Origin: Collinsella tanakaei YIT 12063
Lineage (GTDB): Bacteria; Actinomycetota; Coriobacteriia; Coriobacteriales; Coriobacteriaceae
Direction: 5' to 3'
DNA: 57,852 bases
Assembly: GCF_000225705.1 (NCBI RefSeq)
Contig: NZ_JH126474.1
Location: 40,800-98,651, forward strand
The translations under genes and the position numbers were made by a program. How positions within the stretch are numbered: position 1 is the first letter of the stretch; the number at the start of each line of letters is the position of its first letter. Under the pieces are notes generated by a model that saw only the letters and a program-made list of their open reading frames with translations, was not told where the DNA came from and ran no database searches. Below are positions 1 through 57,852 of this stretch, piece after piece.

Positions 1-96
1 GCGCGACGCCATGTCGCAGGCGGGAAAGAGGCCCTGCGTGGCGAACTGCGCGACGGCCCGCGAGATGGCCTGCTGGGTCTGGGCGATAGCGCTCAT
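1..96 (-). CDS. N-terminal fragment of an unrecognised protein
   Basis: An open frame runs from an ATG at 94-96 on the minus strand off the left edge of the window, giving 32 residues that begin MSAIAQTQQAISRAVAQF. The amino-acid mix looks protein-like and has no stop, but it is short, no clear ribosome-binding site precedes the ATG, and I do not recognise the family. The start is therefore only a guess. The gene would be transcribed away from purB, with the GC-rich segment 97-346 as its leader. Confidence 0.3.
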   Translation of the reverse strand, partial: MSAIAQTQQAISRAVAQFATQGLFPACDMASR

Positions 97-346
97 GGTC
101 CGGTAGCGCCCGCGGCGAGATAGGAGTCCGACCCCGGGGCGCGCCGCGCTCGAGGCCGTTGGGAGGCCATTCCAGTTCCTTTTTCTGGGCAGCGGGGGAC
201 CGCCACGCCCGCCACGAGACTGCGATGAAGCCGGAGGCCCCCAGCCGTAGCAACGAAATGCGGTTCCGACCCGCGGATATTAGAGTGCCGAACGTGCGTC
301 GAGCAGACACGCCCTCAAGCGGCGCGTCCCCCGGGTGAAGATAGGT
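97..346. other. GC-rich intergenic stretch with possible RNA structure, no gene seen
   Basis: No convincing reading frame is visible. The stretch contains short hairpins, for example CCAG/CTGG at about 172-188 and GCGG/CCGC at about 260-274. On the plus strand it also carries the string AGCGGGGGACC, which resembles a conserved piece of ydaO-type leaders, but the rest of that consensus is absent. It could be the leader of the truncated gene to its left or a small RNA ending at the terminator that follows. I cannot assign it. Confidence 0.3.
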
Positions 347-390
347 CGTCCCCGCCCCCCGCGGTAGCTCCCCGGGGGCGGGGACGTTTT
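347..390 (+). terminator. Strong intrinsic terminator
   Basis: A perfect 13-bp stem pairs CGTCCCCGCCCCC (347-359) with GGGGGCGGGGACG (374-386) and is followed by TTTT. No plus-strand gene ends just upstream, so it either terminates an unrecognised RNA or blocks transcription running towards the convergent purB. Confidence 0.7.
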
Positions 391-412
391 GCCACTTGAC
401 AATGTTCAACTC

Positions 413-448
413 ATATTAAAAAGGCCCCGGGATGTGCCCCGAGGCCTT
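413..448 (-). terminator. purB terminator
   Basis: Read on the minus strand, AAGGCC and CGGG pair with CCCG and GGCCTT around a short loop, with one G-T pair, and are followed by TTTTTAAT. It lies 24 bases beyond the purB stop codon. Confidence 0.75.
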
Positions 449-471
449 GGCAGATGCATATAAGGGAGGCT

Positions 472-1821
472 TTACTCCTCAAAGGAGAGCGTTTCCAAGC
501 GCTTGAACACCACGTCGATGCGGGTGAGGAAATCCCAGGGATCGAAAATCTCATCCAGCTTCTCGGAAGAAACAGTGCATTCGGGGTCTGCTTCCAGGCG
601 CTCGCGCAGGTTGGGGCCGTCGACCGCGGCGTGGACATCGTCCCAGACCGCCATGGAGTTGCGCTGGACGATCTTGTAGGCGTCCTCGCGGGTGATGCCG
701 GTGTCGACCAGGGCCAGCAGGACCTTGGAAGAGAAGATGAGGCCGCGGGTGAGGTTGAGGTTCGCCTGCATGCGCGCGGGGTACAGGATGAGTCCGTCGA
801 CGATGCGGATAAGGCAGTTGAGCATGTGGTCAAGGGCGATAAAGCTGTCTGCCTGGGCCACGCGCTCGGCGGAGCTGTGCGAGATGTCGCGCTCGTGCCA
901 CAGGGCGACGTTGTCAAAGGCGACCTGGGCGTTCGCCTTCACCACGCGAGACAGGCCGCAGACCTTCTCCAGGGTGATGGGGTTGCGCTTGTGGGGCATG
1001 GCAGAGCTGCCCTTTTGACCCTTCTTGAATGGCTCTTCGGCCTCAAGGGTATCGGTCTTCTGCAGGTTGCGAATTTCCGTGGCGATACGGTCGCAGGTTG
1101 CAGCGGTGGTTGCCAGAACGCCGGCCAGATAGGCGTGGTGGTCGCGCGAGATGACCTGGGTGGACAGCGGGTCGTGGGCCAGGCCCAGGCGCTCGCAGAC
1201 GTACTCCTCAACAAACGGGTCGATGGAGCTGTACGTGCCCACCGCACCGGAGATCGCACCGAAGGCGACGTTCTTGCGTGCATCGAGCAGGCGATCCAGG
1301 TCGCGCTTGAGCTCCCATGCCCAGCTGCCAAACTTCATGCCAAAGGTCATGGGCTCGGCGTGGATGCCGTGGGTGCGGCCAACGCACAGGGTCTCGCGCT
1401 CTTCAAAGGCGCGGCGGCGGCAGATCTCGCCCAGCTTGCGAACGTCTTCGATAATGATATCGGTAGCCTGGACCAGCTGATAGCACAGGGCGGTGTCGCC
1501 CAGATCGGAGCTGGTCATGCCGTAGTGCACCCAGCGGCTTGGCTTGGGCTCGCCCTCGGGCACCTCGGCGTCGATATACTCGCCCATATTGGTGAGGAAT
1601 GCGATGACGTCATGGTTGGTGACGGCCTCGATGGCGTCAACCTCTTCTTTGCTGAACTTGGCGTGCTCGCGAATCCACGCGGCCTCTTCGCGCGTGATGC
1701 CAATCTTGCCCATCTCGGCGTGGGCCTCGCAGGCGAGCACTTCGATCTCCTGCCAGATGGCGTACTTGTTCTCAAGGGAGAAGATGTGTCCCATTTCGGG
1801 GCGAGTGTAGCGGTCGATCAC
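472..1821 (-). CDS. purB: Adenylosuccinate lyase
   Basis: This 449-residue protein is adenylosuccinate lyase. The enzyme releases fumarate from SAICAR and from adenylosuccinate, so it acts twice in purine synthesis in the cytoplasm. The fumarase/aspartase signature SSAMPHKRNP is at residues 272-281. TSSD (103-106) and GRTHG (148-152) supply expected active-site residues. The length is typical of the family. A GTG start at 1819-1821 is chosen because GAAGGAG lies seven bases upstream and MIDRYTRPEM matches the usual N-terminus. The gene follows a NifU-like gene on the same strand after an 85-base gap and ends in its own terminator. Confidence 0.96.
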   Translation of the reverse strand: MIDRYTRPEMGHIFSLENKYAIWQEIEVLACEAHAEMGKIGITREEAAWIREHAKFSKEEVDAIEAVTNHDVIAFLTNMGEYIDAEVPEGEPKPSRWVHYGMTSSDLGDTALCYQLVQATDIIIEDVRKLGEICRRRAFEERETLCVGRTHGIHAEPMTFGMKFGSWAWELKRDLDRLLDARKNVAFGAISGAVGTYSSIDPFVEEYVCERLGLAHDPLSTQVISRDHHAYLAGVLATTAATCDRIATEIRNLQKTDTLEAEEPFKKGQKGSSAMPHKRNPITLEKVCGLSRVVKANAQVAFDNVALWHERDISHSSAERVAQADSFIALDHMLNCLIRIVDGLILYPARMQANLNLTRGLIFSSKVLLALVDTGITREDAYKIVQRNSMAVWDDVHAAVDGPNLRERLEADPECTVSSEKLDEIFDPWDFLTRIDVVFKRLETLSFEE

Positions 1822-1906
1822 CGGCGACTCCTTCTGTACAAGCGGCGCGCGCCGCGCAGGTCAGATACATCCATTGTAGCGTGACGGGGTGTTGGCAACC
1901 CTTGCG

Positions 1907-2500
1907 CTACTCGATTTCGCCCAGCTCGTGCATCTCTTGGTCAACGCGCTCGTCGCGCAGGGAGCAGTTTTCCGTGAGCAGGCAGTTGACGCACATATAA
2001 TCGCAGGGAATCTCCTGGGTGAGCTGCGCCAGGGAGTAGCCCTTGATGCGCAGGCAGTAGTCGCCAATGAGCGCGCGAACCGCCTCGATGCCAAATACCA
2101 GCGTGTAGATGCGGCTCTTGGGAAGCCCTCCCAGCTCCTCATCAAGTTCTTCCTTGGTGATGGCGAGCGCTTGCTCAAAGGTTTTACCGGGCAGCTTGTT
2201 TGCCAGCAGGGCCGCGCAGCCAATGGCGGCTAGGCATCCGTGGCTGCGAAAGCCCACCTCTTCAAAAGTCTCGGTATCCGGATCAATGCGGGCGAAGAGC
2301 TGCATTTGAACCGTGCCGCGCTTCTCCTTGCCCACGCTGCAAAAGGCGTTGGCGCCATCGGGGATACCGCAGTTGGCAGCATCCGCAATAAGGTCAAGGG
2401 TGGCGTCGGCGTACTCGGTGATGGGGGCGTCGTTCTCAATTTGGTACATGTCCGGCGTGCGCAGGAACGGGGTGTCTTGGGTAAGGCGCTGTTTGGCCAT
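1907..2500 (-). CDS. NifU/IscU-like iron-sulfur cluster scaffold protein
   Basis: The 197-residue product resembles the NifU N-terminal/IscU scaffold fold, on which iron-sulfur clusters are assembled from sulfur supplied by a cysteine desulfurase. Cys44 (in NCG), Cys89 (in SHGCLAAIG) and Cys149 (in DYCL) sit where the three IscU cluster ligands are expected. The Gly-Lys-Thr stretch followed by a helix (about 105-120) also fits. Unusually, the C-terminus adds four cysteines, C166, C170, C173 and C179, which could hold a second metal site. Start: GGAAGGAAT lies three bases before the ATG. It precedes purB on the same strand. A cysteine desulfurase is encoded about 19 kb away. The family call is fairly sure; the exact client is unknown. 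Confidence 0.72.
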   Translation of the reverse strand: MAKQRLTQDTPFLRTPDMYQIENDAPITEYADATLDLIADAANCGIPDGANAFCSVGKEKRGTVQMQLFARIDPDTETFEEVGFRSHGCLAAIGCAALLANKLPGKTFEQALAITKEELDEELGGLPKSRIYTLVFGIEAVRALIGDYCLRIKGYSLAQLTQEIPCDYMCVNCLLTENCSLRDERVDQEMHELGEIE

Positions 2501-2622
2501 GGTATTCCTTCCGGGTGGGTGGTGCGTAGGTGTTTCGGTACGCGAGACGTTACGGCAAGCTCGGGCGGTAAGAGCGGTGTGGATAAGGCGGGCTGGGCAA
2601 GTAATCGCCGCGCGCCCGGTCT

Positions 2623-3414
2623 TTAGGGGTTGCGGCCCTTCTCAACGCCATAGAATTCCGCCAGTGCCTTGCCTTGGGCGTCGCTGAGGAATCTGGTGGA
2701 GTAGAAGAAGGTCTCATCCAAGCTGGTCTTACAGGAATGGATGTCTGCAAAAGCCTCCTCGTCCCCAATGCTCTCAAAAAGGCTGCGGGTTTTCTCGATA
2801 GACCACAGGTAGGGTGGGTTCATGAAGTCGAGGATGGATACAGGGCGGGGGTACACGCGCGACTCGGTGCGCACTACGTCGATAAACGTCGAGAAGTCGT
2901 CGTTTTCCGTGGTGATGAACAGTGCGTGGGCAAAGCTGCTAGAGAGAAGCGGCTTGGAATAGAGGTAGACGGATTTCTTGCCGTAGAGCAGCACCACATC
3001 GGACACGTCCGGATTGGGCAGGGGCGTGTCCTCGTCCACATCCTGTCCTTCTAGCAGCACGTCCAAGGGCTTGGGAGCCTCCATGTGGCCGATAGCGGGG
3101 GAATCATCGGCATGGGGGTTGCTCTCGATGTAGTCCATAAGGCCCGCCTCGAACGCCGCGGCATCCATCTCCTGCGGGGCGATGGCAAGGCGCTTCCAGC
3201 GCGCGGGTGTGGTGAGCTTGCCCTCATAAGAGCGCTGTCGCATGTCGGTAAGGGCTTTATCCCATGCGCGAACAAGGGCGTTGTGCTGGTGAATTTCCGC
3301 CCGCTGCTCATCCGTGAGCTGGGGGGCGTCTTTTTCCGCATCCTCGGCGGGCGAGATATCGCTTTCCAGCGCGGCGGGTGGAATTGTTGGCTGCTGATCG
3401 GTAGTGTCGGTCAT
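2623..3414 (-). CDS. Hypothetical cytoplasmic protein
   Basis: I do not recognise this 263-residue acidic protein. The N-terminal 50 residues are rich in Asp, Glu, Pro and Thr and probably disordered. The rest looks like a folded soluble domain with no signal peptide or membrane segment. The start at 3414 (MTDTTDQQP) is preferred over an upstream in-frame codon at 3513 because GAAAGG lies six bases ahead of it and the upstream extension has little protein character. It is the first gene of the minus-strand run ahead of the NifU-like gene and purB, and it is divergent from the LuxR-type regulator. Confidence 0.6.
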   Translation of the reverse strand: MTDTTDQQPTIPPAALESDISPAEDAEKDAPQLTDEQRAEIHQHNALVRAWDKALTDMRQRSYEGKLTTPARWKRLAIAPQEMDAAAFEAGLMDYIESNPHADDSPAIGHMEAPKPLDVLLEGQDVDEDTPLPNPDVSDVVLLYGKKSVYLYSKPLLSSSFAHALFITTENDDFSTFIDVVRTESRVYPRPVSILDFMNPPYLWSIEKTRSLFESIGDEEAFADIHSCKTSLDETFFYSTRFLSDAQGKALAEFYGVEKGRNP

Positions 3415-3578
3415 TGCGCGCCTTTCAATGTGTGGCTCATATGTTGTTAGGTCCATGCAAACCAGTGTAGTACAAGGTATACTAAACCATCGCCAGAGAT
3501 GGTTTTGGAGCAAACGTTATGGCAGCGTAGAAGCGTAGTCGCGTCAACGGCTCCAAAGGAACAAAAAGGGGAGAGAGC

Positions 3579-5135
3579 GTGTCGCAGGAAAAAGCGGACC
3601 AGACGGTTATGCCGCCATTGGGCTTTGATGCCTACAAGGTGCTGCTGCCTTCGATATTCGGCCTTGCGCTGAGCTCGACCGTGGTCAATATCTGCATCCA
3701 GGTTGCGCACGCCACCACGGGCACCTCTACGTTCTCCGGCTTCACCATGTTTATCTCCGCTGTGATAATCTCGCTGCTCTTTTTGTCGACGTTGGTGGTC
3801 AAGCGCTTTGATAAGCGTTTTATCTCGTCCACCACGGCCGGTGCGGTGGTGCTCGCCGGTGCGTGCTCGCTGGCGTCTGCGGTGCTCGAGGTGCTTGGTG
3901 CGGCGCCTTTGCCCTGGATGGTTCTGCTGCTGGGCGTTGGTATCACTGTGGGCAGCACCTACCTTGAGTTTTACTGGTTGCGAAAGCTGCGCGGGGTTTC
4001 CGCCCAGGCCGCGGTGGTTGTAGTGTTTGCCGCTTTGGCCCTTTCCGAGACCGCCACGTTTATGCTGAGCTTCTCCAGCGAGCTTGTGTGGTATGCCGCG
4101 GGCGCCCTGTTTACGGCGGCCCAAATGATCGCCATCAAGATCTCGCGCACCATGGATGCGCCTAGCGACTCGTTTCCCGCTGTGTCCGAATCGTATTTTG
4201 GTACGGACGAGAATCGCTTTTCTAACCGCAGCTTTCTTGTGGTGGCCGCCGTGGGCATATGGTTCATCTCCATCCCCATTGGCATGGGACGAGGATTTCC
4301 CGCTGGCGACCCTATCTACATGAGCACGGTGCCGCGCTTTCTCATCATGATCTTTGTATGGGTGGTCGCCGCCCTGTGGGTGCGAAACGGCCTTAAGTCG
4401 CGCATGCGCGCGCTGACCACCAGCATTTGGGTTGTTATGGAGATCCTCATCGCGCTGGGCGCCATCTTTTTTGCGATCTGGCCCAAGACCATCAGCATCG
4501 GCGCCTCGTTTGTCATGGCCGCCTCGCTGGTGCTCAACGCGTTTATCTGGTACTTGACCATTGCGTTCATTAGCTTTGGCTGGCGAGATTCGTTCTATTA
4601 CGCATCTGCGGCGTGGGTGGCGAGCAATATGCTGGCCGTCGCCGGTATGAAATTCGATACGGCTATCACTCGCGTGATGCCCAGCAACGCGCCGGTCATC
4701 ATATCGATCATGAGCTTTTTTGTGCTGGTGGCCACGCAGGTGGTGTTTACCAAGTTGCTGGCAGCGCCGTCCGAGCAAACGGAGAGCAGCCGCGCCGAGG
4801 GGCCCATTACAGAGGCGGACGTGCGTCGCATCCCCCTGATGGGCGTGCTTGCCATCTCCCCGCAGGCTCAGGCTCCCATGGTGAACCAAAAGCCCAGCGT
4901 GCACATTGCGACGTCGGTCATGGAGATGGCACAGACCTTTGGGCTTACGGGCCGCGAGGTAGAGGTGCTCACGCTCTACGCCCTGGGTCACACCCAAGCG
5001 CGCGTAAGCGAGGAGCTTAAGTTGTCGCCCAACACGGTGCATACGCATATCAAGCGCATCTACGACAAGACGGACCTGCATTCTCGCCAAGAGATTCTGG
5101 ACTATATTGCCGAATACGGCACGCACGGAGCGTAA
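3579..5135 (+). CDS. LuxR-family regulator with N-terminal multi-pass membrane domain
   Basis: The 518-residue product has about twelve hydrophobic segments in residues 20-410 followed by a LuxR-type helix-turn-helix near 456-510 (LTGREVEVL, then SPNTVHTHIKRIYDK). It is therefore a one-component, membrane-anchored transcription factor: the polytopic part probably senses a ligand or membrane state and the C-terminus binds DNA at the membrane. Such fusions are expanded in Coriobacteriia. GTG is the start, with GGGGAGAGA just upstream; MSQEKADQ follows. The gene is divergent from the hypothetical gene before it and is followed by a bidirectional terminator. Its target and signal cannot be read from the sequence. 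Confidence 0.85.
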   Translation: MSQEKADQTVMPPLGFDAYKVLLPSIFGLALSSTVVNICIQVAHATTGTSTFSGFTMFISAVIISLLFLSTLVVKRFDKRFISSTTAGAVVLAGACSLASAVLEVLGAAPLPWMVLLLGVGITVGSTYLEFYWLRKLRGVSAQAAVVVVFAALALSETATFMLSFSSELVWYAAGALFTAAQMIAIKISRTMDAPSDSFPAVSESYFGTDENRFSNRSFLVVAAVGIWFISIPIGMGRGFPAGDPIYMSTVPRFLIMIFVWVVAALWVRNGLKSRMRALTTSIWVVMEILIALGAIFFAIWPKTISIGASFVMAASLVLNAFIWYLTIAFISFGWRDSFYYASAAWVASNMLAVAGMKFDTAITRVMPSNAPVIISIMSFFVLVATQVVFTKLLAAPSEQTESSRAEGPITEADVRRIPLMGVLAISPQAQAPMVNQKPSVHIATSVMEMAQTFGLTGREVEVLTLYALGHTQARVSEELKLSPNTVHTHIKRIYDKTDLHSRQEILDYIAEYGTHGA

Positions 5136-5142
5136 AGAAACA

Positions 5143-5182
5143 AAAACGGAGGCAGACCGCGCTTGTCTGTCTCCGTTTTTTA
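5143..5182. terminator. Bidirectional terminator between convergent genes
   Basis: AAACGGAGGCAGAC pairs with GTCTGTCTCCGTTT (one wobble) around a seven-base loop. A T-run follows on the plus strand and an A-rich tract precedes it, so it can serve both the LuxR-type gene and the radical SAM gene. Confidence 0.8.
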
Positions 5183-5220
5183 GTCACCTAGAATGGGCTG
5201 CCCTGTAGGCTGACGGCCGC

Positions 5221-6585
5221 TTATTGGTCCGCGCCCGCCGCTTCGTCGGCAGCCTTCGCCGCCGCGATCTGCTTAGCGGCGGAGTCGGCGAACATCTTGC
5301 GCTCGCACTCGGGCAGCAAGGTGCGCAGGCGATCGCGTTCCGTATTCATGCCAATAAAGATCTGGCGCATCATAACCAAGACAAGGTAGCGGCCCTTGCG
5401 GGTAAGGGTCAGCTCGTCCGCATTATTCTTATCAAAGGCGCCGTTGGCGGCCAGGTAACCGTATTCGACGGGCATGTCGTACTGAATGTACTTGCCAAAG
5501 TCGCGCCTCCAAGCGCGGTTGTCCAGGCGCAAGCCAAACAGCTCGCGACCCATGCGATAGCGCTTGCCGTTGGCGTGGCCCATGGAGATATGGGAGGCAA
5601 CGCTCATGGTTCCCTCTTCGATACGGCGGCAGTATCCATCCAGCGAGGAGTCGTTGGTGTAGATGTCATCGCCCAAAAAGGAGTAGCCGCCGCAGCCTGC
5701 CGCCACGTACTCGCCGTAATCGACCACGTACTCGTCGATCATGGCGTCGCGGTCCTTGGCGAAGGTGTAGACGTCCGTAGCGTAGAAGCCCACGCCGCCC
5801 TTCTCAACCGGTGCGGTCATCTTGTCAAACAGCGTGTTGTACAGATCCTTTTCCAGGTTGTAATCGACCTGTCCGTGGAAGCAAGTTTGCATGAGCTTCT
5901 CGGACCCCGGCGAGGCCATCAGCGGATAGTAGGTGATCTGGTTGGCGCCGGTGGTGCGGAACACGTCGATATCGCGCGAGACCATCTCGGGGGTTTGGCC
6001 CGGGAAGTTGAAGATCATGTCCACATTGAAGGTGTCGAACATGTCGTGCACGCTTTGGATACGCTCGACAATCTCCTCGGCGCTGCCGTACTTGTTGTAG
6101 CGGTCCATTCGCTTGAGCAAGGTGTTGTCAAAGCTCTGCACGCCAACGGAGAATCGCTGGACCATATTGCTCAGTCGCTTGAGGCGCTCGCGGTCAAGGT
6201 GCGGCGGATTGGTTTCGCTGGAAACCTCTTTAATGGTGGGGAACAGCTCGCGCATGTAATCGATGGTGCGCTCGAGCTCGTCCATCATAATGGTAGGCGT
6301 GCCGCCGCCAATGTAGGCGCTGGGCGGTTGATAGCCAAGGTCATGGATCATCTTGAGCTCGCGCCTCAGCGCTTCGAAGTAGCGGCGCGCCGCCTCCTCG
6401 CGGAAGGGGAAGCGTGTGAAGGAGCAATACGGGCACAGCACGTCGCAGAATGGGATGTGAACGTAGAGCAGGTACTCGTGCCCCGCCTCTGGCGCGGGCA
6501 GCGTGCGGGCACACTCGCCCTTAGAGCGGAAGAGCTGACGGGCTCCTATGCCAACGGTTTTGGAAAGTAGGCGTTCGGATAGCAT
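5221..6585 (-). CDS. HemN/HutW-like radical SAM protein
   Basis: This 454-residue protein belongs to the coproporphyrinogen III oxidase-like radical SAM family. The cluster motif CxxxCxxC is at C47, C51 and C54 (in FCDVLCPYC), the SAM-binding GGGTP at 93-97, and SVGVQSFD lies further on. Family members include oxygen-independent HemN, the heme chaperone HemW, and the anaerobic heme-degrading ChuW/HutW enzymes. Length and C-terminal extension fit the HutW/ChuW side better than classical HemN, but sequence alone does not settle it. The start has GGAGG six bases ahead. It is divergent from an operon that encodes a multiheme cytochrome, so a heme-related role is plausible. Confidence 0.78.
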   Translation of the reverse strand: MLSERLLSKTVGIGARQLFRSKGECARTLPAPEAGHEYLLYVHIPFCDVLCPYCSFTRFPFREEAARRYFEALRRELKMIHDLGYQPPSAYIGGGTPTIMMDELERTIDYMRELFPTIKEVSSETNPPHLDRERLKRLSNMVQRFSVGVQSFDNTLLKRMDRYNKYGSAEEIVERIQSVHDMFDTFNVDMIFNFPGQTPEMVSRDIDVFRTTGANQITYYPLMASPGSEKLMQTCFHGQVDYNLEKDLYNTLFDKMTAPVEKGGVGFYATDVYTFAKDRDAMIDEYVVDYGEYVAAGCGGYSFLGDDIYTNDSSLDGYCRRIEEGTMSVASHISMGHANGKRYRMGRELFGLRLDNRAWRRDFGKYIQYDMPVEYGYLAANGAFDKNNADELTLTRKGRYLVLVMMRQIFIGMNTERDRLRTLLPECERKMFADSAAKQIAAAKAADEAAGADQ

Positions 6586-6788
6586 GGACGACCTCCGTGG
6601 GTGTCGCGTTTCTTGAGTGACTGTTGAACCAGTCTATTGTGCATCGATTGGCGCCTCGCTGCCACAAGGTTTGTTTGCAACACAAGCAAAACGTTATGAA
6701 GAGCGCTCCCATATGAATATAGTGGACGAGAAAATCAACCTATAAATACAATGGGGAATATAGAAACTCTAGCAAAATAAAGCGTTTG

Positions 6789-6807
6789 CAGTGGTTCAAC
6801 GCCACTG
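6789..6807. promoter_or_regulatory. Inverted repeat, candidate operator
   Basis: CAGTGG (6789-6794) and CCACTG (6802-6807) form a perfect 6-bp dyad with a seven-base centre in the AT-rich region ahead of the redox operon. Its size suits a dimeric regulator; no regulator is identified. Confidence 0.4.
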
Positions 6808-6828
6808 GTTATCAAATGTAAACCCGCA

Positions 6829-6843
6829 GGTACAGCGTGTACC
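6829..6843. promoter_or_regulatory. Perfect palindrome GGTACA-N3-TGTACC, candidate operator
   Basis: GGTACA (6829-6834) and TGTACC (6838-6843) form a perfect dyad with a three-base centre, 198 bases before the start codon of the ferredoxin gene and close to the first dyad. It could be a half-turn-spaced protein site. Confidence 0.45.
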
Positions 6844-7040
6844 CTATAACAGGTGACAAGGTTTTAGGCCAATCGCGGACTATTTTTCAAAGATACCCAT
6901 AACAAGGTGAATCGAAGATCGCGCCTTGACCCACAATGCATACTAACGGCGGAGACTGTATCGCCAACGGTCCCGCCAAAGTAAAGGTGCGATGCGCCGT
7001 CCCTTGGGCGTATCGCGTAATGCAGTAAGGGGAGGGAACT

Positions 7041-7763
7041 ATGAAAGAGAACACCGCTTTGGAGCAGGTTGGCTCCGGCGCGGATCGCCTCGACTCCTTC
7101 TTCACCCGTCGCGGGTTTGTGAAGGTATCTGGCGCGTTCGTCGCGAGCATGGTGGCCCTGGGTCTTCTGCCGGACACCGCCGCAGCGGCTCCCACGAGCT
7201 CGAAGGGTAAGGTCGACTACTATGCGACCCCGTCCCACGTGCTCAAGGTCAACCGCGCCCGTTGCACCGGTTGCCAGCGCTGCGAGATGAGCTGCACGCT
7301 TCAGAACGATGGCGTGTCCCAGCCCGCAGCCGCCCGCATCCACGTGCACGACGGCTACCAGTTTGGTAAGGAGCTTGGGTCCGGCGACGGTATCTACTAC
7401 TCTTGCGAGTGGAATGTCCGCGCCTGCCACATGTGCAAGACGGCCCTGTGCCAGACCGCATGCCCGCAGGGCGCCATCCTCACTGACGACAACGGCATCC
7501 GCTACGTCGACGCCGAGAAGTGCGTTGGTTGCGGTACCTGCGTCGCCGCGTGCCCCTATCACATGCCCGTGGTGAACACCGTCACCGGCAAGTCCTCTAA
7601 GTGCATCGCGTGCGGCCGCTGCGCCGAGCAGTGCCCCAACGGCGCGATTGAGCTTATCGAGTGGGAGGACGTGAGCCACTCCTCCGGCCCAACCAAGCAG
7701 GAGAACCCCTGGCCGCTCGTCTCCGAGAAGCAGGACTTCGTCGCAGGCGGCAAGATCGGTTAA
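7041..7763 (+). CDS. Tat-exported ferredoxin with four [4Fe-4S] clusters
   Basis: The 240-residue protein carries a twin-arginine signal (RR at 23-24 followed by GFVKVSG and a hydrophobic stretch to about residue 50). Sixteen cysteines follow in four ferredoxin-type groups: 75/78/81/85, 129/132/137/141, 161/164/167/171 and 188/191/194/198. This matches DmsB/YdhY-type electron-transfer subunits. It probably carries electrons between the aldehyde oxidoreductase encoded 15 bases downstream and the membrane cytochrome after that. A GGGGAGGGAACT site precedes the ATG. The partner enzyme has no visible Tat signal, so either it rides out with this subunit or the ferredoxin acts in a different place; the sequence does not decide. 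Confidence 0.88.
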   Translation: MKENTALEQVGSGADRLDSFFTRRGFVKVSGAFVASMVALGLLPDTAAAAPTSSKGKVDYYATPSHVLKVNRARCTGCQRCEMSCTLQNDGVSQPAAARIHVHDGYQFGKELGSGDGIYYSCEWNVRACHMCKTALCQTACPQGAILTDDNGIRYVDAEKCVGCGTCVAACPYHMPVVNTVTGKSSKCIACGRCAEQCPNGAIELIEWEDVSHSSGPTKQENPWPLVSEKQDFVAGGKIG

Positions 7764-7778
7764 GGATAGGAGAAGTAA

Positions 7779-10028
7779 ATGGCTGATACCTCTTACGGTT
7801 GGGCTGGCTGGATCGCCCGCGTCAACCTTACGAGCGGTGCTATCACCGAAGAGTCCGATGTCGAGATGCAGAAGGACTACATCGGCGGCATGGGTTTTGC
7901 TAACAAGATCATGTACGACGAGGTCCCCGCAGGTGTCGACTGGATGGACGAGGAGAACAAGGCCGTTCTCGCTGTTGGCCCCCTCACCGGTGCCGGCGTT
8001 CCCCTGGCCGGTCGTTCTACGTGGGCTACTCTGTCCACCTATACCCAGGACCACCTGGTTGTCGACTGCCACTGCGGCGGTCAGCTGGGCGCCATGCTCA
8101 AGTACTCCGGCCACGACGGCCTGATTATCGAGGGCAAGGCCGATACCCCGGTCTACATCTTCATTAACGATGACAAGATCAGCATCGAGGATGCTTCCGC
8201 TCTCTGGGGCAAGGGCACTCGCGAGACCACCGAGGCCCTGTGCAAGAAGCACGGCCTTGAGTGCTGTGTCGCCGCCATCGGTCCCGCAGGCGAGAACCTG
8301 CTCCCTTACGCGTGCGTCATGAACAGCCGCTCCCACTCCGCGGGCGCTGGCCTGGGCGCCGTTTTGGGCTCCAAGAAGGTCAAGGCAGTCGTCGTCAAGG
8401 GCACCAAGGCCGTTAACGTTGCCGACCCGCAGATGGTTGCCGACCTGTCCGACTACATGATCGCCCAGGTCCTTGGCTCCAACAACAACCATGTCGTCCC
8501 CTCCACCCAGCAGTCCTGGGCCGAGTACTACGACAAGGGTTCTCGTTGGACCGCCAAGAAGGGCCTCTACTGGGCAGCTGCCGAGGGCGGCCCCATCGAG
8601 ACCGGCGAGCCCAAGCCCTTCGAGCCCAACACCATGGGTTATCGCTGCATGAAGTCCACCAAGGACCTTGGCCCCGCAGCTGAGAAGTACACCGTGAAGA
8701 TGGCCGGCTGCCACGGCTGCCCCGTGCGTTGCTACGCCCAGGTGAAGGTCCCTCAGGTTCAGGAAGCCACCGGCTACGAGTCCTCGGGCAACACCTGCGT
8801 TCCCAACTTCCCGTTCTCCGCGTACATGCAGCCCATCATGCAGGTTCCGGGCATCCAGGAGGGCGAGAACAAGACGCTCACCGACCTGTCCGTCTTCTAC
8901 AACCAGCTGATCTCCGTCACGGTCGACGACCTTGGCCTGTGGTGCAACTATGCTCAGCTCTATCGCGACCTTGCCTGGACCTACAAGGAGGGCATCCTCG
9001 CCGAGCACTGCACTCCCGAGCAGATGGCTGAGTACAACTTCGAGGGCATCATGTCCGGCGATCCCACGTCGTTCATCAAGATTCTCCTCGATATCGCATC
9101 CAACGACACCAAGAACAAGCCCATTTCCTGGCTTGGTCACGGTCCGTACGTTTGGGCCGACAAGGACCACTGGAACCGTCCCGACTGGTTCGAGAACAAG
9201 ACCTCCGCGCTGATCAACTACCGCGGCTGGCCGGTTCACCACGCCATCGAGTGCTTTGCCCAGGTTGGCGGCCTGTACAACATGGTCTTCAACCGCGATG
9301 ACATGATCCACTCCGCCGTTAACCTCCAGGGCTGCGGTCTTCCCATCGAGCTCAAGAAGGAAATGGCAAAGGAGATGTTCGGCGGCGAGGACGCCATGGA
9401 TCCGGACAAGAACTACACCCCCATCAACGAGCACAAGGTCGAGTTCGCTTGGTGGAGCATCGTCACCGACGTCCTGCATGACTCCCTGACGCTGTGCAAC
9501 TGGGTGTGGCCCATGGCCATGGCTCCCGCTAAGGAGCGCAGCTACCGCGGCGACCTGGACCTCGAGGCCCAGTTCTACACCGCCGTCACCGGCCAGGAGG
9601 TCACCATCGACGACCTGTACAAGGCCGGCGAGCGTATCATGACCCTCCAGCGCGTCAACACCGTCCGCGGCATGAAGGACAAGGACGGCAAGATGGGCTG
9701 CAACGACATGCGCAACATCCATGACGTCATCACCGAGTGGGTCTTCACCAAGGATCCCGACATCAAGCCCTTCACCGCTGGTACCGACAAGATGGATCGA
9801 GAGGACTGGAAGAAGTCCCTCACCATGTTCTACAAGCGCTTTGGTTGGGACGAGGAGCTGGGCTGCCCCACTAAGCAGTGCCTGGCAGACCTGGGTCTTG
9901 AGCAGGAGTCCAAGGATCTTGAGGAGCTTGGCTTGCTGGTCGACGGCGGAGTCGCCTATGACGAGCGTACGCGCAAGTACGACGGCCTGCTGAAGAAGTA
10001 CTGCGGCGATAACCCCGCGAACGCCTAG
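7779..10028 (+). CDS. Aldehyde:ferredoxin oxidoreductase family protein (YdhV-like)
   Basis: The 749-residue product is a member of the AOR family, tungsten or molybdenum bis-pterin enzymes that oxidise aldehydes or reduce acids. Residues 310-320 hold CxxCxxxC (C311, C314, C318) and C573 (in HDSLTLCN) is the distal fourth [4Fe-4S] ligand. The N-terminal pterin-binding region starts with WIARVNLTSG and GMGFANK. It is about 130 residues longer than archaeal AOR, like Escherichia coli YdhV. The arrangement ferredoxin, AOR, then heme protein recalls the ydh cluster. The substrate is unknown. Codon use is strongly biased to C- and G-ending codons, suggesting high expression. Confidence 0.88.
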   Translation: MADTSYGWAGWIARVNLTSGAITEESDVEMQKDYIGGMGFANKIMYDEVPAGVDWMDEENKAVLAVGPLTGAGVPLAGRSTWATLSTYTQDHLVVDCHCGGQLGAMLKYSGHDGLIIEGKADTPVYIFINDDKISIEDASALWGKGTRETTEALCKKHGLECCVAAIGPAGENLLPYACVMNSRSHSAGAGLGAVLGSKKVKAVVVKGTKAVNVADPQMVADLSDYMIAQVLGSNNNHVVPSTQQSWAEYYDKGSRWTAKKGLYWAAAEGGPIETGEPKPFEPNTMGYRCMKSTKDLGPAAEKYTVKMAGCHGCPVRCYAQVKVPQVQEATGYESSGNTCVPNFPFSAYMQPIMQVPGIQEGENKTLTDLSVFYNQLISVTVDDLGLWCNYAQLYRDLAWTYKEGILAEHCTPEQMAEYNFEGIMSGDPTSFIKILLDIASNDTKNKPISWLGHGPYVWADKDHWNRPDWFENKTSALINYRGWPVHHAIECFAQVGGLYNMVFNRDDMIHSAVNLQGCGLPIELKKEMAKEMFGGEDAMDPDKNYTPINEHKVEFAWWSIVTDVLHDSLTLCNWVWPMAMAPAKERSYRGDLDLEAQFYTAVTGQEVTIDDLYKAGERIMTLQRVNTVRGMKDKDGKMGCNDMRNIHDVITEWVFTKDPDIKPFTAGTDKMDREDWKKSLTMFYKRFGWDEELGCPTKQCLADLGLEQESKDLEELGLLVDGGVAYDERTRKYDGLLKKYCGDNPANA

Positions 10029-10049
10029 TGGTCTCGAGAGGAGAAAACA

Positions 10050-10727
10050 ATGGCTGACGAGATCAAGGAGAGCACCGAGGGTACGCCCGAGGCAACTCCT
10101 AAGAAGAAGTTTGATTGGAAGGGCAAGCGCCTCCCGATCATCATCGCCGCTGTGGTCGTTGTGACCGTCATCGGCGTTGCCGGTTGGGCCTGGCATGCAA
10201 CGCCTGAGTGCTGCGACGTTATCTGCCACAGCACCATGGGCAAGTACTACCAGACCTACACCCAGGACACCACCACCCTGGCTTACAAGCACCGCGCTGC
10301 TACCAACAACCAGTGCCTGGGCTGCCATGAGGCAACCCTGCCCCAGATGGTGCACGAGGTCCAGATCCAGCTGTCCGGCGACTACACCCAGCCGTTCGAC
10401 AAGGTCACCTTCTCGAACGACTTCTGCCTGCAGAGCGGTTGCCACCTGGGCGCTGGCGTGATGCCGGGCGCTACCGAGTCCTCCACCAAGGACTTCAGCT
10501 TTGACCCGCATAGCGATTACCATGGCGTGCAGCAGTGCAACTCCTGCCACCTCATGCATGATCAGTCCGTCTTCACCTGCGCTTCCTGCCACCAGGTTGG
10601 CGCTTGGGAAGGCGAGGGCGGCGTGCCCGAGGGCTGGGTTGTCCAGGATCTGGGCAACGGCAAGACCGGCGCTGTCCCCGAGGGTTGGGCAACCCCCTTC
10701 ACCTTCGAGGCCAGCAGCTCCAAGTAG
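10050..10727 (+). CDS. Membrane-anchored multiheme cytochrome c with non-standard heme motifs
   Basis: This 225-residue protein has one N-terminal membrane anchor (about 29-46) followed by five cysteine-histidine heme sites. Three are the usual CxxCH (89-93, 163-167, 177-181). Two are unusual: C55-x3-C59-H60 and C126-x4-C131-H132. Spare histidines, for example H97-102 region, H154 and H170, could be distal ligands. The layout resembles NrfH/NapC-type cytochromes, which pass electrons between menaquinol and a periplasmic-side partner. Here it is the third gene of the AOR operon, 21 bases downstream, so it probably links that enzyme's ferredoxin to the quinone pool. Whether the two odd motifs bind heme is unproved. 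Confidence 0.8.
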   Translation: MADEIKESTEGTPEATPKKKFDWKGKRLPIIIAAVVVVTVIGVAGWAWHATPECCDVICHSTMGKYYQTYTQDTTTLAYKHRAATNNQCLGCHEATLPQMVHEVQIQLSGDYTQPFDKVTFSNDFCLQSGCHLGAGVMPGATESSTKDFSFDPHSDYHGVQQCNSCHLMHDQSVFTCASCHQVGAWEGEGGVPEGWVVQDLGNGKTGAVPEGWATPFTFEASSSK

Positions 10728-10759
10728 TTCGCGCTTGCGCGCATAGCAAACTTGCTTGC

Positions 10760-10794
10760 AAAGAGGTCTCCGGCGGCGCCGGGGGCCTCTTTTG
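10760..10794 (+). terminator. Terminator of the AOR operon
   Basis: AAAGAGG pairs with CCTCTTT, and the inner TCTCCGGC pairs with GCCGGGGG allowing G-T pairs, giving about 15 bp around a GGC loop, with a run of T at the 3' side. Confidence 0.85.
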
Positions 10795-10995
10795 CTATGG
10801 GTTGCGCATGGTTAGATGGTAAAGGCGTGGGCGATAACCTTGGCCGCATCCTCGTCCACAGCATTCGCTGCCAGGTCCATTTCTTATTTCTAACTCTTAT
10901 ATATATGTGTACTCTGCTTAAGAAGGTTCGCCTTTGGGCGCGCGAGCGGGGATAATAGGCAAAACAAATTGGAATACCTTTACAAGGAGACCATC

Positions 10996-11256
10996 ATGAT
11001 TTCCCATGACTTCACGCCGCGCGGCGTCTGCGCTCGCTCCATTCACGTTGATCTTTCCGATGACGGCAAGGTTGTTGAGAGCGTGTCTTTTGTTGGCGGT
11101 TGCAACGGCAACCTTAAGGCTATCGGCAAGCTTGTCGCCGGCATGCCGGTTAACAGGGTTGTCGAGCTGCTGCAGGGCAATACCTGCGGACCTCGTTCCA
11201 CGTCCTGCGCGGACCAGCTGACCCTGGCGCTGCGCGAAGCCGCTGCGGAGGCGTAG
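10996..11256 (+). CDS. TSCPD-domain protein
   Basis: This 86-residue protein matches the small TSCPD-domain family (TIGR03905-like). It has four cysteines at 12, 36, 64 and 71 and the C-terminal signature CGPRSTSCADQL. The same domain is found at the C-terminus of class II ribonucleotide reductases and is thought to bind metal. No function is established for the free-standing form. The start is set by AAGGAGA five bases before the ATG rather than at an earlier in-frame TTG at 10969. The next gene starts four bases after its stop, so the two are co-transcribed. Confidence 0.82.
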   Translation: MISHDFTPRGVCARSIHVDLSDDGKVVESVSFVGGCNGNLKAIGKLVAGMPVNRVVELLQGNTCGPRSTSCADQLTLALREAAAEA

Positions 11257-11260
11257 GTCC

Positions 11261-12478
11261 ATGGGCCTGCTCAACGGGGAGTATAAGGGGTTTAGTCGCA
11301 GGCGTTTTGCATTGGGTAGCGTAGCCGCCGCGGGCGCGGTCGCCGCCGCAACGGGCCTTTCTGCCTGCGGTGGCGATGAGGATAAGAAAAAGTCTACGGG
11401 CGAGCCCCAGGAGATCGATGACGAGTCGATCGTCTCTGTTTTGGATGATTACAAGGCGCAAGACTTTGGCCTTGCCGCTGCCCAAACATGGACCCTACCC
11501 TTGGGAACCGTGCTGTTCCACTGCGAGGGCTCTTGGGCCGCGGCCATGCTCACGCCGGAAAGCGCCCTGCATCCCAATACCCTGGGCGTTCTTTCGCTGG
11601 CATCCGGAGCGCTCACCACGGTCCGAGAGGGCGCAATCAACGGTAGGCTTTACACCTTTTTCGATGTGCGCTGCGGTAGCTCGGCGTTTGCATGGGTAGA
11701 GATCGACTACAACACGCGCGACTGGAAGCTGTACGGCCAGGGCTTCTCCGAGGGCACGATGACCGGGGAGCCTGCAGAGCTCGATTCCGGTAACGCGGAC
11801 TGGGAGCCTCCCATGTTTACGGTTACGGGCGATTCCGTGATTTGGCAAAAGATGCCCTTGGCGTCCGGTTCAAAATCATCGTCCGCCTCCCATTGCCTGC
11901 GGTGGCACGTGGGGGATAAGGAGGGCTCGGAGATCTGGGAGTCCATTGGTAGGTTCGCCACGCACCCGCGCGTTTCCGACAACATGCTCACCATTGTTCC
12001 GCGCGTGCTCAATGAAGAGGGCACGTATTACGGAATGACGGCCATAGAGTTGGACGATGACAAGCACAAGCAGATGGACCAGCTGGTGCTGCCCGCCTCT
12101 ATCAGGCCGTTTGACGCGGTGTACACGGGCGAGCAGTTTGTCTTCTCTATTGAGGCAAGCTACAACTACGGTGGCAGCCTGGGCAACATGGGCACCTATA
12201 TTGGACGAGAAGGCGAGCCGTACGTTTACTTTAGCCGCGAGCCCGCCGCGTGGACGTCGTTTAACGGAAATCGCTTCTACATCAAGACACAGTCCGCGCA
12301 CTACATTGTCGATACGGCTGAGAACACGTATGACGCGATCTCGAGTCCGGACCATTCCCTGAGCTTTGGCGATTACCCGGCGAGCGAGGGTCATACCACG
12401 CAGTTTTTGGTGTACTCAACGGTGCGCGACACCCAGGGCATACCCCAGAGCGTGACGGCGCGCCTGTTTGCTATCTAG
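11261..12478 (+). CDS. Tat-exported lipoprotein of unknown function
   Basis: The 405-residue protein begins with a twin-arginine signal (RRRFALG, 13-19), a hydrophobic stretch and a lipobox LSAC with Cys36 as the lipidation site. It would therefore be exported folded and anchored on the outer face of the membrane. The remainder shows repeating beta-strand-like blocks rich in Trp, Tyr and Gly, which suggests a beta-propeller or similar fold, but I recognise no family. It starts four bases after the TSCPD gene with GGAG ahead of the ATG. It is convergent with the acetyltransferase gene, whose stop lies six bases away. Confidence 0.75.
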   Translation: MGLLNGEYKGFSRRRFALGSVAAAGAVAAATGLSACGGDEDKKKSTGEPQEIDDESIVSVLDDYKAQDFGLAAAQTWTLPLGTVLFHCEGSWAAAMLTPESALHPNTLGVLSLASGALTTVREGAINGRLYTFFDVRCGSSAFAWVEIDYNTRDWKLYGQGFSEGTMTGEPAELDSGNADWEPPMFTVTGDSVIWQKMPLASGSKSSSASHCLRWHVGDKEGSEIWESIGRFATHPRVSDNMLTIVPRVLNEEGTYYGMTAIELDDDKHKQMDQLVLPASIRPFDAVYTGEQFVFSIEASYNYGGSLGNMGTYIGREGEPYVYFSREPAAWTSFNGNRFYIKTQSAHYIVDTAENTYDAISSPDHSLSFGDYPASEGHTTQFLVYSTVRDTQGIPQSVTARLFAI

Positions 12479-12484
12479 ATGGAA

Positions 12485-13183
12485 TTAGCTCTTGCTCGCC
12501 AGGCGCGCGTTGACCGCGGCAAGGATGCGCTCGCAGTCTTGGGGTGTGGGCGCATGGGGCGGCTGGGGGTTTGCGGGATGCGGGGCCAGGTGCTTTTCGA
12601 GCCACTGTATGCCCAGCCATCGTCCAAATTTAGATGCGCAATCGGTAAATTCGGCGCAGGTTCGGTAGCCGTGGCGGCGGTGGAACTCAATTGACCCGGT
12701 GTTTTCGCTGCAAATGCAAGACTCGCTATTGGTGATGCCCGCGCTCGCCATAATCTTCTCGAGGGCGTCTAGCAAATGGGCGCCCAGTCCGTTTCCGGTG
12801 AGACCCTGCTTAAGGTAGATGGATATTTCTGCCGACCATTGGTATGCCACGCGGTGGCCAAAGGGTCCGTACGAGGCGAACCCAACAATGTCTGCGCCGG
12901 CTGGCGCCGCTTCGCCTGCGGTGCCCAGGCCCTCATCGTCCTCATTGTCCATGCGCTCCAATACCAAGAACGTGTAGCGATCAAGGGCGGACTGAATGAG
13001 ATCGGCATATTCGTCCACGGAAGGGGGCTCGACCTCAAAGCTCACGGTGGTCGAGGTCACATAGGGCGCGTACAAATCAAGAACGGCTGCAGCGTCTTTA
13101 CGGCTTGCCAATCGAATCCTATACAACGCAGAATGCCCCCTCATGTTATGCGCGACTGATACGCAACTGGTAAAGTTGGGCAT
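12485..13183 (-). CDS. GNAT acetyltransferase, phosphinothricin-acetyltransferase-like
   Basis: The 232-residue protein is a GNAT-fold N-acetyltransferase closest in layout to the phosphinothricin acetyltransferase (Pat/YncA) group. It shows IRLASRKDAAAVLDLY at the N-terminus, TVSFEVEPPS, SAEISIYL, and the acetyl-CoA loop QGLTGNGLGAHLL followed by SIEFHRRHGY. Substrates of this group are small amines or amino-acid analogues; the substrate here is unknown. There is an acidic linker (about 80-100) and a proline-rich C-terminal tail beyond the domain. The start is uncertain: ATG at 13183 and ATG at 13144 (MRGHSALY) are both possible and neither has a good ribosome-binding site. Confidence 0.75.
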   Translation of the reverse strand: MPNFTSCVSVAHNMRGHSALYRIRLASRKDAAAVLDLYAPYVTSTTVSFEVEPPSVDEYADLIQSALDRYTFLVLERMDNEDDEGLGTAGEAAPAGADIVGFASYGPFGHRVAYQWSAEISIYLKQGLTGNGLGAHLLDALEKIMASAGITNSESCICSENTGSIEFHRRHGYRTCAEFTDCASKFGRWLGIQWLEKHLAPHPANPQPPHAPTPQDCERILAAVNARLASKS

Positions 13184-13365
13184 AATAATACGCTAGAGAC
13201 GCTTCATGGGTTTTGGAGCGCATATTGAAACAGTCGGCAGGGGCTTTGGCGCCGCAACGCGCAAAAGGCCGCTTGGCGATGCGATGTGCAACCGGGCAAC
13301 CCGTGCGCCGCTCTCTACGATAAAATGTGTAGGGTTCGCATCTTATGAGATAAGGAGGCCTCAAT

Positions 13366-14097
13366 ATGGCTTCGGACGCAAGGAAAATTCTGCTCGTTGA
13401 AGACGAGAAGGCGATTCGCGATGCCGTTGCGGCCTACCTCGAGCGCGAGGGATATTGGGTTGTTGGCGTAGGTGACGGCCAATCTGCCGTTGAGGAATTT
13501 GAAAAGCATCAGTTTGACCTCATTGTTCTCGATCTCATGCTTCCCAAGCTTTCCGGCGAGCGCGTGTGCCGTGCCATTCGCGATACCTCGGACGTGCCCA
13601 TCATCATGCTGACCGCCAAGGGCGAGGTCGAGGACCGCATTATCGGCCTGGAGCTTGGTGCGGACGATTACCTGATCAAGCCGTTCTCTCCCCGCGAGCT
13701 GGTTGCCCGCGTCCGCGCGCTGTTCCGCCGTACCCATTTGGCAGATGAGCCGCAGGTCGAGGTTCTGGACTTTGGAGATCTGGTTATCGACATCTCTGGC
13801 CACAAGATTTTGGTCGATGGCAAAGAGGTCGACCTCACCGCTTCCGAGTTTAAGCTGCTGACCACCCTGGCGCGCCATCCCGGGCGTGTGTACAACCGTA
13901 TGGAGCTGGTCGAGAAGGTACTTGGTTACGATTTTGAGGGCTACGAGCGCACCATCGATAGCCACGTGAAGAACCTGCGCGCCAAGCTGGGTGATGACCC
14001 CAAGCACCCCAAGTGGCTCTACACGGTACACGGTGTGGGCTACCGCTTCGAGGCTCCGGCCAAGCCCGCGGACGATAAGCAAGACGGCGCGAAGTAA
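13366..14097 (+). CDS. OmpR/PhoB-family response regulator
   Basis: This 243-residue protein has a receiver domain with phospho-acceptor Asp56 (VLDLMLP), Thr83 and Lys105, followed by a winged-helix DNA-binding domain from about residue 135 (LVIDISGHKILVDG through VHGVGYRF). It is the output half of a two-component pair with the histidine kinase whose ATG overlaps its stop codon by one base, so the two are translationally coupled. AGGAGG lies six bases before the start. Its closest type is the PhoB/PhoP/MtrA-like group; the regulon cannot be deduced here. Confidence 0.95.
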   Translation: MASDARKILLVEDEKAIRDAVAAYLEREGYWVVGVGDGQSAVEEFEKHQFDLIVLDLMLPKLSGERVCRAIRDTSDVPIIMLTAKGEVEDRIIGLELGADDYLIKPFSPRELVARVRALFRRTHLADEPQVEVLDFGDLVIDISGHKILVDGKEVDLTASEFKLLTTLARHPGRVYNRMELVEKVLGYDFEGYERTIDSHVKNLRAKLGDDPKHPKWLYTVHGVGYRFEAPAKPADDKQDGAK

Positions 14098-15764
14098 TGC
14101 TGCCGGCTCGACTCGTCCTCGATCAAAAACATAAACAGTCCGACGAGGCGGGTTCCCGCGCAAGCTGGAACACGCCTCGTTCCGATTCTCGCACCGTGAT
14201 GAGCTACGGTATGCGCATGGCCCTGTCTTTTGCGCTGACGTCGTTCATGACGGTGCTTGTGTTGGTATGCGTTGTCACCGTGGTGTGGGGTGGCGCGTTT
14301 TCGGACTACACGCGCGCTAACGTTGTTGAGATCGCTCAGATAACCGCGCAGAAAATCGCCGCTGTATACGAGGAGAGCGGCGGATGGTTTACCGGTGACT
14401 TGGCGTCGATCACCGAGTCCAATCTTGTTTCAGACGATATTGGCATGCAGGTGGTGGACGCTGCTGGAAACGTGGTGTATGACGACACCTGGCCTGCGGC
14501 TTCGCTGGCGGCCGAGATAAAGCGCGAGCAAGAGCGCGAGGCCGCAGAGCAGGCGCAGGCCGCCGCCCAGAACCAGGCCTCCGCTCAGGGCGACGCGAGC
14601 GCTGCCGACGCTTCCGCGGCGAATGCGCAACAGGTTTCCGCAAACGCGGGGTCATCGTCCGAAAAACCGCATAGTTTGGTTTCAACCGCTCCCACCGATC
14701 AAGAGGGCGCGGTGTCCGAACCCGTGGTTACCGGCGATGGCGTCAAGATCGGCACCGTGCGCCTATGGGTTCTGGGCAGTGACGCTTTGCTTACCAAGGC
14801 GGATACGGCGTTTAGGGAGAAGACGTTTAACGCTATGGGCTTGGCGTCGTTTATCGCTATCGCCATCGCCCTGCTTATTGGCTTCTTTGTATCCAGCATG
14901 CTCACCAACCCCATCCGCCGCATCACGTCGACGGCAAAGCAGATTCGCGACGGCGACTTGTCCGCCCGCACCAACATGCGCGGGGACGATGAGATCGACC
15001 AGTTGGGTGAGACGTTTGATGAGATGGCGACCTCGCTTGAGAAGGACCTTAAGCATGAGCGGCGCCTAGCCAGCGACGTTGCCCACGAGCTGCGCACGCC
15101 CTTGATGGCGATGCTCGCTACGGTCGAGGCCATGCAGGACGGCGTACTGCCCACCGATGACGAGCACCTTGAGACCGTGGCGTCCGAAACCCGCCGTCTG
15201 TCTCGCCTGGTGCAGCAGATGCTGGACCTGTCGCGTATGGAGAACCGTACGGCCCCCATGAACCTGCGGCCCGTGGATATCTCTAACCTGGTGCGCAACG
15301 TTGTGGACGCGCAGCATCCGCTGTTTCACGAGCGCGACCTGCACCTGCGCTTTGCGGATGAGACCGCTGGCAAGCAGGTGACCATAGAGGTGGATTCCGA
15401 CATGATCACGCAGGCCGTCATCAACATCATGAGTAACGCCATGCGCTACACGCCGGAGGACGGTTGGGTAGTGGTGACGGTGCGCGCAGATCGCCGTCAC
15501 GTGATGATCTCGGTTTCGGACACCGGCATCGGCATTGCAAAAGAGGACCTGTCGCGTATCTTCGGTCGCTTCTGGCGCGCAGACGCCAGCCGCGCGCGCG
15601 AAGCCGGGGGCCTGGGCGTAGGCTTGGCGGTCACCAAGCAGATTGTCGAGCGCCACCATGGATTCATCTCCGTGGAGTCTGAACTTGGAAAGGGTACAAC
15701 TTTTACGATTCATCTGCCGCGCGAGCACACAGGTGATAGCGCATCAACTACAATGGTGGATTAG
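14097..15764 (+). CDS. Membrane sensor histidine kinase
   Basis: The 555-residue kinase has two membrane helices (about 42-65 and 247-268) enclosing an extracytoplasmic sensor region, then a HAMP domain. The H-box DVAHELRTPL carries phosphorylatable His330, and an HATPase domain has the N-box MSNAMRYTPE, G1 SDTGIGI and G2 GLGVGLA. Within the sensor region, residues about 140-200 are a low-complexity Ala/Gln/Ser stretch, unlike the compact sensors usual in this family, and probably unstructured. It overlaps the response regulator gene by one base. An alternative start at Met35 (MSYGMRMALSF), just before the first helix, is plausible because the first 34 residues look non-conserved. Confidence 0.92.
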   Translation: MLPARLVLDQKHKQSDEAGSRASWNTPRSDSRTVMSYGMRMALSFALTSFMTVLVLVCVVTVVWGGAFSDYTRANVVEIAQITAQKIAAVYEESGGWFTGDLASITESNLVSDDIGMQVVDAAGNVVYDDTWPAASLAAEIKREQEREAAEQAQAAAQNQASAQGDASAADASAANAQQVSANAGSSSEKPHSLVSTAPTDQEGAVSEPVVTGDGVKIGTVRLWVLGSDALLTKADTAFREKTFNAMGLASFIAIAIALLIGFFVSSMLTNPIRRITSTAKQIRDGDLSARTNMRGDDEIDQLGETFDEMATSLEKDLKHERRLASDVAHELRTPLMAMLATVEAMQDGVLPTDDEHLETVASETRRLSRLVQQMLDLSRMENRTAPMNLRPVDISNLVRNVVDAQHPLFHERDLHLRFADETAGKQVTIEVDSDMITQAVINIMSNAMRYTPEDGWVVVTVRADRRHVMISVSDTGIGIAKEDLSRIFGRFWRADASRAREAGGLGVGLAVTKQIVERHHGFISVESELGKGTTFTIHLPREHTGDSASTTMVD

Positions 15765-15774
15765 CTGCGAAGGG

Positions 15775-15792
15775 CCAGCCCGCACGGGCTGG
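15775..15792. other. Short hairpin before purC
   Basis: CCAGCCC (15775-15781) and GGGCTGG (15786-15792) form a perfect 7-bp hairpin with a four-base loop between the kinase stop and purC. It lacks a T-run and may be a weak terminator or leader structure. Confidence 0.35.
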
Positions 15793-15839
15793 GGCCGCGG
15801 CAGCGTTACGTGGCAACATATATAAAGGAGTTGATCTCT

Positions 15840-16727
15840 GTGTCGACAATGGAGCGTCGTCCCGATTCCCGCGGCAAGGTTCGCGATATCTACGATACCG
15901 GCGACAACCTGTTGATGGTTGCAACCGACCGCATCTCCGCGTTTGACTACATCCTTCCGGACGAGATTCCGTTCAAGGGCGAGATCCTGAACCGTATCTC
16001 CGAGTTCTGGTTCAAGAAGTTTGCGGACATTGTCCCCAATCACCTGGTTTCCATCGACACGGCAGATTTCCCCGCGGAGTATGCCGAGTACGCCGACTAC
16101 CTGGCGGGCCGTTCCATGCTGGTCAAGAAGGCCGAGCCCATTATGGTCGAGTGCATCGTCCGCGGGTACCTGACCGGTTCTGGCAAGAAGACCTATGACG
16201 AGGACGGCACCGTGTGCGGCATCAAGCTGCCCGAGGGCCTGGTCGAGGCTTCCAAGCTGCCCGAGCCGCTGTTCACTCCTTCCACCAAGGCTGCTATTGG
16301 CGACCATGATGAGAATATCTCCTATGAGCGCTGCGTTGAGCTTGTGGGCGAGGACATCGCGAGCCAGCTGCGTGACCTGTCGCTGAAGATCTACACGGCT
16401 GCCGCCGAGTATGCCGCAACCCGTGGCATCATCATCGCGGACACCAAGTTTGAGTTTGGCATCATCGACGGTAAGGTGACCCTGATCGACGAGTGCCTCA
16501 CCCCGGACTCCAGCCGCTTCTGGCCTGCCGACACCTATGAAGAGGGCAAGGTCCAGCCCAGCTATGATAAGCAGTATGTCCGCAATTGGCTGAAGGCCAA
16601 CTGGGACATGACCGGCGATGCGCCGCATCTGCCCGCAGAGGTTATCGAGGGAACGTCCGCCCGTTACCGCGAGGCATATGAGATCATCACCGGCGAGAAG
16701 TTCGAATCCATGAAGGAGCAAGCGTAA
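15840..16727 (+). CDS. purC: Phosphoribosylaminoimidazole-succinocarboxamide synthase
   Basis: This 295-residue enzyme is SAICAR synthetase, which joins aspartate to CAIR using ATP in purine synthesis, one step before the lyase PurB also encoded in this window. Recognisable features are the N-terminal GKVRDIYD, ATDRISAFDY, the family signature VECIVRGYLTGSG, and LIDECLTPDSSRFW. The GTG at 15840 is preferred to an in-frame GTG at 15810 because AAAGGAG (15824-15830) lies nine bases upstream of it. The stop codon directly abuts the GTG of the next gene. Confidence 0.95.
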   Translation: MSTMERRPDSRGKVRDIYDTGDNLLMVATDRISAFDYILPDEIPFKGEILNRISEFWFKKFADIVPNHLVSIDTADFPAEYAEYADYLAGRSMLVKKAEPIMVECIVRGYLTGSGKKTYDEDGTVCGIKLPEGLVEASKLPEPLFTPSTKAAIGDHDENISYERCVELVGEDIASQLRDLSLKIYTAAAEYAATRGIIIADTKFEFGIIDGKVTLIDECLTPDSSRFWPADTYEEGKVQPSYDKQYVRNWLKANWDMTGDAPHLPAEVIEGTSARYREAYEIITGEKFESMKEQA

Positions 16728-17312
16728 GTGAGCACCCGTAGTCCCATGAACAAGCGTAACCAGGAGCACGCTGGCAGCGGTATGACCCGCAAGTCGGCAG
16801 GTTCCGCCAAGCCCGCCCGCGCCGCCGCGGCTTCCGTCCGCGTGGTTCCGGCGAGCGCCAAGGACAAGCGCAAGCAGCTTGAGCGCGGCGAGGACCTCTC
16901 CGGTTTGTCTCGCGAGGAGAAGAAGGCCCGCAAGGCAGAGCTCCGTCGCCAGGAAGATCTTATCTACAGCGCATCCAACGTGCTGATGAAAGAAGATCCC
17001 GAGTACAAGCCGCGTCGCACCAAGTTTTGGATCGTGATGGCCCTTGGTTTGGTGTTCATCCTTATTGGCTGGGCGCTTCTCATGGTATACGGCGAGGATA
17101 GCGGCGGTATATACCAGAAGATCGAGTTTGCTGCGATCGCGATGGCGTACGCGTGCATCATCGGTGGCTTTATCTATGACATGGTTCGTATCCGTCCTAT
17201 TCGCAACCAGGCCCGTGCTACCGCTGAGGGCATGAGCGATGCCAAGCTCAACGATGTTATTGAGCGCGCCATGGCAAAAGACGCGGAGCGTAAGGCTCGC
17301 AAGGGCAAGTAA
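16728..17312 (+). CDS. Small membrane protein of unknown function
   Basis: The 194-residue protein has a basic, Ala/Lys/Arg-rich N-terminal half (1-95) that is probably cytoplasmic. Two membrane helices follow (about 103-122 and 132-152), then a charged C-terminal tail. I recognise no family. It starts with GTG immediately after the purC stop (TAAGTG), so it is translated from the same message. An intrinsic terminator follows. Its location alone gives no functional clue. Confidence 0.75.
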   Translation: MSTRSPMNKRNQEHAGSGMTRKSAGSAKPARAAAASVRVVPASAKDKRKQLERGEDLSGLSREEKKARKAELRRQEDLIYSASNVLMKEDPEYKPRRTKFWIVMALGLVFILIGWALLMVYGEDSGGIYQKIEFAAIAMAYACIIGGFIYDMVRIRPIRNQARATAEGMSDAKLNDVIERAMAKDAERKARKGK

Positions 17313-17389
17313 TCGCACCATTACTGCGATGTAACGCGGCGGACAAAAGAGGGTATAACTCAAGTCCGCTGTTTGGTAGTGATGAAAAG

Positions 17390-17427
17390 ACGGGCACGCC
17401 ACCGGCTTGGGGCGTGCCCGTTTTTTT
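17390..17427 (+). terminator. Terminator of the purC unit
   Basis: A perfect 11-bp stem, ACGGGCACGCC with GGCGTGCCCGT, around a ten-base loop, is followed by seven T residues. Confidence 0.9.
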
Positions 17428-17477
17428 GACGTGCCGCGCGCTTTGCATGGATTGCGCGCGAAGGAAAGGAACCGTCT

Positions 17478-18758
17478 ATGTCTCTGCTTGAGTACACCTG
17501 CGAAGACGCTCGTATGGGCATGCAGAAGCTCGCGCCAGCGATCGAGCGCTATGCAAACCTGGTTGTGCGCAAGGGCGTTAACGTAAAGCCCGGTCAAGAA
17601 GTGGTTGTGCAAAGTCCCGTTGAATGCGCGGAGTTTGCCCGCTTGCTGGTCAAGCGCGCGTATGCCGCGGGCGCCGGCCACGTGACGGTGATTTGGGGCG
17701 ATGACGAGGTTTCTCGTCTGACATATGAGAACGTTGAGACCGCTTGGTTTGAGAATGTTCCCGAATGGCAGAAACTCCAGCTTAATTCGCTGGCAGAGGA
17801 CGGCGCCTGCTTTATTTTTGTCGAAGGAGCCGATCCGGAGGCGCTCAAGGGTATCGACCCCGCTAAGCCCGCCGCTGCGAGCAAGGCGCGCAACACCCAG
17901 TGCAGCTCTTTTCGCCACGGCTTGGACTTCAATATCAATCCCTGGTGCATCGCCGGCGCGCCGGTGGCGGCATGGGCACGTACCGTGTTTCCCGGTGTTG
18001 CGGACGAGGTGGCAATCTATCGCTTGTGGTGCGCGATTCTCTCTGTTGCCTGTGCTGACGGAGAGGATCCCGAGAGCGATTGGGAGCTGCATGACGCTAC
18101 CTTTGAGAAGAATCTTCGCCTGCTAAATGAGCGTCGGTTCAAGGCGCTTCATTACCGCTCTGACAATGGAACCGATCTTACCGTTGGATTGCCCGCCGGC
18201 CATTTGTGGGCGGGAGGAAAGTGCGAGACGCCCGAGGGCCATCCGTTCTTCCCCAACATCCCTACGGAGGAAGTCTTTACCTCTCCCCATTGCGACCAGG
18301 TGAACGGCGTGGTGTACTCCGCGCTGCCCCTGGTGCGTCACGGCAACAAGATCGACCGATTCTGGTTGCGTTTTGAGAACGGCCGCGTAGTCGACTTTGA
18401 TGCCGCTATTGGCAAGGATACGCTGGCGAGCATTCTTGATACGGACGAGGGCGCCCGTCGCTTGGGCGAGGTGGCGCTTATTTCCAAGAACACGCCCATC
18501 CGCGAGAGCGAGATCTTGTTCTACGATACGCTGTACGATGAAAACGCAAGCTGCCACCTGGCGTTGGGCGTTGGTTTCCCCGAGTGCTACGAGGGCGGAT
18601 ATGAGATGTCTTCTGATGAGCTGCGCGAAGCCGGCGTCAACACCTCTGCCACCCACGTGGACTTCATGATCGGCACCGATGATATGGATATCACCGGCAT
18701 CTGCGAAGACGGCACCGAGGTTCCCGTATTTGTTAACGGTCAGTGGGCTTGGGAGTAG
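17478..18758 (+). CDS. M29-family aminopeptidase
   Basis: The 426-residue protein belongs to the M29 (aminopeptidase T/AmpS) metallopeptidase family: cytoplasmic enzymes that remove N-terminal residues from peptides using two divalent metals. Matching stretches include YANLVVRKGVNVKPGQ near residues 25-40, the LTVGLP...WAGG block, FPNIPTEEVFTSP, and the C-terminal HVDFMIG with a following acidic loop. The size fits the family. AAGGAAAGGAA precedes the ATG. It stands alone after a terminator and is followed by a tRNA gene. Confidence 0.9.
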   Translation: MSLLEYTCEDARMGMQKLAPAIERYANLVVRKGVNVKPGQEVVVQSPVECAEFARLLVKRAYAAGAGHVTVIWGDDEVSRLTYENVETAWFENVPEWQKLQLNSLAEDGACFIFVEGADPEALKGIDPAKPAAASKARNTQCSSFRHGLDFNINPWCIAGAPVAAWARTVFPGVADEVAIYRLWCAILSVACADGEDPESDWELHDATFEKNLRLLNERRFKALHYRSDNGTDLTVGLPAGHLWAGGKCETPEGHPFFPNIPTEEVFTSPHCDQVNGVVYSALPLVRHGNKIDRFWLRFENGRVVDFDAAIGKDTLASILDTDEGARRLGEVALISKNTPIRESEILFYDTLYDENASCHLALGVGFPECYEGGYEMSSDELREAGVNTSATHVDFMIGTDDMDITGICEDGTEVPVFVNGQWAWE

Positions 18759-18857
18759 CCGCTAGGCGGTGATGGATCACGTAAGGGCGCCTCACTTGCT
18801 AAATGGGGAATGTGTTGAGAAACCAAGTTGTCCCCAACCGTGTTACAATGCCTCTGC

Positions 18858-18933
18858 GGGCCGTTAGCTCAGTTGGCAGAGCAGGGGACTTTTAATCCCA
18901 AGGCCCAGGGTTCGAACCCCTGACGGCCCACCA
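18858..18933 (+). tRNA. tRNA-Lys (anticodon TTT)
   Basis: A full cloverleaf is present: acceptor GGGCCGT pairs with ACGGCCC, the D-arm is GCTCAGTTGGCAGAGC, and the anticodon loop is CTTTTAA. The T-arm CAGGGTTCGAACCCCTG is normal, the discriminator is A, and CCA is encoded (18931-18933). A TACAAT hexamer at 18844-18849 is a likely -10 box. Confidence 0.97.
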
Positions 18934-18953
18934 TCCATTGGAACGGAAAAGAT

Positions 18954-18978
18954 ATGGCTCCGCATTGCGCGGGGCCAT
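18954..18978 (+). terminator. Weak terminator-like hairpin after tRNA-Lys
   Basis: ATGGCTCCGC pairs with GCGGGGCCAT-type sequence around a short loop with one wobble, followed only by TTCTGTTT rather than a clean T-run. Confidence 0.45.
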
Positions 18979-19193
18979 TTCTGTTTACAGCGCGTTAACC
19001 CTGTGCAAGGGCTTCGCTGGTTCACCGCTCAAACGTGAACGCCTGCCAATATTTCCCTATCACCTACGGGCAATTGCCGTATGATGCAAAAAGGTAGGCG
19101 TTATTTTCGTCCAAAAGAATATTCGTCCACCTATCAACCGCCAATATGGCGGCGCGTCATATCAATTGGGAGTACAAGGGAAAGGCTGCAACC

Positions 19194-20888
19194 ATGGTAG
19201 ATGTGCACGAGCTTTTGAATACGTGGCTTGCAAACGTTACGGATGAAGAGCTTCTGGCGGAGCTCAAGGCAATGCAGGAGGCAGGGGACGAGGACGCCAT
19301 TACCGATGCGTTCTTCCAAGACCTGGCTTTTGGTACCGCTGGCCTGCGCGGCACCATTGGCGCCGGCACCAACCGCATGAACATCTACACGGTCGGCCGC
19401 GCCACCCAGGGTTTTGCCGATTATCTAAACAAGGCGTTTGAGAATCCCACGGTCGCTATCGCGCGTGATAGCCGCAACAAGGGCGAGCTGTTTGTTAAGA
19501 CTACCGCCGCGATTCTTGCTGCGAACGGCGTGACATCCTACGTTTATCCCAAGATCTCCCCGGTACCCACCCTGTCCTGGGCTACCCGCTATCTTAAGTG
19601 CTCCGGCGGCATCTGCATGACCGCGAGCCATAACCCGGCGCCCTACAACGGCTACAAAGCCTACGGCCCCGATGGCTGCCAGATCACCAGCGAGGCCGCC
19701 GACGCCATCTCTGCGGCTATGAATGCGTGCGATCCGTTTAAGGACATCAAGACCATGGACTTCGACGTCGCTGTTGAACAGGGTCTGGTCAAGTGGATCG
19801 ACGACGAGGTGCTGGATGCTTACTACGACGCCGTCACCGATAAGTCCGTGAACAACCTTACCGATGAGCAGATCGCCAACGCCCCGTTGAAGCTGGTCTA
19901 TACTCCGCTCAACGGTACCGGCTTGATTCCCGTTACCACCGTTCTGAACAAGGTGGGCATAACGGACATCACCGTTGTTCCCGAGCAGCGCGACCCCGAC
20001 GGCGACTTCCCCACCTGCCCGTATCCCAACCCGGAGATTCGCGAAGCCATGCAGAAGGGCATCGACCTTTGCCAGGAGGTCAAGCCCGATCTGTTGCTGG
20101 CGACCGATCCGGACGCCGACCGCGTGGGCGTTGCCTGCGCCGACGGCGATGACTATACGCTGCTGACCGGCAACGAGATGGGCGTGCTGCTGCTTGACTA
20201 CATCTGCAAGATGCGTGCCGAGCGCGGCGAGGACCTTTCCAGCAAGGTTGCCGTCACCACTATCGTCTCCTCCGCTATGGTCGACGCTTTGGCTGCCGAG
20301 TACGGCTTTGAGCTGCGCCGCTGCCTGACTGGCTTTAAGTACATTGGCGACATCATTACTGGCCTCTCCGACGCTGGCGAAGTGGACCGCTTCATCTTTG
20401 GCTTTGAGGAGAGCTACGGCTACCTGTCCGGTGATCACGTGCGCGACAAGGATGCCGTCAACGCTTCCATGTTGATTTGCCAGATGGCCCAGTACTACAA
20501 GCTGCAGGGAAAGAATCTGGTCGAGGCCATGCGCGACCTGTACGAGAAGCACGGCTACTATCACAACAAGACCGTTTCTCTGAGCTATCCCGGCGCCGAT
20601 GGCGCCGCCAAGATGGCTGGCATCATGAAGTCCCTGCGCTCCGAGGCTCCTGCCGAGATCGCCGGTTCCAAGGTCGAGGCCGTTGTCGATTACGCTACGT
20701 GCGTAAACGGCTTGCCTGCGGCGGACGTCATCGAGTTTGACCTGGAGGGCGGTAACAAGGCGATTGTCCGCCCGTCCGGCACCGAGCCCAAGATCAAGCT
20801 GTATATCTTCGCCAAGGGCGAGGATGCCGCTGCTGCCGATGCGCTGATCGCCGCTATTGAGGAAGACGGCCGCAAACTGCTGTCCTAG
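19194..20888 (+). CDS. Phosphosugar mutase (phosphoglucomutase/phosphomannomutase)
   Basis: The 564-residue protein is an alpha-D-phosphohexomutase of the long PgcA/PGM2 type, interconverting sugar 1- and 6-phosphates. TASHNP (143-148) holds the phosphorylated Ser145. DPDADRVG is the metal loop, GFEESYG the sugar-binding loop, and RPSGTEPKIKLY the C-terminal phosphate-binding loop. The start at 19194 is preferred to an in-frame ATG at 19146 because GGGAAAGG lies eight bases upstream and the family begins near MVDVHELLNTWL. The choice between glucose and mannose substrates cannot be made from the motifs alone. Confidence 0.93.
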   Translation: MVDVHELLNTWLANVTDEELLAELKAMQEAGDEDAITDAFFQDLAFGTAGLRGTIGAGTNRMNIYTVGRATQGFADYLNKAFENPTVAIARDSRNKGELFVKTTAAILAANGVTSYVYPKISPVPTLSWATRYLKCSGGICMTASHNPAPYNGYKAYGPDGCQITSEAADAISAAMNACDPFKDIKTMDFDVAVEQGLVKWIDDEVLDAYYDAVTDKSVNNLTDEQIANAPLKLVYTPLNGTGLIPVTTVLNKVGITDITVVPEQRDPDGDFPTCPYPNPEIREAMQKGIDLCQEVKPDLLLATDPDADRVGVACADGDDYTLLTGNEMGVLLLDYICKMRAERGEDLSSKVAVTTIVSSAMVDALAAEYGFELRRCLTGFKYIGDIITGLSDAGEVDRFIFGFEESYGYLSGDHVRDKDAVNASMLICQMAQYYKLQGKNLVEAMRDLYEKHGYYHNKTVSLSYPGADGAAKMAGIMKSLRSEAPAEIAGSKVEAVVDYATCVNGLPAADVIEFDLEGGNKAIVRPSGTEPKIKLYIFAKGEDAAAADALIAAIEEDGRKLLS

Positions 20889-20961
20889 CTTGCGTTGCCG
20901 CGCTGCGGTCGCAGGTGCCGCGCTTGCAGATGCTAGCTGGCGCGATGTAACGCGATGATCG

Positions 20962-20996
20962 AGAGGGGTCCATCAGCGATGGTGGACCCCTCTTTT
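20962..20996 (+). terminator. Terminator of the mutase gene
   Basis: AGAGGGGTCCA pairs with TGGACCCCTCT (11 bp) and is followed by TTTT. Confidence 0.88.
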
Positions 20997-21029
20997 GTGC
21001 GTAGTCTTGAGATGCTAGCGGGTAGATGC

Positions 21030-22277
21030 CTAATAGCATGCGCAGGCACCCGTGATGCCGCTCATGAGGCGCGCGCGTTCAATCGCTGCGGGAACACGGT
21101 CTTTAAGAAGGTCGAGGTCTTCGCGCGTGATGTCATCAGCAAGCGAAAGGCGCAGCGCACCCTTTGCTCGCAGGGGGTCGATGCCCATGGCGGTGAGGAC
21201 ATGCGAGGGGGCGGTCGATCCGGTTGAGCACGCGGACCCGGTTGCGGCGGCGACGCCTGCGCGGTCGAGAAGGACTACCAACAACTCGCCGTCAACGCCC
21301 TCGCAGGTGAATGATGCGATAGAGGGGAGCCTGCGGTCGGGGTCGCCGGTGGGATGAACGTCTGTGCAGGAGGCGCATATATGGTCGATGAGCTCGTCTC
21401 TCATAGAGGCGATGCGCTGCGAAGGACCATCGTCCACATGGTCGAGTGAGTCCACCTGCTGCTGCAGCGCGGCCACCATCCCCACGATTCCCGCTAGGTT
21501 CTCCGTACCCGCGCGCTCGCCGCGTTCTTGTGCCCCGCCGGCGATGAGCGGCGGGATGGAGAAGCCCTCTCGCAGGTAGAGGGCGCCAACGCCGCGGGGG
21601 CCGTGGAACTTGTGGGCAGAAAGGGAGAGCGCATCGACGGCGAGCTCCGCAACGTTAACGGGTACATGGCCCACTGCCTGGACCGCGTCGGTATGGAAGG
21701 GCACGCCATGCGCGTGGGCTATGCGGGCGAGGTCGGCGATGGGTTCGAGGGTGCCTACCTCGTTGTTGGCGAGCATGATGGAGACAAGCGCGGTCGCGCC
21801 GGAATCCATGCCCGCTGCGTTTTCATTGTGGGCGAGGGCTTGTTCAAGATCTGCGGGTTGAACTCGTCCGCATGCATCAACGGGTAGATAGGTAACGTCC
21901 ACGCCCTCGCGCTCGAGCGCCTCGCAGCAATGAAGGATAGCGTGGTGTTCGATGGCGCCGGTGATCACGCGAGGCGTCACGTTCGAGCCGTTTATGTCGC
22001 GGAATCGCCGGACCGCTCCACGTAGGATCCAGTTGTCAGACTCCGAGCCGCCGCTGGTGAAGTACATCTCCTCTGGGTGCGCCGCGCCCAGCAGTGCCGC
22101 CATGTGCTCGCGTGCGTCCGCCAGTGCGCGAGCTGCTGTGCTCGCAACGCGATGAATGCCACTGGGATTGCCAAACTCGCTGGTAAGGTAGGGCATCATG
22201 GCATCGAGGGCGACGGGTGAGAGCGGTGTGGTCGCCGCGTTATCGGCATAGATGTAGGGGTGGGCGTCTTGCGCCAT
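21030..22277 (-). CDS. Cysteine desulfurase
   Basis: This 415-residue PLP enzyme is a NifS/IscS-type cysteine desulfurase that passes sulfur from cysteine to iron-sulfur cluster or tRNA-thiolation acceptors. The PLP lysine is Lys223 in SLSAHKFHGPRG. The persulfide cysteine is Cys350 in ATGSACSTG, the loop form of group I enzymes. HHA at 111-113 and DAVQAVGH at 197-204 complete the site. The N-terminal IYADNAATTPLS is typical. A natural partner is the NifU-like protein encoded at 1907-2500, although the two are not adjacent. It is preceded on the minus strand by a tail-anchored protein gene. Confidence 0.93.
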   Translation of the reverse strand: MAQDAHPYIYADNAATTPLSPVALDAMMPYLTSEFGNPSGIHRVASTAARALADAREHMAALLGAAHPEEMYFTSGGSESDNWILRGAVRRFRDINGSNVTPRVITGAIEHHAILHCCEALEREGVDVTYLPVDACGRVQPADLEQALAHNENAAGMDSGATALVSIMLANNEVGTLEPIADLARIAHAHGVPFHTDAVQAVGHVPVNVAELAVDALSLSAHKFHGPRGVGALYLREGFSIPPLIAGGAQERGERAGTENLAGIVGMVAALQQQVDSLDHVDDGPSQRIASMRDELIDHICASCTDVHPTGDPDRRLPSIASFTCEGVDGELLVVLLDRAGVAAATGSACSTGSTAPSHVLTAMGIDPLRAKGALRLSLADDITREDLDLLKDRVPAAIERARLMSGITGACACY

Positions 22278-22330
22278 GATGGGGCCTCCTTGATGGCGGG
22301 CGTTATGGAGTTGTGGCTAGCATACGCGAT

Positions 22331-22816
22331 TTAGCGCAGGAAAAAGAACCAGACAAGGCCGAGAATGGCTGCGAGGAGCAGCACGGCTAGCAAGACGGCT
22401 TTGGCATGGCGGTGCTGCTTCTCATAGCGAGACTTGAAGATGGTCTTGCCGGGCTTTGGGGTGGAGAGATAGCGCGCCGAATGCTGCAAGCTGCGGTGAG
22501 TTCCGGGCTGGATGGTCTGCATGGGGTGGGCGGGGCGAGGGGCGGCGTTGTGAGCATCGGGCTGCTGGCCTGCGTTTTGGGAGCGCTGGTGTTCGCGCGC
22601 CATGGCGCGTTCGCGAGCTTGCTCTTGGGGAGTGAGCGGGAGGTATTGCGGGTCGGAAGTGGCGACGCCCATATGACGGCGGCCGCCGCGCGCTGCCTCT
22701 GCGCGGAATGTGTTGGGGGAGGGGGCGGCATCGCGCCTCATGGGCTCGTTGGTTGCCGTGGCCATGCCGGTTTTTTCTGCGCCCCGGCTCATCTGCGCTC
22801 TATCCTGTTCGACCAT
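22331..22816 (-). CDS. Predicted C-terminally membrane-anchored protein
   Basis: The 161-residue product has a long hydrophilic, Gln/Arg/Pro/Ala-rich N-terminal part that is probably disordered. It ends in a single hydrophobic helix at the very C-terminus (AVLLAVLLLAAILGLVWFF), giving it a tail-anchored layout. I recognise no family. The start at 22816 (MVEQDRAQ) is favoured over 22918 because AAGGAAC lies just ahead and the extension is cysteine-rich and unlikely. It lies 53 bases upstream of the cysteine desulfurase gene on the same strand and may share its message. Confidence 0.6.
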   Translation of the reverse strand: MVEQDRAQMSRGAEKTGMATATNEPMRRDAAPSPNTFRAEAARGGRRHMGVATSDPQYLPLTPQEQARERAMAREHQRSQNAGQQPDAHNAAPRPAHPMQTIQPGTHRSLQHSARYLSTPKPGKTIFKSRYEKQHRHAKAVLLAVLLLAAILGLVWFFFLR

Positions 22817-22946
22817 GTGTTCCTTCAGTCGATTACGAATAGATAGATTGTACGCTGTTCGGTCATCCCGTGGCGCCGCGGCAGCGAGCGGACAACGCTC
22901 TCCACAGCAGCCCCGCATCGTTTGATGGAGGCGCCAAATCGGTAGT

Positions 22947-23024
22947 AGCTTAAACCTTAGTCATACACACTTAGATTTGATGACTATGTGACGCTTAAAA
23001 AATCTTTCTTGATGAGTTTAAGCT
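22947..23024. promoter_or_regulatory. Cluster of inverted repeats before hsp20, candidate heat-shock control region
   Basis: Three nested dyads lie in the AT-rich leader of hsp20. AGCTTAAAC (22947-22955) pairs with GTTTAAGCT (23016-23024). TAGTCAT (22958-22964) pairs with ATGACTA (22980-22986). GCTTAAA (22993-22999) pairs with TTTAAGC (23017-23023). None matches the CIRCE, HAIR or CtsR consensus as I know them. Confidence 0.45.
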
Positions 23025-23108
23025 TTGCTGGCGCGGGAATAACAACAGCGTCAACGAAGTCCAGCGTCCCCACAGGTGGGACGTGGCATTACTAAGGAGT
23101 GACCAGGT

Positions 23109-23543
23109 ATGGCTAGCATGGTTCCGTATCGTTCTGTTTTTGGTGTTCGTCCCGTTGTCCCCGCTTCGCTCTTCGACGCGTTCGATGACATGATGGATAT
23201 CGCGAGCTCGCCGCTGGCGTCCAAGGCGTTTCCCATCGACGTCGAGGACAAGGGCGATGCTTATGAGGTGAAGGCGTACCTCACTGGCGTCAGCAAAGAT
23301 GACATTGATGTCGAGCTCAACGAGGGCCGTCTCTCCATTTCCGTCAACGTCGAGGAGAAGGAAGAGGACAAGGATAAGAACTTCCTGCAGAAGGAGTTTG
23401 TGTCCTATTCCGCCACGCGCGGCGTGTATCTGAAGGATGCCGCCTGCGAGGGCTTGACTGCTCGCTACGCTGATGGCGTGCTGACGGTTGGCGTGCCCAA
23501 GTTTGTAGAAAAGAAGAACGTCACCAAGGTGGCGATCGATTAG
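23109..23543 (+). CDS. Small heat-shock protein, Hsp20/alpha-crystallin family
   Basis: The 144-residue protein has the alpha-crystallin domain from about residue 40: FPIDVEDKGDAYEVKAYLTGVSKDDIDVEL at the start, EEFVSYSATRGVYL-type middle, and ADGVLTVGVPK at the end. Small heat-shock proteins hold unfolding proteins in a refoldable state without ATP. It is monocistronic: a dyad-rich leader precedes it, AAGGAGTGACC lies ahead of the ATG, and a terminator follows 44 bases after the stop. Length and motifs are typical. Confidence 0.93.
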   Translation: MASMVPYRSVFGVRPVVPASLFDAFDDMMDIASSPLASKAFPIDVEDKGDAYEVKAYLTGVSKDDIDVELNEGRLSISVNVEEKEEDKDKNFLQKEFVSYSATRGVYLKDAACEGLTARYADGVLTVGVPKFVEKKNVTKVAID

Positions 23544-23587
23544 CGAATTGCCGCGCGTGCGGTATTCGCGGTTGCGAGATATGCCTA

Positions 23588-23625
23588 ATGGGGAGGCGGC
23601 CCGGGTGGGTTGCCTCTCCATTTTT
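23588..23625 (+). terminator. hsp20 terminator
   Basis: ATGGGGAGGC pairs with GCCTCTCCAT (one G-T pair) and is followed by TTTTT. Confidence 0.85.
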
Positions 23626-24056
23626 ATGGCGAGAGGCGTTATACATTTTATTTTCTAGAAAGCTGGGCTTTCTCTATTGGTGTATTCACGAGAATAGCGC
23701 CCGAAAAAACCGTCCCGAGTCGGCGTGGTCAATGAGTGCCACGAGGTGGGTAAAGAGGCTTCCGGAAGCGGGCGTTTGGAGGGGAATTGATAGCCGAGAG
23801 GCCGTCTGCATGCCCGAGGAGGGACTTTGGGGGTCAATTGGCGCGCATTCAACGGGACGATAAATGCGAATATGTAATCTATCTAACGATTGTTTCCCGC
23901 TAGACTGAGCGCGCGAGCACGATGTGCGGAGCATTTTGGCCAATAGCGCTTGATATGGAAATGTATAAAGAAATTGATCCCCGCCTGAAGCGTTTCAATT
24001 GCCATCCCAAATAGGTACGACCTTATATGGCCTTCCGGCGAGCTTCGTTATCGCTC
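23626..24056. other. Long gap between convergent genes, no gene recognised
   Basis: About 430 bases separate the hsp20 terminator from the end of the minus-strand hydrolase gene. Base composition is lower in GC than the neighbours. Short frames exist on both strands but lack ribosome-binding sites and protein-like composition. A small perfect hairpin, AGAAAGC/GCTTTCT, lies at 23657-23673. The stretch could hold a small RNA or the remnant of a deleted gene. Confidence 0.45.
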
Positions 24057-24995
24057 CTACAACAGGGAAAAGGGCCGGTTTTGCCCGGCCGCGCGGACGT
24101 GTAGGCACTCGCCGCGGTCTCGCTCAAGGGTGGCGGAAGAACCAAGCTCGTTATCAAGCTGTGCCCCGACCGCATGGGCTAGAGCGCGGACGGCCAGGCT
24201 GGGGCGGTTGTTCTCCTGGGAAATATGCATGGCTACCAGCGACTGCGTGTTTTCATTAATCAGCTTTGTCGCGACATCGGCGGCCTGCTCGTTTGAGAGG
24301 TGGCCGTAGTCAGAGAGGATGCGGTCCTGCAGCTGGCGCGGGTAGGGACCGCATCGCAGCATGGATACGTCGTGGTTGCTTTCAAGCGCAAGGATGCGAG
24401 ATCCGTGCAGCAGTGAGATGGCGTCCTGGCCTAACACGCCGGTGTCGGTAACAAAGCCAATGGAATCGGCCGCGGTGATTCCAGCGCTGTTTACTGCGGA
24501 GCGGGTGCCGACGCTATCCAGGGAAAACGTCATGCCACATGGGTTGGTAACATCGTGCGAGGTCGAAAAGGTCTGCACGCGAACGCCCGCGATGACAAGC
24601 TCGTCTCCGGGATCGAATTCTTCCGCGTCGATATCCTTAAGGCTGGCCCGTGCCGCCATGGTGCCGCGCCCGGCGAAGACTGGAGTGGAAAAGGCGCGAG
24701 TCCACACGCCCACGCCCTTAACATGGTCGCTGTGCTCATGCGTGATGATGAGGGCACGGACGTTGCGCTCGCTAAGTCCCAGTTGGTGCATGCGGCCCAG
24801 CGCTTCACGGCGGGAAAATCCGTTATCGATCATGATGAGGCCCTGCGGCCCCTCGATAAGGGCGCAGTTGCCTTTGGAGCCGCTTCCCAGGATGTGCAGG
24901 TGCAGCCGTGCGGGCGCCGGCGCGCCGGCGCTACAGCCATTGGCGTTTTGCTTAAGGGTGCTAGCACCTGCGTTGATTGTTTCGAGCGGTTCCAT
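24057..24995 (-). CDS. YycJ/WalJ-like metallo-beta-lactamase-fold hydrolase
   Basis: The 312-residue protein has a metallo-beta-lactamase fold with ILGSGSKGNC at the front and the metal motif THEHSDH, matching the YycJ/WalJ group. Members have been linked to DNA exonuclease activity and coordination of cell-wall and division events. The extra HDV, ESNHD and HIS blocks fit further metal ligands. The start at 24995 (MEPLETINAG) is chosen because GGGAG lies four bases ahead. A longer frame to 25076 would run into the divergent tilS gene. The 48 bases between the two starts must hold both ribosome-binding sites. Confidence 0.82.
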   Translation of the reverse strand: MEPLETINAGASTLKQNANGCSAGAPAPARLHLHILGSGSKGNCALIEGPQGLIMIDNGFSRREALGRMHQLGLSERNVRALIITHEHSDHVKGVGVWTRAFSTPVFAGRGTMAARASLKDIDAEEFDPGDELVIAGVRVQTFSTSHDVTNPCGMTFSLDSVGTRSAVNSAGITAADSIGFVTDTGVLGQDAISLLHGSRILALESNHDVSMLRCGPYPRQLQDRILSDYGHLSNEQAADVATKLINENTQSLVAMHISQENNRPSLAVRALAHAVGAQLDNELGSSATLERDRGECLHVRAAGQNRPFSLL

Positions 24996-25043
24996 ATGGC
25001 TCCCAATGGATACAATGACAACTGGATTCAAGGAGGAGGATGT

Positions 25044-26594
25044 ATGCCCACGGTCGCACAACATTATCTGTCGCATCGCCCGCAGGGGGCGCCGCTTGCC
25101 TCTGTTGGCGCCGAGGAGCTCAATGCTCCCGTGGTGCTCATGGTATCAGGCGGTGCGGACTCAACTGCGCTGTTGCTTATGGCCTGCACATCGAAACTGG
25201 ATGTGGCAGATGGCCGCGGCCGAGCTCGCATCGCGCGGGAGCGCCTGCATGTGCTGCACGTCAACCATCATCTGCGCGGCGACGCGTCGGATGGGGACGA
25301 GGCTTTTGTGCGTGACCTTTGCGCGCGCTACGGCCTTCCCCTTTGCGTGGAGCATGCAACATTCACCCAGCTCGATGGGCAAAACTTAGAGGCTGCCGCC
25401 CGCGAGGTGCGCTACGCCGCCGCCCTCCGCTACGTACGCGATCTGTCCCGAGAGGCCGGGACGCCTCGCTCGGCTGCAAGGATTCTGACAGCGCATACAG
25501 CGAGCGACCGCACGGAGACCTTCTTTATGAACGCGATCAAGGGGTCGGGGCCGGCGGGCCTCTCCAGCATTCCGCGCCGTCGCAACATCATCGTCCGCCC
25601 CCTTATCGATATGACGCATGCGGATTTGGTCCATTACCTCCAGGTGGTCGGTCAGCCATGGCGCGAGGACGAGTCGAACAGCGATACGTCGTATCTGCGA
25701 AATTTCATTCGCCATAAGGTGGTTCCGGTGGCGGCCCAGCGCAACGGGAATCTTGAAAAGACGGTGGGCGCCGCGTGCGACATTTTAGGGGACGAGGATG
25801 CGTTCATGTCCCAGTTGGCGTCCCAGGCGTTTAGGTCTTGCGTGCGTAGGCAGCAAGACGGGCTGGTGGTGCTGGATGCGCGCAGGGTTGCCGCCAGCGA
25901 GATCGCGATCGCCCGCCGCATGGTGCGACTTGCCGTCAAGATGGTCGATCCAGAGGTGCGGTTGGAGATGCGTCACGTCGAGAGCGTTCTTGCTCGCGTG
26001 GGCGCGGGCGAGGGGTCGCTCACGTTGCCGGGCGGCATCGATGCTCGCATGGAATTTGGCGCGCTCTCGTTTAGGACCGCATCTGCGCGCGAGGAGCTGG
26101 TCGCCACGTGGCTGCACGTGCCCGGCATGATTCCCACTGCGAACGAGAGCATTCTGGAGGCGTCTTTGGTGCGCGTTCTCTCCGGCGAGGACCCGCTCGC
26201 TATGGCGCGCGATGTGGATGGCGGGTCACACCGGCGCGCGGTGCTGCTTGATGCCGAGTCTTTGGGTTATGCGGCGCGCGATTTGGAGATGGCGTGTTGC
26301 GACAAGGCATCGTCCAGAAATGCGGCGGACGGACGAGGTCCCAGGCTTTGGGTTGATTCCGCTGCTCCGGGCGACATCATGTGTCCGCTGGGAATGCATG
26401 GACGCACCAAAAAGGTATCGGATATCTTGGGCGCGGCGCGCATTCCAGTGGCTGAGCGCTCCTTGGTACCCGTGGTCCGCACGGCCCCGGCGGGCACGAT
26501 CGTGTGGGTGGCGGGCGTTCGTTTGGACGAGCGTTTTAAGTGCACGCCTGCAACGCGCTTCGCGATCAAGCTCGAGATGCGCCGGGTGGTGTAG
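25044..26594 (+). CDS. tilS: tRNA(Ile)-lysidine synthase
   Basis: This 516-residue protein is TilS, which converts C34 of tRNA-Ile(CAU) to lysidine so that it reads AUA. The N-type ATP-pyrophosphatase loop SGGADS is at 35-40. HVNHHLRG, TAHTASDRTETFFMN and the GLSSIP segment are characteristic, and the C-terminal third carries the tRNA-binding TilS-C domain ending near the LDERFKC stretch. AAGGAGGAGG precedes the ATG. It opens a classic unit with hpt and ftsH in that order. An open frame extends far upstream but overlaps the divergent hydrolase gene and is not used. Confidence 0.92.
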   Translation: MPTVAQHYLSHRPQGAPLASVGAEELNAPVVLMVSGGADSTALLLMACTSKLDVADGRGRARIARERLHVLHVNHHLRGDASDGDEAFVRDLCARYGLPLCVEHATFTQLDGQNLEAAAREVRYAAALRYVRDLSREAGTPRSAARILTAHTASDRTETFFMNAIKGSGPAGLSSIPRRRNIIVRPLIDMTHADLVHYLQVVGQPWREDESNSDTSYLRNFIRHKVVPVAAQRNGNLEKTVGAACDILGDEDAFMSQLASQAFRSCVRRQQDGLVVLDARRVAASEIAIARRMVRLAVKMVDPEVRLEMRHVESVLARVGAGEGSLTLPGGIDARMEFGALSFRTASAREELVATWLHVPGMIPTANESILEASLVRVLSGEDPLAMARDVDGGSHRRAVLLDAESLGYAARDLEMACCDKASSRNAADGRGPRLWVDSAAPGDIMCPLGMHGRTKKVSDILGAARIPVAERSLVPVVRTAPAGTIVWVAGVRLDERFKCTPATRFAIKLEMRRVV

Positions 26595-26768
26595 CGCGGG
26601 GCTTGTGTTGCATGGTTTCAAAAGACGCCATTGCGCCACACTGAGGGGTGCAAAAGAGGACTATGCTGGTAAAATGAACTATTCGCGTAACCTTGGCGGC
26701 GCCATGTGCGGCCGTTCGCCAAAGTGGGTACGCGGTAAGCACGCGCAGCTACCAAAGAAAGGGTTGTC

Positions 26769-27317
26769 ATGGAAGCAATGCATCCGGATGTCGATAGGGT
26801 CCTGTTCAGCAAAGAGGACATCGCTGATATGGTCAAGCGCATGGGCGCTCAGATCAGCAAGGATTACGAGGGCAAGGACCTGGTTCTCATCGCGGTTCTG
26901 CGCGGCGCTGTGGTTTTCATGGGCGATTTGATGCGCGCCATCGACTGCCCGCTCGCCATCGACTTCATGGCCGTTTCCAGCTATGGCGACGGCGCCAAGT
27001 CTTCGGGCATCGTGCGCATCGTCAAGGATCTGGATATCGACATCAAGGGACGCGACGTCCTGATCGTCGAGGATATCCTGGACTCCGGCCTCACGCTCAA
27101 GTACCTCATGAAGAACCTTTCCAGTCGCCACCCCGCCTCCCTTGAGGTCGCTACCTTCCTGTGGAAGGACGTCGAGGGCCGCACCACGGCGATTGATCCC
27201 AAGTATGTAGGAACGCACTGCCCCGACGAGTTTGTTGTGGGTTACGGTCTCGACTTTGCCGAGCGCTATCGCAACCTTCCCTATGTGGGCGTGCTCAAGC
27301 CGGAGGTTTACGCCTAG
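26769..27317 (+). CDS. hpt: Hypoxanthine phosphoribosyltransferase
   Basis: The 182-residue enzyme salvages hypoxanthine and guanine by transferring ribose phosphate from PRPP. The PRPP-binding loop [14 protein letters not shown] is at 97-110, [12 protein letters not shown] near 43-54, and [11 protein letters not shown] (the flexible active-site loop) at 70-80. Size and motifs are normal. It sits between tilS and ftsH, the common order in Gram-positive bacteria. Its stop codon lies one base before the ftsH ATG, so translation is probably coupled. Confidence 0.95.
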
Positions 27318-27318
27318 G

Positions 27319-29652
27319 ATGTCGTTCAAACACAACTACATCGCCGCTCCTTCCGTTGCCCTCCTTGCCGAGGGCAACGGCTCAAAGAGGGACGAGAACA
27401 ACAAGACTAACCCCGCGCCGCAGCGGGGCAACCAGCGGGAAAAGGCTCCCAACCAGGGCCTTTCCAAGGACGATGATTTGATGGGTCGCTTTGACTGCAT
27501 GTTCCTTGGCGAGAAGCCCGGTGGCGCGGGTTCGGGCGGACCCAAGCGCCCGGGGCGCGGCCCGTCGCGTACCAATTGGCTCTATATGCTGCTTATGTGC
27601 GCCCTGCTTGCCTACGTGTTCTTCAACATGGGCAACGCTATGGGTGGAGGAGGTAAGCCGAGCGAGCTCGCTACCAGCGACTTTGTAAGCGCCGTCAAGG
27701 ACGACCGCGTGGCGAGCGCCACGTATACGGTGGTTGACGGCACGGTGAACGGCACCTATTGGACCTCTGAAAAAGAGGTTGGCGATAAGGATAAGCTCAA
27801 GGAGTTCTCGTCCACATACGTTGGATCGGATTCCCTGGCCGAGCTTATGGCCAAGCACCCGGAGACCACGTATGTGGTGGACACGCACGACCCGGATGCG
27901 CTTATGAACACGCTGCTGGGCCTGCTTCCCACGGTGGTCCTGGTCTTCCTTATGTTCTATTTCATGAGGCAGATGATGGGTGCCAACAACAAGGCCATGC
28001 AGTTTGGCAAGACCAACGCCAAGACCAACGAGGCGACTCGACCCAAGGTGAAGTTCAAGGACGTTGCCGGCATCGATGAGGCGGTCGAGGAGCTTGAGGA
28101 GATCCGCGACTTCCTGAGCGAGCCGGAGCGATTCCGCAAGTTGGGCGCCAAGATTCCGCGCGGCGTGCTGCTGGTTGGCCCTCCGGGTACCGGTAAGACG
28201 CTGCTTGCCAAAGCGGTTGCCGGCGAGGCGGGCGTACCGTTCTTTAGCATTTCCGGCTCGGACTTTGTCGAAATGTTTGTGGGCGTGGGCGCAAGCCGTG
28301 TGCGCGACCTGTTTGCCGAGGCCAAGGCGCAGTCGCCCTCGATTATCTTTATCGATGAGATCGACGCCGTTGGTCGCCAGCGCGGCGCTGGTTTGGGCGG
28401 AGGTCATGACGAGCGCGAGCAGACCCTGAACCAGCTGCTGGTCGAGATGGACGGCTTTGAGGAGACCGAGTCGGTCATCTTGATCGCCGCCACCAACCGC
28501 CCCGACATCCTGGACCCCGCCCTGCTGCGTCCCGGACGCTTCGATCGCCAGATCACCGTGGACCGTCCCGACGTTAAGGGCCGCGAGCAGATCCTGCGCG
28601 TCCATGCGGAGAACAAGCCGTTGGACGAGGACGTGCGCTTTGATAAGCTCGCCCAGCTTACCGTGGGCTTTACCGGCGCCGACTTGGCAAACCTGCTGAA
28701 CGAGGCCGCGCTGCTTGCGGCACGCCGCCGCCGTTCGCTGGTTTCTATGGACGAGATTGAAGAGTCGATGGAGCGCGTCATCGCCGGTCCGGAGCGCAAG
28801 GCGCGCGTGATGAGCCAGAAGGAGCGCACCACCATCGCCTATCACGAGAGCGGTCACGCCCTTGTTGGTCATGTGCTGGACAACGCCGACCCCGTGCACA
28901 AGATCTCGATCATCAGCCGCGGTCAGGCGCTTGGCTACACGCTGCAGCTTCCTAGCGAGGACCACTTCTTGAAGACCAAGAACGAGATGCTTGACGAGCT
29001 TGCGGTCTTCTTGGGCGGTCGCGTGGCCGAGGAACTGATGTGCGACGACATCACGTCCGGCGCGAGCAACGATCTTGAGCGCGCCACCAAGATGGCCCGC
29101 GAAATGGTTACCCGCTTGGGCATGAGCACGGAGCTTGGCACCATGGTCTTTGGCGAGGCCCAGCATCAGGTGTTCCTGGGTCGCGACTACGCCGACCACC
29201 AGGACTACTCCGAGGAGACGGCCCGTCGCATCGACGTCGAGGTCCAGCGCATCATGCGAGAAGCCCATGAGCGAGCGGAGAAGATCCTCGCCGCCCGCCG
29301 CGACCAGCTGGACCTGATGGCCCAGGTGCTGCTTGAGCGCGAGACGGTCGAGGGCGATGCCGTGACTGCCCTGCTTGATAACGAGTGGGATGCCTACCTT
29401 GAGCGCGAGGGAGACATCAAAGCCGCCAAGGAGGAGCGTAACGCCCGTGCCGCCGGTAAGCCCGCACCCCGTCGCCGCCCCCGTCAGAGCGACGAGGAGA
29501 TCGCGGCGGACGCTGCGGCTTTCGCGGAGGCGGCTGTTGCGGCCGAGCTTGAGCACGAGGCCGAGGAGGCTCGCGACCAGAGCGAGCGCGCCGTAGAGAA
29601 TATGGCCGCCGTCGATGCGACCGATGACGTTGAGAAGACGGATCGCGCGTAG
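27319..29652 (+). CDS. ftsH: ATP-dependent zinc metalloprotease FtsH
   Basis: The 777-residue membrane protease degrades damaged membrane proteins and regulators. It has two membrane helices (about 86-104 and 197-216), an AAA domain with Walker A GPPGTGKT (287-294) and Walker B IIFIDEID (342-349), an SRH region, and the zinc site HESGH (509-513). An unusual feature is the roughly 85-residue charged extension before the first helix; most FtsH proteins have fewer than ten residues there. The C-terminal tail is Ala/Glu-rich. The start at 27319 is set by the end of hpt one base earlier and by GGAGG upstream. Confidence 0.96.
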
Positions 29653-29691
29653 CGGCGAAAAATAATACTTCCCCCCATGCGGGGCAATCAG

Positions 29692-29720
29692 AGCGGGTTC
29701 GCAGATGTGGACCCGCTTTT
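29692..29720 (+). terminator. ftsH terminator
   Basis: AGCGGGT pairs with ACCCGCT around a twelve-base loop, followed by TTTT. Confidence 0.75.
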
Positions 29721-29775
29721 GCTATATTGAGGGAGTCTCTATGGTGGGGCGCTTGTACTGAAGGGAAGGGGCCGC

Positions 29776-30600
29776 ATGGCTGGATTTATCTCTCGCGCTA
29801 AGGAGACCATGCGCAGCAAGCGCGCGGAGCAGCCTGTGGTCTTTGTGCTGTACTTTGTGTTGCGCGCGCTGGTGCTTGTCACGCTTGTTCGCTCGGCGTT
29901 TTTGGGTCACTACGAGCACATGATGCTGTGCGTGCTTACCCTGGTGCTATTGTTGGTGCCATCGCTGATCGAGCACACGCTGGACATCGAGCTGCCGGAC
30001 TTGCTTGAGTCGATCATCTTGCTGTTCATCTTTGCGGCGGAGATTTTGGGCGAGATCGACGCTTTCTACATTCGCATTCCGTTTTGGGATACCATCCTGC
30101 ACACCACGTGGGGGTTCCTGTGCGCGGGTATTGGCTTTGCGTTGTTTGATATTCTCAATCGCAGCGACTCGTCCAAAATCAAATTGACACCTCTATATAT
30201 GGCCGTATCCGCAGTGGCGTTCTCTATGTGCATTGGCGCGTGCTGGGAGATCTTTGAGTACCTGGCTGACTCCTTCATTGGCGTGGACATGCAGAAGGAC
30301 ACGCTGGTGCAGACCATCAACACGGTGTGGCTCGACCCTACCAACTCCAACGTCACCATACCGGTGCGCGATATCGTCTCAACTCAGATTACGCTGGCGT
30401 CCGGCGAGGTTATCCAGATTCCCGGCGGCTACCTGGACATTGGCATCCACGATTCCATGGCGGATCTTATTGTCAACCTTATTGGCGCGCTGGTGTTTGC
30501 CGTCATTGGATTCGCCTACGTTAAGACGCGCGACAGCAACTCGTTAGCAGCGCGTTTCATTCCGCGGGTTCGCGAATCGCGCGACCGCAAACAGGTATGA
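29776..30600 (+). CDS. YjdF-like integral membrane protein
   Basis: The 274-residue protein has about six membrane helices and the stretch FWDTILHTTWGFLCAG followed by CWEIFEYLADSF, features of the DUF2238/YjdF membrane family. The function of that family is not known. It has its own unit between the ftsH terminator and the aminotransferase gene, with GAAGGGAAGGGG ahead of the ATG. A basic cytoplasmic N-terminus and a basic C-terminus are consistent with positive-inside topology. Confidence 0.72.
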   Translation: MAGFISRAKETMRSKRAEQPVVFVLYFVLRALVLVTLVRSAFLGHYEHMMLCVLTLVLLLVPSLIEHTLDIELPDLLESIILLFIFAAEILGEIDAFYIRIPFWDTILHTTWGFLCAGIGFALFDILNRSDSSKIKLTPLYMAVSAVAFSMCIGACWEIFEYLADSFIGVDMQKDTLVQTINTVWLDPTNSNVTIPVRDIVSTQITLASGEVIQIPGGYLDIGIHDSMADLIVNLIGALVFAVIGFAYVKTRDSNSLAARFIPRVRESRDRKQV

Positions 30601-30627
30601 TTTTTCCCGTATGCGAAAGGGGGAATC

Positions 30628-31809
30628 ATGATCAACCAGACCATGTACCAGCGCGGCGCCGAAAGCTCGGTGATCCGCGAGATCTTTACCTATGCTTGCG
30701 AGCGCAAAGAGCAGATTGGTGCCCAGAACGTATTTGACTTTAGCCTGGGCAACCCGTCTGTGCCGGCGCCCGCCGCCGTGCGCGATTCCATTGAGCACTC
30801 TTTGGCTCAACTTACCAGCGAGCAGCTTCACGGCTACACGCCTGCCCCCGGCCTGCCCGCCACGCGCGCGGCCGTCGCGGCATCGCTCAACCGCCGTTTT
30901 GGCACCACGTATGCGGCTAAGGACGTCTTTATGACCGTGGGTGCTGCGGCGTCTGTTTCCTGCTCGCTTCACGCTCTGGTGAATCCGGGCGAGGAGGTCA
31001 TTGTGATCGCCCCGTTCTTTCCCGAGTACCGCGTGTGGATTGAAAACGCCGGCGCCGTCTGCCGCGAGGTCCTGGCGGATCAGGAGACCTTCCAGATCGA
31101 CGTAGCGGCCGTGCGCGACGCGATTACCCCCAATACCGCGGCGGTCATTATCGACTCGCCCAACAACCCCACCGGCGCCGTCTACACCCGTGAGAACCTG
31201 GAGGCGCTCGCCATGGTGCTGTCCCAGGCTAACGGCGCGCGCGAGCAGCCTATCTTTTTGATTTCGGACGAGCCGTACCGCGAGGTGGTGTACGGCGCGG
31301 AGGTTCCCTGGGTTCCGTCCATCTACGAGCATACGGTGGTGTGCTATTCCTACTCAAAGTCGCTCTCGTTGCCGGGCGAGCGCGTTGGCTGGATCTTGGT
31401 GCCAAACACTATGCCGCTGGCGGATCAGATTATGCCCGCTGTCGCCGGCGCCGCCCGCTGCCTTGGCTTTGTTTGCGCACCGGCCCTGTTCCAGCGCGTT
31501 GTGACGGACTGCGTGGACGAGCCGGCAGACGTTGAGGCCTACGCGCGCAACCGCGAGACCCTCACCCGCGCGCTTACCGAGTACGGCTACACCTACGTTG
31601 AGCCGGACGGCGCGTTCTACTTGTGGGTTCGCGCGCTCGAGGACGATGCGGAGGCCTTCTGCGAGCGTGCGCGCACGTTTGAGCTGCTGCCCGTTCCGTC
31701 TAATAGCTTTGGCGTTCCGGGCTGGATTCGCATTGGCTACTGCGTGAGCCATGAGACCATCGAGCGCTCCCTGCCCGCGTGGAAGGCCCTGGCGGATACA
31801 TACAAATAG
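30628..31809 (+). CDS. Class I/II pyridoxal-phosphate aminotransferase
   Basis: This 393-residue protein is a fold-type I aminotransferase of the aspartate aminotransferase superfamily. The PLP-binding lysine is Lys244 in SYSKSLSLPGERVGW. SPNNPTGAVY and the SDEPYREVVY motif are the expected cofactor-site blocks, and RIGYC provides the substrate carboxylate arginine. Substrate specificity cannot be read from these motifs, and no biosynthetic genes surround it. It starts 27 bases after the YjdF-like gene with AAAGGGGGAATC upstream, so the two may share a message. Confidence 0.9.
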   Translation: MINQTMYQRGAESSVIREIFTYACERKEQIGAQNVFDFSLGNPSVPAPAAVRDSIEHSLAQLTSEQLHGYTPAPGLPATRAAVAASLNRRFGTTYAAKDVFMTVGAAASVSCSLHALVNPGEEVIVIAPFFPEYRVWIENAGAVCREVLADQETFQIDVAAVRDAITPNTAAVIIDSPNNPTGAVYTRENLEALAMVLSQANGAREQPIFLISDEPYREVVYGAEVPWVPSIYEHTVVCYSYSKSLSLPGERVGWILVPNTMPLADQIMPAVAGAARCLGFVCAPALFQRVVTDCVDEPADVEAYARNRETLTRALTEYGYTYVEPDGAFYLWVRALEDDAEAFCERARTFELLPVPSNSFGVPGWIRIGYCVSHETIERSLPAWKALADTYK

Positions 31810-31834
31810 ACCGCATGTCTGCGGTAGCGCAGTG

Positions 31835-31874
31835 AAGCGCGGGAGATCTTGAATCAAGGTTCCCGCGCTTTTTT
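31835..31874 (+). terminator. Terminator after the aminotransferase gene
   Basis: AAGCGCGGGA pairs with TCCCGCGCTT around a loop of about 16 bases, followed by a T-run. Confidence 0.85.
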
Positions 31875-31966
31875 GATGCTTGGCCGCCGCTTGGCTTTGG
31901 GGCTGCATCTGCTTTGAGCATGTGTCGACTATGAGATAAGGTATCAAGGGTGAAGAAGGAGGAAGA

Positions 31967-32788
31967 ATGCCCTACCAGATAACGTGCGACATTCATACCC
32001 ATACGTTATTTTCGCGCCATGCGTACTCGACCATTATGGAAAACCTGGTAGCCGCGCGCGATGCGGGCCTGCAGGTGCTGGGGTCTGCCGATCACTTTAG
32101 CGACATGCTTTTTACCCAGCAGGACATCCGCAACTTCCAGTATTTTCTCAACGTGGACGTCTGGCCGCGTAAAAAAGATGGTGTGGTGCTGCTCCGCGGC
32201 GCAGAGGCTGACATCGTGTCGCTTGACGGACATCTGTTTGGAATGGATATCCCGTGCCACCACAGTATCGCCGATACCAAGGGCGAACCTACGGCCAACC
32301 TCTTTAAACGCGTGACGGGTGGGTTGGATTACATTGTCGCCAGCGTGCACAGCCGCGCGTTTGCCAAAGGCGCAACCATAGAGCAGGCCACGCAGATGTA
32401 TCTCAACGTGTTGGCGCAGCCCAAGGTGTTCGTGTTGGGGCATGTGGGCCGGGCGGGCGTGCCGTTTGACTTGGATGCCGTGCTTACCGCCGCGCGCGAT
32501 TCCCATAAGCTGATCGAGATCAACGAGCACAGCTTAGAGGTTGATCGGTCCGGCAAGATCACCCGGGCCTGCCGCGATATCGCCCAGCGCTGCGCGGAGC
32601 TGGGCGTTGGCATCACGGTTTCGACCGACGCGCACATCTCTTCCGATATCGGTCGCTTCTCACAAGCACCCGCCATGTTGGAGGAGATAGGTTTTCCGCA
32701 GGGGCTCATTGTGAACCGCAGTGCCGAATCCCTGCTCGAGCACATGGCCCTCGCAGGTGTCTGCGACCTGCGCGCCCTGCTCAATTAA
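31967..32788 (+). CDS. PHP-domain phosphoesterase
   Basis: The 273-residue protein is a PHP-domain metal-dependent phosphoesterase related to the YcdX/PolX-type group. Metal ligands are visible in DIHTHTLFS (His10, His12), SADHFSD, RGAEADI, ASVHSR, LGHVGR and STDAHIS. Such proteins hydrolyse phosphomonoesters in the cytoplasm; the substrate is unknown. It stands alone, with AGGAGGAAGA before the ATG. Confidence 0.85.
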   Translation: MPYQITCDIHTHTLFSRHAYSTIMENLVAARDAGLQVLGSADHFSDMLFTQQDIRNFQYFLNVDVWPRKKDGVVLLRGAEADIVSLDGHLFGMDIPCHHSIADTKGEPTANLFKRVTGGLDYIVASVHSRAFAKGATIEQATQMYLNVLAQPKVFVLGHVGRAGVPFDLDAVLTAARDSHKLIEINEHSLEVDRSGKITRACRDIAQRCAELGVGITVSTDAHISSDIGRFSQAPAMLEEIGFPQGLIVNRSAESLLEHMALAGVCDLRALLN

Positions 32789-32959
32789 TGTTTGGACGAG
32801 AATAAAGAGGGTTTCGCCCCCAGCGGCGCTCGCGTATTATCAAGGGGTTTAACAAGTGTTTTAACAGTAGGTGGTCAGCGGCGCTTGGCGGTTGCAACCG
32901 ATTGACTGCAACCATCACCGACGCCGCCCCTGCTGCCGTTTGCGAAAGGACTCGTCCAA

Positions 32960-33556
32960 ATGCTCAAGCGAACCCTGCAAGAAGACCTCGACCGCGCCGT
33001 AGCCTTTCACGGTCATCTGTGCGGAGGCCAGATGATTGGCACCCGCATGGCCCGCCTTGCGCTGGAGTACTTCCACATTGAGGATGCGGACACGTATCGC
33101 GACCTTATCGCATTTGTGGAGTGCGATCGCTGCCTGGCAGACGCCGTGGTGTCCGTCGCTCACTGCCATCTGGGCAAGCGCCGCCTCAAGTGGTATGACT
33201 ACGGCATCATGTCGGCGAGCTTCTACGATATCGCCAGCGGCAAGGCCATTCGCATCTCCCAGCGCCAAGACGTTCCCCGCTGCCCTAAGGGCGAGGACGT
33301 GGTTGCGTTTTTCAACCAGTTCAGCGATGCCGAGCTGTTTCACGTGCACGAGGTCGAGCTGCCCGACTTCATGGAGTACGACCTGCCGGGCAAGCCCCGC
33401 AAAACCCAGATCTGCGAGACATGTGGCGAGCGCGTGCATGACGGCCGCGGCGTCGAGAAGGATGGCCATGTGTACTGCAAGCGCTGCGCCGGCGAGCACG
33501 TCTACTACGTAGAGGGCGCCGAGCTTACCGCCGAGCAGATCGCCGCGGGCGTGTAG
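32960..33556 (+). CDS. FmdE-family protein with C-terminal zinc finger
   Basis: The 198-residue protein has an FmdE domain (formylmethanofuran dehydrogenase subunit E-like) with FHGHLCGGQMIGTRMA at residues 16-31 and C55-x2-C58. A C-terminal CxxC...CxxC zinc finger (C152, C155, C173, C176) follows. In bacteria without methanofuran, FmdE-like proteins are found near molybdenum or tungsten enzymes and may help their cofactor handling. No such enzyme gene is adjacent, although an AOR-family enzyme lies 23 kb away. CGAAAGGA precedes the start. The family call is firm and the role is open. Confidence 0.85.
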   Translation: MLKRTLQEDLDRAVAFHGHLCGGQMIGTRMARLALEYFHIEDADTYRDLIAFVECDRCLADAVVSVAHCHLGKRRLKWYDYGIMSASFYDIASGKAIRISQRQDVPRCPKGEDVVAFFNQFSDAELFHVHEVELPDFMEYDLPGKPRKTQICETCGERVHDGRGVEKDGHVYCKRCAGEHVYYVEGAELTAEQIAAGV

Positions 33557-33627
33557 CCGCACTATTTCCAAACTAGCCATACGGTTTGCAAGCGAGCGGT
33601 CGCGGTGTGGCGCGGTCCCTCTTCGAA

Positions 33628-33651
33628 CCGCACTAACGCATTATTTGACCA
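33628..33651 (+). repeat. 24-nt dispersed repeat, unit 1
   Basis: The unit reads CCGCACTAACGC then ATTATTTGACCA. It matches the family consensus (CCGCACTAACGC then ATTATTTGACAC) at 22 or more positions. Confidence 0.8.
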
Positions 33652-33656
33652 AACCT

Positions 33657-33680
33657 CCGCACTAACTCATTTTTTGACAC
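33657..33680 (+). repeat. 24-nt dispersed repeat, unit 2
   Basis: The unit reads CCGCACTAACTC then ATTTTTTGACAC. It is a direct copy starting 29 bases after unit 1. Confidence 0.8.
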
Positions 33681-33954
33681 GCCCGTCCTCCGGGCCGCCT
33701 TCCCATCTGCCATCCCGTACTGCCCTCCGCCCTGCCTTCTCGCACGCCGCTCACGCACGCCGCCCGCACGCCTCGCCCCCGCAAGCCGCCTTGCACTGCG
33801 AAACCTTATGAAAATGTAAGCGTCTGCCCACGCTCGCTCCATGACCGCTTGATATCCTCAGCGCTAACGGTAGGACAAGAAGCCTGCAGGTAAGATTGCG
33901 CTGATGCGGCGCCGGCGTTGTTGCGCCTGCGCATGTGCGCGAGGGGAGGCGAAC

Positions 33955-35328
33955 ATGGCAGAACACCACACGGCGCTCGCGGCGGTGCGAGCCGGTTTGC
34001 GCCGGCTTACGTTGGTGGCGTTGCTCATGCTCGCCGTGGGCGTATCGGCTTTCGCGTTCATGCTCATGTATCGCCATGTGCAAGAGACCCGGGGCGAGGG
34101 TGCGATCGATTCTCCGTCAGCGCTTGAGACCGTCTATGCAGACAACGTTCCGGCGTCCGGGCGCTTCACCAAGCAGATCGCGTTAACGTGCTTTGGCGCA
34201 ACGGGCACTACGGATCGCGACACAGAAGTGACCAGCGACCTGCTGTGGGACGATTCCTGGTTCTTTAACGATCCCGCCCAATACAACCATGAGCTGGCGC
34301 GCGCGGCGTTGACGCTCTCGACGCTGGCGTACTCGGAATCCGCCTACTACCAAGACGCGGACAACAATCTGCCCTACATGGAAAATGCCCTCCATGAGCT
34401 TGGGTTCTTTGAAGTGTCAACCGAGTCGTACAGATATCGTAGCCAGGTGGTGGACGAGCTGCTCGACGTGGTGACCCAGCAGTCGGACGGCATCGCCTAC
34501 ACGCTTGCTCGCAAGCAGGTCATGGACGGCGACGATAACGAGCGCGAGCTAATCGCCGTGGCGATACGCGGTAGTTATGGTTCTGAGTGGCTCAGCAACT
34601 TCAACCTCACGGACGCCCAGGCTTCAAGCGCGGCAGCATCGCTCGCGGCAGAGCGCGAAGACGACCATAGCGGCTACCTTGCCGCTGCGATGGAGATTGC
34701 GGACGAACTCGAGTTGTGGCGCCGCGAGGCGTATGCGCGCGGCCATAAGGTATCGATCCTTCTGTGCGGTCACAGTCGCGGCGGCGCGGCGGCAGGCGTG
34801 CTCGCCGCCATGCTCGATGACCAGCAGGAGTCCGCAAGCGGCGCGGCAGCTGCCGGATTCTCGGCGGGCGAGGGGGACAATATCTATGCCTATACCTTCG
34901 CGTCACCTAGAACCACGGTTAGCGCCAGCAATTCGGCTCTGCGCTACGCCAACATCTTCAACATCTTGAACCCCGCCGATCCCGTCACCAAGTTGCCCTT
35001 GGAGACCTGGGGCTACCAGCGCTACGGCGTCGACATCTGGCTTCCATCTGTGGACGAGGAAGGGTTTGAGGAGCGCCACACCGCCATGCGGAGTGCGTTC
35101 ACAAAGCTGACGGGCGACAAGAGCACATATGATCCGCAGGTAGAGACCGTTATGGATGATCTTGTTGAAGAGCTGGGACGCTCCATCCCCACGGCGGATG
35201 CGCTTATGACGCCGGTGGGCGTCGCCACGCTGGCGGGAACCTGCGCGCTCTGGCTCGATCCAACGACGCTTCTGCTGGGACACTATCCCAGCGTCTACAT
35301 GGCATGGATGCAAACGGTTGACTGGTAA
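33955..35328 (+). CDS. Membrane-anchored class 3 lipase-like alpha/beta hydrolase
   Basis: The 457-residue protein has an N-terminal hydrophobic segment (about 18-39), so it is exported or anchored, and a class 3 lipase domain. The nucleophile motif GHSRGG places Ser274 as the catalytic serine. Asp near DPVTKLP and a downstream His are possible partners. Substrate and true esterase activity are unknown. The start at 33955 is preferred over 33904 because GAGGGGAGG lies six bases upstream and the earlier extension is a run of Arg and Cys. It is convergent with rlmD. Confidence 0.8.
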   Translation: MAEHHTALAAVRAGLRRLTLVALLMLAVGVSAFAFMLMYRHVQETRGEGAIDSPSALETVYADNVPASGRFTKQIALTCFGATGTTDRDTEVTSDLLWDDSWFFNDPAQYNHELARAALTLSTLAYSESAYYQDADNNLPYMENALHELGFFEVSTESYRYRSQVVDELLDVVTQQSDGIAYTLARKQVMDGDDNERELIAVAIRGSYGSEWLSNFNLTDAQASSAAASLAAEREDDHSGYLAAAMEIADELELWRREAYARGHKVSILLCGHSRGGAAAGVLAAMLDDQQESASGAAAAGFSAGEGDNIYAYTFASPRTTVSASNSALRYANIFNILNPADPVTKLPLETWGYQRYGVDIWLPSVDEEGFEERHTAMRSAFTKLTGDKSTYDPQVETVMDDLVEELGRSIPTADALMTPVGVATLAGTCALWLDPTTLLLGHYPSVYMAWMQTVDW

Positions 35329-35572
35329 AGTTGCCTGCTCAAACAGATGATAACAATCCGGTTCCCGCGTAGCGAGACAATGCTTCTCGGTCTCCCCGCC
35401 AGGACTCCTCATCGAGCCGGTCTTTGTGTACGACAGCGCATACACCCCACAGGCGGGGCGGCCGTTCTTTCGAATCGACCGGCTATTTCCAGTTGCCTCA
35501 GCGAGGTCGGTAGCCGATAGATCGTCGCTGACTACATAATCGAATAGCTTTACCGCAGACGGCCGGCGGGCT

Positions 35573-36940
35573 TTATTGCTCGCGCCTCAGCACCGCCACC
35601 GTTTCCACGTGCGTCGTATGCGGGAACATGTCGACGAGAGCCAGGCGCTCCAAGTGATAGCCACCCTGCATAAGGTGCTGCAGGTCGCGGCATTGCGTCT
35701 GGGGGTTGCAGCTTATGTACGTGATGCGCCGGGGGGCGAGGCTTATGGCCGCGTCGAGGAACTCCGGCGTCGAGCCGGCTCTGGGCGGGTCGATGGAGAG
35801 CACATCGATGCGGCGCTCCTCCCGCGCGGCCTCCAGCATGAACTCCGTGGCGTCTTTGGCGACGAACTCGCACGAGTTGGCCAGACCGTTGAGCTCGGCG
35901 TTCGCCTTCGCATCGATGATGCCGGCGGCGTTGCGCTCAACGCCCAACAGGGAGATGGACGCGCCGCGCTCGCGAGCGTCTGCAGCGGCGCACAATCCTA
36001 TGGTTCCGCTGCCGCAATAGGCGTCCATGAGGACATCGCCCTCTGTTAGCGCCATGCCATCGATGGCCAATTGGTAGAGCAGCTCTGTCTGCTGCGGGTT
36101 TGTCTGGTAGAACGCGGTGGGGGAGATCTCGAAGGTGCATCCCAGCAGCTTGTCCCGCATGCTGGGGGAGCCCGCTATCACGCGCGTCTCACCGCCCAGG
36201 ATGGCGTTGGTGACGCGCGGGTTTATGTTTTGCGCTACGCAGGTGATGCGCGGATCGAGCTGCATAGCGCGAAGCGCCAACTCGTCCAAATGCGGCACAT
36301 CGCGGCGGCTGGTGACCAGCGTGAGTACGCCCTGGTCTGTCTTCCAGCCCAGCCGCAGCACCGCGTAGCGCAAGATGCCCTGGTGACTGTCCTCGTCATA
36401 TGCCGGAATATCAAGCTCTTGGGCTATACGGGCAACGCCGTTGAGGATCTCTCTGGCGCCCGGCGCCTCGACTATGCAGTTGGGAACTTCGATGATGCGA
36501 TGCGTTCCGCGGGCGAAGAAACCGCATCGCACCTCGCCGTGCTCGCCGGGCGCGAAGGGCGTTGCCGCTTTGTGCCGGAACGCGCGCGGTGACGCGATCT
36601 TGCCGTCCCCCGCTCGTCCGCCCATGCCAAAGATGGGTTCCAGCTCGCGAACATCGCTGCGGCTGGAATCGAGGACGGGCTGGAACAGCTCCTGCATAGC
36701 GGTCTGCTTGCGGGCGAGTTGCTTGCGGTAGGGAAGGCCCAGCCATTCGCAGCCTCCGCACGCGCGCATGAGCGGGCAGGGGCCATCGGATTGTGGACAG
36801 GGCGTGGAGTTCTTTTGCGCGGCATGATTGCCGGGGCGATGCTTGGGGTTGCCGCCTCGCCCGCGTGCGCGACCATCCGCGGGCTTGCGTGATGCGTGGC
36901 GCGCACCGGATCCGTTGTGCGGGTGCTTAGTGGATGGCAT
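35573..36940 (-). CDS. rlmD: 23S rRNA (uracil-5-)-methyltransferase, RlmD-like
   Basis: The 455-residue protein is a RumA/TrmA-family SAM-dependent methyltransferase that makes 5-methyluridine in RNA, most likely U1939 of 23S rRNA. An iron-sulfur motif is seen at C55, C61 and C64 (in CPLMRACGGC) with C154 as a likely fourth ligand. DAYCGSGTIGL is the SAM loop, DPPRAG the motif before the active site, and SCNPQT holds the catalytic cysteine. The first 45 residues are a basic, low-complexity tail without the TRAM domain common in this family. RlmD versus RlmCD specificity is not certain. Confidence 0.88.
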   Translation of the reverse strand: MPSTKHPHNGSGARHASRKPADGRARGRGGNPKHRPGNHAAQKNSTPCPQSDGPCPLMRACGGCEWLGLPYRKQLARKQTAMQELFQPVLDSSRSDVRELEPIFGMGGRAGDGKIASPRAFRHKAATPFAPGEHGEVRCGFFARGTHRIIEVPNCIVEAPGAREILNGVARIAQELDIPAYDEDSHQGILRYAVLRLGWKTDQGVLTLVTSRRDVPHLDELALRAMQLDPRITCVAQNINPRVTNAILGGETRVIAGSPSMRDKLLGCTFEISPTAFYQTNPQQTELLYQLAIDGMALTEGDVLMDAYCGSGTIGLCAAADARERGASISLLGVERNAAGIIDAKANAELNGLANSCEFVAKDATEFMLEAAREERRIDVLSIDPPRAGSTPEFLDAAISLAPRRITYISCNPQTQCRDLQHLMQGGYHLERLALVDMFPHTTHVETVAVLRREQ

Positions 36941-37207
36941 GGGTGCCCTCGGCTTTCATGTGTTTGCAAGGGGAATATGCCCCCGGTACTGGTGTGACGT
37001 GCGTTTATTAAGCATAGCAAAGCGCGCGCTGCCGCGCGCGGCGTCGCTCCATGCTCTTGCCGCATGCCGGTGCAGGATTTGGGCGAGCTTCAGCAAGGGC
37101 TTTGGTGCGCGGCGCCCCGCCCAAACAGCCCGGCGTCACACGGCTTGACCGTGGGCCGGGTGGACATCAAAGAGCTTGCGGGCGAGAGGGCGACGAAAAA
37201 AAGATTC
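36941..37207. other. Leader region before the fatty-acid operon, no gene seen
   Basis: This stretch separates rlmD from the acpP promoter. Short frames exist but lack ribosome-binding sites and family resemblance. GC falls sharply at its right end, where the acpP promoter begins. Confidence 0.5.
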
Positions 37208-37236
37208 TTGACACTGGTGGCGAGCAAGTGCATCAT
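37208..37236 (+). promoter_or_regulatory. Predicted sigma-A promoter of the fatty-acid operon
   Basis: A consensus -35 box TTGACA (37208-37213) is followed 17 bases later by CATCAT (37231-37236) as the -10 box, immediately upstream of the AT-rich inverted repeat and 109 bases before acpP. Confidence 0.65.
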
Positions 37237-37248
37237 ACCAAACCAATA

Positions 37249-37292
37249 GTTCAAATATTTTAGATAAAAATTCTTAACTAAAAAGTTTGAAC
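37249..37292. promoter_or_regulatory. AT-rich inverted repeat, candidate FabT-type operator
   Basis: GTTCAAATATTTTAG (37249-37263) is the reverse complement of CTAAAAAGTTTGAAC (37278-37292) at 13 of 15 positions. The arms contain the TTTGA/TCAAA half-sites known for FabT of streptococci. It lies just downstream of the predicted -10 box, where a bound repressor would block transcription. Confidence 0.6.
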
Positions 37293-37344
37293 GAAGACCC
37301 GTGACGCCGGCGACACCGCGCCGGAGCAAGAGAGAGGACCAACC

Positions 37345-37578
37345 ATGGCATTCGAGTTCGACAAGCTGGCTTCTATCATTTCCGAGACCCTGGGCTGCGC
37401 TCCCGACAAGGTGGTGCGCGAGGCCAAGCTGGACGAGGACCTGGGCGCCGACTCCCTGGCGGCTATGGAGCTGGTCATGGCCGTTGAGGAGGCTTTTGAC
37501 ATCGAGATCACCGATACCCAGCTTGACCAGTTCAAGACCGTGGCCGACCTTGCCGACTACGTAGAGGCCCAGCTTTAA
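37345..37578 (+). CDS. acpP: Acyl carrier protein
   Basis: The 77-residue acidic protein carries growing acyl chains on a phosphopantetheine arm attached to Ser37 in the motif GADSLAAMEL. It has the normal four-helix length. It opens the fatty-acid operon, with AGAGAGGA upstream of the ATG, and is followed 41 bases later by accB. Confidence 0.97.
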   Translation: MAFEFDKLASIISETLGCAPDKVVREAKLDEDLGADSLAAMELVMAVEEAFDIEITDTQLDQFKTVADLADYVEAQL

Positions 37579-37619
37579 GTCGCGCACGTGCGCAGCGGGC
37601 GTGGCTCAGGGGGCGAGAA

Positions 37620-38081
37620 ATGAACAACAAAGAGGTAATCGAGCTGATCGAGCGCTTTGCCGCAAGTGGTCTTGCGCATATGAGGGTTCAGACGGGCGGC
37701 ACCACGGTTGAGCTGGATCGCTGTGTCGCCGCGGCTGCAGCGCCGGGCGCGACGGTCGCGGTCGCGGCGCCGGGCGGTCCCGTGCCTGCCGAGCCCGCGC
37801 CCGTCATTGCAGAGGCCGCGCAGCCCTCGCCGGAACCCCAGGGCCCGTGCATCACCGCGCCGCTGGTGGGCACGTTTTACGCCGCCCCCGCCCCGGACAA
37901 GGCTCCGTATGTTGCCGTGGGCGATCGCGTGGCCGCCGGGCAAACCGTCTGCCTGCTTGAGGCCATGAAGATGATGAGCGAGGTCACGGCTCCCTGCGAC
38001 TGCGTAATAGAAGAGATCCTGGTTGCGGATGGCGAGCTGGTCTCATATGAAGCGCCGCTCATCCGCTACCGCACGGTATAG
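37620..38081 (+). CDS. accB: Biotin carboxyl carrier protein of acetyl-CoA carboxylase
   Basis: The 153-residue BCCP carries biotin on Lys117 in the EAMKM motif. An Ala/Pro/Val-rich flexible linker (about 36-75) joins the N-terminal dimer part to the biotinyl domain. The domain shows the extra thumb-like segment APAPDKAPY seen in AccB. It is followed eight bases later by accC. Confidence 0.95.
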   Translation: MNNKEVIELIERFAASGLAHMRVQTGGTTVELDRCVAAAAAPGATVAVAAPGGPVPAEPAPVIAEAAQPSPEPQGPCITAPLVGTFYAAPAPDKAPYVAVGDRVAAGQTVCLLEAMKMMSEVTAPCDCVIEEILVADGELVSYEAPLIRYRTV

Positions 38082-38089
38082 GGGAGCCC

Positions 38090-39466
38090 ATGTTCAAGCG
38101 AATGTTGATCGCCAACCGCGGAGAGATCGCCGTGCGCATCCTGCGCGCCTGCCGAGAGCTTGATATCGACCCTGTAGTGGTCTATTCCCAAGCGGATAAG
38201 GATTCGCTGGCCGTGCAGCTGGCCGAGCATTCTTGGTGCATTGGACCCGCCCGTGCGCAGGATAGTTACCTTAACCAAGATGCACTGCTCACGGTCGCCA
38301 AGGCGACGGGCTGCGAGGCGGTGCACCCGGGGTATGGCTTTTTGTCCGAGAACGCCGACTTTGCAGATGCCTGCGCGCGCGAGGACCTGGTGTTTGTGGG
38401 GCCTTCCGGCGACGTGATGCGCGCCATGGGCAACAAGGCCGCGGCTCGCGAGCTCATGCAGCAAGCGGGCGTGCCCGTGGTGCCGGGCTCTGAGGGCGGC
38501 GTTGCCACGGCGGCGGAGGCGGCGCGCGTCGCGGACGCCATCGGATACCCCGTGCTCATCAAGGCGGCGGCGGGCGGAGGCGGACGCGGCATGCGTCGCG
38601 TGTTCGATCCCGCCCAGCTCGAGCAGCTCTTTGAAGAGGCGCGCGCGGAGGCCCGGGCGTGTTTTGGGGACGATGAGATGTACCTGGAGAAGCTGGTGCT
38701 CAACCCACGGCATATCGAGTTCCAGATCATTGCGGACACGCAGGGCAACATCGTCCACTTGGGCGAGCGCGATTGCAGCGTGCAGCGCAGAAGCCAAAAG
38801 ATGGTAGAGGAGTCGCCCTCGCACGCGCTGGATCAAGACCTGCGCCAGCGCATGGCGGTCTCTGCGGTGGCGGCCGCGCGGGCTGCGGGCTATGTCAACG
38901 CGGGCACCATCGAGTTTGTGCTCGATCCTTCCGGTGCGTACTACTTCATCGAGATGAATACGCGCATCCAGGTGGAGCATCCCGTGACCGAGATGGTGAG
39001 CGGCATCGATTTGGTGCGCGAGCAGATCCGCATCGCCCAGGGCCTGCCGCTCAGCGTGACGCAGGAGCAGGTTGAGCTGCGCGGCCACGCCATCGAGTGC
39101 CGCATCAACGCGGAGGATCCGGCGCGCGGGTTCGCGCCCAGCCCCGGGCATGTGGGCCTGGTGCACATGCCGTCGGGCTGCGGGGTGCGCACGGATTCGC
39201 TGCTGTACAGCGGCTGCGAGCTGTCGCCCTATTACGACTCGCTGGCGGCTAAGGTGATTGTCCACGCGCCAACGCGCCTTCAGGCGATCCGCCGCATGCG
39301 CCGCGCGCTCGAGGAGTTCACGGTGCAGGGCCCCGCGACGACGGTGGACGTGCTGCATCAGATCATGTACCACCCCCAGTTTGTGCGCGGTAGCTACAAC
39401 ACATCGTTTTTGGACCAAAACTTGGACGAGTTGCTTGCGTGGAGTTCGTATGGCAAGGAGGCGTAA
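38090..39466 (+). CDS. accC: Biotin carboxylase
   Basis: The 458-residue enzyme is the biotin carboxylase of acetyl-CoA carboxylase; it uses ATP and bicarbonate to carboxylate BCCP-bound biotin. The N-terminal FKRMLIANRGEIAVRILRAC, the glycine-rich ATP loop AAAGGGGRGMRR, the ERDCSVQRRSQK block, and the active-site MNTRIQVEHPVTEM are all present. Length is as expected. It lies in the accBCDA order, six bases before accD. Confidence 0.97.
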   Translation: MFKRMLIANRGEIAVRILRACRELDIDPVVVYSQADKDSLAVQLAEHSWCIGPARAQDSYLNQDALLTVAKATGCEAVHPGYGFLSENADFADACAREDLVFVGPSGDVMRAMGNKAAARELMQQAGVPVVPGSEGGVATAAEAARVADAIGYPVLIKAAAGGGGRGMRRVFDPAQLEQLFEEARAEARACFGDDEMYLEKLVLNPRHIEFQIIADTQGNIVHLGERDCSVQRRSQKMVEESPSHALDQDLRQRMAVSAVAAARAAGYVNAGTIEFVLDPSGAYYFIEMNTRIQVEHPVTEMVSGIDLVREQIRIAQGLPLSVTQEQVELRGHAIECRINAEDPARGFAPSPGHVGLVHMPSGCGVRTDSLLYSGCELSPYYDSLAAKVIVHAPTRLQAIRRMRRALEEFTVQGPATTVDVLHQIMYHPQFVRGSYNTSFLDQNLDELLAWSSYGKEA

Positions 39467-39472
39467 AGGCGC

Positions 39473-40393
39473 ATGGCTGGCTTTTTGGAGGAGCGCCGTC
39501 GCAGGATGGTGGCCTTAAAGGGGCTCCGTCGGGGCATTCCGGCGCGCGGTATGGCCGAGCTCGCCGCGGGGCCGTCGGGCGCTGTTGCGGGCGGGGCGCC
39601 GTCCTTGTCATCGTCCACCGCCTGCCCTGCATGCTCGCGCGATATAGCGGCGGCGGATCTTGCGCAGAACCGGCTGGTGTGCCCTTATTGCGGCCACCAC
39701 TTTGCCCTGGCCGCTCGCGAGCGCATCGCGCTGGTGGTGGATACGGGCTCGTTTAAAGAGACAGACCGAGCCCTGGCGACTACGGATCCGCTGGAGTTTC
39801 CCGGGTACGTGGACAAGGTTCGCGGGCTTTCGCGAAAGACGCACCTGGCAGATGCGCTGGTAGCGGGCACGGCGCGCATTGGTGGATGCAAGGTCGCCAT
39901 AGCGGCGATGGATACGCGCTTTTTGATGGCCAGCATGGGTGCTGCGGTGGGCGAGAAGCTTGTCCGGCTGGTTGAGCGCGCCGCCAAGGGGCGCCTGCCG
40001 CTGGTGGTCTTTTGCGCAAGCGGTGGGGCGCGCATGCAAGAGGGCGCCGTCTCGCTGATGCAGATGGCCAAGACCACGGTTGCGCTGCGCGAGTTTTCCC
40101 AGCGCGGCGGGCTGTTCATCTCTGTTATGACCAATCCCACCACGGGTGGCGTCACGGCGAGCTTTGCAAGTTTGGGCGATGTGACGCTGGCGGAGCCCGG
40201 CGCGCTCATTGGTTTTGCCGGGCCGCGCGTGATCGAGCAGACCATTGGCGAGAAGTTGCCCGATGGCTTTCAAACGGCGGAGTACCTGCTAGAGCACGGC
40301 TTTATTGACCAGGTGGTGCCCCGCGCCCGCATGAGGGCGACGCTGGCGCGTCTGCTGGCACTGTACGGAAGGGAGGTTGAACGCGTTGGATAG
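39473..40393 (+). CDS. accD: Acetyl-CoA carboxylase carboxyltransferase, beta subunit
   Basis: The 306-residue beta subunit of the carboxyltransferase carries the zinc ribbon C51/C54...C70/C73 followed by the crotonase-like fold. The [17 protein letters not shown] and [14 protein letters not shown] blocks line the acetyl-CoA site. Together with AccA it transfers the carboxyl group to acetyl-CoA to give malonyl-CoA. Its last codons overlap the start of accA. Confidence 0.95.
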
Positions 40394-41240
40394 CGAGAAT
40401 GTCGAGCCCGCGATGCAGCCGGGCGCGCCCCTCACGGCCGCACAGCGCGTGGCGCTTGCCCGAGAACCACAGCGCCCGGGGGTGGCCGAAGTGGTCGATG
40501 CCCTATTCGAGGACTTTTTCGAGCAGCGCGGCGACCGCCTGTGCGCGGACGACCCCAGCATCATGGGAGGCATCGCCCTGTTCCACGGCCGTCCCGTCAC
40601 GGTCTTGGGCAACCGCAAGGGGTCCACGGTGGAGGACCGCGTGCGCTTCAATTTTGGCATGGCGACGCCGGAGGGCTATCGCAAGGCCAAGCGAGTCATG
40701 CTCGATGCAGAGAAGTTCGCCCGCCCGGTGCTGACGTTTGTCGATACCCCGGGCGCCTACCCCGGTCTAGAGGCGGAGGCGCGCGGCCAGGGCGAGGCCA
40801 TCGCCCGCACCATCAGCGTGATGAGCGGTCTGCGCGTGCCCGTGATCAGCGTGGTCATGGGCGAGGGCGGCAGCGGCGGCGCTCTGGCGCTGGCGGTGGG
40901 CAATCGCGTGCTCATGCTGGAAAACGCGGTGTATTCCGTGCTGTCACCGGAGGGGTTCGCGAGCATTCTGTGGAAGGACGCCTCGCGCGCGGATGAGGCG
41001 TGCGAGGTCATGAAGCTTACCGCCGCCGATCTGCTTGAGCTGGGCGTAGTCGATGGCGTGATACCCGAGCCCGCCGGTGGCGCGCATCTCAACCCCCAGG
41101 CGCTTATGCAGACGCTGGACGCGGTGTTGACGCGCGAGCTGGCGGCGTTTGAGAAGAAGGGCGCTGCGGCTGTGGCTCGCGAGCGCGCGGAGCGGTTTCG
41201 CGCCATGGGCTCGTCCGCGGTGAGAAGGGGGCGCGTATGA
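40386..41240 (+). CDS. accA: Acetyl-CoA carboxylase carboxyltransferase, alpha subunit
   Basis: The 284-residue alpha subunit completes the carboxyltransferase. It shows LARDPQRP-like LAREPQRPG near the front, [10 protein letters not shown], the [10 protein letters not shown] block, and [10 protein letters not shown] in the active site. A TTG start at 40386 is preferred because GGGAGG lies nine bases upstream; another TTG at 40377 directly abuts that site and would be poorly spaced. It overlaps accD by eight bases and fabH by four (ATGA). Confidence 0.93.
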
Positions 41241-42193
41241 GCGGCGTCAAGCTGGTGGGCACGGGGTCGGCGCTGCCCGCGCGCAGGGTCACCAACGATG
41301 ACATGGCGCGCATGGTCGACACTTCTGATGAGTGGATTTCTGAGCGCACAGGTATTCGCGAGCGCCGGTTTTTGGACGAGGATTCGCTCGACGGTCATTT
41401 TGATCTGGCGGCGACCGCGGCCCGTCGCGCGCTGGACGCTGCGGGGATCGATCCGCAGCAGGCGGGCGTGTGCCTGGTGGCCACGTTTACCGCGCAGACG
41501 GCAACGCCGTCCGTAGCGTGTCGCCTGCAGGCGGATCTGGGCCTGCCGCAAGACGCGTTTTGCCTAGATATCAATGCGGCGTGCGCGGGCTTTGTTTACG
41601 GCATGCACGTTGCCCAGTGCCTGCTGCCCACGGCGCGCTCTCCCTATGCGCTGGTTGTTGGTGCGGAGGCCTTGAGCCGCGTGCTTGATTTTACCGACCG
41701 TACCACCTGCGTGCTCTTTGGCGACGGCGCCGGTGCGGCGGTGCTGCGCTATCAGGAAGATGCTCCCTCGCTCGGCTGCGTGTGGGGGTCGCGCGGCGAC
41801 GCGGAGTCGCTGTGGGTACCGGGCGTGTCCTCGTCCGCGCCTTCTTACCTGCATATGGATGGACGAGCGGTCTTTCGCTTCGCCACCAGCGTTCTGCCGG
41901 CGTGCGCGCAAGAGGTGCTTGACCGCGCGGGCCTGGCCGTCGACCAGGTGGACCGCTATGTGTTCCACCAGGCAAACCAGCGTATCATCGACGTTGTTGT
42001 CAAAAAGCTGGGAGCGGATCCCGCCAGGTGCCGGGGCAACATCGCGGACGTGGGCAACACGTCTGCCGCCAGCGTGCCTCTGCTGCTTGATCAGCTGGTG
42101 CGTTCCGGCGAGCTGGCGGGTGGCCAGCGCGCGATGTGCCTGGGGTTTGGCGCTGGCCTTACATGGGCGGGCGCCTTGATAGAGCTTGCTTAG
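41237..42193 (+). CDS. fabH: 3-oxoacyl-ACP synthase III
   Basis: The 318-residue enzyme starts fatty-acid synthesis by condensing an acyl-CoA primer with malonyl-ACP. The catalytic triad is visible as Cys116 (INAACAGF), His in VFHQANQR and Asn in GNTSAAS. Length is typical. ATGA overlap with accA indicates coupled translation. Whether it prefers straight or branched primers cannot be seen. Confidence 0.96.
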
Positions 42194-42209
42194 ACGAATG
42201 GAGATAGCA

Positions 42210-43235
42210 ATGAAGCTCAACGAGCTGCTGGGAACCGAGTTCCCCATCATCCAAGGCGGCATGGCCAACGTCGCCACCGGTGCGTTCGCCGCGGCTATGT
42301 CCAACGCGGGAGCGCTGGGTCTGGTGGCAGCCGGCGGCATGGACGCCCCCGCGCTGCGCCGGCAGATTCGCCAGGCCCGCGCGCTCACTACGCGGCCCGT
42401 TGGCGTGAACCTCATGCTCATGAACCCGCACGTCGACGAGCTCGCCCGCGTGGCGGTGGAAGAGGGCGTAAGCGTGGTGACCACCGGCGCCGGCAACCCC
42501 GGCAAGTACATGGACGCCTGGAAAGAGGCGGGCATCAAGGTGTTTCCCGTGGTGGCGGCGCCTGTTCTGGCCCGTCGCCTGGCGCGTTATAGCATCGACG
42601 GCGTGATCGCGGAGGGAACGGAGAGCGGCGGACACGTGGGCGAGACCACCACCATGGCGCTGGTGCCGCAGGTGGTCGACGCGGTCGACGTGCCCGTGAT
42701 CGCGGCGGGCGGCATCGCAGACGGTCGCCAGATGGCGGCGGCCCTTGCCCTGGGCGCGTGCGGCGTGCAGGTGGGCACCTGCCTGCTGGCTAGCGAGGAG
42801 TGCCCGGTGCATGACAACTACAAGCAGCTGGTCATCAAGGCGGGCTCAAACGACACCGTGGTGATGGGCCGCTCGTCTGGCGCGCCGGTGCGCGTGCTCA
42901 AGAACAAGATGGCCCGCGAGTACCTGGCGCTGGAGCAGGCCAATCCTTCGCGTGACGAGCTCGAGGCGATGACGTTGGGGTCGTTGCGCCGCGCGGTGGC
43001 AGATGGCGACTTAGATAGCGGCAGTTTTATGGCGGGCCAGGTGGCGGCCATGGTACACGGCGTTCGTCCCGCCCGCGAGATCTTTCAGCAGATGGTGGAC
43101 GAGTGCTGCCGCGTGTGCGCATCGCTTGGGCAGCTTGCGGGCGCGGGCGTCGCCGCTGCCTGCGGGCCTGCTGCCGGTGTCGCGCCAGCCGCCGGTGCCG
43201 CGGCCGCCGCGCATGTGGACGAGGAGGGGGAGTAG
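42210..43235 (+). CDS. fabK: Enoyl-ACP reductase II (FMN-dependent)
   Basis: The 341-residue protein is a FabK-type enoyl-ACP reductase, an FMN TIM-barrel unrelated to FabI. The start FPIIQGGMANVATG, TTGAGNP, the EGTESGGHVGE loop and AAGGIADGRQ are diagnostic. FabK carries out the last reduction of each elongation cycle and is insensitive to the FabI inhibitor triclosan. No fabI lies in this operon. The ATG at 42210 has GGAG six bases ahead. The C-terminus ends in an Ala/Gly/Pro-rich tail of about 30 residues that is longer than usual. Confidence 0.92.
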   Translation: MKLNELLGTEFPIIQGGMANVATGAFAAAMSNAGALGLVAAGGMDAPALRRQIRQARALTTRPVGVNLMLMNPHVDELARVAVEEGVSVVTTGAGNPGKYMDAWKEAGIKVFPVVAAPVLARRLARYSIDGVIAEGTESGGHVGETTTMALVPQVVDAVDVPVIAAGGIADGRQMAAALALGACGVQVGTCLLASEECPVHDNYKQLVIKAGSNDTVVMGRSSGAPVRVLKNKMAREYLALEQANPSRDELEAMTLGSLRRAVADGDLDSGSFMAGQVAAMVHGVRPAREIFQQMVDECCRVCASLGQLAGAGVAAACGPAAGVAPAAGAAAAAHVDEEGE

Positions 43236-44183
43236 GTGAGCCTCGCGTTTCTCTTTGCCGGCCAGGGCTCGCAGCATGCGGGCATGGGTCGCGACCTGTA
43301 CCAGGCCTACCCGGAGTTTCGCGCCGCGCTGGATGAGCCGCGGCTGTCCTTTGACCTGAAGGCGCTCATGTTTGATGGGGACGAGGCGACGCTCGCCCAA
43401 ACCGAGTTCACCCAGCCCTGCATGGTGGCGTTTGCCGTGGGCCTTGCGCGCGTGCTCAACGGCCTGGGCGTGCGACCGGATTATGTGGCGGGTCTCAGCC
43501 TGGGCGAGTATTCCGCGCTGGCTTGCGCCGGCGTGTTCGATGGGGCGCAGGCGGTGGAGCTCGCGGCGTTTCGCGGGGCGGCCATGGAGCGCGCCGCCGC
43601 CGGGCGCGATACGGCGATGGTCTCCGTTCTTGGGCTCGACCGCACGGAGGTGGAGCGCTGCGTGGCCGCGGCTGGGGAGCAGGCGGCGCCGGCGGTGGTA
43701 GAGGTCTCCAACTACAACTGCCCCGGCCAGACCGTGATCGCTGGCGATGCCTCGGCGGTCGCGTGCGCGGTGGAGCTGCTGTGTGCCGCTGGCGCCCGCC
43801 GTTGCGTGCCGCTTAAGGTGAGCGGCCCCTTCCATACCTCGCTTCTGGCACCTGTGGGCGACGAGCTCCGTGAACGGTTGGCGGGCATGGAGCTTGGACC
43901 CATGCGTATTCCCGTGCTGTTCAACTGCCTTGGTCGCGAGATGGGCCCGCGCGACACGGTACCGGAGCTGCTCGAGCGTCAGGTGCAAACCGCGGTGCGC
44001 ATGCAAGAGACCATCGAGCGCCTGGCGCATCTGGGCGTGGACACGGTGGTTGAGATTGGTCCGGGTCGCGTGCTGAGCGGCCTGGTGCGCCGGGTCGCGC
44101 CGCAGATGCGCGCGATAGCGGTTGAGACGTGCGAGGACGTGGAGGGTCTCCTCGTCCAGTTGAAGGGAGCCAACAATGGCTGA
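43236..44183 (+). CDS. fabD: Malonyl-CoA:ACP transacylase
   Basis: The 315-residue enzyme moves malonyl groups from CoA to ACP. The nucleophile is Ser88 in GLSLGEYS, the catalytic His lies in GPFHT, and FLFAGQGSQ opens the protein. It starts with GTG right after the fabK stop (TAGGTG) and overlaps fabG by eight bases. Confidence 0.95.
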
Positions 44184-44934
44184 TGAGATGAAGGCGACCG
44201 GCGCTAGGACAGCCGTGGTAACCGGTGGCAGCCGCGGCATTGGACGAGCGATCTGCGTTGAGCTGGCGTCGCGCGGCATGAACGTGGTGTTCTCCTTTGC
44301 GGGCAACAAGCAGGCGGCGCAGCAGACCGTGGAGCTGGTCCAGGCGGCAGGCGCCGGCGCCGTGGCCGTGCAGGCGGATGTGGCGAGCGCCCAAGCGGCG
44401 TCGCGGCTGATCGCATCCGCGCGCGAGGCGTTTGGCGGGGTGGACGTGCTGGTGAACAACGCCGGCATCACCCGCGACAAATTGGCGGCGCGTATGGGGG
44501 CGGACGAGTTTGAACAGGTGGTGGCGACCAATCTCACGGGCGCGTTTCTGTGCGCGCACGAGGCACTTCGCCCCATGATGCGCGCTCGCTGGGGCCGCAT
44601 CATCAACCTGAGCAGCGTAGTTGCCCTGCGCGGCAACGCCGGCCAGGTGAACTACGCGGCGAGCAAGGCGGGCCTCATCGGTATGACCAAGTCGCTGGCG
44701 CGCGAGGTGGCGTCTCGCGGCATCACGGTCAACGCCGTGGCGCCGGGCTTTATCGAGACGGATATGACCGCGGCCATGCCGCAGGCGGCAAGGGACTTCA
44801 TGTGCTCAGGCATTCCGGCGGGGCGCGCGGGGACGCCGCAGGACGTGGCGCGCGCCGTGGCGTTTTTGGCATCGGACGAAGCATCGTACATCACCGGCCA
44901 GGTGCTTTGTGTCGACGGCGGCATGGCGATGTAG
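44176..44934 (+). CDS. fabG: 3-oxoacyl-ACP reductase
   Basis: The 252-residue short-chain dehydrogenase reduces 3-ketoacyl-ACP with NADPH. It has the Rossmann motif GGSRGIG, NNAG, and the catalytic Tyr160/Lys164 pair in NYAASKAG. The [11 protein letters not shown] and [10 protein letters not shown] blocks are typical of FabG. It overlaps fabD and precedes fabF. Confidence 0.95.
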
Positions 44935-44959
44935 GCGATCTGGGCAGAAGGGAACAACC

Positions 44960-46198
44960 ATGAAACGCAGGGTAGTCATCACCGGCATGGGCGCCATCAC
45001 GCCCTTGGGCAACTCCGCCGAGGACACGTGGGCCGCGGCGCTGCGGGGAACGTGCGGCATCGGCCCCATCACCCGCTACGATGCGAGCGCGCAGAGGGTG
45101 CACCTGGCCGCAGAGGTGAAAGACTGGAGCGCGGCCGACGCCCTGGGCGCGCAGGAGTCCAAGCACCTGGCGCGCTTTACCCAGCTTGCCCTGGCCGCCG
45201 CGCGCGAGGCGGTGGAGGCGAGCGGCCTTGATCTGGATGCCATGGACCGCACGCGCGCCGGCGTCTCTGTATCCAGCGGCATCGGCGGCGTGGAAGAGAC
45301 CGAGAACCAGCAGACGCGCTGCTTGACCCGCGGCTTCGACCGCTGCTCGCCCTTCTACATCCCCATGGGCATCTCCAATATGGCCGCCGGCAACATCGCC
45401 ATCGCCTTTGGCTTGCAAGGCATGTGCACCTGTCCCGTGGCTGCGTGCGCCGGCGGCTCCAACGCGGTGGGCGATGCGTTTCGCCATATTCGCGACGGCT
45501 ACGCCGAGGTTATGGTCGCCGGAGGCACGGAGGCAGCGATCACGCCGTTGAGCGTGGGCGGCTTCACCACCATGCGCGCGCTGCACGCGGGCGACGACCC
45601 CTCCTGCGCCTCCATTCCCTTTGACGCCCGACGCAGCGGGTTTGTTATGGGCGAGGGTGCCGGCATGCTGGTGCTGGAGGAGCTGGAGCACGCCCGGGCG
45701 CGCGGCGTCGGAATCATCGCGGAGGTTGCGGGCTACGGCGTGACATGCGACGCCCATCACATCACCTCGCCCGCTCCACAGGGCGAGGGCGGTGCGCGCG
45801 CCATGGCGCAGGCTTTGGACGATGCTGGCGTGACCCCCGATCAAGTTGATTACATCAACGCGCACGGCACCTCCACCTCGCTCAACGATAGCTGCGAGAC
45901 CGCTGCCATCAAGACGGTTTTTGGTCCGCGCGCCTACGAGATAGCAGTGAGCTCCACCAAATCCATGACCGGGCATCTGCTGGGAGCCGCGGGCGCGGTG
46001 GAGGCCGTGCTGTGCGCCCAGGTCCTGCGCGACGGCATGGTGCCGCCTACCATCAACTACCGCGAGACGGATCCCGCCTGCGACCTTGATTACGTGACGG
46101 AGGGCGCGCGCCGCATGCCTGTGCGCTACGCGTTGTCCAACTCGCTGGGGTTTGGCGGCCACAACGCCTGCCTGCTGTTTAAGAAATGGGAGGGCTAA
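44960..46198 (+). CDS. fabF: 3-oxoacyl-ACP synthase II
   Basis: The 412-residue condensing enzyme elongates acyl-ACP with malonyl-ACP. Cys163 (VAACAGGSN) and the two histidines in NAHGTST and TGHLLGAAG form the active site. The start at 44960 (MKRRVVITGMG) has AGAAGGGAAC upstream; an earlier in-frame start would overlap fabG. It is the only elongation synthase in the operon. Confidence 0.96.
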   Translation: MKRRVVITGMGAITPLGNSAEDTWAAALRGTCGIGPITRYDASAQRVHLAAEVKDWSAADALGAQESKHLARFTQLALAAAREAVEASGLDLDAMDRTRAGVSVSSGIGGVEETENQQTRCLTRGFDRCSPFYIPMGISNMAAGNIAIAFGLQGMCTCPVAACAGGSNAVGDAFRHIRDGYAEVMVAGGTEAAITPLSVGGFTTMRALHAGDDPSCASIPFDARRSGFVMGEGAGMLVLEELEHARARGVGIIAEVAGYGVTCDAHHITSPAPQGEGGARAMAQALDDAGVTPDQVDYINAHGTSTSLNDSCETAAIKTVFGPRAYEIAVSSTKSMTGHLLGAAGAVEAVLCAQVLRDGMVPPTINYRETDPACDLDYVTEGARRMPVRYALSNSLGFGGHNACLLFKKWEG

Positions 46199-46199
46199 G

Positions 46200-46640
46200 A
46201 TGCTCAAACTCGACTCCAACCAGATCGCCAGCGTTTTGCCGCATCGGTTTCCGCTTGCCATGGTCGACCGCATCGTGGACGGGGAGGCGGGCGAGTGGGC
46301 GCGCGGCATCAAGTGCGTCAGCGTGGCCGACCCCGCGTTCATGGGGCATTTTCCGCAGTGCCACGTAATGCCGGGCGTGCTTATAATTGAGGCGCTTGCA
46401 CAGGTTGCGGCCGTGGCGATGCTCTCGCTTCCGCAGAACAGCGGTCGCATTGGTTTTCTGGGCTCGGTAAACAAGGCGCGCTTCCGCCGCCAGGTCACCC
46501 CCGGCGACGTGCTTACACTTGAGAGCCGCATCACGCGCGTACGCGGTGACTTCGCCTTTGTGGAGGGTGTCGCCCGCGTGGACGATGAGGTGGCTGCCAC
46601 CGTTGAGCTTGCGCTGGCGCTTGGCCCCGTGCCGGAGTAG
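46200..46640 (+). CDS. fabZ: 3-hydroxyacyl-ACP dehydratase
   Basis: The 146-residue hot-dog-fold enzyme removes water from 3-hydroxyacyl-ACP. PHRFPLAMVDRI is at the front, and the catalytic His50 (GHFPQCHVMPG) and Glu64 are in place. The start follows the fabF stop by one base, with GGGAGGG inside the end of fabF as ribosome-binding site. It completes a full elongation cycle in the operon. Confidence 0.94.
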   Translation: MLKLDSNQIASVLPHRFPLAMVDRIVDGEAGEWARGIKCVSVADPAFMGHFPQCHVMPGVLIIEALAQVAAVAMLSLPQNSGRIGFLGSVNKARFRRQVTPGDVLTLESRITRVRGDFAFVEGVARVDDEVAATVELALALGPVPE

Positions 46641-46696
46641 CGCGCGAAACCTTGCAAGCGATGGGAGTTGTTGAAGCGGAAACGAGGTTGCGCATC

Positions 46697-47176
46697 ATGG
46701 CAGAAAACGAGTTGGAGAAGCGGTTCGCCGTGGTGTACTCAAAGTTTAAGCTGCACTTTTACCAAGAGACGTTCGCGCGGTTTCAAAATCGCGAGGCGAG
46801 CCTTACCACGGTGGAGGCGTTCGCCATGGAGGCGATCTATGCGCTGGGGTCGCCCACGGTGAAGGAGTTCGCCGACTTCATGCGCGTGTCCTCGTCCAAC
46901 GCGGCGTACAAGATCGCAAGCTTGGTGCGCAAAGGGTATGTGGAAAAGGTCCAGTCCGAGGAGGACGGCCGCGAGTACCACCTTATGCCCACCCAGAAAT
47001 ACCTGGACTACTACAACATCAGCAGCGACTACATGCGCACGGTCATGGGCCGCCTTCGCGAGCGGCTCACGCCCGACCAGCTAGACGGCCTAAGCGACCT
47101 GCTCAAGATGATGAGCGATCTTATGACCGAGGTGGCGTTGCCCGGAGAGGGCGAGGGCGCTGAGGGCGATGAGTAG
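46697..47176 (+). CDS. MarR-family regulator, FabT-like
   Basis: The 159-residue protein is a MarR-type winged-helix regulator: wHTH at about 53-98 with the wing at EEDGREYHL, and flanking dimerisation helices. Its place at the end of the fatty-acid operon points to a FabT-like repressor. In streptococci FabT binds TTTGA-type dyads, aided by acyl-ACP. A matching dyad lies before acpP in this window. The start at 46697 (MAENELEKRF) is likeliest; an earlier ATG at 46661 lacks a ribosome-binding site. The stop overlaps the next gene's start. The name FabT is an inference from context. Confidence 0.8.
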   Translation: MAENELEKRFAVVYSKFKLHFYQETFARFQNREASLTTVEAFAMEAIYALGSPTVKEFADFMRVSSSNAAYKIASLVRKGYVEKVQSEEDGREYHLMPTQKYLDYYNISSDYMRTVMGRLRERLTPDQLDGLSDLLKMMSDLMTEVALPGEGEGAEGDE

Positions 47177-47942
47177 GGTGGATGCCGGCTCGCCGGCGCG
47201 CTGCGTGGGCGACGAGAACGGGATGCCCGCAGCGCCCGCGGTACGCGAGGCGCTTGAACGGCTGGCCGCGTGGACGGACCCGCGCGAGGTGGTGTCCATG
47301 ACGGAGTCGCTGCGGCTTGGCCGTGCGCGCGTGGACCATGTGTCCGCGGACGGCGTGTTGCTCTACCTGCCCTCGTCCCAAAACTATCTGCACGTCGCGG
47401 CGGATGATGCCGCCGCACGGCGCGTGCTTGCTGGCGCGGCCCGTGAGCTGGGCGATTCTGTGGTGATGTTTGCGGACGCCGACCACGCGGTCGCGTGCGG
47501 CTATGCGGAGGAATCGATCACGCGCTACCGGGTGTGCGTGTACGAGGGCGCGGAGCCTCCTTCCGTGCAGGGGTCGCTTCGCATCGAGCGCTTGGGCGTG
47601 GACTGGCTGGATGCGGTCGCCACCCAGTACGATGGCCTGCCAAGAGAGGATATTCTGCGGCACCTGGCGGACGGCTGGGTGTACGGAGGCTTCGATGCCG
47701 CTGGCGACCTGGTGGGATTTATTGGCGAGCATGATGAGGGGACCATAGGCATGCTCGAGGTTCTCGCACGGTATCGCCGGCGCGGCTACGCCCGTGAGCT
47801 GGAGGGTGCGGCGATCGCGCGCATGCTCGCCGCGGGCCGCGTGCCCCAGGGGCAGGTGGTGCTGGGGAACGAGCCCTCGTTTGCCTTGCAGCGCTCGCTG
47901 GGGATGACGGTGCTGCCCGGCGTGCAGTGCTGGGTGTGCTGA
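47169..47942 (+). CDS. GNAT-family acetyltransferase
   Basis: The 257-residue protein has a C-terminal GNAT fold (about 120-257). The acetyl-CoA loop is recognisable as LARYRRRGYARELEGAAI and is followed by GNEPSFALQRSLGM, matching the FR47-like group. The N-terminal half is less familiar and may be a degenerate GNAT domain. The substrate is unknown. Its ATG lies inside the end of the MarR gene (overlap of eight bases), so it belongs to the fatty-acid operon transcript even though no role in lipid synthesis is known. Confidence 0.78.
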   Translation: MSRVDAGSPARCVGDENGMPAAPAVREALERLAAWTDPREVVSMTESLRLGRARVDHVSADGVLLYLPSSQNYLHVAADDAAARRVLAGAARELGDSVVMFADADHAVACGYAEESITRYRVCVYEGAEPPSVQGSLRIERLGVDWLDAVATQYDGLPREDILRHLADGWVYGGFDAAGDLVGFIGEHDEGTIGMLEVLARYRRRGYARELEGAAIARMLAAGRVPQGQVVLGNEPSFALQRSLGMTVLPGVQCWVC

Positions 47943-48006
47943 CCGGGGCGAGTTATACGCCTCATGACCAAGGTGCGAGCTACTTTAAAGCGGTGCGAGA
48001 GGAGAG

Positions 48007-48030
48007 GTGCCAAATAACGTCTTAGTGCGG
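48007..48030 (-). repeat. 24-nt dispersed repeat, unit 3 (inverted)
   Basis: Read on the minus strand the unit is CCGCACTAAGAC then GTTATTTGGCAC. Confidence 0.75.
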
Positions 48031-48040
48031 AAGGGGAGGG

Positions 48041-48064
48041 ATGTCAAAAAGTGCGTTAGTGCGG
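48041..48064 (-). repeat. 24-nt dispersed repeat, unit 4 (inverted)
   Basis: Read on the minus strand the unit is CCGCACTAACGC then ACTTTTTGACAT. Its start is offset 34 bases from unit 3. Confidence 0.78.
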
Positions 48065-48179
48065 ATTGAAGGCGGTCTGACGGACCTGCCTTATACATCG
48101 AGCAGCATCGCCCGATCCTTCTAGCTAGGGCGATGCGGACGCCCTATTCATAAGGTACCCTTTCTATCTCTCGCCCGGA

Positions 48180-48203
48180 CCGCACTAACGCATTATTTGA
48201 CAC
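48180..48203 (+). repeat. 24-nt dispersed repeat, unit 5
   Basis: The unit is CCGCACTAACGC then ATTATTTGACAC, identical to the family consensus. Confidence 0.82.
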
Positions 48204-48211
48204 GATTTGAA

Positions 48212-48235
48212 CCGCACTAAGCGATTATTTGGCAC
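48212..48235 (+). repeat. 24-nt dispersed repeat, unit 6
   Basis: The unit is CCGCACTAAGCG then ATTATTTGGCAC, starting 32 bases after unit 5. Confidence 0.8.
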
Positions 48236-48245
48236 ACCCCCTATT

Positions 48246-48269
48246 TCGCACTAACGCATTATTTGGTCC
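48246..48269 (+). repeat. 24-nt dispersed repeat, unit 7
   Basis: The unit is TCGCACTAACGC then ATTATTTGGTCC, starting 34 bases after unit 6. Confidence 0.8.
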
Positions 48270-48385
48270 AGCATGCGGCGCGCGCGGGCGATCCTTGGAG
48301 CGCGCGACATGCTATGGGCAAGCAGGCTGTTGAGCCTGGTCTGCGAGCTGGGGGATTGCGACCAAGGGCACTCCCGCTCTCTTCA

Positions 48386-48417
48386 TTGATGAAAAGAGTG
48401 CCTACTTTTCTCATCAA
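48386..48417. repeat. Hairpin with TTGATGA/TCATCAA arms
   Basis: TTGATGAAAAGAG (48386-48398) pairs with CTTTTCTCATCAA (48405-48417) over about 12 of 13 positions around a six-base loop. Its outer flanks resemble those of the larger hairpin at 53599-53664. Confidence 0.6.
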
Positions 48418-48858
48418 AATGAGCTTGGCTGAAGGTTGCCCAGCATGATGCATGTCTAGCGAAAGGCGCTTAGGGCTTTCCGTCAGAGCCCGTCCTGCGC
48501 ACCGCTTGGCGAAAGTACGGGTTGCGCTCGCCCTCATAAGGGTAGGCTGGGGCACATAGGACAAAAGGACGGTGCGCTCGCGGCGTTAAGCGGCGCACGT
48601 TCGAGGCCTTGGCTTTTGGGCTTTTTGGCAGCGCGGTGCCTTTACGTCCGCGTTTACCCGCTCCGCGCGGTACGGCAGGGCGACCCGCCCACGCGCCGTC
48701 CGTGCGCGGAGAGCTTGGGGACGGCGACCCGGTGCCCCTAAAGACCCAATCGACCCCGGCCTCGCGCATGAGCCGCCCATCACCCGCGTCCACGCACGTT
48801 CGCGACCAGCTCTGGCGCGGGCACTTGTGCGGCCGCGCGGGGCGAAAGGGAGGTTATT

Positions 48859-50925
48859 ATGGGCGCGCCCAAGACCGACAACGTGAGGAACGTGGTGCTC
48901 GTAGGCCAAGGCGGGGTGGGCAAGACCTCGCTCGCGGAGGCCATGCTTCACCTTTCTGGCAAGACCGCCCGTCTGGGCGGCCACGCAGGCACCAAGCCTA
49001 CCCTCGATTACGACGCTGAAGAGGTCAAGCGCGAGTTCTCAATCTCGACCGCTATCGCGCCGATCGACTGGAAAGACGTCCGCATCAACGTTTTGGACGC
49101 CCCCTGCTACCCCGACTTCATCGGCGACGCCTATGCGGCCATGAGCGTTTCTGAAAGCGCCCTGTTTGTGGTCGACGCCGCCGCCGGCCCGCAGCCCACT
49201 ACCGTCAAGCTTTGGTACGCGGCAGAGGACCTTCGCCTGGCGCGCGCCGTCTTTGTGAATCGCGTCGACAAGGAAAACGCCGATTACGAGGCGTGCATGG
49301 AGCTCCTGCGCGAGCGCTTTGGCATGCGTCTTGGCGCCGTCACCCTGCCTTGGGGCGTGGGCGATGACTTTCGCGGCATTATCGACCTGGTCCGCATGAA
49401 GGCCCGCCAGTGCGAGGGCACCAAGCAGACCGAGTCCGAGATTCCGGAGGAGTACCGCGCCCAGGCCGAGGCCGCGCACGAGACCCTGTGCGAGCTGGTC
49501 GCCGAGGCCGATGACGAGCTGATGGAGAAGTACCTTGAGGGCGAGGCCCTGACCCAGGACGAGGTCGAGGGATTGCTCTCCAAGGCGATCGCCGAGCGCA
49601 TCTTCGTCCCGGTCTTTGCCGGCAGCTGCATCAAGGAGCAGGGCGTCAACTCCCTTATGGATGACATCGCGTCGTACTTCCCCGCGCCCACCGACTACGG
49701 CGAGATGCCCCTTATCGACGGCGACAAGCTCAAGATCTCCTCTGAGGACGAGCGCCCCGTCGTCTTTGTCTTCAAGACCTTGAACGACCCCGGCCAGGGT
49801 CGACTGTCCTTTATCAAGGTCCTCACCGGCACCATCGAGCCCGGCATGGAGCTGGTCAACGCCCGCACCCGCAAGGGCGACCGCATGTCGCACCTCTACG
49901 TTATGTGCGGACGCGAGATGACCGAGGTCGGTCACGCCTACGCGGGCGATATTGTTGTCGTTCCCAAGATGAACGCGGAGACCGGCGATACCCTGTCCGT
50001 CTCCGGCAAGGTGGAGGCCGCCGCCTTCAAGTTCCCTAACTCCCAGTACCGCATCGCCATCGAGGCGGAGAACCGCGGGGACGAGGAGAAGCTCTTCACG
50101 TTTATCGAGAAGGCGTGCGACGCCGATCCCACCATGAGCATCGACCGCGACGAGGAGACCGGCCAGACCATCATCTCCGCCGTGGGCGAGGCCCAGGTTT
50201 CCGTCCTGCTCAATCGCTTGGAGGAGCGCACCAAGGTCGAGGCCCACATAGTCCCCATCCGCATCCCGTATCGCGAGACCATCCGCCGCGTCGCCAGCGC
50301 CCAGGGTCGCCACAAGAAGCAGACCGGCGGCGCCGGCCAGTTTGGCGATTGCTACCTGCGCGTCGAGCCGCTCGTCGACGGTACCGACTATGAGTTTGTG
50401 GACGAGGTTGTGGGCGGACGCATTCCCCGCTCGCTGATCCCCGCAGTCGATCGCGGCGTCCAGGAGACCATGAAGGACGGCATCATCGCCGGCTACCCGC
50501 TTACGGGCATTCGCGTCGCCTGCTACGACGGTTCCTATCACCCCGTCGACTCCAACGAGATGGCGTTCCGTACCGCCGCGCGCATCGGTCTTAAGAAGGC
50601 CTGCGCGGACGCCGATCCCGTGATCCTTGAGCCCATGATGGACATCACGGTCACCATTCCGGAGAGCTACGCCGGCGCAGTGATGGGCGACGTATCCGCC
50701 TCCCGCGGCCGCGTGACCGGCATGGACACCAACAAGCAGGGCGACACCGTGGTCAACGCCACCGTGCCCTATGCCGAGCTGGTCGACTACGCAACCCGCC
50801 TGCGCTCGCTCACCCGCGGCACCGGCGACTTCACTATGGAGCCCGCCGGCTACGAGCAGGTGCCCTATGACGTGCAGAAGCGCCTGGTCGAGTTCTACGA
50901 GCACTCCCGCGCGCAGGGTCGCTAG
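48859..50925 (+). CDS. EF-G-like translation factor paralogue with divergent GTPase motifs
   Basis: The 688-residue protein has the full five-domain EF-G layout but looks like the second, non-canonical EF-G of many actinobacteria. G1 is GQGGVGKT (16-23). The usual switch I sequence is replaced by KREFSISTA. The G3 DTPGH is DAPCY (80-84), so both the glycine and the catalytic histidine position are changed. G4 is NRVD (134-137) instead of NKMD. Domain IV (about 475-595) retains the usual FGDCYLRVEPL and VDSNEMAFR blocks. GTP hydrolysis may be slow or absent. GAAAGGGAGG precedes the ATG. Roles proposed for relatives include ribosome recycling or stress; none can be shown here. Confidence 0.85.
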   Translation: MGAPKTDNVRNVVLVGQGGVGKTSLAEAMLHLSGKTARLGGHAGTKPTLDYDAEEVKREFSISTAIAPIDWKDVRINVLDAPCYPDFIGDAYAAMSVSESALFVVDAAAGPQPTTVKLWYAAEDLRLARAVFVNRVDKENADYEACMELLRERFGMRLGAVTLPWGVGDDFRGIIDLVRMKARQCEGTKQTESEIPEEYRAQAEAAHETLCELVAEADDELMEKYLEGEALTQDEVEGLLSKAIAERIFVPVFAGSCIKEQGVNSLMDDIASYFPAPTDYGEMPLIDGDKLKISSEDERPVVFVFKTLNDPGQGRLSFIKVLTGTIEPGMELVNARTRKGDRMSHLYVMCGREMTEVGHAYAGDIVVVPKMNAETGDTLSVSGKVEAAAFKFPNSQYRIAIEAENRGDEEKLFTFIEKACDADPTMSIDRDEETGQTIISAVGEAQVSVLLNRLEERTKVEAHIVPIRIPYRETIRRVASAQGRHKKQTGGAGQFGDCYLRVEPLVDGTDYEFVDEVVGGRIPRSLIPAVDRGVQETMKDGIIAGYPLTGIRVACYDGSYHPVDSNEMAFRTAARIGLKKACADADPVILEPMMDITVTIPESYAGAVMGDVSASRGRVTGMDTNKQGDTVVNATVPYAELVDYATRLRSLTRGTGDFTMEPAGYEQVPYDVQKRLVEFYEHSRAQGR

Positions 50926-51000
50926 GTTTCAGGGCGGACGGTCCGGTCGCGCTCCGCTTGGATGGCGTTGCCGTCCCGTTAGATGTTTTCGCAACGCGAT

Positions 51001-51030
51001 GGGGTGGGCCCTGGTGGGTCCGCCCCTTTC
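51001..51030 (+). terminator. Terminator-like hairpin after the EF-G paralogue
   Basis: GGGGTGGGCC pairs with GGGTCCGCCCC-type sequence around a CTGGT loop with G-T pairs, followed by the interrupted T-tract TTTCTC. Confidence 0.6.
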
Positions 51031-51161
51031 TCGTCCGCATTCATGGTAAATGGATATGGCGTAAGTAGCATATGGAGGAGCCATCAGCGCGTCCATATCA
51101 ACGTGCTATTATGTGTGCAGTTCAAACGGCTTGGGCCGCCCGTGCGCGCCCTTTGCCCCAA

Positions 51162-51193
51162 GGCATGAGTTTAGGCTTGAGTTTAGGCATGAG
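51162..51193 (+). repeat. 12-nt tandem repeat in the fprA leader
   Basis: GGCATGAGTTTA (51162-51173) and GGCTTGAGTTTA (51174-51185) are tandem copies, and a third partial copy, GGCATGAG, runs to 51193, directly before the fprA ribosome-binding site. Confidence 0.7.
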
Positions 51194-51205
51194 AGAGGAA
51201 ACGAC

Positions 51206-52390
51206 ATGCTGAATGCGATCGAGATTTCGCCCAAGGTCTGGTGGGTTGGCGGCATCGACTGGAACGAGCGCCTGTTCCACGGCTACACCACGGAAGCCGG
51301 CATCACCTACAACGCGTATCTGATCATGGACGAGAAGATCACGCTGATCGACACCTGCAAGGCGACCTTCTCCAACGAGCTGGTCCAGCGCATCTCCCAG
51401 GTTGTCGACCCCGCCAAGATCGACGTGGTCATCACCAACCATGTCGAGATGGACCACTCCGGCTCCCTGCCCGTGATCCACAAGATCGCTCCCAACGCGC
51501 AGATTTACGCTAGCGCTGGCGCCGGCGTCAACGAGGTCAAGGCCCACTTTGGCATCGAGGCAACGCCCGTCAAGAGCGGCGATACCCTGAACATCGGCGA
51601 GCGCACCCTCACCTTTGTGACCACCCCCATGGTCCACTGGCCGGACAACATGGTCACCTATTCCGACGTCGACCAGATTCTGTTCTCCAACGACGCCTTT
51701 GGTCAGCACTACGCCACCACCAAGCGCTTTGATGACGAGAACGACCTGTGCGAGATCATGAAGCAGGCCAAGAAGTACTACGCCAACATCGTGTGGCCGT
51801 ACGGCATGCAGGCGCACAAGGCGCTCGAGGCGGTCAAGGGCCTCGAGCTCAAGATGATCGCCCCCAGCCACGGCTGCATCTGGCGCTCCCACATCGACAA
51901 GATTCTGGAGAAGTACGAGGCTTGGACCACGTACCAGACCGAGGAGAAGGCTGTGGTGGTCTTTGACTCCATGTGGCACTCCACCGAGATGATGGCTCGC
52001 GAGATCTGCGATTCCTTCATCGCCGAGGGCATCTCCGCTAAGCTGATCGACGTCAAGGCCTCCCATATCTCCGATATCATGACCGATCTGTGCGATGCTC
52101 GCTACGTTGCCGTTGGCTCGCCTACCCTCAATTCCAACATGCTGCCCACCGTCGCCAGCTTCCTCACCTACATGCGCGGCCTGTCGCCCAAGAACGACCA
52201 GCGCATCGGTCTGGCATTTGGCTCCTATGGTTGGGCCCCGCTTGGTCCCAAGCAGGTGTACGAGGAGCTTGAGAAGGCTAAGTTCAACCTGCCCGTGCCG
52301 GTTATCACCCAGCAGTGGATCCCCAGCGAGGAGAACCTTGCCGAGCTGCAGGCCACTGTCAAGAAGATCATCGAGGATGCCCGCGCCTAG
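51206..52390 (+). CDS. fprA: Flavodiiron protein (A-type flavoprotein)
   Basis: The 394-residue protein has an N-terminal beta-lactamase-like diiron domain with H79-x-E81-x-D83-H84 (NHVEMDHSG) and further ligands in PMVHWPD and SHGCIWR. A C-terminal flavodoxin domain (about 250-394) has the FMN loops VVVFDSMWHSTEMMA and GSPTLNSN. Flavodiiron proteins reduce oxygen or nitric oxide to harmless products, a protective role in anaerobes. It has no fused rubredoxin, so an external donor is needed. Start: AGAGGAAACGAC precedes the ATG at 51206. It is followed by a terminator. Confidence 0.93.
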   Translation: MLNAIEISPKVWWVGGIDWNERLFHGYTTEAGITYNAYLIMDEKITLIDTCKATFSNELVQRISQVVDPAKIDVVITNHVEMDHSGSLPVIHKIAPNAQIYASAGAGVNEVKAHFGIEATPVKSGDTLNIGERTLTFVTTPMVHWPDNMVTYSDVDQILFSNDAFGQHYATTKRFDDENDLCEIMKQAKKYYANIVWPYGMQAHKALEAVKGLELKMIAPSHGCIWRSHIDKILEKYEAWTTYQTEEKAVVVFDSMWHSTEMMAREICDSFIAEGISAKLIDVKASHISDIMTDLCDARYVAVGSPTLNSNMLPTVASFLTYMRGLSPKNDQRIGLAFGSYGWAPLGPKQVYEELEKAKFNLPVPVITQQWIPSEENLAELQATVKKIIEDARA

Positions 52391-52443
52391 CGTGCGTCGT
52401 CCCTGATGGCAGGCTAAAGGCCCTTATCCAAAGTCTTGTCGCT

Positions 52444-52479
52444 ACGCGTCGGTTCGAGTACGGACCGGCGCGTTTTTTT
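52444..52479 (+). terminator. fprA terminator
   Basis: ACGCGTCGGT pairs with ACCGGCGCGT (one G-T pair) around a nine-base loop, followed by seven T residues. Confidence 0.88.
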
Positions 52480-52662
52480 ATGCTTCTGTTACGTTACCCC
52501 TTCCGCTGCTGTGCACTTCCAGTCCGCCTAGACCGCGCTTTAAAGGGCGACCTCTCAGTTGCTTCCAAATCACAAAAAAGGGTCTTTCGTTGCTTGAAAG
52601 AATAAAGACAATCCATCTACCTGCGAATTTATAAAACACCGCCTAGCGTTAAGCATTCATTT

Positions 52663-52692
52663 CAGTTATCGCTCAGTTATCAAAACAGTTAG
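52663..52692 (+). promoter_or_regulatory. Three helically phased CAGTTAT-type direct repeats
   Basis: CAGTTAT (52663-52669), CAGTTAT (52674-52680) and CAGTTAG (52686-52692) begin 11 and 12 bases apart, about one DNA turn. The last is followed by GTATAACTAAC, which forms a small dyad. Such phased heptamers are typical binding sites of OmpR/SARP-type activators. Confidence 0.5.
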
Positions 52693-52781
52693 GTATAACT
52701 AACTAAAAACGCCTCCAGAGACCTTGTTAAATTCTGCCGCCCCTTTTAGCCCTGCGGCTCGCCATGGCGCTTTGCCGATTT

Positions 52782-52800
52782 CTAGCCACTTAATGGCTAG
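52782..52800. other. Short perfect hairpin CTAGCCA/TGGCTAG
   Basis: CTAGCCA (52782-52788) and TGGCTAG (52794-52800) pair perfectly across CTTAA, with a further GCTAGC copy just downstream. No T-run follows, so it is not an obvious terminator. Confidence 0.4.
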
Positions 52801-53028
52801 CGTGCTAGCAGGATGTCCCCATCTGCCGAAAATCCGTGCCAACGCCGTTGACCCGGCCTTCACACTCTGCGAATAATCAATCGAGACTCGTTATCCTTCA
52901 GCGCGTTTTGCCGTATCCGTGTGCTGTTTCCTGGCGAGACGGTAGTGCGAGGCGGCCTGATAGTCATGCCACTCCACGCGCGCGGTTATTGTCCGTGGGC
53001 GTGGACGATAAAGAATATGAGGTCACAT

Positions 53029-53538
53029 ATGGGCGCACCAACAAAATTCGATTTCGCTTTCGGCAGGTCGCTGAGGCGCGGTGCCGGCAAGATCGGTTGC
53101 CTCATCGATGTTGCGTTCGGCGTCATAGGTTTCGCCTCGTGCTGGTCCTTTTGCATGGAGCCCCGCGTCGACGATTGGGGCAACGTGACCCCGTCGGTTA
53201 TCGAGGCGGACGGCTTGCTCGCGGCGATCGGCCTATCGCTCTTTAGCGGCTGGGCGATGTTCATCCTTGCGTTTCTCTGGCACTCCGGCGTCATCTATCT
53301 GCGCCATATGTGGACCAGCCCTGCAGGTCGCGCCGCGATTGTCATTTTCACCCTGCCCATGGTCTTTGTCTTGCTGAGCGGCAACATCCTTGTTTTCCTG
53401 CTGCTGGCGGCAGCCTATCCAATGCTCGCCAGATGGATTATGCCGCTCGTGGGGTTGTTTACCGGCTGGTTGTTCAGCGAGGGGGATCCATCGGATACCG
53501 CCGCCGATTCCCTGGACAAAAGTTCAACGCATAAGTAG
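53029..53538 (+). CDS. Small integral membrane protein, unknown function
   Basis: The 169-residue protein has about four hydrophobic segments (roughly 20-41, 61-90, and two between 101 and 148) with a short basic N-terminus and an acidic C-terminal tail. I recognise no family. The ATG at 53029 has GAGG six bases ahead (ATGAGGTCACATATG); an ATG at 53017 and a frame extending to 52921 are weaker choices. It stands alone downstream of the phased-repeat region. Confidence 0.62.
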   Translation: MGAPTKFDFAFGRSLRRGAGKIGCLIDVAFGVIGFASCWSFCMEPRVDDWGNVTPSVIEADGLLAAIGLSLFSGWAMFILAFLWHSGVIYLRHMWTSPAGRAAIVIFTLPMVFVLLSGNILVFLLLAAAYPMLARWIMPLVGLFTGWLFSEGDPSDTAADSLDKSSTHK

Positions 53539-53598
53539 AGCTTCGACCTGATCGTCTCAGCCCCCCTTGCCGGCCCGTCTTGGGCGGTCTCCATTTGA

Positions 53599-53664
53599 TG
53601 AGAACGCCATTTGGACGCTTTTTTTAAGATCTGCCCCTGAAAAAACGTCCAAATGGCGTTCTCA
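53599..53664. repeat. Perfect 19-bp inverted repeat forming a long hairpin
   Basis: The left arm at 53599-53617 (TGAGAACGCC then ATTTGGACG) is the exact reverse complement of the right arm at 53646-53664. Inside it, T7 (53619-53625) faces A6 (53640-53645), extending the stem with one bulge to a loop of about 14 bases. It is not a normal terminator because the T-run is inside the stem. It looks like a small palindromic mobile or REP-type element. Confidence 0.75.
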
Positions 53665-53815
53665 AGAAAATGAACCCCTTCCGCGCCGCCTCCCCGGCTG
53701 CGGCGTCGCACCCTGCCGCCCCACATGCCCGCCGTTGCACCATCGTCGCCCCCGGCCCCGCCCCCCGCCGTGCTCCGCGAAGCGCACGCGGGGGCATGCC
53801 CGGGGACGCGCGCTA

Positions 53816-53845
53816 CCGCTTGGCGAAAAACTGCTACCCAAGCGG
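53816..53845. promoter_or_regulatory. Inverted repeat before the Ech-type operon
   Basis: CCGCTTGG (53816-53823) and CCAAGCGG (53838-53845) are perfect complements across 14 bases, ending 80 bases before the first start codon of the operon. It could be an operator or an RNA leader hairpin. Confidence 0.45.
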
Positions 53846-53924
53846 AAAGATAGGCAAATGATATCCCTCCACAGGTGTATCATAAATCGATATGGCTCAA
53901 AGACTGGGTGATTGAGGGGTCCCT

Positions 53925-56801
53925 ATGGCTTTGCTTGGCGTATTGATCGCGGTCCCGCTGGTGGTCGCGGCACTCATGCTGTTCCTCAAGCAGGACAGCC
54001 AACGCGATCCGGTTGCGATCGCGGGCGCGGGCGCGACGGCGCTTGCGGCTATCGCAACGGGCGTGCTCTATATGAACAACCCGCAGTTTTTCGTGATGTC
54101 GCCGGGCTTGTCGCTCGCGGGCAACTACGTGGCGGTCGCCATCGACCTGTTGCTTTGCGCGGTGGTGCTGGTGTACGCGGTGCGGTGGCGCAACCCGTTC
54201 GCCATGGCGATCGGCGCGGTGCAGATGGTCGCTTCCATCTGGTGCGGGTCTTTGGCCATGGCGCCGGAGGACGCATTCGTGGCCCCCATGTACATCGACA
54301 ACCTGTCGGTCATCATGGTGCTCATCGTCGGCATCGTGGGCAGCGTCATCTGCGTGTACGCCCTGGGCTACATGAAGGATTTCCAACATCATGAGGACGC
54401 GGCCGCAGCGCGCGAGGGCCGCGAGCCGCAGGATCGCCGCAACAAGTTCCTGGCGCTCATGTTCCTCTTCCTATCCGCGATGTTCGTCATCGTCCTCTCC
54501 GACAACATGGACTGGATTCTCGCCGGCTGGGAGATCACCACGGTCTGCTCGTTCCTTATGATCGGCTACACGCAAACGCCCGAGGCCAAGAAGAACGCCC
54601 TGCTGCAGATCAACCTCAACATGGTGGGCGGCCTGGCGTTCCACATCGCCGTGATCTACTTGCACACCATCCACGTGCCGCTGTCCATCAACGCTATGCC
54701 CGCCATCGCTCAGAGCGTGGATTCGTGGACGATGATCATCCCGCTGATGCTCCTCTCCGTCGCCGGCCTCACCAAGGCGGCGCAGATGCCGTTCCACAAG
54801 TGGCTGCTGGGCGCCATGGTCGCGCCAACTCCCACCAGCGCGCTTCTGCACTCGTCCACCATGGTCAAGGCGGGCGTGTTCCTGCTGGTCAAGCTGGCTC
54901 CGCTGTACCTTATCTATCCCGTGGCGTCCTTTATGGTGGTGGGCGTGGGCGGCATCACCTTTGTGCTATGCAGCTTCATGGCCATCTCGCAGAGCAACGC
55001 TAAGCGCGTGCTGGCGTACTCCACCATCGCCAACCTGGGCCTTATCTCCGCGTGCGCGGGCGTGGGCACCTCCGAGGCCGTGTGGGCGGCCATCTTCCTC
55101 ATCATCTTCCATACCGTGTCCAAGTCGCTGCTGTTCCTGTGCGTGGGTACGGTCGAGCATCGCATCGGCAGCCGCAACATCGAGGACATGGACGGGCTCT
55201 TCGCCCGCTTGCCGCGTCTTACCCGCCTGATGATGTTGGGCATCATGGGCATGTTCGTCGCGCCGTTTGGCATGCTCATCTCCAAGTGGGCGACGCTGGT
55301 TTCCTTTGCGGAGACCGGTAACGTCATCTTCTTGATCTTTCTGGCGTTTGGCTCTGCCGCCACGTTCTTCTTCTGGGCTAAGTGGCTGGGCAAGCTGGCC
55401 GGCGTGCCCCAGAAGGCGCAAAACGCGGAAGGCGGCGTGCACCGCACCGAGTGGTTTGCCGTGGGAACCATCTCCGCTTTGCTCATTGGCTGCTGTTTGT
55501 TGCTGCCGGTGATCTCCCAATACGTGATTGGGCCCTACCTGCAAGAGGTCTTCCAGATGGTGCCGCGCCTGATCGACGTGGACAACCTGGTCATTATGGT
55601 CGCCATCGTCCTGTTTATCGCCATCGTCCTGCTCACCCCGTGGGGCCGCGACAGCAAGAAGAAGCGCATCGCCGTATACCTGGGCGGCACGTGCACGGAT
55701 CCGGACGGTCGCCAGTACCACGGCTCCATGGGCCGCACTATGACCTCGTCCAAGCGTAACTGGTACATGACGGATATCTTTGGCGAGGACAAGTTGTCGC
55801 CCGCCGGCACCGTGATCACCGCGGCCTTGATGCTCATGAGCTTTGCCGCATGCTTTATCTTCGATGTCTCCTTCCTGGCTGGCGGAGCGTTCTTTGTGGA
55901 GCGCACCGTGCAGTTGGTGGGGCCGGGACTGCCTGGCATTCTGCTGGGCATTGTGGTCTTCGCCGTGGCGGCGCCCGTTGCCGGCTGCCTGCTGGACGGC
56001 CTTGACCGCAAGGTATCGGCGCGCATGCAGGGCCGCGTGGGCCCGCGTCTGCTGCAGCCCTACTACGATGTTCGCAAGCTGCTGCAAAAGGAGCAGGCCA
56101 GCGTCAACGCCATCGATGAGGCGTACATCACCTGCGCGCTCATCTTCTGCGCCATCGCCGGCGGCATGTTCATCAGCGGCTCCAACCTGCTTATGTGCGT
56201 GTTCCTGGTAACGCTCGCCACGCTCTTTGTCATCATCGCCGCGTACTCCGCGCGTTCCCCCTATGCGGACACCGGCGCCGACCGCGAGTGCCTGCAGGTC
56301 ATGAGCTACGAGCCCATGCTGCTCATCATGACGGTGGGCTTCTTTACCGCCACGCAGTCGTTCGATACCGCGCAGCTTACGCGCCTGGACGCGCCCATCA
56401 TCCTCTCGCTGGTGCCCATCTTTATAGGCCTGCTGTTCATCCTTACCATCAAGCTCCGCAAGTCGCCGTTCGACCTGTCCTATAGCCACCATGCTCACCA
56501 GGAGCTGGTCAAGGGTATTACCACGGAGATGAGCGGCCGCACCCTGGCCAAGATCGAGGTCCTGCACTGGTGCGAGAGTATCCTGTTCCTCATGTGGGTG
56601 GGCATGTTCTTCATCTGGAACTCTCCGGTCTCCATCGCCGTCGCGGTTGCCGTGGTGGCGCTCACCTGGTTCTTCGAGGTGTGGATTGACAACAACTTCG
56701 CTCGCGTCAAGTGGCAGGCGTGCCTTAAGTCCGCTTGGCTGGTGGCGCTTGTTATGGGCGTGGTCAACCTGTTCTACGTCCTTATCACCCCGTTTATCTA
56801 A
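53925..56801 (+). CDS. Fused antiporter-like and NuoH-like membrane subunits of an Ech-type hydrogenase (EchA-EchB fusion)
   Basis: This 958-residue protein joins two complex I-type membrane subunits. Residues about 1-575 are a NuoL/HyfB/EchA-type proton-pumping antiporter with the glutamate-bearing WEITTVCSFLMIGYTQ segment and KAAQMPFHKWLLGAMVAPTPTSALLHSSTMVKAG. A charged loop (about 576-625) leads into a NuoH/HyfC/EchB domain, seen in DRKVSARMQGRVGPRLLQPYYD from residue 694 and the SPFDLSYSHHAHQELVKG segment. The two are separate genes in known Ech and Hyc/Hyf operons. The frame is continuous without a stop, and GAGGGG lies five bases before the ATG. The product would couple hydrogenase electron flow to ion transport. 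Confidence 0.88.
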   Translation: MALLGVLIAVPLVVAALMLFLKQDSQRDPVAIAGAGATALAAIATGVLYMNNPQFFVMSPGLSLAGNYVAVAIDLLLCAVVLVYAVRWRNPFAMAIGAVQMVASIWCGSLAMAPEDAFVAPMYIDNLSVIMVLIVGIVGSVICVYALGYMKDFQHHEDAAAAREGREPQDRRNKFLALMFLFLSAMFVIVLSDNMDWILAGWEITTVCSFLMIGYTQTPEAKKNALLQINLNMVGGLAFHIAVIYLHTIHVPLSINAMPAIAQSVDSWTMIIPLMLLSVAGLTKAAQMPFHKWLLGAMVAPTPTSALLHSSTMVKAGVFLLVKLAPLYLIYPVASFMVVGVGGITFVLCSFMAISQSNAKRVLAYSTIANLGLISACAGVGTSEAVWAAIFLIIFHTVSKSLLFLCVGTVEHRIGSRNIEDMDGLFARLPRLTRLMMLGIMGMFVAPFGMLISKWATLVSFAETGNVIFLIFLAFGSAATFFFWAKWLGKLAGVPQKAQNAEGGVHRTEWFAVGTISALLIGCCLLLPVISQYVIGPYLQEVFQMVPRLIDVDNLVIMVAIVLFIAIVLLTPWGRDSKKKRIAVYLGGTCTDPDGRQYHGSMGRTMTSSKRNWYMTDIFGEDKLSPAGTVITAALMLMSFAACFIFDVSFLAGGAFFVERTVQLVGPGLPGILLGIVVFAVAAPVAGCLLDGLDRKVSARMQGRVGPRLLQPYYDVRKLLQKEQASVNAIDEAYITCALIFCAIAGGMFISGSNLLMCVFLVTLATLFVIIAAYSARSPYADTGADRECLQVMSYEPMLLIMTVGFFTATQSFDTAQLTRLDAPIILSLVPIFIGLLFILTIKLRKSPFDLSYSHHAHQELVKGITTEMSGRTLAKIEVLHWCESILFLMWVGMFFIWNSPVSIAVAVAVVALTWFFEVWIDNNFARVKWQACLKSAWLVALVMGVVNLFYVLITPFI

Positions 56802-56828
56802 GAAGACATCTAAAAGGAGGTGCCAACT

Positions 56829-57329
56829 ATGGGCTACTCATCCAAATCGCCATGGCTGATCCATTACGACGGGTCGAGCTGCAACGGCTGCGACATCGAG
56901 GTGCTCGATTCGCTGACGCCGCTCTATGACATCGAGCGCTTTGGCATCATCAACACCGGTAATCCCAAGCACGCGGACATCTTCTTGGTGACCGGGTCTG
57001 TGAACCATCAGAATATCAACGTGGTCAAGCACATCTACGAGCAGATGCTCGAGCCCAAGGTGGTTGTGGCGTGCGGTGCCTGCGCCTGCACCGGCGGCGT
57101 GTTCCGCGAGTGCTACAACGTGCTGGGCGGCGTGGACAAGGCGATTCCCGTGGACGTGTACGCCCCGGGTTGCGCCGCGCGCCCGGAGACCATCATCGAC
57201 GCGGTGCTGCAGGGCGTGAAGATTCTGGACGAGAAGGCCGAGCGCATGCGCCAGGGGCTTCCCGCCAACGGGGTCGACGCCGCGGCCGATGCGTGCACAG
57301 ACGCCGCCGCGTCCGGTGCAAAAGAGTAG
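56829..57329 (+). CDS. echC: NuoB/EchC-like hydrogenase small subunit
   Basis: The 166-residue protein belongs to the NuoB/HycG/EchC group that binds the proximal [4Fe-4S] cluster. Ligand motifs are CNGCDIE (C18, C21), ACGACACTGG (C85 region) and PGCAARPE (C115). An alanine-rich C-terminal tail of about 30 residues follows the domain. AAAAGGAGG lies before the ATG at 56829, and it begins 27 bases after the fused membrane-subunit gene. Order and CNGCD motif suit Ech hydrogenase better than the respiratory complex. Confidence 0.88.
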   Translation: MGYSSKSPWLIHYDGSSCNGCDIEVLDSLTPLYDIERFGIINTGNPKHADIFLVTGSVNHQNINVVKHIYEQMLEPKVVVACGACACTGGVFRECYNVLGGVDKAIPVDVYAPGCAARPETIIDAVLQGVKILDEKAERMRQGLPANGVDAAADACTDAAASGAKE

Positions 57330-57339
57330 GGGAGTGTAG

Positions 57340-57852
57340 ATGTATACCACTACGTTTGTGGAGACGCCGCTGTCTGACCTGCTGACGCGCGTGCAGACGC
57401 TCAAGCACGACGGCATTCGCTTTGTGCAGATGTGCGCCGAGAAGGATTCGCAGGATAACATCGACCTGCTCTACACCTTCTACGATGAGACCATGGAGAA
57501 CGCGCTTAACCTGGTGGTGCCGTTGAAGCCGGGTGACAAGGTGCCGTCGATCCAGGAGATGTACTTCGCCGCCTTCTCGTACGAGAATGAGACGCATGAC
57601 CTGTACGGCGTGCGCTTCATCAACATGAAGCTGGACTTTGGCGGGCACTTCTTCAACTTGGCCGCGGAGTCTCCCATGACCATCATCTCGCCCGAGCAGC
57701 GCGCCGCCCGCGAGAAGGCTGCCAAACTCAAGGCAGCACAGGAAGCCAAGGCTGCCAAGGCCGCCGCTGCCGCCCGCGAGGCCGCCGAGGCCGCGAGCGC
57801 CGAGCGCGCGCTGAGCACGTCCGCGGCCCAGGCGGATGCCGCTGCAGTCGCC
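57340..57852 (+). CDS. echD: NuoC/EchD-like 30-kDa subunit with Ala/Lys-rich extension (3' end beyond window)
   Basis: The frame runs off the right edge after 171 residues. Residues 1-118 resemble the NuoC/EchD 30-kDa subunit: DNIDLLYTFYD, PSIQEMYFAAFSYENETHDLYGVRF, then GGHFFNL. From about 119 a low-complexity Ala/Lys/Glu stretch begins, predicted to be helical. This may be a long tail, or a linker to a fused large-subunit domain outside the window. GGGGAGTGTAG precedes the ATG. It follows echC by ten bases. Confidence 0.8.
   Translation, partial: MYTTTFVETPLSDLLTRVQTLKHDGIRFVQMCAEKDSQDNIDLLYTFYDETMENALNLVVPLKPGDKVPSIQEMYFAAFSYENETHDLYGVRFINMKLDFGGHFFNLAAESPMTIISPEQRAAREKAAKLKAAQEAKAAKAAAAAREAAEAASAERALSTSAAQADAAAVA

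Follow-up and report, generated by a model that had tools for sequence, protein, structure and literature searches.

The Ech hydrogenase (EchABCDEF) is a group 4 [NiFe] hydrogenase whose genes are arranged in the order A, B, C, D, E and F. In this family, electrons pass from reduced ferredoxin through EchF, EchC and EchE to form H2, and EchB couples the reaction to the antiporter. EchA and EchB are usually separate chains. The membrane arm of the Escherichia coli formate hydrogenlyase (FHL) consists of a single antiporter-like subunit packed tightly with a single NuoH-like subunit (PMC9474812); the two are encoded by the separate genes hycC and hycD. The Pyrococcus MBH (6cfw) has the extra subunits MbhA-G in addition to separate MbhH and MbhM (PMC9474812). 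The complex I fusions described in a recent survey join subunit D with C, or D with B and C (PMC12361115); NuoCD and NuoBCD are fusions of neighbouring soluble subunits.

The locus described here lies in a window (the whole stretch of DNA that was analysed) of 57,852 nucleotides from Collinsella tanakaei YIT 12063. It resembles the Ech hydrogenase in its subunit domains and their order, in its ferredoxin-like EchF and in the [NiFe] motifs of EchE; it resembles the E. coli FHL in a membrane arm made of an antiporter-like and a NuoH-like subunit, and NuoCD and NuoBCD in the fusion of neighbouring subunits within the same superfamily. In contrast to all of them, the two membrane subunits are joined here in one polypeptide, and the operon has five genes where the usual Ech has six.

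Operon organization and identity of the hydrogenase

The operon features located within the window were as follows.

53914..53919, + strand: Shine-Dalgarno-like GAGGGG of the fused gene (sequence; anti-SD duplex energy -7.2)
53925..56801, + strand: fused echA-echB gene, 958 aa, ATG start (ORF list, Pfam and relatives' frames)
56815..56820, + strand: strong Shine-Dalgarno AGGAGG of echC (sequence; energy -13.1)
56829..57329, + strand: echC, NuoB-like small subunit, ATG at 56829 (Pfam Oxidored_q6, 2.3e-30)
57340..57852, + strand: echD, NuoC-like, cut by the window end (Pfam Complex1_30kDa, 5.2e-09)

The Ech-type order that the sequence-only reading had recognized downstream of the fused gene, NuoB-like followed by NuoC-like, was borne out: EchC and EchD are followed outside the window, on contig C8 and after a run of N in which the end of echD falls, by the [NiFe] large subunit EchE and the ferredoxin-like EchF. 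All six Ech subunit domains are present in one operon (A and B fused, C, D, E and F), which is of the Ech type. No formate dehydrogenase or HycB gene was recognized beside the operon in the part of the neighbouring ORFs that was scanned, and no Mrp-like small membrane subunits were present between the recognized operon genes.

EchE of the window genome carries the motif RVCGICSFGH and the C-terminal motif DPCISCTER, whose four cysteines are expected to bind the nickel-iron site. Across the EchE frames found, the first cysteine motif was present at 96 of 112 loci and the second at 85 of 112, the frames without a motif being short and many of them cut by the locus end. The best match of EchE in the PDB was the MBH alpha subunit (1.1e-69). 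Pfam placed Fer4 twice in EchF (two ferredoxin sites), and the [4Fe-4S] cysteines of EchC were present when the sequence was read by eye. The top-scoring models for EchE were those of NuoD/49 kDa, as would be the case for a hydrogenase-related complex that lacks the nickel-iron site and is not a hydrogenase; however, both cysteine pairs expected to bind nickel are in place and EchE also exceeded the PF00374 cut-off, which makes such a complex very improbable. We consider it quite probable that the operon encodes an Ech-type [NiFe] hydrogenase that is bound to the membrane, is linked to ferredoxin and has both membrane subunits in one chain.

At the 85 loci with the second motif, EchE (L002:9385-10479 and relatives) terminates three residues after DPCISC, which suggests that no C-terminal peptide has to be cleaved off.

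Genome context

The window genome contains hypD and a POR_N match, as well as other H2 or ferredoxin enzymes: Rnf-Nqr matches, an [FeFe] hydrogenase and a second [NiFe] hydrogenase, whose large subunit (G000:C3:184916-186406) matched its family model over the whole length. Because several of these enzymes coexist, any cellular role assigned to Ech is tentative. Upstream of the operon, a flavodiiron-type protein with ODP lactamase and flavodoxin domains is encoded at window positions 51203-52390, and a 205-aa ORF at 52921-53538, just before the operon, appeared hydrophobic in places by eye and had no Pfam match. A DUF362 protein with ferredoxin sites is encoded downstream of the operon (L002:15588-16811).

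Open frames of 986 aa had hinted at a further fusion, HyfB-HyfC, which was ruled out, since one stop separates the two genes at L114 (G002:C4). In the Hyf-type operon of this Collinsella-type genome the HyfB-like and HyfC-like genes, whose frames start at 1553 and 3575, are in the same frame and, with one stop between them, are one change away from a similar fusion.

Domains of the fused protein

The 958-codon frame at 53925-56801 (+ strand) contained zero internal stops, and it is divided into two parts.

53925..55880, + strand: EchA (NuoL/HycC-like antiporter) part, residues 1-652
55929..56801, + strand: EchB (NuoH/HycD-like) part, residues 669-958 plus stop (Pfam NADHdh; PDB sequence matches)

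Three Pfam domains scored above their curated cut-offs: Proton_antipo_N at residues 122-152 (1.4e-08), Proton_antipo_M at residues 197-477 (5.7e-49) and NADHdh (NuoH) at residues 676-952 (4.7e-41). The antiporter and the NuoH-like subunit are thus carried by one polypeptide, as the sequence-only reading had proposed. The EchA identity was supported by Pfam, by alignment with split EchA proteins and E. coli HycC, by the AlphaFold2 model and by antiporter fold matches; the closest PDB sequences to this part were the Mrp antiporter A subunit and NuoL-type chains. Among NuoH-like chains of solved structures, MBH gave the best match to the EchB part (MbhM, 1.9e-16), and HycD matched at 4.1e-13. The AlphaFold2 model of the fused protein, built from an alignment that left out L133 because its start is unsure, had a mean pLDDT of 80.1 and a pTM of 0.85. 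Fold searches returned matches mainly to the antiporter half and barely probed the EchB half, for which the proposed identity comes from sequence and not from the fold search.

Only one NuoH-like match was found in the window genome, together with a single place resembling the fusion, so that no separate EchB is seen that could act as a stand-in.

Residues E203, K284, K315 and K400 in the antiporter half, and E788 and E796 in the EchB half, were invariant in 34 fused proteins. The first four correspond to the antiporter Glu/Lys residues predicted to act in ion transfer in EchA, and Lys284 stands where HycC has Leu208. HycD E130, E138 and E203 aligned with E788, E796 and E860 of the fused protein, and HycD E189, E199, E201 and E206 with K843, H856, H858 and K863, in a loop whose alignment is uncertain. 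HycC Cys537 aligned with Gly587. These departures from HycC and HycD weigh against the proposed mechanism.

Distribution of the fusion

When 110 loci were read stop to stop, 77 were fused, 32 split and 1 incomplete. The 77 fused loci represent 53 distinct proteins, two of the collections overlap, and L033 was counted as split though an earlier stop already interrupts its EchA. In the order-level survey (395 genomes), 56 genomes of the window's family, Coriobacteriaceae, had a match and at least nine had none. The whole frame was uninterrupted in 55 of these 56; in the remaining one (G215) the match covered residues 1-416 only. All of the genomes with a match in a second genus, taken to be Slackia, were fused (10/10). 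In the rest of the order, each single match across both halves had at least one stop, among the matches listed. Two metagenome bins titled 'uncultured Coriobacteriaceae' (L099 and L104) were split, and in the tree they fell outside the family clade.

The fusion is real and conserved, and not a quirk of one genome. If it were an assembly or sequencing artefact of the window genome, the same frame would not be expected intact in nearly all family genomes with a match, nor in the complete chromosome of Collinsella stercoris DSM 13279 (L052), where it was also uninterrupted; no support for an artefact was found, and its probability is practically negligible.

The C. aerofaciens type of fusion (L016-L031 and others) shares about 59% identity and is far more diverged than the rest of the family; its linker has different letters and the same length. 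A phylum-wide scan with the NuoH model (396 genomes), tried as a probe for other fusions, was discarded as uninformative, because in GC-rich genomes open frames are long by chance and the reported frame length can span a stop.

The joint between the two halves

Three features were delimited around the joint.

55638..55784, + strand: charged loop (residues 572-620) joining the final two helices of EchA (alignment with split EchA)
55806..55880, + strand: last transmembrane helix of EchA, residues ~628-652 (split EchA ends; model helix 621-645)
55881..55928, + strand: fusion-specific linker, residues ~653-668 (~16 aa), predicted extracytoplasmic (absent from split relatives)

The charged loop had been taken for the linker between the halves (55,640-55,830). 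This was ruled out, since the loop lies inside EchA, before its last helix, and was found in 12 of the 12 split EchA proteins aligned. In the E. coli FHL structure, the loop between TMH15 and TMH16 of HycC is interpreted as homologous to the ND3 loop of complex I (PMC9474812), and it corresponds in position to this charged loop. Split EchA proteins ended at, or a few residues past, window residue 651, and split EchB proteins started at approximately residue 667. The stretch proposed for a check on a missed frameshift or stop, 55,640-55,830, was free of stops; it was misplaced, however, the junction being at about 55881-55928.

The AlphaFold2 helices around the joint spanned residues 552-570, 621-645 and 669-701, and the linker block at residues 651-660 was modelled with low confidence (pLDDT 62). 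From hydropathy, from basic residues on both flanking loops and from the model, which is unsure at this point, the linker is predicted to lie on the outer face. The helix order predicts that the last helix of EchA and the first helix of EchB would meet on that face whether fused or split; the earlier suggestion that the fusion forces a topology therefore loses its footing, as no new one would be required.

No linker indels were observed in 25/25 Coriobacteriaceae representatives. In 24 Coriobacteriaceae representatives, pN/pS over the linker region (residues 649-672) was 0.53. The EchA and NuoH cores gave 0.31 and 0.30, respectively, and the helix preceding the linker gave 0.59; the value for the Slackia linker region was 0.61.

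Split relatives and possible internal starts of EchB

Outside the fused clade, separate genes were found, as expected from the known systems: in the split relatives examined, from Eggerthellaceae and Clostridia, echA and echB were two adjoining genes. At 25 of 40 loci the two genes shared a reading frame (L033 was uninformative), often with one stop and a few codons between them, and the other pairs were overlapping (e.g. TAATG) or close.

The Shine-Dalgarno (SD) energy of EchB in split genes had a median of -11.4 (39/40), whereas the best SD energy at any start codon within residues 650-680 of the fused genes had a median of -3.35 (34/35 have one); the fused genes' own starts had a median of -8.5. 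The loss of the internal ribosome site is nevertheless graded, overlapping the range of split genes, and not clean: in the nearest split relatives, the Eggerthellaceae-type loci L135-L142, the EchB SD energy was only -5.7 to -10.7, and the strongest internal candidates in fused genes reached -7.7.

These sites bear on whether cells might contain, besides the full-length chain, a separate EchB produced from an internal start or by later cleavage, in which case the complex would partly have two membrane subunits. In the window, a GTG at residue 658 is preceded by GGCGGAG, with an SD energy of -6.4 versus -7.2 at the gene's own start. In a set of 54 distinct Coriobacteriaceae-type proteins, start codons were present at residue 658 in 28, at residue 670 in 24 (23 of them C. 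aerofaciens-type) and, as GTG, at residue 677 in 51. In all 23 C. aerofaciens-type proteins, residue 653 was encoded by ATG and residue 670 by GTG, the latter with an SD energy of about -6.1; this agreement says little, since these proteins are near copies. Against this, no start codon ahead of the helix was common to all (26/54 had none at 658 and 30/54 none at 670), the GTG at 677 sits inside the first EchB helix with a median SD energy of -1.7, and the internal SD energies were mostly weaker than those of split genes. Such patchiness indicates that a second start is not conserved family-wide, although one may be used within single groups. Internal initiation is thereby made less likely, and we judge a mixture of full-length chain and separate EchB to be unlikely.

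A single full-length chain is the reading that we retain. Given that the only NuoH-like match in the genome is the one in this chain, a fixed 1:1 stoichiometry of the two halves, as had been suggested, is a fair inference.

Origin of the fusion

Trees were built from EchA plus EchB without the linker columns, leaving out L033, L083, L086, L087 and L105, in which the motif was not found. Identical and near-identical rows were removed (99 to 65 rows), and 41 of the 65 were picked by hand for a smaller tree. The fused proteins were placed on one side of a branch with SH-aLRT support of 96 (65 rows) and 90 (41 rows). With EchE alone, Slackia grouped with Coriobacteriaceae (99/97). A joint tree of EchA, EchB and EchE, in which 6 of 42 rows were dropped, including its only C. 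aerofaciens-type row, left 36 rows and again united Slackia with Coriobacteriaceae (SH-aLRT 99); the alternative, with Slackia among the other Eggerthellaceae, was rejected (p-AU 0.0083). The tree groups were named after seeing the first tree, which weakens the topology test.

The joint result favours a single fusion with later transfer of the operon. Two separate origins, in Coriobacteriaceae and in Slackia, would accord with the placement of Slackia in Eggerthellaceae by the NCBI taxonomy, the other Eggerthellaceae examined being split, and with the dissimilar linker letters of the two groups. The corresponding topology was also tolerated by EchA plus EchB (p-AU 0.611, that tree being 4.1 log units better) and by EchE alone (p-AU 0.224). 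The joint rejection, the EchE grouping and the spacing between EchA and EchB, which was 80-86 residues in all fused proteins and mostly 83, speak against it, and we regard two origins as unlikely.

Proposed mechanism and significance

Under a single fusion event, the ancestor would have been an abutting gene pair like that of other Eggerthellaceae, in which the stop was lost and a few codons were gained. The second ribosome start would then have weakened, and one start would now yield both halves 1:1, with a linker of ~16 residues connecting the last EchA helix to the first EchB helix on the predicted outer face. In the resulting enzyme, reduced ferredoxin would donate electrons to EchF, and these would travel via EchC to the nickel-iron site in EchE, where H2 would be made. 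The EchB half would transmit the released energy to the antiporter half, which would move H+ or Na+ out. For the history as a whole, in which stop loss, a short linker and a weakened internal ribosome site gave an obligate 1:1, five-chain Ech that took the place of the six-chain form in Coriobacteriaceae and was transferred as an operon between this family and Slackia, we lean slightly towards acceptance.

No description of an EchA-EchB fusion was found in the open-access literature, subscription journals being mostly outside that search. Since named species with public genomes carry these genes, annotators may have seen the fusion without comment. It is a modest and apparently undescribed variation on a well-known enzyme. 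Group 4e hydrogenases are listed in a human-gut survey among those still needing characterization (PMC12578642).

If this reading is true, the locus would be a naturally occurring example of a fused membrane arm within the complex I superfamily. Because an antiporter permanently joined to its NuoH-like subunit cannot part from it, these bacteria allow a natural test of whether coupling or assembly requires a detachable pump. Purification may also be simpler with the membrane arm in one piece. If the fusion was one event carried by operon transfer, it would be a marker for tracing the spread of Ech among gut Actinomycetota.
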